Assembly (NCBI GenBank): GCA_017441825.1
Contig: JAFRVD010000014.1
Span: forward strand, 1 to 36,061
Direction: 5' to 3'
Source of the DNA: Lachnospiraceae bacterium
Lineage (GTDB): Bacteria > Bacillota > Clostridia > Lachnospirales > Lachnospiraceae
DNA length: 36,061 nt
Made by a program: the position numbers and the translations under genes
The notes under the pieces: model-generated
Told to the model about the DNA's origin: nothing
Database searches by the model: none
The model's input: only the letters and a program-made list of their open reading frames with translations
Shown here: piece by piece, positions 1 through 36,061 of the stretch
Layout: each line of letters starts with the position of its first letter
Position numbering within the stretch: position 1 is the stretch's first letter

Positions 1-47
1 CCTGCCTTACAAGCAGGGGGTCACAGGTTCGAGCCCTGTAGGCCCCA
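1..47 (+). tRNA. tRNA-Val (anticodon UAC), 3' part only
   Basis: The window opens inside a tRNA. The anticodon stem CCTGC/GCAGG encloses the loop CTTACAA, so the anticodon is TAC (valine). The T arm is ACAGG-TTCGAGC-CCTGT, followed by the 3' acceptor strand AGGCCCC and discriminator A at 47. No CCA is encoded, so it would be added after transcription. The 5' half (acceptor 5' strand and D arm) lies outside the window. Confidence 0.93.
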
Positions 48-57
48 TATATACTAA

Positions 58-131
58 CGCGGGGTAGAGCAGTCTGGAAGCTCGTCGGGCTCATAACCCG
101 GAGGTCGGGAGTTCAAATCTCCCCCCCGCTA
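58..131 (+). tRNA. initiator tRNA-fMet (CAU)
   Basis: A complete 74-nt cloverleaf ten bases after tRNA-Val. The anticodon loop is CTCATAA (CAU). Two initiator hallmarks are visible: three consecutive G-C pairs in the anticodon stem (GGG/CCC), and an unpaired first acceptor position (C1 opposite U72) while pairs 2-7 are all Watson-Crick. The T arm is GGGAG-TTCAAAT-CTCCC, the discriminator is A, and CCA is not encoded. It is the last tRNA of the operon and is followed within a few bases by a terminator hairpin. Confidence 0.95.
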
Positions 132-136
132 CTTAA

Positions 137-166
137 AGCCAGGTCTATGAACGGCCTGGCTTTTTT
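137..166 (+). terminator. Rho-independent terminator of the tRNA operon
   Basis: A 7-bp stem AGCCAGG/CCTGGCT (137-143 with 155-161) with an 11-nt loop runs into six T residues. It ends only about 17 bases before the ATG of the next gene, leaving no room for a separate promoter. Downstream expression may therefore depend on read-through. Confidence 0.85.
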
Positions 167-183
167 CATAAGGAGGAACCGAA

Positions 184-1812
184 ATGCTTTGTCAGAAATA
201 TCAGGATCATCTCCGTCTGGTGATCTACCAGATCTACCCGAGAAGCTTTATGGACAGCAACGGAGACGGGATCGGCGACCTGAACGGAATCATGGAAAAG
301 CTGGACTATTTGAAAGAGCTCGGTGTCAATGCCGTCTGGCTTTGCCCCTGCTACAAGAGTCCCAACGATGACAACGGCTACGATATTTCCGACTACCGGG
401 ATATCATGGACGAGTTCGGCACGATGGCGGATATGGATGCCCTCATTTCCGCCCTCCATGCGCGGAAGATGAAGCTCATAATGGACCTCGTGCCGAACCA
501 TACATCTACGTCGCACCGGTGGTTTCAGGAATCCCGCAAGGGGAAGGATAACCCGTACAGTGATTTCTATTACTGGTTTGACGAGATCCCCAATGACTGG
601 GAGTCGATGTTCCGCGGGAGCGCCTGGGAATATGACGACGTACGCGGGCAGTATTACCTGCACTCCTTTGCCGTGAGCCAGGCGGACCTGAACTGGAACA
701 ACCCAGCGGTGGTGAAAGCGATGCAGGACACCGTGGATTTCTGGGTCGATAAAGGCGTAGACGGTTTCCGTATCGACGTGATCGACATGATCGCGAAGGA
801 CTTCAGCGAAGGGAAAAACGGGTTCGGCCCGAAGCTTCACGAATATATCCGGGCACTGTTCGGCCGGGAAAAGACCGCGCAGCTCTTTACGGTGGGCGAA
901 AGCTTTGTGCAGGACATCGACGAAATGATCCGCCACTGTGCGGCGGACCGCGGGGAGCTCAGCACGCTGTTCCTCTTTGATCACATGGAATGCGGGCGCG
1001 CGGATAAGTTCACGCCGAAACCGGACAGCCTCCGGACGCTGCGGGATCACCTGGTCCGCTGGCAGTCGGAGACCGCCAAACATGATCTGCTCCACGCCCT
1101 GTTTACGGACAATCATGACCAACCGCCAATGATCTCCCGTATTGCCGACGACCGTGAAAAGCGCTATGAATCCGCCACGGACATGGCTGCCATGGTGTAC
1201 CTCCTGAAAGGCGTTCCGCTGATCTACGAAGGACAGGAGATCGGCATGACATCGGCGCATTACGACAGCATCGACTGCTTTGACGATATTGAAAGCATCA
1301 ACACCTACCGCGAGTTCTGTGAGGAAATGACGCCGGAGGAAGCCCTTCAGAAGATCAACTTCGGCAGCCGGGACAATGCCCGCCATCCCATGGCATGGAA
1401 TTCGGGAGAAAACGGCGGCTTTTCCACAGGGAAACCTTGGATTGCGCTGCATTCCCGGTATCAGGAGATCAACGTGGAGAAGGACCTCGCCGCGGAACGG
1501 TCCGTGTACCGTTTCTATCAGGCGCTGCTCCGGCTGAGGCGGGATAACCCTGCGTTTCTGGATGGCAGCCTCGAGATTCTTTCCCGCCCGGAGGACGATT
1601 TCTTCATCTTCACCCGCACACTGGGAAGCGACCGGTGGGTAGTCGTCTGTAACTTTGAAAAGGAGACAGAGATCCGTTTGCCCTTCCGCTGCGAAACGCC
1701 TGTACTCGCGAATCTCGGAAGACGTTCCGCGGAAGGGACGTACCTGCCCTATGAATGCGCGGCGTCAAAAGTTTCACAAAATCTTCACACATTTTTAGCA
1801 CTCAACTCTTGA
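184..1812 (+). CDS. malL: GH13 alpha-glucosidase, oligo-1,6-glucosidase type
   Basis: A 542-residue cytoplasmic glycoside hydrolase that should release glucose from the non-reducing end of isomalto- or malto-oligosaccharides. The conserved GH13 regions are present: a Ca-binding-type loop near residues 24-32, region I DLVPNH (101-106), region II GFRIDVI with nucleophile D198, region III VGES with acid/base E239, and region IV DNHD with transition-state stabiliser D312. Residue 199, just after the nucleophile, is Val. In Bacillus enzymes Val here goes with alpha-1,6 preference and Thr/Ala with alpha-1,4. Length fits the family (about 550-560). The start follows AAGGAGG at a good distance. No promoter is visible between the tRNA terminator and the start. 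The TGA stop lies inside the next gene's promoter. A related GH13 activity such as trehalose-6-phosphate hydrolase is less likely but not excluded. Confidence 0.88.
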   Translation: MLCQKYQDHLRLVIYQIYPRSFMDSNGDGIGDLNGIMEKLDYLKELGVNAVWLCPCYKSPNDDNGYDISDYRDIMDEFGTMADMDALISALHARKMKLIMDLVPNHTSTSHRWFQESRKGKDNPYSDFYYWFDEIPNDWESMFRGSAWEYDDVRGQYYLHSFAVSQADLNWNNPAVVKAMQDTVDFWVDKGVDGFRIDVIDMIAKDFSEGKNGFGPKLHEYIRALFGREKTAQLFTVGESFVQDIDEMIRHCAADRGELSTLFLFDHMECGRADKFTPKPDSLRTLRDHLVRWQSETAKHDLLHALFTDNHDQPPMISRIADDREKRYESATDMAAMVYLLKGVPLIYEGQEIGMTSAHYDSIDCFDDIESINTYREFCEEMTPEEALQKINFGSRDNARHPMAWNSGENGGFSTGKPWIALHSRYQEINVEKDLAAERSVYRFYQALLRLRRDNPAFLDGSLEILSRPEDDFFIFTRTLGSDRWVVVCNFEKETEIRLPFRCETPVLANLGRRSAEGTYLPYECAASKVSQNLHTFLALNS

Positions 1813-1821
1813 CAGTGCTAA
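1795..1821 (+). promoter_or_regulatory. CIRCE operator (HrcA binding site)
   Basis: TTAGCACTC, nine bases, then CAGTGCTAA. This matches the CIRCE consensus TTAGCACTC-N9-GAGTGCTAA at 17 of 18 arm positions. It covers the -35 box of the heat-shock gene and the last bases and TGA stop of the upstream glucosidase. A second right-arm-like half site, GAGTGCTAT (1825-1833), overlaps the -10 box. HrcA represses at CIRCE until heat stress; hrcA itself is not in the window. Confidence 0.93.
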
Positions 1822-1836
1822 AAAGAGTGCTATAAT
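1809..1836 (+). promoter_or_regulatory. Sigma-A promoter of the small heat-shock gene
   Basis: A consensus TTGACA (1809-1814) and TATAAT (1831-1836) with a 16-bp spacer, interleaved with CIRCE. The predicted transcript has a leader of about 115 nt containing a small GGGCT-GA-AGCCC hairpin (1925-1936) just before the ribosome-binding site. Confidence 0.93.
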
Positions 1837-1958
1837 GTGCATCGAACAGAGGAACAGAGAAGACCACAAGGACTTTACAGGTTCCGATGATCCAAACACT
1901 CCGTCCCCTTGCTCAAATAAAAACGGGCTGAAGCCCTATGAGTAAAGGAGGCAACATT

Positions 1959-2414
1959 ATGTTAGTACCTAGTATTTTTGGTGAGAATCTTTTAGACGAC
2001 TGGTTTGATTTCCCGGCATTCCCGGACTTCAGAGATCTGAATAAGGCTGAGCGTAAGCTTTATGGCAGACATGCGGACCGCATGATGAAGACGGACGTTC
2101 ACGAGCATGACGACCATTATGAGCTGGACATCGATCTCCCGGGCTTTAAGAAGGACGAGATCACGGTCGAGCTGAACAACGGTTACATGACGGTCAGTGC
2201 CGAAAAGGGCCTGGAAGAGGACAACACTTCGAAGGGCAAACTGATTCGCCAGGAGCGCTGGGCAGGCTCCATGCAGAGAAGCTTCTTCGTGGGCGATGCG
2301 GTAACGGAAGAGGAGATCGGCGCGAAGTTCGAGCACGGCGTGCTGAAGCTGAGTGTTCCGAAGAAAGAACAGCCGAAGGTGCCTGAAAAGAAGACGATCA
2401 TGATCGAGGGATAA
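1959..2414 (+). CDS. Small heat-shock protein, Hsp20/alpha-crystallin family
   Basis: A 151-residue ATP-independent holdase chaperone of the cytoplasm. The alpha-crystallin domain spans roughly residues 45-140, from KTDVHEHDDHYELDIDLPG through the beta strands ending in the A-x-x-x-GVLxLxVPK signature (GVLKLSVPK). The short hydrophobic N-terminal arm (SIFGENLLDDWFDFP) is typical. I chose the ATG at 1959 because AAAGGAGG (1944-1951) precedes it at 7 nt. An in-frame ATG at 1938 lies upstream of that ribosome-binding site and is not a credible start. The HrcA/CIRCE-controlled promoter and a downstream terminator make this a single-gene heat-shock unit, as for hsp18 of solventogenic clostridia. 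Confidence 0.96.
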   Translation: MLVPSIFGENLLDDWFDFPAFPDFRDLNKAERKLYGRHADRMMKTDVHEHDDHYELDIDLPGFKKDEITVELNNGYMTVSAEKGLEEDNTSKGKLIRQERWAGSMQRSFFVGDAVTEEEIGAKFEHGVLKLSVPKKEQPKVPEKKTIMIEG

Positions 2415-2446
2415 CAGACAGCAACATTTATGCCATATAAAAGCAA

Positions 2447-2487
2447 CCCCCGAGGCTTCTGAAAAAAAGAAGCCCCGGGGTCTTTTT
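2447..2487 (+). terminator. Rho-independent terminator after hsp20
   Basis: The stem CCCCG-A-GGCTTCT / AGAAGCC-C-CGGGG (2447-2460 with 2468-2480) has one A-C mismatch and is followed by TCTTTTT. Confidence 0.9.
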
Positions 2488-2521
2488 ATGGCTGCGGGCA
2501 GGTGTATCGAAGCCCGGATTA

Positions 2522-2550
2522 TTGACCCGTTGATGTTACTGTGATAATTT
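2522..2550 (+). promoter_or_regulatory. Probable promoter of the RpiB-like gene
   Basis: TTGACC (2522-2527) lies upstream of GATAAT (2543-2548, spacer 15) or TAATTT (2545-2550, spacer 17). It lies just after the hsp20 terminator and about 70 bases before the start codon. The exact -10 register is uncertain. Confidence 0.5.
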
Positions 2551-2620
2551 ATATACAGCACATCGTTGAGGTTTGTTTAACTCGAAGAAAGCGGAACGAT
2601 CAAAAGAGAGGAGCTTCGGA

Positions 2621-3193
2621 ATGAAAACGATCAAAGACAAGGAGTTGCTTGTAGGCGCGGATTTTGCAGGATTTCCGTTAAAGGAAGCCGTTGTTGCACA
2701 TCTTGAGGAGAAGGGCTGGAAGATCACGGACATCGGCGTACGGAAGGATTCCGATCCGAATGATACGGAACTCATGTTTCACAGGCTCGGGCTGCGTGTA
2801 GGCGCTATGATCTCCGAAGGAGAATTTGAAAGAGCGCTGGTGTTCTGCGGCACCGGAATGGGCATTCACATCGCGGCAAGCAAGTGTCCGCACGTACACG
2901 CGGGCGTAGTGGAAAGTGTTCCGGCGGCTCTCCGCGCAATCACCGGCAACGGCGTCAACGTACTTTCCATGGGCGCTTTCTACGTCGCGCCGCAGATGGG
3001 CTGTGATATCGCAGACGCCTATCTGTCCGCAGAGCTTGGTACCGGGTACGAGTGGTGGCCGAATTTTTACGAATTCCACAAGCTGGCCATCGATGAGATG
3101 GAAGCCTTTAATTATGAAGAGTATAAGGCAAACGGCTTTAAAGTGAAGCATCTTGGCGACTACGAACTGAAACAGGCAAAGAAACCTGAATAA
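2621..3193 (+). CDS. RpiB/LacA/LacB-family sugar-phosphate isomerase (variant)
   Basis: A 190-residue protein of the RpiB fold, which interconverts aldose and ketose phosphates such as ribose/ribulose 5-phosphate. The catalytic-cysteine motif is clear (FCGTGMGIHIAASK), and the NxVNVLSMGAF segment matches the family's NDANVLxLG region. Two features are odd. The N-terminal motif reads GADFAGFPLKEAV, with Phe where RpiB has the nearly invariant His of DHAG. The protein is also about 40 residues longer than RpiB, with a C-terminal extension rich in Glu/Lys/Tyr. A substrate other than ribose 5-phosphate (for example a tetrose or modified-sugar phosphate) is plausible, but this is inference. The ATG at 2621 follows GAGAGGAG; an upstream in-frame ATG at 2573 lacks a ribosome-binding site. 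Confidence 0.82.
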   Translation: MKTIKDKELLVGADFAGFPLKEAVVAHLEEKGWKITDIGVRKDSDPNDTELMFHRLGLRVGAMISEGEFERALVFCGTGMGIHIAASKCPHVHAGVVESVPAALRAITGNGVNVLSMGAFYVAPQMGCDIADAYLSAELGTGYEWWPNFYEFHKLAIDEMEAFNYEEYKANGFKVKHLGDYELKQAKKPE

Positions 3194-3222
3194 TACACGA
3201 AATCTTCAATAAATTTTCAATA

Positions 3223-3250
3223 TTTACATGTAAAATCTGTGGCATAGAAT
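3223..3250 (+). promoter_or_regulatory. Promoter of the secreted carbohydrate-binding protein
   Basis: TTTACA (3223-3228), a 16-bp spacer and TAGAAT (3245-3250), in an AT-rich gap about 35 bases before the start codon. Confidence 0.6.
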
Positions 3251-3284
3251 AAAAAAACCCAGATCTTACAAGGAGATAGTGAAA

Positions 3285-5315
3285 ATGATAAGCAAAAAAT
3301 TTTTAAAAGGAATCTCAGTGATCCTCGCGATCATGCTGGCATTGACGACGCTGATGTTCGCGAATCGGACGTCTGCTGAGGAGGAGACGGCTGAAGCAGC
3401 GACTTCTTCCGAAGAAGAAGCAGCGGCGGATACGGAAGAAGCGACCGCTGAAGAAGGGAAGTCCTCTCACGAGGAGGAAAAAACAGTGGTCGACCTCACG
3501 GATGCCACCACCTTTACCTTTTCGGACGAGGGCATCACAGCCTCAGAAGGCGCGTACACAGGATATGAGATCGACGGCACTGCGCTTACGATCAAGGAGG
3601 CCGGCGTCTATGTGCTGTCCGGGAGCGCTGAAAACGGTACGGTTGTTGTAAAGAAAAACGTGACAGGCGTCACTCTTGTGTTAAACGGACTGGACCTGTC
3701 CGCATCGGCCACGGCGCCGCTCGCCTGTAATAAGGGCAGCGAAGTCACGATCTTTGTTGCGGAAGATACGGAAAATACCCTTTCCGACGATGAATACAAC
3801 AACGATGAAGTCTACACGGATGAAGATCAGTATCCGGACATTGAAAACGCTGTGATCAAGTGCAAGGATGGCTCGCAGGTCACGATCTGCGGCACCGGAA
3901 CGCTTACGATCAACGCAAACGGCAAGAACGGTATCAAGGGCGGCGCTGACCTTTATGAGGAGGACGAAGACGGCAATGAAACAGAAACTCTGCTGTCCGA
4001 GGCGTCCCTGACCATCAAGGAGGTCACGCTCGAGATCACTGCAGGCGTCAACGACGCGCTGAAGTCTGACAAGGACCTGAACATTCTCTCTGGTAATATT
4101 ACGATCTCCGCCGCCGATGACGGCATCAAAGCTGACTACGTACTGAACATCGGCGAAGAAGACACGGAAGGCCCGGTCATTGAGATCAAGGAGGCCAAGG
4201 AAGGCATTGAAGCCGCAGAGCTGAACGTCTATTCAGGAAACGTCACTGTCAATGCGACGGACGACGGCATCAATGCTGCAAATTCCGACCTCAAGAATTA
4301 CAGCTTCAGCTTTAATCAGTACGGCGGCTATGTGTATGTGAATGTGACGCGCGGCGACGGCATCGACTCGAACGGTACGATCGTCCTTGAGGGCGGTACG
4401 CTGGAAGTGTATTCCCCCTCCATGGGCGACGGCGATCCGCTCGATTCTGAAAGGGGCACCAGCCTGAACGGCACAACAGTACTGGCAGTCGGTCACCTCG
4501 GCATGCCGCAGAGCTACAGCGCGGAGACGCCATACGTCGTATTCGGCAGCAGCACGGGCGGCCAGGGCGGCTTCAGCCAGATGCCGGGTTTCGACCAGAT
4601 GCCCGATTTTGACGGAAATGATGATGCGGGACAGGGCGGCCCGGGCGGCGGAGGTAATCCCGGCGGTCCCGGCGGATTTGACGGAACAGGATTTTCGGGT
4701 GATGCAAGCCTGAACGGCAGAGAAGATTTTTCGGGGGACGAGGGCCCGAACGGCCGCGGCGGTTTTGGCTGGAACGGCGGTACTGCGGAGACGAACCTGG
4801 TCACAGCCGGCAGCACGATCACGATCGTGGATGAAAACGGTGAAGTGCTGTACACCGCGGAAGCGGTAAGGGACGCGAGCTACGTCCTCTTCTCCGACCC
4901 GGCTTTGAACGATGGAGACACGTATACGCTGATGGCAGACGGTGAAGCCGTTGCCGAAGCAGAAGCCGGGACTGCGTCCACCAGCGGAATGGGCGGCTTT
5001 AACCAGATGCCCGGGAACGGTGAGTGGCCGGATCTGTTCGGAGATGACGATTGGTCGGAGTTTTTTGGAGGCGACGGCTGGTCGGACATCTTCGGGGGCG
5101 ACGGCTGGTCGGAATTCTTCGGTAGTGATGACTGGTCAGAATTCTTTGGGGACGACTGGTCAGAATTCTTTGAGAATTTTGAGTGGCCGGGCAACGGCGG
5201 AAATTCGGGAAGGCCCGGTCAGGGGCAGACGCCCGGGAACGGCGGAAACCAGCCCGGAGCACCCGGGGATGACGGAAACACACCCGGAGGACGCGATGAC
5301 GGCGGATGGTCATAA
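3285..5315 (+). CDS. Secreted Cthe_2159-type carbohydrate-binding beta-helix protein
   Basis: A 676-residue exported protein. Residues 1-33 form a signal peptide: a Lys-rich start, then a hydrophobic core ending near TSA. An acidic Glu/Ala linker follows (about 34-70). Residues about 75-420 carry repeated beta-helix rungs such as LTIKEAGVYVLSGSAENGTVVV, ALKSDKDLNILSGNITIS and DDGIKADYVLNI. These match the carbohydrate-binding family typified by Clostridium thermocellum Cthe_2159, which binds cellulose and pectin. The C-terminal third is Gly/Pro/Asp-rich and low in complexity, and contains a five-copy DxWSEFF repeat. No LPXTG or other anchor is visible. I chose ATG 3285 over GTG 3279 because AGGAG (3271-3275) is nine bases from the ATG but only three from the GTG. 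It is probably a surface or matrix polysaccharide-binding protein; the ligand is unknown. Confidence 0.85.
   Translation: MISKKFLKGISVILAIMLALTTLMFANRTSAEEETAEAATSSEEEAAADTEEATAEEGKSSHEEEKTVVDLTDATTFTFSDEGITASEGAYTGYEIDGTALTIKEAGVYVLSGSAENGTVVVKKNVTGVTLVLNGLDLSASATAPLACNKGSEVTIFVAEDTENTLSDDEYNNDEVYTDEDQYPDIENAVIKCKDGSQVTICGTGTLTINANGKNGIKGGADLYEEDEDGNETETLLSEASLTIKEVTLEITAGVNDALKSDKDLNILSGNITISAADDGIKADYVLNIGEEDTEGPVIEIKEAKEGIEAAELNVYSGNVTVNATDDGINAANSDLKNYSFSFNQYGGYVYVNVTRGDGIDSNGTIVLEGGTLEVYSPSMGDGDPLDSERGTSLNGTTVLAVGHLGMPQSYSAETPYVVFGSSTGGQGGFSQMPGFDQMPDFDGNDDAGQGGPGGGGNPGGPGGFDGTGFSGDASLNGREDFSGDEGPNGRGGFGWNGGTAETNLVTAGSTITIVDENGEVLYTAEAVRDASYVLFSDPALNDGDTYTLMADGEAVAEAEAGTASTSGMGGFNQMPGNGEWPDLFGDDDWSEFFGGDGWSDIFGGDGWSEFFGSDDWSEFFGDDWSEFFENFEWPGNGGNSGRPGQGQTPGNGGNQPGAPGDDGNTPGGRDDGGWS
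5043..5173 (+). repeat. In-gene tandem repeat encoding D-x-W-S-E-F-F
   Basis: Five consecutive units (DDWSEFF, DGWSDIF, DGWSEFF, DDWSEFF, DDWSEFF) at residues about 586-630, with periods of 9, 9, 9 and 8 residues separated by Gly/Ser. The DNA units (about 27 nt) are similar but not identical, so the array could expand or contract by slippage. Confidence 0.92.
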
Positions 5316-5327
5316 CACCTGATGAAG

Positions 5328-5365
5328 ACGGATCGCTGCATCAATACAGCGGTCCGTTTTCTTTT
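5328..5365 (+). terminator. Rho-independent terminator
   Basis: The stem ACGGATCGCTG/CAGCGGTCCGT (5328-5338 with 5347-5357, one G-T pair) is followed by TTTTCTTTT. Confidence 0.9.
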
Positions 5366-5398
5366 GGATAATATCGCTCCGAAAGCAATGGTTTCTTC

Positions 5399-5427
5399 TT
5401 GTTTCAGCCGCGCCTTTTCAGTATAAT
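5399..5427 (+). promoter_or_regulatory. Promoter of the flavin reductase gene
   Basis: TTGTTT (5399-5404), a 17-bp spacer and a consensus TATAAT (5422-5427), 35 bases before the start codon. Confidence 0.7.
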
Positions 5428-5461
5428 GAAGCCATAAGACGATCTCAAGGAGGGCTTGAAC

Positions 5462-6091
5462 ATGAAACACATCATTGCAGTCAACGCAGGGCCAAGGAAG
5501 GGCTGGAACACCGATCTTCTGATCAAAAGCGCAAGTGAGGGAGCGCAGGCGGCCGGTGCAGAGGTCGAACAGATCGACCTGTACAGCCTTGAGAAGTTTA
5601 CAGGCTGCCGATCCTGCTTTTCCTGTAAGAGAGAGCCGAATTTCGGCAAATGCATCGTCGCCGATGGACTGAAGGACGTGCTTCTGAAGATCCGGAACGC
5701 GGACGGGCTGATAATAGGCTCACCGAATTATCTGAGCGATCTCACGGCGGAATTCCGCGCGTTTTTCGAGCGGCTGATTTTCCAGTCGCTGACCTATAAC
5801 CGCGAAGAGCCGTGCTGCAACACCCATTTTATCCCCGTAGTGCTGATCATGACCAGCAACGCGCCGGAAGGCTCGTATACGGAGCTCATGAACCGATACA
5901 AGGGTATGTTCGAGCGGTTCGTAGGGCCGTGCAGCACCCTGACCGCGGGCAATACGCTGCAGGTCAAGGACTACAGCATCTACAACTGGACGATCTTCGA
6001 CCCGGAGGCGAAATTCAGGAGCCGCGAGGAGGACTTCCCCGGGAAGCTTGCGGCGGCATACGAGCTCGGGAAGAGCATGATAAGTGAATAA
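5462..6091 (+). CDS. NAD(P)H-dependent FMN reductase / flavodoxin-fold protein
   Basis: A 209-residue cytoplasmic flavoprotein of the NADPH-dependent FMN reductase (flavodoxin-like) family. The N-terminal strand-loop (IIAVNAGPRKGWNTDLLI) is the phosphate-binding loop for FMN. GLIIGSPNYLSDLTAEFRAFFER is the second flavin-contacting region. A Cys cluster GCRSCFSCK followed by GKC (C-x2-C-x2-C-x8-C) resembles, but is looser than, the C-x2-C-x2-C-x4-7-C motif of iron-sulfur flavoproteins, so cluster binding is uncertain. ATG 5462 follows AAGGAGGG; an in-frame TTG at 5456 is too close to it. The physiological substrate is unknown. It may be cotranscribed with the GH29 gene 70 bases downstream. Confidence 0.82.
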   Translation: MKHIIAVNAGPRKGWNTDLLIKSASEGAQAAGAEVEQIDLYSLEKFTGCRSCFSCKREPNFGKCIVADGLKDVLLKIRNADGLIIGSPNYLSDLTAEFRAFFERLIFQSLTYNREEPCCNTHFIPVVLIMTSNAPEGSYTELMNRYKGMFERFVGPCSTLTAGNTLQVKDYSIYNWTIFDPEAKFRSREEDFPGKLAAAYELGKSMISE

Positions 6092-6161
6092 GACTGACAA
6101 AGTTTGAAAGAAACAGCCTGAAGGAACAAACCTGAAGGAACCACAGTCAAAGGAGTCGTTT

Positions 6162-7625
6162 ATGGAAAAGTTTGAAGCCAGTTTTGAGTCCCTCAGGACC
6201 CATACCTATCCTGAATGGTTTAAGGACGCGAAGTTCGGGATCTGGAGCCACTGGGGACCGCAGAGCGTGCCGATGTACGGCGACTGGTACGCGCGGAACA
6301 TGTACATCCAGGGATCGCCGCAGTATCTGTATCACGTAAGACACTACGGGCATCCGTCCAGGTTCGGGTTTAAGGACATCTGCGCCTTATGGAAGGCGGA
6401 GAACTTTGATCCGGAGGCTCTCATGGAGCGCTATGTGAAGGCCGGTGCGAAGTATTTTGTGGCGCAGGCCATGCATCACGATCATTTCTACAACTACGAT
6501 TCCGACATCAACCCCATGAACAGCGTGAAGGTCGGCCCGCATAAGGACATCGTCGCGCTGTGGAAGGCGGCGGCGGAGAAGCACGGCCTGCCCTTCGGCC
6601 TTACAGAGCATCTGGGCGCGTCCTATTCCTGGTGGCGCGTGAACAAGGGCTGTGATTCGGAAGGCCCGTACAAGGGCGTACCGTACGACGGGAACGATCC
6701 TGCTTACCGGGACTACTACTATGACAATTTCGAGCTGGGCACCGGTCAGGAGATCAGCCCCTGGTACACGGCGAACGAGAAGTTCCACAAGTACTGGAAG
6801 GACTCGATGGTCGAGATCATAGACAAATACGAGCCGCTTTTCCTGTACTCGGACGGATCGCTTCCGTTCGTCGACCAGTGGCTCGAAGACGACCTGCCTT
6901 ATGTGCTGGACGGACGGTACAAGGAAGGCCTGGAGGTCGCGGCGTACCTCTACAACAAATCCATTGAGAAGCATGGGGAAAACCTTGCGGTGTACACCCA
7001 GAAGTGCCGCTACAAGGACGTGTACCGGATCGGCGTGCTGGACATGGAATGCAGCGTATTGGAAGGCGCGGCGGAGTTCCCGTGGCAGACGGATACGTCC
7101 ATCGGCGACTGGTTCTATAACGTGAGAAGCAGCTATAAGAGCACGCGCGAGATCATCGACACGCTGGTGGATATCGTTTCAAAGAACGGCAACCTTCTGC
7201 TGAATATCGTGCAGAAGCCGGACGGGACGATCGATGAAGAGGCGGAGTATATCCTGGACGAGCTTGGCGCGTGGTTTGGCGTCTGCGGCGAGGCGATCTA
7301 CGGCACGCGGCCGTGGAAGACCGCCATGGAAGGGCCGACGCGCTTAAGCAACGCGACCTACGCGTCCCAGGCCGGGATCCCGTGGACGGAAGCCGATTTC
7401 CGCTTTACCCGGAAGGACAATACCGTGTACGCGTTCCTGATGGCGCCGAAACCGGGACAGGCAGCGGTCCTTCGGAGCTTCAATGAAGGCGAGAAGATCA
7501 GCGCAGTCAGGCTTCTTGGCGTGGGCCCTGTGCCCTTCGCGCACCAGTTCGGCGTCCTGACCGTGAAGCTCCCGGAAACGCTTCCGACCGGGTATGAGAA
7601 CGCACTGGCAATTGAGCTCGGATGA
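6162..7625 (+). CDS. GH29 alpha-L-fucosidase-like glycoside hydrolase
   Basis: A 487-residue protein with the GH29 TIM-barrel layout and no signal peptide, so it should act in the cytoplasm on imported oligosaccharides. Family landmarks are the N-terminal FGIWSHWG (H30), the MHHDHF segment (H105, H106) that corresponds to KHHDGF in classical alpha-L-fucosidases, and LFLYSDG with candidate nucleophile D231. SKNGNLLLNI in the barrel's last part is also a strong GH29 signature. The KHHDGF motif is changed: Met replaces Lys and His replaces Gly. The sugar specificity is therefore less certain than the fold. AAAGGAG precedes the ATG. No own promoter was seen, so it may be read from the upstream flavoprotein promoter. 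Confidence 0.82.
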   Translation: MEKFEASFESLRTHTYPEWFKDAKFGIWSHWGPQSVPMYGDWYARNMYIQGSPQYLYHVRHYGHPSRFGFKDICALWKAENFDPEALMERYVKAGAKYFVAQAMHHDHFYNYDSDINPMNSVKVGPHKDIVALWKAAAEKHGLPFGLTEHLGASYSWWRVNKGCDSEGPYKGVPYDGNDPAYRDYYYDNFELGTGQEISPWYTANEKFHKYWKDSMVEIIDKYEPLFLYSDGSLPFVDQWLEDDLPYVLDGRYKEGLEVAAYLYNKSIEKHGENLAVYTQKCRYKDVYRIGVLDMECSVLEGAAEFPWQTDTSIGDWFYNVRSSYKSTREIIDTLVDIVSKNGNLLLNIVQKPDGTIDEEAEYILDELGAWFGVCGEAIYGTRPWKTAMEGPTRLSNATYASQAGIPWTEADFRFTRKDNTVYAFLMAPKPGQAAVLRSFNEGEKISAVRLLGVGPVPFAHQFGVLTVKLPETLPTGYENALAIELG

Positions 7626-7669
7626 ACTCGGCGGACGAATGAAGCCGTGAAGTATTTGCTTAAAGAGAC

Positions 7670-7702
7670 AAGCCCCCGGGACCCTTGGTCCCGGGGGCTT
7701 TC
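7670..7702. terminator. Bidirectional terminator between convergent genes
   Basis: A perfect 14-bp stem AAGCCCCCGGGACC/GGTCCCGGGGGCTT (7670-7683 with 7687-7700) has a three-base loop. It lies between the ends of the GH29 gene (plus) and the flavoenzyme gene (minus). T-rich bases follow on the plus strand. A run of T follows less clearly on the minus strand. Confidence 0.88.
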
Positions 7703-7713
7703 AAAATTCCTGT

Positions 7714-9756
7714 TTACAGCTGATAACACAATTCATATGCTTCACGGATCGCGCTCATCAGGTTGCCAACCATGTTGGCGTCGCCGATCACGTGGAGCTT
7801 TTCTTTGCTCACGCCCTGTGCTTCAAGCGTATCCGCAAGCGTCCGCTCCGGGAGGTAGCCGACGGAAAGGATGCAGCTGTCCGCGGGAAGGGATATTTCT
7901 TCGCCGGCTGCGTTCTTTACGAGGACAGTGAAGCCATCGGCGCAGGAGATACCGAGGAGCGAAGTCTCCGTATTGACCGGAATCTCATAGTAGCGGATGA
8001 TCTCCCGCAGCATGTTCGAGTTGGACGCGCAGAGGCCCGGCACCTGCAGGATGTCCTCCTGCATCTCCACGACCACAGGCTTCTTTCCCTTCAGTGCGAG
8101 GTCATAGGCGATCTCCACGCCGGTCAGGCCGCCGCCGATGACCACCACCTTCTCACCGGTCTCCTTCGTGCCAAGGAGATAATCACATGCTTCCATGACC
8201 CGCGGGTCGTCGAGGCCCGGGAGGTCCAGTTTCCTCGGCTTCGAGCCCGTCGCGAGGACGATCTCATCGTAATCCGAAAGGAGCTCCGGTGCCGCCTCGG
8301 TATTCAGCTGCACGTCGATGCTGAGCCTTTCCATCTCGTTTCTGTACCAGTCAAGCAGCATCTTATCTTTTTCCTTGAAATCCGGCGCCGCCGCGGCAAT
8401 AAACACACCGCCCAAACTCCCCGTCTTTTCAAATAGCGTCACGTCATGTCCGCGCAGGGTGAGGAGCCGTGCGGCTTCCATGCCGCCCACGCCGCCGCCC
8501 ACCACGGCGATCTTTTTCTTTTCCTCCGCAGGAGTAAGCTCCCACTTCGTCTCCTCCATCGCGAGCGGGTTTACCGCACAGTGCGCCATCTGGAAGCCGA
8601 AGCGGCCGGGCCGTCTTACCAGTCCAACGCCAAAGCAGCCGTTGTGGCAAGCGATGCACGGCCTGATCTCCGCTTCACGGCCTTCCTGCGCCTTTTTAAG
8701 CCAGTACGGATCCGCAAGGAACTGACGTGCGACGCCTATGCCGTCGATCTTTCCATCGGCGATGGCCTGATCCGCAAACGCGGGATCCTCCATCCGTCCG
8801 GCGCAGAAGACCGGGATATCCACAAAGTTTTTGATATAGGAAACTTCAGGGAAGTTGCAGTGCAGCGGCATGTATACAGGCGGATGAGCCCACCACCAGG
8901 AGTCGTAGGAGCCGTTGTCCGCGTCCAGGCCATCGGCGCCGGCCGCCTGCAGTAGCCTTGCCGCCTGCGGGCTCTCTTCGAGGCTCCGGCCGAATTCCTT
9001 GTAGTCCTCGCCGGGGAGCGCGCCTTGGTTGAAGCCGCGCATCTTGCTGGACACGCTGTAGCGGATCATGACCGGGAAGTCCTTGCCGCAGGTCTTCTTG
9101 ATCTCCTGAATGATCTCCGTGACGAAGCGAAACCGGTTTTCGATGGAGCCGCCGTACTCGTCCGTCCGATGGTTCGTGTTTTCGATGGTGAACTGGTCCA
9201 GGAGGTAGCCTTCGTGGATGGCGTGGATCTCCACGCCGTCGATGCCCGCTTCCTTACACAGCTTTGCCGCCTTACCGTACGCGTCCACGATGTCCCGGAT
9301 CTCTTCTTTTGTCAGCCCCCGGTGCTTCATTTCCGGGATCCAGACGTTCGGGATGCCGTCGGACGGCGCGACCAGAAGCTCGTTCCGCGTCTTTTCATCC
9401 ATATCCGGGCCGATCCCCATGAGCTGCGCGCGGCCGAAGCCTGCGCCGAGCTGCATGAAATACCGGGTCCCGTAGGAGTGCAGCTCGTCCATCAGCGCCT
9501 TGACCGGGCCGAGGAAATCCGCCTCCTTCTCATAAAGGTAGCCACCGCCGCCCTTCACGCCGGTGACGCCGGGAATGATCAGGCCCACGCCGCCTTTCGC
9601 GCGCTCGAGGTAATAATCACGAATGGCCGGGTTGAAACGGCCGTCATAGCCGAACAGGCCGGTGCCGCCCATCGCCGTCAGGATCACGCGGTTCTTGAGC
9701 GTAACGCCGCCGATCTTGATGGGGGAAAACAGGGCCGGGTAACGTGTATCGTTCAT
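7714..9756 (-). CDS. 2-Enoate reductase / BaiCD-BaiH-type flavin oxidoreductase
   Basis: A 680-residue multi-cofactor enzyme that reduces C=C bonds of enoates or enones with NAD(P)H. Residues 1-350 are an old-yellow-enzyme FMN barrel (LFSPIKIGGVTLKNRV, GVEIHAIHEGYLLDQF). A [4Fe-4S] motif C367-x2-C370-x3-C374-x18-C393 follows. The C-terminal half carries FAD- and NAD-binding folds (VVGGGVGGMEAAR about 418-430; VVIGGGLTGVEIA about 538-550). This is the layout of clostridial 2-enoate reductase, 2,4-dienoyl-CoA reductase and the bile-acid enzymes BaiCD and BaiH. The exact substrate cannot be read from the sequence, and no other bai genes are present. ATG at 9756 follows AAAAGGAGG at 8 nt; an upstream in-frame extension lacks support. 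Confidence 0.9.
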   Translation of the reverse strand: MNDTRYPALFSPIKIGGVTLKNRVILTAMGGTGLFGYDGRFNPAIRDYYLERAKGGVGLIIPGVTGVKGGGGYLYEKEADFLGPVKALMDELHSYGTRYFMQLGAGFGRAQLMGIGPDMDEKTRNELLVAPSDGIPNVWIPEMKHRGLTKEEIRDIVDAYGKAAKLCKEAGIDGVEIHAIHEGYLLDQFTIENTNHRTDEYGGSIENRFRFVTEIIQEIKKTCGKDFPVMIRYSVSSKMRGFNQGALPGEDYKEFGRSLEESPQAARLLQAAGADGLDADNGSYDSWWWAHPPVYMPLHCNFPEVSYIKNFVDIPVFCAGRMEDPAFADQAIADGKIDGIGVARQFLADPYWLKKAQEGREAEIRPCIACHNGCFGVGLVRRPGRFGFQMAHCAVNPLAMEETKWELTPAEEKKKIAVVGGGVGGMEAARLLTLRGHDVTLFEKTGSLGGVFIAAAAPDFKEKDKMLLDWYRNEMERLSIDVQLNTEAAPELLSDYDEIVLATGSKPRKLDLPGLDDPRVMEACDYLLGTKETGEKVVVIGGGLTGVEIAYDLALKGKKPVVVEMQEDILQVPGLCASNSNMLREIIRYYEIPVNTETSLLGISCADGFTVLVKNAAGEEISLPADSCILSVGYLPERTLADTLEAQGVSKEKLHVIGDANMVGNLMSAIREAYELCYQL

Positions 9757-9804
9757 ACAGGAGACCTCCTTTTTATGCATGCAGTCTGCCCGGGAATAAA
9801 AAAG

Positions 9805-9841
9805 CCCGCGCATCTGCCGTCATTATAGCACGGTGCGCGGG
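9805..9841 (-). promoter_or_regulatory. Promoter -10 box inside an inverted repeat (minus strand)
   Basis: CCCGCGCA (9805-9812) and TGCGCGGG (9834-9841) form an 8-bp inverted repeat. Read on the minus strand, a TATAAT (9822-9827) lies in its middle, and the repeat is followed by a CTTTTTT run. It could terminate antisense read-through, act as an operator over the flavoenzyme promoter, or both. A -35 match is weak (TGGATT). Confidence 0.5.
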
Positions 9842-9909
9842 TGAATCCATCTGTTTTTGTCGGGTGAGGTTCCAAAAAAGAATATTCTGAAGGCGGAACG
9901 TTGACATTT

Positions 9910-9952
9910 GTCGCCCCTCAGGCGACCTCTTTCTTCGGTTCCGGTGTATAAT
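9910..9952 (+). promoter_or_regulatory. Hairpin and -10 box upstream of the SIMPL gene
   Basis: GTCGCC-CCTCA-GGCGAC (9910-9926) is a perfect 6-bp hairpin, followed by T/C-rich sequence and a consensus TATAAT at 9947-9952. No good -35 is found at 16-18 bp. The hairpin falls where the -35 region would be, so it may mark an activator or repressor site. Confidence 0.4.
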
Positions 9953-9982
9953 AGCGTCATCAGAACCAAGGAGGTTAATTTT

Positions 9983-10654
9983 ATGAATGATACAAGAACC
10001 ATTCGCGTGACCGGCAAAGGCCGGATCAAGGTGCACCCGGACATGACCCGCATCACCATGACCCTCACAGGGCTGTTTCCGGAGTACGGCGATGCTCTTC
10101 GCCATTCCTCAGAGGATACGGAGAAGCTCGCCGACGTCCTTGCGCCGTTCGGTTTTGCGCGTACAGACCTGAAAACGCTGAACTTCAACGTGGACACCGA
10201 ATACGAGAGCTATGAGCATAAAGGCGTTTACAAGCAGCGCTTTGCCGGATACAGATTTTACCACAACATGAAGGTGGAATTTGAATCCGACAATGACCGA
10301 CTGGGAAAGATCCTGTACGCACTTGCCACCAGTCCGGTCGCGCCGGAATTCCGCTTAAGCTATACCGTGAAGGATACGGAAGCGGTCAAAAACACGCTGC
10401 TCGGGAACGCCGTGGCCGATGCAAAAGCGAAGGCCGCAGTGCTGACGCAGGCAGCGGGCGTGACTCTGAAGGATATTCTGACCATCGACTACTCCTGGGG
10501 AGAGATCGAGTTCGAAGCCCGTCCGATGCCCCGGAACGTACTGTTTGGGAAGAGCATGGCGGCAGAAAGAGCTGCCGGGAGCTACGACGTGGATATCGAG
10601 CCGGATGACATCGACGTCTCCGACACGGTCACGGTGGTGTGGGAGATCGGGTGA
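9983..10654 (+). CDS. SIMPL-domain protein (DUF541)
   Basis: A 223-residue protein whose whole length matches the SIMPL/DUF541 family: IRVTGKGRIKVHPDMTRITMTLTG at the N terminus, a central GYRFYHNMKVEFESDNDRLGKIL segment, and a C-terminal TVTVVWEIG strand. Many relatives (for example E. coli YggE) are periplasmic. This one has no signal peptide and should be cytoplasmic. The molecular function is not established; some members are linked to oxidative stress. ATG 9983 follows AAGGAGG (9968-9974). It is convergent with the esterase gene, with only three bases between the stop codons and no terminator hairpin. Confidence 0.85.
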   Translation: MNDTRTIRVTGKGRIKVHPDMTRITMTLTGLFPEYGDALRHSSEDTEKLADVLAPFGFARTDLKTLNFNVDTEYESYEHKGVYKQRFAGYRFYHNMKVEFESDNDRLGKILYALATSPVAPEFRLSYTVKDTEAVKNTLLGNAVADAKAKAAVLTQAAGVTLKDILTIDYSWGEIEFEARPMPRNVLFGKSMAAERAAGSYDVDIEPDDIDVSDTVTVVWEIG

Positions 10655-10657
10655 GGC

Positions 10658-11464
10658 TTACAGCCCGAAAAAGTCCAGCGCCTCCTGGATCGCAAGGTCC
10701 CAGTACCGCCATTCGTGCGCGAGGCCGGGTACCGTGTACACCTTCACATTTTTAATGCCGAGCTCCTTGAAGAGCGCCAGGGTCTCCGGCAGGTCGTCCA
10801 TGATCCGTTTGTCCTCTTCGCCGGCGCCGATGAACAGCTTCGGAAGCTTGACGCCCTTTGCGGCCTGCTCCCGGAGTACCTTTACGGTGTTCTGATAGGA
10901 GTTCACGAATTCTTCCTCGCCGCCCTCAAAGTTGATGGCGGACTTTTTCATGCGCTCCCACATCGGTGCGCCGGAATCGCGCATCTTGTTGAAATCGCTC
11001 GGGTTCGCGGACAGGATGGCCGCGCCGGCGAACTTTTCGGGATGGTTGAACGCGTACACGCAGGTACCGCGGCCGCCCATGGACAGGCCGGCAATGAAAT
11101 TGTCCTTCCGCTTATCGGACGCCGGAAACCAGTTATAGATGAGCGGCATCAGCTCTTCCGTAAGGTAGTCGAACATGTCGAAGCCCGTGCCGAACGACGG
11201 CCAGTTCGCGTAGTTCGAGTTCATCGCGGACGGCATGACCACGATCAGGTTCTTTTCGGACGCGTAAAGCTCGATCATCGACTTCCGGATCCAGTCCGAA
11301 TAATCGCCGAAGGTGCCGTGCAGCAGCCACAGGACCTTGTATTTCTTTCCGCTTTCGTAGAATTCCTTTGCGGAGACGTCATGCGGCCGGTCGGGCAGGA
11401 TCACGCCTACGTTGTGGTTGTTCATGAGATACTGGCTTTCAAAATTCAGTGTGACAAGTGCCAT
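10658..11464 (-). CDS. Esterase D / CE1-type alpha/beta-hydrolase
   Basis: A 268-residue alpha/beta-hydrolase of the putative-esterase (esterase D, feruloyl/acetyl esterase, CE1) family. The nucleophile elbow GLSMGG holds S128. The oxyanion-side motif is WLLHGTFGD. The acid is probably D218 (GAGEED) and the catalytic His H250 (GLAHEW). There is no signal peptide, so it probably deacylates imported sugars or small esters in the cytoplasm. Related tributyrin esterases (EstA) share this size. The start at 11464 follows AAGAAGGAG; a 10-residue upstream extension has no ribosome-binding site. On the minus strand a TATAAT (11536-11541) lies about 70 bases upstream, with three TTCCGGAA-like palindromes next to it. 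Confidence 0.85.
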   Translation of the reverse strand: MALVTLNFESQYLMNNHNVGVILPDRPHDVSAKEFYESGKKYKVLWLLHGTFGDYSDWIRKSMIELYASEKNLIVVMPSAMNSNYANWPSFGTGFDMFDYLTEELMPLIYNWFPASDKRKDNFIAGLSMGGRGTCVYAFNHPEKFAGAAILSANPSDFNKMRDSGAPMWERMKKSAINFEGGEEEFVNSYQNTVKVLREQAAKGVKLPKLFIGAGEEDKRIMDDLPETLALFKELGIKNVKVYTVPGLAHEWRYWDLAIQEALDFFGL

Positions 11465-11547
11465 AGTTATTCTCCTTCTTATCGTTTTGTTCATTTCTCA
11501 GCAGTTCGAATAAGGCTGCACCGCCTCTTGGCTCCATTATACCCTAT

Positions 11548-11596
11548 CCTTCCGGGAAAGACAGCAGTTTTTCCGGAAAACGACTTTTCCGGAAGG
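11548..11596. repeat. Three TTCCGGAA-type palindromes upstream of the esterase gene
   Basis: In the 356-base gap 11465-11820, the copies are TTCCGGGAAA (11550-11559), a perfect TTTTCCGGAAAA (11569-11580) and TTTTCCGGAA (11585-11594). The last two centres are 16 bases apart. They sit at and just upstream of the minus-strand -10 (11536-11541), where a regulator could bind as stacked dimers. No known regulator is assigned. The rest of the gap holds the plus-strand sugar-operon promoter and AT-rich DNA. Confidence 0.6.
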
Positions 11597-11736
11597 AAAC
11601 GTGTTTCACAAAATGGGAACGATTGACATTTTGCCTTTGGCTTGTTCGTCGTATTGCACAAATACGCGCTTACTATTCGTAGATAATAGACAATTATCAT
11701 ATAAAAATAAAAGCGAAATCCAAAAATATTTTATGA

Positions 11737-11771
11737 AACCGGTTGACATTTTCTGCGAAACGCGGTATGGT
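11737..11771 (+). promoter_or_regulatory. Promoter and candidate LacI-type operator of the sugar operon
   Basis: TTGACA (11743-11748), a 17-bp spacer and TATGGT (11766-11771), 50 bases before the ATG. A perfect palindrome AACCGGTT (11737-11744), with the central CG typical of LacI-family operators, overlaps the -35. The LacI-type regulator encoded at 15177 is the natural candidate ligand. Another pair of arms, GAAAC-GT-GTTTC, lies at 11596-11607. Confidence 0.65.
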
Positions 11772-11820
11772 GCAGTCATGAAGATCACGCACTGATCAAA
11801 AATACAAAGGAGGAGAAAAT

Positions 11821-13206
11821 ATGTTACGTAAACTTATTGCGGTTCTCTTAGCTGCAGTGATGGTCCTTTCTCTTGCTGCGTGTACTGCTCCGGCCACCAC
11901 GCCGTCTGCGGATACCAAGGAAGCTGAACCTGAGAAAGAAGAGGAGGCTCCTGCCGATGAAGCAGAAGAAGAGGCTCCTGCCGATGAAGCTGAGGATACC
12001 GGTGACGTTGCCGATTACGGCGGAATCACTCTTACATTTATGAACTCCAAGCCCGAGATCTCCGATGAGATGGAAGCGATCGTCAAGGGCTGGGCAGATC
12101 AGCACAACGTCAAGATCGAGTTCTATGAGACCTCGAACCCCACAGATACCCTGACCCAGAAATATGCGGCAGGCGACGGCCCCATCCTTGCGGTAGTCGA
12201 CAGCACGCAGATTGTCGAAATGGGCGAAGAGAAAATGCTTCCCCTGGATGGCGCAGAGTGGGAAGGCGAGACCAAGCTCGCCTGGTACGTCAACGGCAAG
12301 CTGTACGGCATGCCCTTGACCGTGGAATCCCAGTGCCTGGTCGTCAACAAGAAAGCTGTTGAAGAGACCCTCGGCCGTGAATTCGACAAGAGCCAGTACA
12401 CCACCACTGAGACCTTTGAGGCCCTCCTTGCAGAGCTTCGTGAAAAAGGCATGGAAAACCCCATCATCATGATGTCCGAATCCTGGTCCATGTGCGGCCA
12501 TCTGTTCGCTCAGATGATGAACTTCCAGGACGGCACCGCGCAGGGCTGCTTCGACTTTGTAGATTACATCAAGGACGGCGGCGATGCGTATGACAACGAA
12601 ATGTTCAAGAACCAGGTGAAGATCTACCAGATCTACTCCGAATACAACATCAACAAGGCAGACCCGCTTGCAGCGGTTTATGACCTGAACTGCTCTTACC
12701 TTGTAGACGGCGAAGCTGCTTTCATGAGCAACGGTACCTGGGGCTGGCCGGACCTTGCAGCCATGGGCGCAGACGTCAACGACTATGAGATCATGTCCCA
12801 CCCGATCGACAACGACCTGACCGGCCGTGTCCAGGCTTCCGCTACGAAGTTCATCGTGATCGATAACACCATTGCGACTCCGGAACAGCAGGAAGCTGCA
12901 AAGGCGTTCCTGAACTACCTGACCATGACGGACGAAGGCCAGAAGGCTCTGGTTGAGAACTGCGGTATCGTTTCCGCATTCTCGAACAACCCGTACGCTC
13001 CGGCAGATCCGGTCAACACCTCTCTTGCAGTGGACTACATGGCAACCGGCAAGACCGTCAACACGGTTCCGTTTGGCGCTCCGAGTGACTTCAGAACCAC
13101 CATGGAACCCTATATCCAGAAGCTGGTGACCGGTCTTGGCACGGACCGCGAGCTTGCGGATGCGCTGAATGACTACTGGCGCTCTCATGAGCCGAACGGC
13201 AGGTAA
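11821..13206 (+). CDS. Sugar ABC transporter solute-binding lipoprotein (family 1)
   Basis: A 461-residue extracytoplasmic binding protein of the MalE/family-1 type, anchored as a lipoprotein. The lipobox LAAC places the modified Cys at residue 21. An acidic linker with a tandem APADEAEEE-like repeat (about 38-58) tethers the two-lobed domain, which begins near GGITLTFMNSKPE. Typical segments are KLYGMPLTVESQCLVVNKKA (hinge region), GEAAFMSNGTWGWPDL and a C-terminal YIQKLVTG. It heads an operon with two permeases, a LacI regulator and sucrose phosphorylase, so sucrose or a related glucoside is the likely ligand. A strong hairpin terminator follows, which should make this gene more highly expressed than the permeases. 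Confidence 0.92.
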   Translation: MLRKLIAVLLAAVMVLSLAACTAPATTPSADTKEAEPEKEEEAPADEAEEEAPADEAEDTGDVADYGGITLTFMNSKPEISDEMEAIVKGWADQHNVKIEFYETSNPTDTLTQKYAAGDGPILAVVDSTQIVEMGEEKMLPLDGAEWEGETKLAWYVNGKLYGMPLTVESQCLVVNKKAVEETLGREFDKSQYTTTETFEALLAELREKGMENPIIMMSESWSMCGHLFAQMMNFQDGTAQGCFDFVDYIKDGGDAYDNEMFKNQVKIYQIYSEYNINKADPLAAVYDLNCSYLVDGEAAFMSNGTWGWPDLAAMGADVNDYEIMSHPIDNDLTGRVQASATKFIVIDNTIATPEQQEAAKAFLNYLTMTDEGQKALVENCGIVSAFSNNPYAPADPVNTSLAVDYMATGKTVNTVPFGAPSDFRTTMEPYIQKLVTGLGTDRELADALNDYWRSHEPNGR

Positions 13207-13240
13207 AGACACCGGATAAACATGCTTTGATTACGCAGTT

Positions 13241-13281
13241 CGGGCTGCTGCACTATGAAAATAATGCAGCAGCCCGTTTTC
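13241..13281 (+). terminator. Intra-operon terminator between binding protein and permeases
   Basis: A perfect 12-bp stem CGGGCTGCTGCA/TGCAGCAGCCCG (13241-13252 with 13265-13276) is followed by TTTTCT. It ends 25 bases before the first permease, and no new promoter is visible. The permeases therefore presumably depend on partial read-through. Confidence 0.9.
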
Positions 13282-13305
13282 TACTCATAATGTGAGGTGA
13301 CATTT

Positions 13306-14181
13306 ATGTACATGCAGAGGAAAGAAAAAATGTCCAGGAAGATCCTGCTTTTCCTGCTGTTTGCCGGACCGTCAATGACTCTTTTCGTCATGTTTGTCAT
13401 CGTACCGTTTATTTACGGTCTCTATCTGACCATGACGAACTGGGACGGCTTCTCCAGTACAAAGGAATTTGTCGGTCTTCAGAATTATGCGAATATTTTT
13501 AAGGAAAAGGATTTCTGGTCGTCCATATGGCTGACTTTCCGCTATGTGATCGCGAGCGTGATCTTTGTCAACGGCATTGCGTTTCTGCTTGCGTATCTTC
13601 TGACCAGCGGCATCAAAGGCGAAAATTTCCTGAGGGCAGGCTTTTTTACCCCGAACCTGATCGGCGGTATCGTGCTCGGTTTTATCTGGCAGTTCATTTT
13701 TAACCGGGTTATGACGACGCTCCCGATCTTCCCGGAGCAGTCCTTCCTTTCTGATCCCACCAAGGCCTTCTGGGCGATGGTGATCGTAGAGACCTGGCGC
13801 GCTTCCGGTTATATGCTCCTGATCTATATCGCCGGCTTTGTGGGCGTCTCTCCTGACTTCATTGAAGCGGCCAGGATCGACGGAGCGAACAACCGCCAGA
13901 TCCTGTGGCGGATCCGTATGCCTCTGATGATGCAGTCGTTTACGATCTGCCTGTTCCTGACCTTAAGCTCCGCATTCAAGGTCTACGACATGAACCTGTC
14001 CCTGACTGCAGGCGGACCTTACGGCTCGACGCGTATGGCGGCAATGACGATTTTCGAAAAAGCATTTACCTACCACGATTACGGCATGGGCCAGTCTGAG
14101 GCGGTCGTCTTCTTCCTGATCATGCTTGTTGTGGCGGTGATCCAGCTGAGGGTAACCAGCAAGAGGGAGGTGGCAGCATGA
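13306..14181 (+). CDS. Sugar ABC transporter permease, MalF/UgpA type
   Basis: A 291-residue inner-membrane permease with about six transmembrane helices. The first is LLFLLFAGPSMTLFVMFVIVPFIYGLYL. The EAA loop that contacts the ATPase reads EAARIDGANNRQILWRIRMPL. It follows the family layout (MalF/UgpA/LacF-like, no large periplasmic domain). ATG 13306 follows GAGGTG at about 6 nt; GTG 13297 lies inside that site. The stop overlaps the next start as ATGA (14178-14181), which indicates translational coupling. Confidence 0.92.
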   Translation: MYMQRKEKMSRKILLFLLFAGPSMTLFVMFVIVPFIYGLYLTMTNWDGFSSTKEFVGLQNYANIFKEKDFWSSIWLTFRYVIASVIFVNGIAFLLAYLLTSGIKGENFLRAGFFTPNLIGGIVLGFIWQFIFNRVMTTLPIFPEQSFLSDPTKAFWAMVIVETWRASGYMLLIYIAGFVGVSPDFIEAARIDGANNRQILWRIRMPLMMQSFTICLFLTLSSAFKVYDMNLSLTAGGPYGSTRMAAMTIFEKAFTYHDYGMGQSEAVVFFLIMLVVAVIQLRVTSKREVAA

Positions 14182-15056
14182 ACGAACTCAAAGGCTCACA
14201 GGGAAGTGAAAATATCGGCGCCAGCGCCCGTATCTGGTCCGGCATCAAGACAGTCTTCGCCTTCCTGCTTTTTGTGGTCTACATGGTCCCCTTTGTACTG
14301 GTCCTCATCAACTCTTTGAAGCAGAAGGTCAATATCATCAAGACCCCGCTGAAGTTCGTGGATGAAGCGGGTCCCCAGATCTCCAACTATGTTGATGCGT
14401 TCAACAAGATGGGCTATTTCCAGGCGTTCGGAAACTCGCTGATCATAACCGGCTGCTCGATCGTCCTCCTGGTCGTATGTTCGTCGATGTGCGCATATAT
14501 CCTGGTGAGACGGAACTACAAGGCCTGCAGGATCAGTTACTATCTTCTGATCTCCTACATGGTAGTGCCCTTCCAGGTCATTATGATCCCGGTGCTCGCG
14601 ATCTACGGCAATCAGTTCCATTTGCTGAACAACCGTCTGATCCTGATCATCATGAACGTGGCCTATGGTACCGGCTTTGCGACGTTCTTAATGTACGGCT
14701 TCATTAAGTCCAGCGTACCTCTTGCACTGGAAGAGGCAGCACTGATCGACGGCGCAGGGGTCTTCCGGATCTATTCCGGCATTGTACTCCCGCTCCTGAA
14801 GCCGATCCTTGCAACGAACATGATCCTGCAGACGCTGGGTCTCTGGAACGACTACCTGCTTCCGAGCCTGGTGCTTGGTAAAGAATCGCTGCAGACGCTG
14901 CCTATCCGGATCCGTGCATTCAACGGCACGTTTACCAGCGACTACGGCCTGATGATGGCTGCGCTCGTCATGTGTGTGACCCCCATTATTATTCTGTTCA
15001 TCTTTATGCAGAAGTATATCGTGGGCGGAATTGTATCCGGTGCGGTCAAGGAGTGA
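14178..15056 (+). CDS. Sugar ABC transporter permease, MalG/UgpE type
   Basis: A 292-residue partner permease with about six helices. The N-terminal helix is VFAFLLFVVYMVPFVLVLINSL. The EAA loop is EEAALIDGAGVFRIYSGIVLPLLKP. It forms a heterodimeric channel with the preceding gene. No ATP-binding subunit is encoded in the operon. As with many carbohydrate importers of Bacillota, a shared ATPase of the MsmX/MsmK kind encoded elsewhere probably serves it (inference). Confidence 0.92.
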   Translation: MNELKGSQGSENIGASARIWSGIKTVFAFLLFVVYMVPFVLVLINSLKQKVNIIKTPLKFVDEAGPQISNYVDAFNKMGYFQAFGNSLIITGCSIVLLVVCSSMCAYILVRRNYKACRISYYLLISYMVVPFQVIMIPVLAIYGNQFHLLNNRLILIIMNVAYGTGFATFLMYGFIKSSVPLALEEAALIDGAGVFRIYSGIVLPLLKPILATNMILQTLGLWNDYLLPSLVLGKESLQTLPIRIRAFNGTFTSDYGLMMAALVMCVTPIIILFIFMQKYIVGGIVSGAVKE

Positions 15057-15100
15057 TCCGGTAAGCTGAAGGGCGGCGTAAAAAACCTACTTTCGAGTAA

Positions 15101-15106
15101 TATAAT
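15101..15106 (+). promoter_or_regulatory. Possible internal promoter (-10 only) for the LacI gene
   Basis: A consensus TATAAT in an AT-rich stretch of the 120-base gap between the second permease and the regulator. No convincing -35 lies at 16-18 bp upstream. It could allow separate expression of regulator and sucrose phosphorylase. Confidence 0.35.
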
Positions 15107-15176
15107 ATAGTAGAATTATGCGGCATTTAATGATAAAATGGTCCATGTGCGGAAAATCATTAAAGGCAGGTGTAAG

Positions 15177-16184
15177 ATGACGATTACGGACGTTGCGAAG
15201 CTTGCGGGTGTATCCAAGACCACGGTGTCAAGGGTACTGAACCGGCGGGGGCCGCTTTCTGAAAAAACGATCAAAAAAGTGGAAGACGCTATGGAGGAGC
15301 TCGGATATTTTCCGAACGAGCATGCCAGGGCGTTAAGCGGCGTGACCAGCCGTGTCATCGGCGTGGTGATCTCTGCGTTCAACAATCCGTTCCATTCAGA
15401 GCTGCTCCAGCAGATCAGCCTTGCAGTAAGAAGCAACGGATACAGCATTCTGATCGCCTCCTCTGCAGAGATCGGGGCGGGAATGCCCGGCAATGGTACG
15501 CTCGGGGCAATCGAGTTTCTGCTGTCAAAGCAAGTCGACGCCATTATTTCCATGAACTACATCGATCCGGAATACTGGCCCGGAATCCGTGAAAAGTGCG
15601 CGAAAACGCCTTTCATCACCCTTCTGTCTGAGATCGCTCCGGATATCCCTTCCGTCCTTTCTGACGATAAGCAGGGCGGTCTTCTGGCTGCCATGCACCT
15701 CCGTGCGAAGGGCTGCAAAAAGATCGTACACGTGAGCGGCGCGCTGTCTGACTATCCGTACCGGTATGTAGATGAACGTTCGTACACATTTCTGGAGGAA
15801 TGTGAGAACTACGGGATCAGCACGCACAATTACGAATACAGCGGCTCGCTGATGGATCTGGAATCCATGCAGGAGCTGATCAGCAGGATCTTTTCCGAGA
15901 ACATGGATATGGACGGCATCTTCCTGAGCAACGATATCTTTGCGGCTCAGTGCGTCGCCTACGCCCAGTCCCTGGGCCTCAGGATCCCGGATGATCTCAG
16001 GGTCCTGGGCTACGACGGCATCTATCTTGGCACACTTACTTCTCCTCCCATTTCCACCATCCGGCAGGATTTCAGCGGTTTGGCGGAGTCTGCGGTGAAT
16101 ATTGCGCTTGCAAAGATCCGCGGGGAAGAGACAGAGACCCGTGTCCTGAGACCGGTCAAGCTGATCGAACGGAAAACCACCTGA
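15177..16184 (+). CDS. LacI-family transcriptional regulator
   Basis: A 335-residue repressor. The N-terminal helix-turn-helix is ITDVAKLAGVSKTTVSRVLN (residues 3-22), followed by the hinge helix NEHARALSG and a periplasmic-binding-protein-like sensor domain (SRVIGVVISAFNNPFHSELLQ; DGIFLSNDIFAAQ; LRVLGYDG). It lies between the permeases and sucrose phosphorylase and is the obvious local regulator, with sucrose or a derivative as likely inducer. ATG 15177 aligns the HTH with other LacI proteins. The in-frame ATG at 15138 would add 13 residues and has no ribosome-binding site. Confidence 0.92.
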   Translation: MTITDVAKLAGVSKTTVSRVLNRRGPLSEKTIKKVEDAMEELGYFPNEHARALSGVTSRVIGVVISAFNNPFHSELLQQISLAVRSNGYSILIASSAEIGAGMPGNGTLGAIEFLLSKQVDAIISMNYIDPEYWPGIREKCAKTPFITLLSEIAPDIPSVLSDDKQGGLLAAMHLRAKGCKKIVHVSGALSDYPYRYVDERSYTFLEECENYGISTHNYEYSGSLMDLESMQELISRIFSENMDMDGIFLSNDIFAAQCVAYAQSLGLRIPDDLRVLGYDGIYLGTLTSPPISTIRQDFSGLAESAVNIALAKIRGEETETRVLRPVKLIERKTT

Positions 16185-16226
16185 CAGATGCCGCGTTATT
16201 CCTTTTTACAGCAATGAGGAAAACGC

Positions 16227-17681
16227 ATGAAAAAAAATATCACTAATCAAGTCATGCTGATCACGTATTCCGACAGCATCGGCAGTAACCTGAAGGAGCT
16301 TTATGAAGTCCTGACCCGGAATTTTAAAGGGGCAATCGGCGGGATCCATATCCTGCCGTTCTTCCCTTCGTCCGGGGACCGGGGCTTTGCCCCCATCACA
16401 TATGACGTGGTGGATCCGGCCTTTGGGGACTGGGACGACATCACGAAATTCTCCGAGGAATACTACCTCATGTGCGACTACATGATCAACCACATGTCCG
16501 CACAGAGCGAGATCTATCAGGACTACCTGAAAAACCACAACGATTCCAGATATAAGGACTTTTTTATCAAGTGGAACGAATTCTGGGACGGGGAGCCGTC
16601 CGAGGAGGATTTCCAGAAGCTGTATCTCAGAAAGCAGACCCCTTACGTCAACGCTGAATTCGCCGATGGGACTACGGAAAAGGTCTGGTCTACGTTCAGC
16701 AATGAACAGATCGACATCGACTGTCTGCATTCTGAAGAGGCGAAAAAGTACCTGTACGAGCAGCTGAAGAAGCTGGCCGGGCGCGGGATGGCGCTGATCC
16801 GTACTGACGCGATGGCCTATGCCGCAAAGCGGAAGGGTGAAAACTGCTTCTTTGTGGAACCGGAAATGTGGACACTCGTCGACCAGTGCAGAGACGCGCT
16901 CCGGGGTACCGGCGTGGAGATCCTTCCCGAGATCCATGAGAACTACTTCTATCAGAAGAAGCTGGAGGAGCAGGGCGTCTGGACGTACGATTTCCAGCTG
17001 CCGTTCCTGATTCTGAACGCAGTGCATTTCGGCAGGACGATGTACCTGAAAAACTGGCTTAAGATCTGTCCGAGGAAGCAGTTTACCACACTTGATACGC
17101 ACGACGGGATCGGTGTGGTGGACGCCCGGTACCTGATGCCTGATGAGGAAGTGCTGGAGACCAAGCGCGCCGTGTTTGACGCGAATCCGGATATCAACGA
17201 AATCTACAAGGACCGCCAGATGCGTGTGAACTTCAGCAAGTTCGACACCTATCAGATCGCATGTACATACTATGACGCACTGGGCAGCGAGGACGACCGG
17301 TATCTGATCGCCCGTGCGGTTCAGTTCTTCGCACCGGGTATTCCGATGGTCTACTATGTGGGCCTGTTTGCCGGCAGGAATGATTTCGATTTCTATCATC
17401 AGTCCAAGCAGGGCCGTGACATTAACAGACATTACTATACGCTTCCGGAGATCGAGGAGGAGATGAAACGCCCTGTGGTGCAGAAGATGTACCGCCTCAT
17501 GTGCTTCCGGAACAGCCACGAAGCTTTCAACGGCGAATTCCGGCTGCTCACGTCTGATGAGCATTCGCTTCATATCCGCTGGGAGAAAGGCGCAGCGTAT
17601 GCGGAGCTTTTTGTGGATTTCGAAAAGCTCACATATGATATCCGGTATACGGAAGACGGAAAAGTGAAGAGGTTTGAATAA
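16227..17681 (+). CDS. gtfA: Sucrose phosphorylase (GH13_18, GtfA type)
   Basis: A 484-residue cytoplasmic enzyme converting sucrose and phosphate to glucose 1-phosphate and fructose. It strongly resembles streptococcal GtfA as I recall it: FFVEPEMW, LPEIHENY, KQFTTLDTHDGIGVVD, APGIPMVYYVGLFAG and GRDINRHYY. Active-site residues are nucleophile D194 (RTDAMAY), acid/base E235 (LPEIHE) and D293 (DTHDG). These are within three positions of D192/E232/D290 of the Bifidobacterium adolescentis enzyme. Length is normal. It lies 42 bases after the LacI gene and ends in a terminator, closing the sugar operon. Other GH13_18 activities (sucrose-6-phosphate or glucosylglycerate phosphorylase) are possible alternatives. 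Confidence 0.9.
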   Translation: MKKNITNQVMLITYSDSIGSNLKELYEVLTRNFKGAIGGIHILPFFPSSGDRGFAPITYDVVDPAFGDWDDITKFSEEYYLMCDYMINHMSAQSEIYQDYLKNHNDSRYKDFFIKWNEFWDGEPSEEDFQKLYLRKQTPYVNAEFADGTTEKVWSTFSNEQIDIDCLHSEEAKKYLYEQLKKLAGRGMALIRTDAMAYAAKRKGENCFFVEPEMWTLVDQCRDALRGTGVEILPEIHENYFYQKKLEEQGVWTYDFQLPFLILNAVHFGRTMYLKNWLKICPRKQFTTLDTHDGIGVVDARYLMPDEEVLETKRAVFDANPDINEIYKDRQMRVNFSKFDTYQIACTYYDALGSEDDRYLIARAVQFFAPGIPMVYYVGLFAGRNDFDFYHQSKQGRDINRHYYTLPEIEEEMKRPVVQKMYRLMCFRNSHEAFNGEFRLLTSDEHSLHIRWEKGAAYAELFVDFEKLTYDIRYTEDGKVKRFE

Positions 17682-17688
17682 ACTGTGG

Positions 17689-17721
17689 AGGGCCGCCGTG
17701 CTATAGCACGGCGGCCCTTTG
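17689..17721 (+). terminator. Terminator-like hairpin after sucrose phosphorylase
   Basis: A perfect 13-bp GC-rich stem AGGGCCGCCGTGC/GCACGGCGGCCCT (17689-17701 with 17706-17718) and a four-base loop. Only three T follow, so termination may be incomplete. Confidence 0.75.
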
Positions 17722-17729
17722 AAAAACCC

Positions 17730-17758
17730 TTGAAACATACAGTCCGATATGGTATAAA
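17730..17758 (+). promoter_or_regulatory. Promoter of the metal-chelate transporter operon
   Basis: TTGAAA (17730-17735), a 17-bp spacer and TATAAA (17753-17758). The predicted start near 17765 gives a long leader of about 260 nt before the first start codon. Confidence 0.8.
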
Positions 17759-17764
17759 CATAGA

Positions 17765-18005
17765 GGAAAAACCGAAGTTTTTCAGAATGCGCCGTAGCGC
17801 ATGGGGAATGAAGATTCCCGGTTGTTTTTAAGGTGTTATCAGGCCGGTGTTTTCCGGCCATGTAATTTTGTCAGGGCACAGATTTTTCTGTCCCTCGCCA
17901 TATACGATTACAGTAGGTCATGAAGGCGTACGACTCCCCTAAGGGGAAGAAGGACGCTTTCTTTTTTTACGCAATAAGGCCGGGTAAGACAGCGGCCCTT
18001 TTCTG
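17765..18005 (+). ncRNA. Hairpin-rich 5' leader RNA, candidate riboswitch or attenuator
   Basis: The non-coding stretch before the FecCD permease gene folds into a chain of perfect hairpins. H1: GAAAAAC-CGAA-GTTTTTC (17766-17783). H2: ATGCGC-CGTA-GCGCAT (17787-17802). H3: GGGAAT-GAAG-ATTCCC (17804-17819). H4: GGCCGG-TGTTTT-CCGGCC (17842-17859). H5: AGGG-C-ACAG/CTGTCCCT (17873-17895). CGCC/GGCG (17896-17899 with 17925-17928) encloses an unpaired 25-nt segment. GGCG overlaps GCGT (17926-17929), which is needed for the terminator stem, so the two pairings exclude each other. GGCCGG recurs at 17978-17983 and could pair with 17854-17859. I see no B12 box, Moco signature or other riboswitch core that I recognise. 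Confidence 0.6.
17926..17968 (+). terminator. Leader terminator (switchable)
   Basis: The outer stem GCGT/ACGC (17926-17929 with 17954-17957) and inner stem TCCCC-TAA-GGGGA (17935-17947) are followed by TTTCTTTTTTT. A second weaker hairpin GGCCG/CGGCC (17978-17982 with 17993-17997) with CTTTTCT lies between it and the start codon. Both precede the gene they would silence, which is the layout of transcription attenuation. Confidence 0.75.
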
Positions 18006-18023
18006 ATCATTAAAGAGAGCGTT

Positions 18024-19079
18024 ATGCAGAGTCTGATTCAAAACAGGAAAAAACAGAAAACCGTCATCGCTCTTTTATGCGCTGCGGTGGTCCTGCTCGC
18101 GTTCGCGGGCCTGTTCATCGGGTCCTCGCACATGACGCTTCGGGACTGCGTAAACGCCCTCCTGAAGAAGGGGAGTGCATCGCAGGTGCGGATCATCTGG
18201 AACATCCGCATCCCGCGCGTACTGGCAGCGGTGATCGCCGGGGCGGGACTGTCCATCGCCGGACTGATCATGCAGACGAACCTGAATAACCCGATGGCGT
18301 CTCCATCCACTTTGGGCGTTTCCAACGCGGCGGTTTTCGGCGCGAATCTGTCGATCATTGCCTTTGCGGGCGGCTTCTTAAGCACCGGCAACAACCTGAA
18401 CAGCTACATGGTCGGCGCGAATCCGTATGCGACGTCGCTCATGGCGTTTATCTTTTCCACACTGTCCATCCTGCTGATCCTGGGCCTCTGCCGGCTTCGG
18501 GCGTTTCAGCCCGGCGTGGTGGTGCTTGCCGGCATCGCCATCGGCTCTGTCTGGACGGCAGCCACCACCATCCTGCAGTTCTACGCCACGGACGTGGGCC
18601 TTTCCGCCGCGGTCATCTGGACCTTCGGCGACCTCGGCCGCGCGACGTATCGGACAGACCTCCTGATGGCCCTTGTGGTGCTGGCGGGCTTCGTGTTCTT
18701 CCTTATTATGAGCTGGAAGTTCAACGCCCTTCTTTCCGGCGACGTCTCCGCGAAAAGCATGGGCGTAAACGTGGACCTGCTGCGGTTCGCGTCGATGCTC
18801 GCGGCGTCCGTCATCACGGCCGTCTGCGTGTCCTTCCTCGGGATCATCGGCTTTGTGGGGATCATCTGCCCGCACGTGACCAAGCGGCTCTTAGGTCAGG
18901 ACCACCGCGTCTCGATCCCGGCCTCCGCCCTCACGGGCAGCATCCTGCTGCTCCTTGCGGACACGCTTTCCCGAAGCCTGGGCAACGGCTCCGCACTTCC
19001 GGTGGGCGCCATCACGTCGCTTTTAGGCGCGCCGTTCTTCCTTTCGATCATTTTCCGGAGAAAGGAGGGCCGCGTCTGA
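18024..19079 (+). CDS. FecCD-family ABC transporter permease
   Basis: A 351-residue inner-membrane permease of the BtuC/FhuB/FecCD type, expected to have about ten helices. Signatures are [46 protein letters not shown] near the N terminus and [25 protein letters not shown] in the coupling region (shown here by key parts FVGIICPH and R-x-L-G-x-DHR). It imports a chelated metal (siderophore, heme) or corrinoid as a homodimer. It is the first gene of a four-gene operon; its TGA overlaps the ATPase start by one base (TGATG). The start is preceded by a weak AAAGAGAG site. Confidence 0.92.
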
Positions 19080-19846
19080 TGCTTACGATCAAAGACGTAT
19101 ACTTCAGATATTCCAGCCGTGCGCCTATGGTCCTCCAGGGCGTCGATTTAACGCTTGAGAATGGCGAAATTGGCGTGCTGCTCGGCAAAAACGGCTCCGG
19201 AAAAACCACCCTGTTCAAGACGATCCTCGGCACTGAAACGCCGGACCGCGGGGAGATGCAGTTTGACGGCGAAAACCTCCTTCGTATGAACCGGCGGGAG
19301 AGGGCGAAACGAATCGCCTACGTGCCTCAAAACATCCAGTTCGGTGCGCTCTCCGTTTACGACACGGTGCTGATGGGCCGCATTTCCTACTTCGGCTACC
19401 GGGCCGGGAAGGAAGACGAGGCTGCAGTGGAGCAGATCCTTAAGGACATGCAGCTCCTCGACTTTGCCGCGCGCAACGTGGAAGAGCTGTCTGGCGGCGA
19501 GCGGCAGAAGATCGCGATCGCGAGAGCCCTCGCACAGGAGCCGCGGATGCTGGTTTTTGACGAGCCGACCGGGAACCTGGACATCGCGAACGAACAGCTG
19601 ATCCTTTCGGAAGCCCGGCGTGTGGCGCGGGAGAAGGGGATCGGGATCCTGACCTCGCTGCATGATTTCAACCAGGCGCTTGAGCTCGGCGACCGGTTCT
19701 TCTTCATGAAGGACGGGAAGATCTGCCGCACGGGCGGGGCGGAGATCGTCACCGAGGAAGTGATCCGCGAGGTGTTCGACGCCGAGGTCCGTATTATACA
19801 AATTGAAGACAAAAAAGTCATCATAAATGGAGGAGAAAACAAATGA
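19079..19846 (+). CDS. FecCD-system ABC ATPase
   Basis: A 255-residue ATP-binding subunit of the iron-complex/cobalamin importer type. Walker A is GKNGSGKT (36-43), the Q-loop is YVPQ (81-84), the ABC signature is LSGGE (137-141) and Walker B is MLVFDE (157-162), followed by the D-loop GNLD and switch His (SLHD). It works with the preceding permease. The end overlaps the binding-protein start as ATGA (19843-19846), so all three subunits are translationally coupled. Confidence 0.93.
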
Positions 19847-21069
19847 AAAGAAACAAAGTGTTGGCACTGCTGCTTGCGGCATTGATGCTGTTCACCCTGT
19901 GCAGCTGCATTTCGGTCGACATTTCCACCCCGGAAGAGGCTCAGGAGCAGGAGCAGGAAGAGGAAGCGGCCGTTCCTGCGGAAGAAGAGTCTGAGGAAGC
20001 TGCTGCGGAGATCACCATCACGGATATGATCGGCCGTGAAGTGACGGTCACGCCGGGAAGCTATACCCGCGTGGTGTGCATCGGCGCAGGCGCGCTTCGG
20101 ATGTACAGCTACATCGGCGACGTGAGCCTGCTGTGCGGCGTGGAGGACATCGACAACACGTCGCTTGAAGAGCGGCCGAAGATGTTCGATTCCGTTGCCC
20201 GCCCCTACATGCTGGCGTACGGCGAATCATTTAAGACGCTCCCGTCCTGCGGCGTGGGCGGCCCGCAGGCACAGACGGCCGAGGCAGAGAAGATCCTTTC
20301 CTGCGAGCCGGACATCGTCATTTCGGAATACGAGGATGTGGAAAAGGAAGACGCACTTCAGGAGCAGCTGGGCGTACCGGTCATCACGCTGAAGGCCGGC
20401 CCGGGCGGCGTCTTTGACGAAAACTTCTATGCGACGATGGAGATGCTGGGCGTGATCTTTGAGAACGAAGAGAAGGCGGCAGCGCTTGTCGAGTTCATCA
20501 AGACGGAGCGTGCGGAGATCGAAAGCCGGACGGCTGACGTTGCCGACGAAGACAAGCCGGCAGTCTACATCTGCGGCCTGGGCAACTGGGGAACCACGAA
20601 CCACCTGATGACTGCGCAGAACTACATTTCCTTCACCGTCGCGAACGTGAAGAACGTGGTGACGGACCTTGCTGCGCCGGGCATCCAGGCGATCGAAGAA
20701 GAAAAGTTCACCTCGCTTGGCGAGGACATGGATATCATCATCATGGACGCGGCGGCGGTCAAGAATATCAAGCCGCTGTACGCCGAAGACCCGACGATGT
20801 TCGACACCTGCAAGGCATGGCAGGACGGCGAGGTCTATCTGGAGATGGCCTACAACGCGTACTACACCAACTATGAGACCGCGCTGATCAACACCTGGTT
20901 CATCGCGAAGACCGTCTATCCGGACCTCTTCGAGGACATCGACATGGACGAAAAGACCAATGAAGTGACGCAGGTCTTCTTCGGCATGGACCTTGCGGAC
21001 CAGATCTCCGCCGCACCGTCAAGCTTCGGCGGCTACCAGAAGATCGACACAGCCACGTTTTTTGAGTAA
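19843..21069 (+). CDS. Metal-chelate/corrinoid-type solute-binding lipoprotein
   Basis: A 408-residue binding protein of the BtuF/FepB-like (class III) family, lipid-anchored: the lipobox LCSC puts the acylated Cys at residue 22, followed by an acidic Glu/Ala tether. The domain starts [15 protein letters not shown], a standard opening of this family. It continues with [16 protein letters not shown] and [11 protein letters not shown]. The central [17 protein letters not shown] and the long C-terminal lobe make it larger than BtuF. The ligand is not readable from sequence: chelated iron, another metal complex or a corrinoid are all possible. A strong GGAGG site within the end of the ATPase gene drives it. 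Confidence 0.88.
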
Positions 21070-21118
21070 GTGAACGCGCTTTTCAAAGCGCTGCAAGGTG
21101 TACGAAAGCTAAAGAAAT

Positions 21119-21703
21119 ATGATCAACACAAGTGAAGTCATTGAATTTTTCGACCGTCTGGCGCCCGGCTGGGACGCGGAGATGATCCGGAACGACGAAG
21201 TGATCGGCCTCATTTTGGACAACGCCGGCGTGACTGCCGGGAAGGACGTTCTGGACGTCGCGACCGGCACCGGCGTCCTGATCCCGGACTATCTGAAGCG
21301 TAACGTCGCGTCTGTGACCGGCATCGATATTTCTCCCAGAATGGCGGAGATCGCGCAGGAGAAGTTCCGGGAGACCGGGGCGGTGATCCTCTGCGGCGAC
21401 GTGGAGGAGACGGACTTCGGCCGGCAGTTCGACTGCGTGGTCGTCTACAACGCCTTCCCGCATTTCCCGGACCCGGAGCGGCTTATTTCAAGGCTTGCTT
21501 TGTTCCTTGCCCCGGGCGGGACGCTCACCGTCGCGCACGGCATGAGCCGCGAAAAGATCAACGCCCACCATCACGGCGCGGCGATGCACGTCTCGAACGG
21601 TCTGATGCCTGCGGAGGAGCTCGCGGAGATCTTCGGGAAATATCTCGAGGTGACCACGGTGGTATCGGACGAGAGGATGTATCAGGTGGTCGGGAGAAGG
21701 TAA
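21119..21703 (+). CDS. Class I SAM-dependent methyltransferase, His-rich
   Basis: A 194-residue Rossmann-fold methyltransferase. Motif I is VLDVATGTGVLIP (44-56), the acidic adenosine-binding turn is GIDIS (68-72), and motif IV-like VVVYNAFPHF is near 107-116. Unusually, five His residues fall between 140 and 157 (H140, H150-H152, H157: AHGMSREKIN then AHHHGAAMH), which could bind a metal. It follows the metal-chelate transporter by 49 bases and ends at a terminator, so it is probably in that operon. It may modify or release the imported ligand (inference). The immediate upstream sequence is only weakly Shine-Dalgarno-like. Confidence 0.83.
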   Translation: MINTSEVIEFFDRLAPGWDAEMIRNDEVIGLILDNAGVTAGKDVLDVATGTGVLIPDYLKRNVASVTGIDISPRMAEIAQEKFRETGAVILCGDVEETDFGRQFDCVVVYNAFPHFPDPERLISRLALFLAPGGTLTVAHGMSREKINAHHHGAAMHVSNGLMPAEELAEIFGKYLEVTTVVSDERMYQVVGRR

Positions 21704-21708
21704 TAATG

Positions 21709-21736
21709 AAGGACCGTCCGAAAGGACGGTCCTTTT
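21709..21736 (+). terminator. Rho-independent terminator of the transporter operon
   Basis: A perfect 11-bp stem AAGGACCGTCC/GGACGGTCCTT (21709-21719 with 21724-21734), GAAA loop and T run. The same 11-bp stem, with loop GTAA, recurs at 28841-28866. Confidence 0.93.
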
Positions 21737-21862
21737 ATCCACCTCATCAGTCAGCCCTCCGGGCTGACAGCTTCCCCTGGAAGGGGAAGCCTTTTTTTAT
21801 AGCCTTCCCCCACCGGGGAAAGCCTTTTCTGCACAGCCTTCCCCCGCCGGGGGAAGGTGGAT
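21737..21862. repeat. MITE-like compound palindromic element
   Basis: A 126-base element bounded by inverted ATCCACCT (21737-21744) and AGGTGGAT (21855-21862). Inside are GTCAGCCC-TCC-GGGCTGAC (21750-21768), GCTTCCCC-TGGAA-GGGGAAGC (21770-21790) and two further CCTTCCCC/GGGGAA(GG) hairpins. AGCCTTCCCC occurs twice in its right half. The first 52 bases recur almost unchanged inside the next gene (22815-22866). With the terminator and promoter region it fills the 300-base gap 21704-22003; 21863-21900 contains two GCAGCCGGATGA-like repeats. Confidence 0.85.
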
Positions 21863-21946
21863 GCCGCAGGCAGCCGGATGAGGGGCAGCCGGATGACGGG
21901 TGTTCTTTGCTCAAAAATAATGCTTTTCCGATTCCAATATCTTCAG

Positions 21947-21952
21947 TATAAT
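21947..21952 (+). promoter_or_regulatory. Candidate -10 box of the AmmeMemoRadiSam operon
   Basis: TATAAT 51 bases before the start codon. The -35 region is weak (TTTTCC at 21924-21929, spacer 17). This is the only promoter-like site I see for the eight-gene run that follows. Confidence 0.5.
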
Positions 21953-22003
21953 GATGCTATCAGGGTCGCAGAGGACCCGCAGAACACAGAAGGGAGGTCC
22001 ATC

Positions 22004-23443
22004 ATGCCTATCTTAGCGGCTTTCATGGTGCCCCACCCGCCGATGATCATTCCTGACGTTGGGAAGGGGAGCGAGAAGCAGATCACAAAGACGATCCGGG
22101 CGTACGAGCAGGTGGCTGATGAGGTCGCGGCGCTTGCGCCGGAGACCATCGTCATCACGAGCCCGCATTCGATGATGTATGCGGATTATTTCCACATCTC
22201 GCCCGGGAAGCATGCGAACGGCTCGTTCAGGCAATTTATGGCGCCTCAGGTGAAGTTCTCCGAAGACTATGACGAGGAGCTCGCCGGGCGGATCTCTGTA
22301 CTTTCGGACCGCGAGGAGTTCCCCGCCGGCACCCTGGGAGAGCGGGACGCCTCTTTAGACCACGGCACGATGGTCCCTCTCTGGTTCATCCGGAAAAAGT
22401 ATACCGGCGGGAAGATCCTCAGGATCGGCTTGTCGGGCCTGCCGCTCACGGAGCATTACCGGCTCGGGCAGCTCGTCGCCGATGCCGCGGAAGACCTTGA
22501 ACGGCGCGTGGTGATCATCGCGAGCGGGGACCTTTCACATAAGCTTCAGACCTACGGACCGTACGGCTATGCCCCGGAAGGACCGGAATACGACCGGCGG
22601 ATCATGGACGTCTGCGGCCGCGCGGCCTTTGGCGAGCTGTTTGACTTTGACGAAGTCTTCTGCGAGAAGGCGGCGGAGTGCGGCCACCGGTCTTTTGTGA
22701 TCATGGCCGGTGCGTTTGACGGCCGTGAAGTGAAGGCACAGGTTCTGTCTCACGAGGACGTGACAGGGGTGGGGTACGGGATTTGTACGTTCTATCCGGA
22801 AGGGGATGCGGGTGACCTCATCAGTCAGCCCTCCGGGCTGACAGCCTCCCCTGGGAGGGGAAGCCTGGACAGGCGGTTTTTGGATATTTATCAGGAGAAA
22901 GTGGAACGCGAGTGCAGGGAGAAGGCGGAGCAGTCAGACGCTTACGTACGGCTAGCCAGGGCGTCCGTGGAGTCGTGGGTGGCCCGGAGGAAAAAGCTGG
23001 ACGTCCCGGAAGGGCTGCCCGAGGAAATGCTCCGGCGCCGCGCCGGCACCTTCGTTTCGATCCATAAGGACGGACACCTCCGAGGGTGCATCGGCACCAT
23101 TATGGCCACACAGAAAAATATTGCGGAGGAGATCATCCGGAACGGCATAAGCGCCTGCGCGAATGATCCGCGGTTTTCGCCCATTACACCGGACGAGCTT
23201 CTTCGGCTTGAGATCACCGTCGACGTCCTCGGGGAGATCGAGGACATCACGTCGCCTGCGGAGCTTGACGTGAAGCGCTACGGCGTGATCGTATCGAGCG
23301 GCCGGAAGCGGGGGCTTCTGCTACCGAACCTGGACGGCGTGGATACCGTAGAGGACCAGATCCGGATCGCCCGGGAAAAGGGCGGGATCCGGGAAAGAGA
23401 AAAGTACGAGCTGCAGCGGTTTGAAGTGGTGCGGCATTACTGA
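22004..23443 (+). CDS. AmmeMemoRadiSam protein B-A fusion (Memo/LigB + AMMECR1)
   Basis: A 479-residue two-domain protein. Residues 1-265 form a Memo/LigB-like domain related to class III extradiol dioxygenases (MVPHPPMIIP, ITSPHS, LDHGTMVPL, IIASGDLSH, with conserved His at those places). Residues about 300-479 are AMMECR1 (GTFVSIHKDGHLRGCIGTI signature). The reaction is unknown; the family is defined by its association with the radical SAM enzyme encoded 16 bases downstream. The linker at residues 271-288 is encoded by a palindromic repeat found also upstream of the gene, an in-frame insertion. ATG 22004 follows AGGGAGG; longer in-frame starts run back through the repeat and promoter. The fused B-A arrangement itself occurs in other Bacillota as far as I recall. 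Confidence 0.9.
   Translation: MPILAAFMVPHPPMIIPDVGKGSEKQITKTIRAYEQVADEVAALAPETIVITSPHSMMYADYFHISPGKHANGSFRQFMAPQVKFSEDYDEELAGRISVLSDREEFPAGTLGERDASLDHGTMVPLWFIRKKYTGGKILRIGLSGLPLTEHYRLGQLVADAAEDLERRVVIIASGDLSHKLQTYGPYGYAPEGPEYDRRIMDVCGRAAFGELFDFDEVFCEKAAECGHRSFVIMAGAFDGREVKAQVLSHEDVTGVGYGICTFYPEGDAGDLISQPSGLTASPGRGSLDRRFLDIYQEKVERECREKAEQSDAYVRLARASVESWVARRKKLDVPEGLPEEMLRRRAGTFVSIHKDGHLRGCIGTIMATQKNIAEEIIRNGISACANDPRFSPITPDELLRLEITVDVLGEIEDITSPAELDVKRYGVIVSSGRKRGLLLPNLDGVDTVEDQIRIAREKGGIREREKYELQRFEVVRHY
22815..22866 (+). repeat. Palindromic repeat inserted in frame in the fusion gene
   Basis: 52 bases matching 21741-21792 at 50 positions; the differences are T to C and A to G. It keeps the GTCAGCCC/GGGCTGAC hairpin. 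In the reading frame it encodes the linker DLISQPSGLTASPGRGSL between the Memo-like and AMMECR1 domains, without a stop or frameshift. Confidence 0.9.
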
Positions 23444-23459
23444 CTTTTGAGGAAAAAGC

Positions 23460-24308
23460 ATGGCAGTTTGCGAAGTCTGTTTCAGGCATTGCCATATTGA
23501 AGAGGGGCGGCTGGGCTTCTGCGGCGCAAGGACCGCGGAAAACGGCCGGGTGGTGCCGTACCACTACGGCAGGATCTCCGGGTTGGCACTCGACCCTATA
23601 GAAAAGAAGCCCCTTGCGCGGTTCTGCCCGGGGAGCATGATCCTCTCCGTGGGCGGCTTCGGCTGCAACCTCCGATGTCCCTTCTGCCAAAACGATGACA
23701 TATCCTGGTCGGCGGAAGCTTCGCGGTACGCGGAGCGGGCGGAGCAGGTGAGCCCGGAGGCGCTCGCGGACCTCGCGGAAAGGATGCGGGGGCGGGGGAA
23801 CATCGGCGTGGCGTTCACGTATAACGAGCCGCTTATAAGCTTCGAATTCGTACGGGACACCGCGAAGCTTGTGAAGGAACGAGGCATGAAGAACGTGCTG
23901 GTCACGAACGGGACCGCGGAGCTGCCGGTGCTTCGGGAACTGGGGCGGTACATCGACGCAATGAACATTGACCTCAAGGGTTTTACGGACCGGTATTACA
24001 GCAAAGTGCTGCAGGGAGACCGCGGGCAGGTGCTCGCGTTCATCGAAGAGGCTGTGAAGACGAGTCATGTAGAGCTGACGACGCTGATCGTTCCCGGGGA
24101 GAACGATTCCGAGGAGGAGATGCGGGCGCTTTCTTCCTGGGTCTCAAAGCTCCGGAATCCGGACGGAGAGAGCGTGCCGCTTCACGTTTCCAGGTTCTTC
24201 CCGCGGTTCCATATGACAGACCGGCCGGCGACCCCGGTCCGCAAGGTCTACCGCCTGGCGGAGGTAGCGCGGGAAGTGCTGCCGTACGTCTATACCGGGA
24301 ATTGCTGA
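23460..24308 (+). CDS. AmmeMemoRadiSam-system radical SAM enzyme
   Basis: A 282-residue radical SAM protein related to pyruvate-formate-lyase activase. An N-terminal four-Cys motif (CEVCFRHC, then GFCGAR) precedes the radical SAM motif C-x3-C-x2-C in GCNLRCPFCQN. FTYNEPLISFEF and MNIDLKGF are family motifs of SAM and strand binding. It works with the preceding Memo-AMMECR1 fusion in an uncharacterised modification. The protein stops at YVYTGNC; larger relatives continue with a further segment after YVYxGN, so this one seems C-terminally short (from memory, to be checked). It is coupled to the preceding gene by a 16-base gap. Confidence 0.9.
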   Translation: MAVCEVCFRHCHIEEGRLGFCGARTAENGRVVPYHYGRISGLALDPIEKKPLARFCPGSMILSVGGFGCNLRCPFCQNDDISWSAEASRYAERAEQVSPEALADLAERMRGRGNIGVAFTYNEPLISFEFVRDTAKLVKERGMKNVLVTNGTAELPVLRELGRYIDAMNIDLKGFTDRYYSKVLQGDRGQVLAFIEEAVKTSHVELTTLIVPGENDSEEEMRALSSWVSKLRNPDGESVPLHVSRFFPRFHMTDRPATPVRKVYRLAEVAREVLPYVYTGNC

Positions 24309-24355
24309 AGAATACAGAAAATTCGGCTTTAGAATACAACAGAAAGGGACACTTT

Positions 24356-25297
24356 ATGACAAAGATCATCATTACCGGAAAACATACAGAGGAAGTGAAG
24401 CAGTGGTTTCTGGGCATCCCGGACAGTCAGGTCATTTTTGCGGAACGGCTTGAGGACGTGAGCCCGGAGGATTGTAAAGATGCGGAGATCCTCGCAGGCG
24501 GCGTGAACCGTGAGATCGTAGAAAGAATGCCGAAGCTCCGCTTCGTGCAGCTCTTCAGCGCCGGCGCCAATGGCTTCGCCTGGCTCCCGGAGCAGGTCAT
24601 ACTCGCGAACGCCTACGGCGCGTACGGCGATTCGATCGCCGAACACCTTTTAACAAACACCCTGATGGCCATGAAGCGCATGCCGGAGTATCTCAAGATG
24701 CAGGAACGGCAGGGCTGGGAGCTTCTCGATAACATCGAGCGGTTTGAAGGGCTGAAGGTGCTTTCGGTCGGCATGGGGGCGATCGGCACGGCGTACCTTA
24801 AAAAGTGCAGCGCGCTGGGCGCGGAGTGCTACGGCGTGCGGCGGACCATCCACGACCAACCGGAGTTTGTCAGAAAGCTCGTGACGTCGGATGGCATGGA
24901 CGAGCTGCTGCCGGAGATGGACGTGGTGGCGCTGAGCCTCCCCGGGACGAGTGAAGTCAGCGGGATGTTTGACGAGCGCAGGCTTCGCCTCATGAAAAAG
25001 ACGGCCATCATCCTGAATGTGGGCCGCGGAAATTCCATCGTCACGAACGACCTTGTAAAGGTCTTAGAGGACGGCCACCTCAAGGCGGCGTGCCTCGACG
25101 TCATGGACCCGGAGCCGCTTCCTAAGGACCATCCGTTATGGACTGCGCCGAGGACCTATCTCACGCCGCACATTTCCGGCGGATACCGCGCCGGCGTGAA
25201 TTACGAGCGCGTGATGAAGGTCGCTGTGAAGAACCTGGACCTTGTGGTACACGGGCAGCCGCCCATCCACATTGTGGACAGGGCGCTGGGATATTGA
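24356..25297 (+). CDS. D-2-hydroxyacid dehydrogenase
   Basis: A 313-residue NAD(P)-dependent 2-hydroxyacid dehydrogenase that interconverts a 2-oxo acid and its D-2-hydroxy acid. The nucleotide-binding glycine motif is GMGAIG (139-144). Catalytic residues are R224 (NVGRGN), E253 (DPEPLP) and H272 (PHISGG). The position after the glycine motif and the active-site loop do not tell me the substrate. It is in a run with a LarA-type racemase, which also acts on 2-hydroxy acids. ATG 24356 follows AGAAAGGGA; a 47-base gap separates it from the radical SAM gene. Confidence 0.9.
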   Translation: MTKIIITGKHTEEVKQWFLGIPDSQVIFAERLEDVSPEDCKDAEILAGGVNREIVERMPKLRFVQLFSAGANGFAWLPEQVILANAYGAYGDSIAEHLLTNTLMAMKRMPEYLKMQERQGWELLDNIERFEGLKVLSVGMGAIGTAYLKKCSALGAECYGVRRTIHDQPEFVRKLVTSDGMDELLPEMDVVALSLPGTSEVSGMFDERRLRLMKKTAIILNVGRGNSIVTNDLVKVLEDGHLKAACLDVMDPEPLPKDHPLWTAPRTYLTPHISGGYRAGVNYERVMKVAVKNLDLVVHGQPPIHIVDRALGY

Positions 25298-25304
25298 GGC
25301 GCAT

Positions 25305-25628
25305 ATGCTGACGTACATCGACGCGATCCCGGCAAAGAGCGCCATCTCTCCCGGAGAAAGCCTGAACGTTTTAGGGGGCGTGGCTAACCACGGCGAGGCC
25401 CTGGAAACGGCCATCAGCGTGTGGGGAAACGCCGGGTTTGGCTGGGTGCCGCTCATCACGAAGACGTTCCTGATTGCCGAGGGCGAACACAAGCATCTGT
25501 ATTTCACACTGACGCCGGAGATACTCAGGGAGAAGCTCTGGGGTGATGAGCCGGAGGAATTCGAGCTGATCATCCGGGCGGAGGAACCAGAGCCGCAAGA
25601 AAACGGCGTGCTGATTTTTGTAAACTAA
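25305..25628 (+). CDS. Small protein of unknown function
   Basis: A 107-residue acidic cytoplasmic protein without signal peptide or membrane segment; I do not recognise a family. The pattern AISPGESLNVLGGVANHGEAL followed by alternating hydrophobic stretches (AISVWGN; HKHLYFTLTP; EFELIIRAEE; GVLIFVN) suggests an Ig-like or CARDB-like beta sandwich (inference). It starts seven bases after the dehydrogenase stop, with GAGG overlapping that stop, so the two are probably translationally coupled. An in-frame ATG at 25242 lies within the dehydrogenase gene and is unlikely. Confidence 0.75.
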   Translation: MLTYIDAIPAKSAISPGESLNVLGGVANHGEALETAISVWGNAGFGWVPLITKTFLIAEGEHKHLYFTLTPEILREKLWGDEPEEFELIIRAEEPEPQENGVLIFVN

Positions 25629-25650
25629 AAAAAGACATCAGAGGTTGAAC

Positions 25651-26565
25651 TTGAAACAGAAACGATTACTCGGCAGCCTTTTGCTATTACTGGTTGCGGT
25701 CATTTGGGGCACGGCTTTCGCCTTCCAGCGGGAGGGCATGGACCGTATCGAGCCATTTACATTTGTTGCGGCGCGGATGACGCTGTCCGCCGTCTTTGTG
25801 GGAATCATATCCGCGCTTTGGAAGAGAAAGCCGGTTTTTGCGGACGCCGCGGAAAAGAAGACGTATGTCCGGAACACGGTCCTCGGGGGCTTAGGCTGCG
25901 GCGTGTTCCTCGCAACGGCCAGCCTGTTCCAGCAGGTCGGCATCATTGAAACGTCTGCCGGAAAAGCCGGCTTTATCACGGCGATGTACATTCTGATCGT
26001 ACCGGTCGTGAATATCCTGGTGTTCAGAAAGAAATATCCCTGGCTGGTCTGGTTTGCGGTGCTCTTAGGCGTTTTCGGCATGTACCTTCTCTGCATGACG
26101 GAAAGCCTGCGGCTCTCGCACGGCGATGCGCTGATCATCGTCTGCGCGGTCGTCTTCAGCGCGCACATCCTGTGGTGCGATCACTTTGTGAAGAACGCGG
26201 ATCCGATCCGCATGTCCCTGATCCAGCTTGCGGTCACGGCGGCGATCTCCTGGGTCCTTGCGCTGATCTTTGAGCATCCGAGCATGGAGGCCATCCGGGC
26301 TGCCGCCGTCCCGATCCTGTACTGCGGCATCGCGTCCGGCGGCATCGGGTACACGCTGCAGATCGTCGCGCAGAAATATACGGACCCGACCGTCGCGTCG
26401 CTCCTTATGAGCCTGGAGGCGGTGTTCGCGGTCCTCGCCGGCGCAATCATGCTGAAGGAGCAGATGACTACGCGGGAGCTGTTCGGATGCATCGTCATGT
26501 TCATCGCCATCATTATGGTGCAGATACCGGGGAAAAAAGAGGAAGAGGAGAAAAAGAATGAGTGA
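25651..26565 (+). CDS. DMT-superfamily (EamA) transporter
   Basis: A 304-residue inner-membrane protein with about ten helices and two EamA repeats. The N-terminal repeat has LLLVAVIWGTAFAFQREGMD; the second has ASGGIGYTLQIVAQKYTDPTVASLLMSLEAVFAVLAGAIML (characteristic AxLxxLEPVxA-like region). Such proteins usually export metabolites or amino acids. There is no ATG near the start. A TTG at 25651 at proper distance from AGAGG (25640-25644) is preferred over TTG 25645. The C-terminal tail is Lys/Glu-rich, and its last eight bases overlap the RidA gene. Confidence 0.88.
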   Translation: MKQKRLLGSLLLLLVAVIWGTAFAFQREGMDRIEPFTFVAARMTLSAVFVGIISALWKRKPVFADAAEKKTYVRNTVLGGLGCGVFLATASLFQQVGIIETSAGKAGFITAMYILIVPVVNILVFRKKYPWLVWFAVLLGVFGMYLLCMTESLRLSHGDALIIVCAVVFSAHILWCDHFVKNADPIRMSLIQLAVTAAISWVLALIFEHPSMEAIRAAAVPILYCGIASGGIGYTLQIVAQKYTDPTVASLLMSLEAVFAVLAGAIMLKEQMTTRELFGCIVMFIAIIMVQIPGKKEEEEKKNE

Positions 26566-26923
26566 GATCGAAAGATACGAGGTGAATGAACAGTGGGCCC
26601 ATTCGGGCATGGTCAAGGCAGGCGATTTCTGCTTTTTGAGCTACTGTGTCGGGAACATCGGCGGAACGATAGAAGAGCAGATCAACGGCGCGTTTGACAA
26701 CATGGAGGAGCGGCTCGCGATGGTCGGGCTGACGCTCGAGAACGTGGTGCATATGGACTGCCTGTTCCGGGACGTTTGGAACATTCCGGTGATGGAGAAG
26801 GTCATTAAGGAGCGGTTCCACGGGAAGTATCCGGCGCGGAAATCCATCCAGACCGAGTTCGCTCATGTGGGCGGGGCGGACGGCCTTCAGTTCCAGGCGG
26901 ACGCGGTGGCGTATTGCAAATAG
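26558..26923 (+). CDS. RidA/YjgF-family protein
   Basis: A 121-residue protein of the RidA family, enamine/imine deaminases that protect PLP enzymes from 2-aminoacrylate; other members act on different reactive intermediates. Family marks are CVGNIGGTIEEQ, AFDNMEERLAMVGLTLENVVHMDCLFRD, and YPARKSIQ with the conserved substrate-binding Arg. The typical C-terminal Glu is Asp here (FQADAVAY), so activity may differ. It overlaps the transporter gene by eight bases and is followed by a flavoprotein gene, consistent with a shared operon. Confidence 0.88.
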   Translation: MSEIERYEVNEQWAHSGMVKAGDFCFLSYCVGNIGGTIEEQINGAFDNMEERLAMVGLTLENVVHMDCLFRDVWNIPVMEKVIKERFHGKYPARKSIQTEFAHVGGADGLQFQADAVAYCK

Positions 26924-26934
26924 GAGGTACTCAC

Positions 26935-27561
26935 ATGGCAAAGGTATTACTGATCAACGGAAGTCCCCATCCCCACGGCTGCACGGCCACGGCGCTTGAG
27001 GAAATGATCGCGGAGTTTGAAAAAGAAGGGATCGAAACCGAACTGGTCCAGCTGGGCGGCAAGGTCATTCGCGGATGCGTGGGCTGCGGCACCTGCTTCA
27101 GGACCGGAAAATGCACCTTCGACGATTTTGTCAATGAATTTGCGCCGGAATTCGAGGCGGCGGACGGACTGGTCATCGGCAGCCCAGTGTATTACGGCTC
27201 TCCGAACGGGACGCTTCTCGCATTCCTCGACAGGCTGTTCTACAGTACGTCGTTCAGCAAGCAGTTCAAGGTCGGCGCAGCGGTGGTCTCCTGCCGCAGG
27301 GGCGGAAATACCGCGTCCTTTGATGTGCTGAACAAATATTTTACCATCAGCAGTATGCCCGTCGCATCGTCCACCTACTGGAACCAGGTGCACGGCTTCT
27401 CTGCTGACGACGTGAAAAAGGACCTCGAGGGCCTGCAGACCATGCGGAATCTTGCTCGCAACATGGCCTTCATGATCAAGGCGTTTGCGGACGCGAAAGA
27501 AAAATACGGCTATCCGGAGCTCGACCGCGGATCGTTTACGAGCTTCCCGGATGGGAAATAA
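26935..27561 (+). CDS. Flavodoxin-family NAD(P)H oxidoreductase, possible iron-sulfur flavoprotein
   Basis: A 208-residue flavodoxin-fold protein. VLLINGSPHPHGCTATAL is the FMN phosphate loop; DGLVIGSPVYYGSPNGTLLAFLDRLFYS is the second flavin region. GCVGCGTCFRTGKC gives C-x2-C-x2-C-x5-C, which fits the C-x2-C-x2-C-x4-7-C motif of iron-sulfur flavoproteins, so a [4Fe-4S] cluster is possible. Many NAD(P)H oxidoreductases share this Cys-rich region without a proven cluster. The start follows TAGGAGGT, 11 bases after the RidA stop. It could supply electrons to another enzyme of the operon (inference). Confidence 0.85.
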   Translation: MAKVLLINGSPHPHGCTATALEEMIAEFEKEGIETELVQLGGKVIRGCVGCGTCFRTGKCTFDDFVNEFAPEFEAADGLVIGSPVYYGSPNGTLLAFLDRLFYSTSFSKQFKVGAAVVSCRRGGNTASFDVLNKYFTISSMPVASSTYWNQVHGFSADDVKKDLEGLQTMRNLARNMAFMIKAFADAKEKYGYPELDRGSFTSFPDGK

Positions 27562-27570
27562 GGAGAAAAT

Positions 27571-28836
27571 ATGCTTGAGCTTCCGTACGGAAAGGGCAGT
27601 CTCTTTCTGGATGAGGAAAAAGAACACGCGGCGGTACTCGCGTCCGGGATCGGGCAGCTGAAAAACGCTGAGGACGGGCGGGTACTGGTCCGCGCGGCGA
27701 TGGCTTCGCCCTACGGCGGGGTCCGCCTTTCCGCGCTCGCCCGGAAGGCGTCCGCCTGCGTGATCGTGATCTCCGATCACACCCGCCCGGTTCCGAGCAA
27801 AGACATCCTCCCGGAGATGCTCCGCGAGCTTCGTGAAGGCAATCCCCGGATCGACGTCACGCTCCTCGTGGCCACGGGCTGCCACAGGCTCTCACAGGCA
27901 GCGGAACTTCGGGAAAAGCTCGGCGATGAGATTTTCGAGCGTGAAAAGATCTGCGTGCACGACGCGCAGGACGCAGCGGGGAACGTGGCTATCGGGACCC
28001 TGCCCTCCGGGGCGCCGCTCATCATCGACCGGAGAGCCGTGGAGACGGACCTGCTGATTGCTGAAGGCTTTATCGAGCCGCACTTTTTCGCGGGCTTTTC
28101 CGGCGGACGGAAGAGTGTACTGCCCGGCCTCTGCAGCCGGGAGACGGTTTACGGAAACCACTGCGGCGAATTCATTGCGAGCCCATACGCGCGGACCGGC
28201 ATCCTCGAAAACAACCCGATCCACCGCGACATGTGCGCGGCAGCGGAAATGGCGAAGCTCCGGTACATCGTGAATGTTGTGATCGATGAGGAGCAGAAGA
28301 CCGCGGCGGCCTTTGCCGGCGATCCGTTTCTCGCCCACGAAGCGGGCTGCGCGTTCCTGCGCTCGCATTGCGAGGTCCCGGCGGCGCCTGCGGACATCGT
28401 GGTCACCACGAACGGCGGCGCGCCGCTCGACCAGAACGTCTACCAATGCGTGAAGTGCATGACGGCGGCGGAAGCGTCCGCGAACGAAGGCGGCGTGATC
28501 ATTGTTGCGGCGGAGTGCGCGGACGGGCTCGGAGGAGACGGCTTTTACAAAAGCCTCCGGGACTGCGAAAGTCCGGAGGCGCTGTACCGTGAATATTGTG
28601 AAACACCGCAGGAGAAGACCATTGCGGACCAGTGGCAGAGCCAGATCCTCGCGCGCATTCTGATGCGCCACGAGGTGATCTTTGTGACCCGGCCGGAGCT
28701 CCGTGAAGCCATTACCGAGATGAAGATGACGTACGCGGGTAGCGTTGAGGAGGCGGTTGCGGCTGCGAGAGAAAAGAAGGGTGCGAATGCTTCCATGACA
28801 GTAATCCCGAACGGGGTGTCGGTGATCGTAAGGTGA
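27571..28836 (+). CDS. larA: LarA-family nickel-dependent 2-hydroxyacid racemase/epimerase
   Basis: A 421-residue member of the lactate racemase family, which uses the nickel-pincer nucleotide cofactor. Against Lactiplantibacillus plantarum LarA (H108, H174, K184, H200), this protein has H105 (ATGCHR), H171 (EPHFFAG), K181 (SGGRKSVLPG) and H197 (GNHCGE), all at a constant offset of three. The substrate-binding SDHTRPVP loop lies at 68-75. The catalytic apparatus is therefore complete. LarA homologues act on many 2-hydroxy acids, so lactate is only one option. The cofactor-synthesis genes larB, larC and larE are not in the window. It is the last gene of the run, followed after four bases by a terminator. 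Confidence 0.92.
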   Translation: MLELPYGKGSLFLDEEKEHAAVLASGIGQLKNAEDGRVLVRAAMASPYGGVRLSALARKASACVIVISDHTRPVPSKDILPEMLRELREGNPRIDVTLLVATGCHRLSQAAELREKLGDEIFEREKICVHDAQDAAGNVAIGTLPSGAPLIIDRRAVETDLLIAEGFIEPHFFAGFSGGRKSVLPGLCSRETVYGNHCGEFIASPYARTGILENNPIHRDMCAAAEMAKLRYIVNVVIDEEQKTAAAFAGDPFLAHEAGCAFLRSHCEVPAAPADIVVTTNGGAPLDQNVYQCVKCMTAAEASANEGGVIIVAAECADGLGGDGFYKSLRDCESPEALYREYCETPQEKTIADQWQSQILARILMRHEVIFVTRPELREAITEMKMTYAGSVEEAVAAAREKKGANASMTVIPNGVSVIVR

Positions 28837-28840
28837 ATAA

Positions 28841-28868
28841 AAGGACCGTCCGTAAGGACGGTCCTTCA
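28841..28868 (+). terminator. Rho-independent terminator, end of the eight-gene run
   Basis: A perfect 11-bp stem AAGGACCGTCC/GGACGGTCCTT (28841-28851 with 28856-28866), GTAA loop. The stem is identical to the terminator at 21709. T-rich sequence is short on the plus strand; A-rich sequence at 28838-28842 would also give a T run for the convergent phosphatase gene. Confidence 0.88.
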
Positions 28869-28871
28869 TTA

Positions 28872-29774
28872 TCATTTCTTCCGCTCAAACAGCGGGAACA
28901 CTTTCGGATACACGCCCATGATCACAAACACGATGATCGCGTATCGGGCTGTCCTGACGAGGAAAGCGCCCATGCTTGCCTCCTCAAGGAAGTCCTTGCT
29001 GAACGGAAGCTTCAGGAGCGTATTCAGCCCGAAGTAGATGGCAAACGCGCCAAGCGTGCGGAGGATCATGGCGAGGACGTTCCGCGTGTCCCGGAAATTC
29101 ACGTATTTCTGCTCAAAGGGGATGGCGGCGATGGCGCCTAAAAGGATCCCGAGCGAAGTGTAGTAATCATGCGTGGAGGCAAAGAACAGTCCGGGCAGGG
29201 TGATGATGAGCAGAATCAGATGCCGGACCCATTCCTTCTCTACGTATTTTTCGAGAAGCGCGAAGACGCCAAGAATCACAAAGCCCAGTGCCCAGCCGGC
29301 CAGTACGTCCGTCGGATAGTGCATGCCGACCGCAACGCGGAAAAAGCCCACGAAGACGGTCATGGCGACGGCGAGGATCCACAGCCACTTACGTTTGGCT
29401 TCCTTAGCCACGTGGAAGTAGGAGCCCGCAACGGATGCGGCGTGCATGCTGGGGAAGGAATAGCCCTGGGCGGCGATATCATCGGCGGCAGCGGCCGTTT
29501 CCACAAGCTCCAGTGCCTTCACCCGCCCCGGGTATGCCATGTACGGCCGCGGCCGCATGACCACGGATTTGATTATGGCCGGCCAGGCGTTTACCGCGGC
29601 GATGATCAGCGCGAGCCGCTTGCCCGCTTCCTTTTTCCAGCAGAACAGCACGATCACGAAGAGGACCATCAGTCCCTTTTCTCCGCCGAGGAACGAAAAA
29701 ACCTTTCCAAGGGCTTCGCTGAACCCGCCCATATTGCTCTGGATCCATTCGATCAGACTGACTTCCCATTCCAT
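28872..29774 (-). CDS. PAP2-family membrane phosphatase
   Basis: A 300-residue integral membrane lipid-phosphatase-like protein with multiple helices. All three PAP2 signatures are present: K69-x4-RPRP (74-77), PSMH (108-111, with catalytic His H111) and R146-x5-H152-x3-D156. Members dephosphorylate undecaprenyl pyrophosphate, phosphatidic acid or similar lipids at the outer membrane face. An extra C-terminal region of about 100 residues with several helices exceeds minimal PAP2 proteins. The start at 29774 follows a GGGGG-type ribosome-binding site; an upstream in-frame extension runs through a GC-rich hairpin. It is convergent with the LarA gene. Confidence 0.9.
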   Translation of the reverse strand: MEWEVSLIEWIQSNMGGFSEALGKVFSFLGGEKGLMVLFVIVLFCWKKEAGKRLALIIAAVNAWPAIIKSVVMRPRPYMAYPGRVKALELVETAAAADDIAAQGYSFPSMHAASVAGSYFHVAKEAKRKWLWILAVAMTVFVGFFRVAVGMHYPTDVLAGWALGFVILGVFALLEKYVEKEWVRHLILLIITLPGLFFASTHDYYTSLGILLGAIAAIPFEQKYVNFRDTRNVLAMILRTLGAFAIYFGLNTLLKLPFSKDFLEEASMGAFLVRTARYAIIVFVIMGVYPKVFPLFERKK

Positions 29775-29827
29775 ATGAAAAACCCCCTGTTGCGGCGCGC
29801 TGAAAAAGCGCGCTGTTTTCAACTCTT

Positions 29828-29857
29828 ATTGTAACACAGTCAGGTACAGGATGCCAA
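29828..29857 (-). promoter_or_regulatory. Promoter of the PAP2 gene
   Basis: On the minus strand, TTGGCA (29852-29857) and TACAAT (29828-29833) with an 18-bp spacer. The leader includes the hairpin GCGCGCT-GAAAA-AGCGCGC (29795-29813). Confidence 0.65.
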
Positions 29858-29924
29858 CAATGAATAACTTTTCCCTAATATTCCCCCTTATTGCATCCGA
29901 AATACGGTAGATTATCACAAAAAA

Positions 29925-29938
29925 TAAATAATTATTCA
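29925..29938 (+). promoter_or_regulatory. ArgR/AhrC-box-like operator upstream of the opp promoter
   Basis: TAAAT-AATT-ATTCA matches the ARG-box core TGAAT-WWWW-ATTCA with one mismatch and ends eight bases before the -35. A distant inverted partner AATGAATAA (29859-29867) pairs with TTATTCATT (29932-29940). The surrounding DNA is AT-rich, so chance is possible. Confidence 0.4.
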
Positions 29939-29946
29939 TTTTTCCC

Positions 29947-29974
29947 TTGACATCGCGCCGTTTTGGAGTATAAT
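29947..29974 (+). promoter_or_regulatory. Promoter of the peptide-transport operon
   Basis: Consensus TTGACA (29947-29952), a 16-bp spacer and consensus TATAAT (29969-29974), 44 bases before the start codon. Confidence 0.93.
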
Positions 29975-30018
29975 GCAATCATGCTGCTTTCAGATGAGCA
30001 CAATTTTGAGGAGGAATT

Positions 30019-31725
30019 ATGAAAATGACTAAGAAATTACTTGCGATCCTTGTGGCTCTGGTGATGGTTCTTGCAGCCTGCGGGACAGCTGCTCCGGCTA
30101 ATTCCGGAAATGATGAAGGTGCAAAGCCCGCGGAAACAGCGGCTGCTGAAAAATCCATCGGCGTCATGCTCAGCACGAACGTCATGTCTCTGGACTGCAA
30201 CCTTGCGACAGACGGTGACTCGTTTGAGGTCATCGCAGACTGTATTGACGGTCTGACCCAGATGGACGCCGATGGCGCCGCCATCCCCGCCCTTGCTGAG
30301 TCCTGGGAAATCTCCGAAGACGGCCTGACCTGGACCTTCCACCTTCGCGACGCGAAGTGGGCGAACGGCGACCCCGTAACCGCCAACGACTTCGTCTTCG
30401 CATGGAAGACCGCTGTTGCCACCAACGTCGAATACGGCTATATGTTTGACTCTTCCGTTGCATGCGTAAAGAACGCGGACGAGATCATGTACGAAGGCGC
30501 GGACCCGGATACCCTGGGCGTTTCCGCTGCTGACGACAAGACCCTGGTGGTCGAGCTGATCGCTCCGGTCTCCTTCTTTGATTCTCTGATGTACTTCCCG
30601 ACGTTCTATCCGCTGAACGAAAAGTTCTACACGGAATGCGGCGACACCTACGGCACGAGCCCGGAGACCTTCCTGTCCAACGGTGCTTACATCCTTTCGG
30701 ACTACACCCCCGGCGCTGCCAGCTTCACCGTAACGAAGAACCTTGACTACTGGAATGCGGATCAGGTCTCCATCGACTCCATCAAGTACCAGGTCGTCGG
30801 CTCTTCCGACAACGCCCTGACAGCATTCAAGAGCGGCACCCTGGATCTGGTCGTCATCTCCGGCTCTCAGGTTCCCGCAGCTCAGGAAGATGAAAACCTG
30901 GCTTCCAAGATCAAGGTCACCGGTGCCGGCTACATGTGGTACCTGTCCTTCTCCCAGACCGAAGCGAACGCGAACGGCGGCCAGCTGGCCAACACCAACC
31001 TTCGTCTGGCTTTCACGAACGCCATCGACCGTGAGTCTCTGGTAGAGAACTACGTCATGGACGGCTCTCTTCCGACCTACACCTGCGTACCTCCGCAGTT
31101 CGCGGCATCCGCAACCACCGGCGAAGACTTCTCCGGCGACCAGGACAAGTTCAAGGACGTCTGCTCTTTCGATACGGCGAAGGCTCTTGAGTACTTCGAA
31201 GCCGCAAAGGCAGAGCTCGGCGTGGACACCTTTGAATTCACGATGATCTACGGCAACAATGAAGGCGATGAAGTCCAGAAGGTTGCACAGGCCATCAAAG
31301 AGCAGATCGAAGGCGCGCTGCCCGGCGTTACCCTGAACCTGCAGGCCATGAGCAAGGCCGAGCGTCTTGACAAGATGCAGAACGACAACTACGACGTAGC
31401 ACTGACCCGCTGGGGCCCGGACTACGCTGACCCGATGACCTACCTCGGCATGTGGATCACGGACAACGCGAACAACTACGGCTTCTGGAGCAACGCGGAC
31501 TACGACCAGCTCATCAAGGACTGCACCACCGGTGCTTACATCAATGACTACGAAGCCCGCTGGAACGCGCTTTACGAAGCAGAGACCATCGCGATGAACG
31601 AAGCAGTCATCGCCCCGCTGTACACCAAGGCCAGCGCGAACCTGATCTCTGACAAGCTGCAGGGTGTGGAGTTCCACCCGGTCGCTCTGAACCGTGTGTA
31701 TAAGAGCGCTACCGTTTCTGATTGA
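30019..31725 (+). CDS. oppA: Oligopeptide ABC transporter binding lipoprotein (OppA type)
   Basis: A 568-residue lipoprotein of the SBP_bac_5 family; the lipobox LAAC places the acylated Cys at residue 21. Core signatures are LAESWEISEDGLTWTFHLRDAKWANGDPVTANDFVFAWK and NLRLAFTNAIDRESLVENY (given here as landmarks: the HLRD-x-KW element and AF-x-AIDR). It captures peptides outside the membrane for the four downstream subunits. The mRNA coding strand is GC-rich with strong codon bias, which suggests high expression. AGGAGG precedes ATG 30019. An ATG six bases later is also possible. Nickel or other SBP_bac_5 ligands cannot be excluded, but the complete oppBCDF set favours peptides. Confidence 0.93.
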   Translation: MKMTKKLLAILVALVMVLAACGTAAPANSGNDEGAKPAETAAAEKSIGVMLSTNVMSLDCNLATDGDSFEVIADCIDGLTQMDADGAAIPALAESWEISEDGLTWTFHLRDAKWANGDPVTANDFVFAWKTAVATNVEYGYMFDSSVACVKNADEIMYEGADPDTLGVSAADDKTLVVELIAPVSFFDSLMYFPTFYPLNEKFYTECGDTYGTSPETFLSNGAYILSDYTPGAASFTVTKNLDYWNADQVSIDSIKYQVVGSSDNALTAFKSGTLDLVVISGSQVPAAQEDENLASKIKVTGAGYMWYLSFSQTEANANGGQLANTNLRLAFTNAIDRESLVENYVMDGSLPTYTCVPPQFAASATTGEDFSGDQDKFKDVCSFDTAKALEYFEAAKAELGVDTFEFTMIYGNNEGDEVQKVAQAIKEQIEGALPGVTLNLQAMSKAERLDKMQNDNYDVALTRWGPDYADPMTYLGMWITDNANNYGFWSNADYDQLIKDCTTGAYINDYEARWNALYEAETIAMNEAVIAPLYTKASANLISDKLQGVEFHPVALNRVYKSATVSD

Positions 31726-31764
31726 TCCCCTGAAGTCCATAAGATCAACCAATGAATCTTCCGG

Positions 31765-31788
31765 AAGGGCGGCCTGAAAACCGCCCTT
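31765..31788 (+). other. Intercistronic hairpin after oppA
   Basis: AAGGGCGG (31765-31772) pairs with CCGCCCTT (31781-31788). It lacks a T run, so it is more likely a 3'-end-stabilising or partial attenuating structure that favours oppA mRNA over the permeases. Confidence 0.6.
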
Positions 31789-31827
31789 CTGTTGGGTTAC
31801 AGGAAAAAAACCGGAAGAGGTTTTACG

Positions 31828-32775
31828 ATGCAGAAATACATATTCAAACGGGTGATCACCGCGCTTATTACGCTCCTCGTGATCACGTTCCTGCTGTTCT
31901 GGCTGGTCCGTATCATGCCGGGGAATCCGTTCCCGTCTGAGCGTATGACGGACGAAGCCATTGCCGCAAAGCGGGCGGAGATGGGCCTGGACGACCCGAT
32001 CCTCACGCAGTTCGTGCGCTATATGAAAAAGGTGCTGAAGGGAGATTTCGGAAAGGGGACCTCGCTTTTTAACGGCGCGCCCATTCACACGGTGCTGAAC
32101 AAGGCCATCGCGAATTCGTTCAAGATCGGCGGCATCGCGATCCTGCTCGGCACGTTCGTGGGGCTGGTCCTCGGAATCATTGCGGCGCTCAACCGGGACA
32201 GGTTCTGGGACGTGTTCTGCAGCGTATTCTCGATCCTGGGCGTCTGCGTGCCCTCATACGTGTTCCTGATCTTTTTACAGTACACGTTTGCGTACAAGAC
32301 GACGCTCCTTCCTTACTTCTTTGACTCGTCGCAGTTCCTGAAATCGTCCATCATCCCGTCCCTGTCCCTGAGCCTGTTTACGATGTCCACCATCGCCCGG
32401 TTCACGCGGAATGAGATGATCGAGGTCATGGACAGCGATTACGTGCTCCTCGCGGAGGCGAAGGGCATGTACGGCTACAAGCTGATCACGCGGCACGTCC
32501 TCAGGAACGCGCTGATCCCGATCGTGACAGTGCTTGCGCCGCTGATCGTGGACCTCTTAACCGGCGCGCTGGTCGTGGAAAAGATCTACGGCATCCAGGG
32601 CATCGGCAAGCTGATGGTGGACGCCATCTCAGGCGAAGGCATCGACTACAACTACGTGCTCGCGCTCGGTATTCTGTATTCTTCCCTGTACATCGGCATC
32701 ATGCTGGTGGTAGACCTTCTCTACGGGGTCCTGGATCCCAGGATCCGTATTTCGGCGAAAGGCGGTGATCAGTAA
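31828..32775 (+). CDS. oppB: Peptide ABC transporter permease (OppB type)
   Basis: A 315-residue permease with about six helices. The N-terminal FKRVITALITLLVITFLLFWLVRIMPGNPF is typical of OppB/DppB (membrane helix, then the RxMPGNP loop). The EAA-like loop is LLAEAKGMYGYKLITRHVLRNALIP, and ALVVEKIYGIQGIGKLMVDAI is a strong OppB mark. ATG 31828 follows AAGAGG; an in-frame earlier ATG (31792) lies within the intercistronic hairpin area. The TAA overlaps the OppC start by one base. Confidence 0.93.
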   Translation: MQKYIFKRVITALITLLVITFLLFWLVRIMPGNPFPSERMTDEAIAAKRAEMGLDDPILTQFVRYMKKVLKGDFGKGTSLFNGAPIHTVLNKAIANSFKIGGIAILLGTFVGLVLGIIAALNRDRFWDVFCSVFSILGVCVPSYVFLIFLQYTFAYKTTLLPYFFDSSQFLKSSIIPSLSLSLFTMSTIARFTRNEMIEVMDSDYVLLAEAKGMYGYKLITRHVLRNALIPIVTVLAPLIVDLLTGALVVEKIYGIQGIGKLMVDAISGEGIDYNYVLALGILYSSLYIGIMLVVDLLYGVLDPRIRISAKGGDQ

Positions 32776-33770
32776 TGACAGATCAGGATTTTGTACTGCT
32801 GAAAGACCGGAATATTGAGACGGATACAAACTATGCGTCCATGCCGTACTGGCGGGGCGTATTCAAGCGGTTCTTCGCGAAGAAGCGGTCCGTGGTGGGC
32901 CTCGTGATCGTTGCGGCCATCCTTGTGCTCGCGCTTTTAGGCCCTGTTTTAAGCGGCTATACGTATCGTGAGATCACCTCGGTCGTCGATGAAGAGACCG
33001 GGAAGGAAGTTGTTGCACGCGGCATCAGCCCGCGGATCCCCTGGCTCCACAAGCTCCTCGGGAAGGAAGACTATACAGACAGATTCGCGGACAAAACGTT
33101 CCTGTTCGGTACGGACGATCTGGGCCGCGATCTCTGGACACGTACGTGGTACGGCGCCAGGGTCTCGCTCCTCATCGCGTTTGTGACCATCATAATCGAC
33201 GTGATCATCGGCATGACGTTCGGTTTAACGTCCGGCTACTTTGGCGGGGCGGTGGACGGCACCATGCAGCGGTTCGTAGAGGTGGCGAACTCCGTACCGA
33301 GGCTCGTCATCGTATCCGTGCTGGCCATCTTCATGCCGAAGGGCATCGGGCTGGTCATTGTGGCGCTGCTTCTGACCGAGTGGATCGGCATGAGCAAGAT
33401 CGCCCGCGCGGAGATGCTGAAGATCAAGGAGCTCGAGTACATTTTCGCAAGCCGGACGTTAGGCGCCGGAAACTTCGGCATTATCTTCAACGACGTCCTC
33501 CCGAACACGGTGGGACCCATCATCACCCAGGTCATGTTCTCGATCCCGACGGCCATCTTCACCGAGGCTTTCTTAAGCTTCGTAGGCGTCGGCATCATGC
33601 TGCCGCAGTGTTCCGTGGGCTCCCTCATCGAGGACGGCTTCAACAACATCACCACCCTGCCGTATCAGATCGTCCCGCCCATCATCGTGCTGGCGCTTCT
33701 GATGCTGGGATTCAACTTCATCGGCGACGGCCTCCGCGAGGCGCTGGCCCCGAAGCTTGAGGACATGTAA
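32775..33770 (+). CDS. oppC: Peptide ABC transporter permease (OppC type)
   Basis: A 331-residue permease with an N-terminal cytoplasmic segment (YWRGVFKRFFAKKRSVVGLVIV is the OppC_N region). A periplasmic loop ends in FGTDDLGRDLWTRTWYGARVSL, the classical OppC motif. The EAA loop has IARAEMLKIKELEYIFASRTLGA, and FTEAFLSFVGVGIMLPQCSVGSLI follows. It pairs with OppB to form the channel and is coupled to it by a one-base stop/start overlap. Confidence 0.93.
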   Translation: MTDQDFVLLKDRNIETDTNYASMPYWRGVFKRFFAKKRSVVGLVIVAAILVLALLGPVLSGYTYREITSVVDEETGKEVVARGISPRIPWLHKLLGKEDYTDRFADKTFLFGTDDLGRDLWTRTWYGARVSLLIAFVTIIIDVIIGMTFGLTSGYFGGAVDGTMQRFVEVANSVPRLVIVSVLAIFMPKGIGLVIVALLLTEWIGMSKIARAEMLKIKELEYIFASRTLGAGNFGIIFNDVLPNTVGPIITQVMFSIPTAIFTEAFLSFVGVGIMLPQCSVGSLIEDGFNNITTLPYQIVPPIIVLALLMLGFNFIGDGLREALAPKLEDM

Positions 33771-33779
33771 GGAGGCGTT

Positions 33780-34853
33780 ATGGAAGAGAAAGATAAGATC
33801 CTGGATATCAAAGACCTGGACGTCAGCTTCCGCACCTCCGCCGGCACCGTGCATGCGCTCCGTGGCGTCAATATCGACCTGTACCGCGGGGAGACGGTGG
33901 CGATCGTAGGCGAGTCCGGCTCGGGCAAATCCGTTTCCATGAAGGCGGCGATGGGCCTTCTTGCGTCCAACGCCGTGGTGAACGGCGGGCAGATCCTGTT
34001 CCGCTACAAGAACGAGGCGGGCGAGATCGAGGAAGCTGATATTTTAAAGAAGGATAAGAAGTGGATCCGGAGGAACATCAACGGCCGGCACATGGCCATG
34101 GTCTTCCAGGACCCGATGACGTCGCTCGACCCGACCATGCAGATCGGGAAGCAGATCACAGAGGGTATTATCGCGCACCTGGGCGTTTCCAAAAAGGAAG
34201 CCGAGGAGCGTGCGAAGGCGCTTCTTGAGGAAGTGGGCATTACGGACGCGGAGAAGCGGATGAGGAACTATCCGCACCAGCTGTCCGGCGGCATGCGGCA
34301 GCGCGTGGTCATCGCCATCGCCCTGTCCTGCGACCCGGACCTCCTGATCTGTGACGAGCCTACCACCGCTCTGGACGTGACCATCCAGACGATGATCCTC
34401 AACCTGATCCTGAAGGTCCAGAAGGAGCGCGGCATTTCCGTCATCTATATCACGCACGACCTGGGCGTGGTAGCCAAGGTCGCGGACTACGTGAACGTGA
34501 TGTACGCCGGCAAGATTGTGGAGGTGGGCAACGTGAACGAGGTGTTCTACGAGCCCGCGCACCCCTACACCTGGGGCCTGCTTTCGGCAATGCCGGATCT
34601 CGAGACCGAGGACAGCCGGCTGTATACGATCCCCGGTTCGCCGCCGAACCTTCTGCACGAGCCGAAGGGCGACGCGTTTGCAGCGCGGAACGAATACGCG
34701 CTTGCGATCGACGAAAAGGAGCATCCGCCGATGTTCAAGATCACGGAGACGCACTCGGCGGCTACGTGGCTTTTAGACCCGCGGGCGCCTAAGGTGGAGA
34801 TGCCGGAGGAGCTTAAGCGGCGCATCGAGCGCATGAGAAAGGAGGCGGAATAA
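33780..34853 (+). CDS. oppD: Peptide ABC transporter ATPase (OppD type)
   Basis: A 357-residue ATPase with Walker A GESGSGKS (44-51), Q-loop VFQDPM, signature LSGGMRQR (168-175) and Walker B LLICDE (188-193). The C-terminal oligopeptide-transporter domain ([21 protein letters not shown]) is present. The four Cys of the [4Fe-4S]-binding extension described in some DppD/OppD-like subunits are not seen. AAGGAGG precedes the ATG, nine bases after OppC; the TAA overlaps the OppF start. Confidence 0.93.
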
Positions 34854-35800
34854 TGGCTGCGGATTACAGTGCAGAACCGATTCTGAAGGTCGAAAACCTT
34901 TCTCAGTATTTTAAGGTCAGCCGCGACTTTACCGTAAAAGCGGTGGACGGCGTGAGCTTTGAGATCTACCCCGGCGAGGTCTACGGCCTGGTGGGTGAGT
35001 CCGGCTCGGGGAAGTCGACCATCGGCCGGGCGGTGATCAGGCTGTATACGCCTACGGCAGGCAAGGTCAGCTTCAAGGGCAGGGAGATCTCCGGGAAACT
35101 GACGAACGAGGCCCGGGACGAGCTCCGGACCAGAATGATGATGATCTTCCAGGACCCGATGGCGTCTCTCAATCCGAGGAAGACGGTGGGCGATATCATC
35201 GGCGAGGGCCTGGACATCCATAAGATGTACGCAACAAAGGAGGAGCGGAAGGAGAAGATCGACAATATTTTAAAGAAGGTCGGGCTTTCTCCGGAGCACT
35301 ACAACCGCTATCCGCACCAGTTTTCGGGCGGGCAGCGGCAGCGTGTGGGCATCGCCCGGGCGCTCATTATGAACCCGGACCTGATCATCGCGGACGAATG
35401 CATTTCCGCGCTGGACGTGTCGATCCAGGCGCAGGTGGTGAATCTTTTGAAGGACATTCAGGAGGAGACCGGGTCCGCGTACCTCTTCATTGCGCACGAC
35501 CTGTCCATGGTCAAGTACATTTCGGACAGGATCGGCGTGCTGCATCTGGGGCACCTCTTAGAGACCGGCACCACGGACGAGATCTTCGCGAACCCGGTGC
35601 ATCCGTACACCAGGAGCCTGATCTCAGCCATCCCTCTGCCGAATCCGGAGGTTGAAAAGAAGCGCGTTTCGGAGACGTACGACTACTATACGTCGGGAAT
35701 TGATTACAACGTGGGATCGAATCATCTGATCGAGGGCACGCACTACGTGTTCGGGACGGACGAGGAGATCGCGCGGTGGACAGGAAAAGCCGGTGCTTAA
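34853..35800 (+). CDS. oppF: Peptide ABC transporter ATPase (OppF type)
   Basis: A 315-residue ATPase with Walker A GESGSGKS (48-55), signature FSGGQRQR (157-164) and Walker B LIIADE (177-182), followed by CISALDV in place of the usual P-x-SALDV, so a Cys replaces the Pro after the catalytic Glu. VHPYTRSLISAIPLPNP starts the C-terminal domain. It completes the peptide importer with OppD. Its TAA stop lies within the loop of the terminator hairpin. Confidence 0.93.
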   Translation: MAADYSAEPILKVENLSQYFKVSRDFTVKAVDGVSFEIYPGEVYGLVGESGSGKSTIGRAVIRLYTPTAGKVSFKGREISGKLTNEARDELRTRMMMIFQDPMASLNPRKTVGDIIGEGLDIHKMYATKEERKEKIDNILKKVGLSPEHYNRYPHQFSGGQRQRVGIARALIMNPDLIIADECISALDVSIQAQVVNLLKDIQEETGSAYLFIAHDLSMVKYISDRIGVLHLGHLLETGTTDEIFANPVHPYTRSLISAIPLPNPEVEKKRVSETYDYYTSGIDYNVGSNHLIEGTHYVFGTDEEIARWTGKAGA

Positions 35801-35820
35801 CGCACCGGCTTTTCCTGTCC
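35778..35820 (+). terminator. Terminator of the opp operon, overlapping the oppF stop
   Basis: A perfect 19-bp stem: GGACAGGAAAAGCCGGTGC (35778-35796) pairs with the complementary arm 35802-35820 around the loop TTAAC. The core GCCGGTGC/GCACCGGC is followed by TTTTCC. The stop codon TAA (35798-35800) is in the loop. Confidence 0.88.
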
Positions 35821-35896
35821 AAAATAGTTTCGTTACGCTTTTCGTTAATTTAACTGGTAAAACCCAAAGAACTGTTGTACTATGGAAGGTAGAACA

Positions 35897-36061
35897 ATGA
35901 GGAGGGGGCGGAATGCGAGAGGAAGGTCGTCAGGACTGAGCCGGCCGCCAGTGAAAAAGATGAAAGAAGACCGCAGAAATTACAGAGAAAAGGAACAGGA
36001 ATACCGGGAAAAGGCAAGGGACCTGATCGCGCAGATGACGCTTGAGGAAAAGGTGTCCCAG
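35897..36061 (+). CDS. N-terminal end of a GH3 beta-glycosidase (partial)
   Basis: The open frame continues off the window. The segment KARDLIAQMTLEEKVSQ is the characteristic N terminus of GH3 beta-glucosidase/beta-xylosidase enzymes. The start is uncertain. ATG 35897 has a GGAAGGT site and gives an Arg-rich leader; GTG 35951 or ATG 35960 fit the family better but have weak ribosome-binding sites. The strongest Shine-Dalgarno (GGAGGGGG, 35901-35908) instead precedes an ATG at 35913 in another frame that encodes only eight residues (MREEGRQD) before a stop. A TACTAT -10-like box is at 35878-35883, without a clear -35. Confidence 0.72.
   Translation, partial: MRRGRNARGRSSGLSRPPVKKMKEDRRNYREKEQEYREKARDLIAQMTLEEKVSQ

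Follow-up and report, generated by a model that had tools for sequence, protein, structure and literature searches.

A leader RNA family with mutually exclusive hairpin and terminator folds upstream of nickel-type genes in Clostridia, and its co-occurrence with DUF3842

The window, which is the whole stretch of 36,061 nucleotides of the Lachnospiraceae contig JAFRVD010000014.1, shows a noncoding leader at 17765-18010, between a promoter-like site and a FecCD-FecE-SBP-methyltransferase operon. This leader belongs to an RNA family that is absent from Rfam 15, and both the existence of the RNA element and the mutual exclusion of its two alternative folds are close to certain. We consider it rather probable that the leader is a nickel-responsive transcription attenuator, with a protein of the DUF3842 family as its most likely trans-acting regulator. 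The leader represents a mapped, testable control element before larB, larC, larE, CbiM and several metal-type transporter genes of gut bacteria, and offers an entry point for identifying what orphan ECF and FecBCD transporters carry. The features of the leader and of the genes around it, all on the + strand, are the following:

17730..17758, +, sigma-70-like promoter TTGAAA-17 nt-TATAAA, predicted from sequence
17766..17783, +, hairpin P1, GAAAAAC-CGAA-GUUUUUC, with the family loop type C-NGAA-G
17787..17802, +, hairpin P2, AUGCGC-CGUA-GCGCAU, with the variant loop NGUA
17804..17819, +, hairpin GGGAAUGAAGAUUCCC, from sequence
17842..17859, +, hairpin GGCCGG-UGUUUU-CCGGCC, from sequence
17874..17894, +, hairpin GGGCACAGAUUUUUCUGUCCC, from sequence
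17913..17931, +, conserved hairpin P3, the putative antiterminator, GUAGGUC-AUGAA-GGCGUAC, with one G.G mismatch
17922..17968, +, intrinsic terminator, stem 17922-17961 and T run 17962-17968, 5' arm common with P3
17978..18003, +, second terminator-like hairpin, GGCCGGGTAAGACAGCGGCC followed by CTTTTC, from sequence
18024..19079, +, FecCD-type permease, first gene of the operon (Pfam PF01032, 271.8 bits)
19079..19846, +, ABC ATPase (family search)
19843..21069, +, substrate-binding protein (SBP), Peripla_BP_2 (family search)
21119..21703, +, class I SAM methyltransferase, a recurrent partner of the FecCD operon
27571..28836, +, LarA, nickel-dependent lactate racemase (NF033504, 585 bits with a cut-off of 460, and Pfam), with no co-transcription with the leader operon implied

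The original prediction had described a clear promoter, five consecutive perfect hairpins, a terminator with a T run, a GGCG (17925-17928) overlapping the GCGT (17926-17929) of the terminator stem, and a GGCCGG repeated at 17842 and 17978, and all these elements are present at these positions. The promoter was missed by a promoter scan, whose rule requires the -10 box to have T as its sixth base. Folding of the 261-nt leader gave -97.5 kcal/mol, against -71.3 +/- 4.3 for 200 shuffled sequences (z -6.1, none as low), and the sub-stretch 17765-17970 gave a z of -4.3 against its shuffles. The prediction that the leader matches no known RNA class held: the search of the window against Rfam 15 at gathering score gave nothing except two tRNA matches, the region 17660-18060 at E <= 10 gave unrelated sub-threshold matches only, and none of 20 leader-bearing loci reached the gathering cut-off of any Rfam 15 family, including the cobalamin, NiCo, Moco and guanidine classes, with E-value searches likewise giving sub-threshold matches only. 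Just 5' of the leader promoter, at 17687-17718, there is a long perfect inverted repeat (GGGCCGCCGTGC...) followed by TTT, likely the terminator of the upstream amylase-like gene. The genes for an AmmeMemoRadiSam A/B fusion (21857-23443) and a radical SAM protein (23460-24308) are located downstream of the transporter operon and upstream of the LarA gene.

BLAST of the leader in relatives matched G010 (same genus, same operon) and G055 (other genus, different gene), with per-genome E values of 3e-4 and 5e-5, and both matches cover the terminator. Among 46 FecCD-relative loci from named genomes, two upstream types were found, either a leader RNA or a DNA palindrome, ATCCCCCCGGGGGGCTTG. The RNA type comprises 12 terminator-type loci, including L091 (cut by a contig end) and L094 (atypical), and six start-codon-type loci. 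Two or three small hairpins, with loops of the type C-(N)NGAA-G, make up the family core; the last one, P3, is of the type GUAUACC-AUGAA-GGUAUAY, and the terminator starts with the 3' arm of P3. In 14 leaders, P3 was 93.3% paired and the terminator 94.8% paired. A model, R1, was built from this 14-leader set with the terminator structure only, so that P3 is absent from its structure; its match in the window, one of its own seeds, covers 17913-17962 with 53.8 bits. At E <= 0.01, R1 matched 38 of 397 genomes in the taxonomic family, and at E <= 5e-4, 17 of 341 in the class. From the 43 matches of the family search, 30 loci were inspected and six (L157, L158, L159, L164, L165 and L168) were set aside as plain terminators. 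Two of the 21 class-level matches were already known, and 11 of the 19 new ones (L174-L176 and L180-L187) were set aside as plain terminators; L179, with the hairpin present and tRNA genes downstream, was set aside as ambiguous. By judgement, 31 of the 49 inspected loci (30 plus 19) are real leaders.

Covariation was measured on 42 rows from 41 chosen leaders, 13 of them R1 seeds, the 42nd row being L171, which matched also on the minus strand; this set and the 34-leader set used below contain the matches left after exclusions (L091 and L094 among the excluded), partly chosen for hairpins or gene context. In P3, 93.1% of the cells were paired and 27 carried changes on both sides, and the covariation score was 0.428 (0.313 +/- 0.016 in shuffles); none of 500 shuffles reached its pairing, both-side cells or score. 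Versions of P3 slid along the alignment were at most 57.4% paired. Two of the five measures used for P3 were weaker: the number of pairs with both-side changes was reached by 71 of 500 shuffles, and the number of pair types by 22 of 500. The terminator was 95.4% paired, with 115 cells changed on both sides. Since the 3' arm of P3 is the 5' arm of the terminator, the two folds are mutually exclusive. In all 41 leaders, the stretch with the terminator folds more stably than that with P3 (medians -22.6 kcal/mol for the former and -6.0 for the latter), and therefore termination is the expected default. The covariation of both elements agrees with the predicted structured leader whose terminator is excluded by an alternative fold; the conserved competitor, nevertheless, is P3, and neither the CGCC/GGCG pairing (CGCC lies at 17896-17899 and also at 17790-17793) nor the GGCCGG repeat that had been proposed.

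Upstream of P3, 34 leaders contain 68 C-(N)NGAA-G sites; in 49 of these, pairing continues outward by four more pairs, compared with 37 of 1208 background sites. At least one such hairpin is present in 31 of the 34 leaders and at least two in 18; L147 and L173 show neither P1 nor P2, and L154 shows only one of them. The 49 fully paired sites show NGAA (39) or NNGAA (10) loops inside a C-G pair, the motif being the search term, so that other loops are possible. By comparison with relatives, P1, P2, P3 and the terminator of the window leader are members of this family. The position of P2, which has the NGUA loop in the window, is occupied in the same-genus locus L068 by UGCGC-UGAA-GCGCA. The window hairpins 3 to 5 (17804-17894) showed no conserved counterpart in an unsystematic look among relatives and occupy the spacer, which in most relatives is about 20-60 nt, as estimated from positions; L068, L074 and L163 have long spacers, like the window leader.

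The genes after the 31 leaders are as follows: eight encode MACF (a small membrane protein of lar-type operons, its name coined from its first residues), five NikA-like SBPs, four LarE, four ECF S components, three LarB, three FecCD (window included), and one each LarC, CbiM, another SBP and an apparent insertion element. LarB of L145, LarC of L169, LarE of L178 and L088, and CbiM of L156 score above curated cut-offs, and the leader-associated CbiM carries a PDGLE domain. The NikA-like proteins score below the nickel cut-off of NCBIfam, and two ECF proteins, when searched, match Pfam ECF_trnsprt and no NCBIfam model, so that a nickel specificity of these two groups is putative; the remaining genes were named by eye or by Pfam. 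An upstream NGAA hairpin is present in 28 of the 49 inspected matches, of which 26 precede nickel-type genes, against four of the 21 matches without it. The gene row of L088 is methyltransferase-larE-larB-larC-DUF3842-leader-FecCD-FecE-SBP, and in L124 the MACF gene adjoins larC. A MACF gene was found in 20 of 150 genomes; by eye, the leader precedes it in two of the 20 (G055 and G112), and one MACF operon (L133) shows the ATCCCCCCGGGGGGCTTG type upstream instead of the leader. Leaders before larB, larC, larE, CbiM and metal transporter genes, together with LarA in the window, therefore have nickel as a common theme, and it is highly probable that nickel, rather than a corrinoid, is the theme of the regulon. 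The recurrent position of the leader before nickel cofactor and uptake genes suggests that it controls them.

Several further loci came up in the searches. In L150 (G374), the leader is followed by an apparent insertion, presumably of the IS66 type, where a nickel gene would be expected. L179 (G492:C12) shows a leader-like hairpin and terminator before tRNA genes, apparent by eye, and is possibly a remnant. In G750, a terminator-like repeat, CTGGCGAAAAAGG...CCTTTTTCTGCCAA, occurs in five nearly identical copies, the last T varying (L175, L184, L185, L186 and L187), and G104:C16:59181-59735 contains a tandem array of five copies of GTCATGAAGGCATAC, four of them spaced 106 bases.

A gene encoding DUF3842 (PF12953) is present in 32 of 32 leader-positive and in 6 of 31 leader-negative genomes (Fisher p 3e-12, uncorrected for relatedness), counts which rest on draft genomes and include related species. 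The leader-negative genomes were hand-picked, roughly in handle order, are mostly nearly complete and do not appear among the 38 R1-positive genomes of the family search, for which not every negative genome is listed; G125 and G130 were taken as leader-negatives for having a MACF gene. larC is present in 29 of 32 leader-positive and 23 of 31 leader-negative genomes, and among the larC-positive genomes DUF3842 was found in 29 of 29 with the leader and 5 of 23 without it. The distribution of DUF3842 therefore follows that of the RNA more closely than that of the Lar pathway. One of the six leader-negative genomes with DUF3842, G049, has a leader before larE which was missed by R1; the surroundings of DUF3842 in the other five, and of larC in the four of them with that gene, yielded no leader. 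The DUF3842 gene lies on the same strand and less than 1 kb 5' of the leader in 18 of the 32 genomes, and downstream of these 18 pairs are nickel-type genes of six kinds and a single apparent insertion element. In three genomes, it is within about 2 kb of the leader in another orientation, and in 11, that of the window included, the two are on different contigs. A second set of 40 genomes with a FecCD relative, largely separate (one genome common, G010/G780), shows DUF3842 in 16 of 18 genomes with the RNA, L094 and L091 being counted as leaders, and in 1 of 22 without it; DUF3842 was not found in two leader-bearing draft genomes of this set. G012, of the genus of the window, has the palindrome in place of the leader and no DUF3842 match.

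DUF3842 is predicted to adopt a Rossmann-type nucleotide-binding fold (confident model, pLDDT 94), and an alignment of 42 sequences contains 23 invariant columns, Cys108 among them. A literature search for DUF3842 or PF12953 found no paper naming either, and the leader association gives the family a concrete candidate role. Whether DUF3842 is the RNA-reading partner of the leader seems to us evenly balanced; the Rossmann-type fold, as modelled, is not a known RNA-binding fold, and the protein could instead serve the regulon as an enzyme or a metal chaperone. Binding to the leader RNA, if it occurs, would make it a metal regulator of a new RNA-binding class. More tentatively, and with the balance tipped slightly against it, DUF3842 might be the founding family of Rossmann-fold, nickel- or nucleotide-sensing regulators that bind repeated C-(N)NGAA-G hairpins and whose control of a nickel regulon would extend over two phyla, acting through antitermination in Clostridia and through start-codon uncovering in Spirochaetes.

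In the mechanism proposed for the window leader, the long terminator (17922-17961) would by default prevail over P3 and transcription would stop. A trans-acting regulator, most likely DUF3842, would read the C-(N)NGAA-G loops of P1, P2 and P3, and once bound would keep P3 closed and so prevent the terminator from forming. Nickel would be the signal, its scarcity leading to the production of nickel-chelate uptake and nickel-pincer cofactor proteins. In some Spirochaetes, like hairpins would face a stem burying the apparent start codon.

A riboswitch binding Ni2+, a nickel complex or the nickel-pincer nucleotide directly, with DUF3842 merely a nickel-handling protein of the regulon, is the strongest alternative, although we consider it unlikely. 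The short conserved loops, the exclusive P3 and terminator folds of 41 leaders, the two output modes (terminator and start codon) and the metal-type genes downstream would all suit it, but the conserved sequence seen is limited to the loops of small hairpins, and neither a junction nor an extensive conserved core was observed, and DUF3842 follows the RNA more than the lar genes, often directly 5' of leaders that precede unrelated genes. The pincer cofactor as sole ligand is further opposed by three leader-positive genomes in which larC was not found. The guanidine-II (mini-ykkC) riboswitch also has two like hairpins with identical tetraloops 5' of the expression platform, but its loops are ACGR, whereas the present family has NGAA loops, other genes and no Rfam match. 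The NiCo (czcD) riboswitch, a nickel/cobalt-related attenuator as is proposed for the leader, is a four-way junction before efflux genes, and the leader, which has no Rfam match, shows tandem hairpins before uptake and cofactor genes. The original prediction, of riboswitch or attenuator logic with a metal complex or corrinoid as ligand, is retained for the attenuator and the metal-related regulon; the corrinoid is without support, the recurring genes being larB, larC, larE, CbiM and metal-type ABC and ECF transporters, and the riboswitch is less favoured, as the like loops and the DUF3842 co-occurrence favour a protein partner.

The repeated like loops, the small conserved core and the linked protein gene make the attenuator proposed here, with DUF3842 as regulator, resemble protein-dependent antitermination, and ANTAR systems most of all. 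PMC3369931 describes ANTAR systems as protein-dependent antitermination, with a translational example also proposed, and their target RNAs (eut, nas and ami) likewise as tandem small hairpins with conserved loops 5' of an intrinsic terminator. In the leader family too, a conserved hairpin excludes the terminator, and ANTAR proteins were found in 29 of 32 leader genomes. It is nevertheless very improbable that an ANTAR-domain protein binds these hairpins and that the leader is an ordinary ANTAR target: the leader loops are of 4-5 nt, NGAA, closed by a C-G pair, whereas the targets described in PMC3369931 have hexaloops in which the first base is A and the fourth is G; the regulon is different; and three of the 32 leader genomes (G075, G513 and G725) gave no ANTAR match at E <= 1e-5. 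That the element is a plain terminator of the upstream gene with a chance neighbouring fold is scarcely credible, since, even if R1 also catches ordinary terminators (so judged in 6 of the 30 and 11 of the 19 matches inspected), P3 covaries, the upstream hairpins are tied to nickel-type genes and DUF3842 co-occurs with the leader.

Two protein regulators are known for comparable regulons. LarR of the Lactobacillus plantarum lar operon is a DNA-binding, lactate-sensing regulator and controls lactate racemase and nickel-pincer genes, like those of the leader regulon; we know of no RNA element for the LarR-controlled lar operon. NikR is a DNA-binding repressor, and shares with the leader a nickel transporter regulon, but acts on DNA where the element here is RNA. 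According to PMC2667541, the NikR regulon is that of the nickel transporter, the regulator gene lies beside its target in E. coli, and NikR is found in less than half of the organisms bearing NikABCDE. Among the results listed by literature searches that joined nickel, lar genes and riboswitch, none pointed to an RNA element at these genes; likewise, PMC11109978 (new RNAs), searched for nickel, racemase and DUF, and PMC11796402 (nickel-pincer enzymes), searched for regulation, riboswitch and operon, gave none of these terms.

The start-codon type of the RNA was found before FecCD in six loci titled as Spirochaetes (L092, L093, L098, L100, L102 and L105), which were also the only ones returned when 139 genomes of the order were searched. 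One hairpin is exemplified by CGUCC-AUGAA-GGACG in L102 and the second by GAAAC-AGAA-GUUUC in L098; in addition, a stem of GGGCGCAUCA with UGGUGCGUCC can form over the apparent GUG start. Pairing is 96.7% in both folds, with slight covariation among the six sequences, and DUF3842 is present in five of the six genomes. L095, titled Treponema sp. (Horse_feces306), shows a terminator-type leader of the Clostridia kind, which may reflect transfer or mis-binning.

The palindrome ATCCCCCCGGGGGGCTTG lies immediately 5' of the -10 box in genomes with the same transporter but without the leader RNA. Its occurrences are the following:

Before FecCD: L069-L072, L075, L076, L079, L081, L085, L087, L090, L096, L097, L099 and L107
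Before the MACF gene: L133
Variants, identified by eye: L077, L086, L103 and L116

This palindrome is a probable DNA operator for the same regulon, apparently an alternative to the RNA plus DUF3842, and we take it to resemble a CsoR/RcnR-like operator. L076 and L079 show a second copy of ATCCCCCCGGGGGGCTTG on the minus strand (reverse-complement offset 6171-6172), which lies upstream of the one before FecCD.
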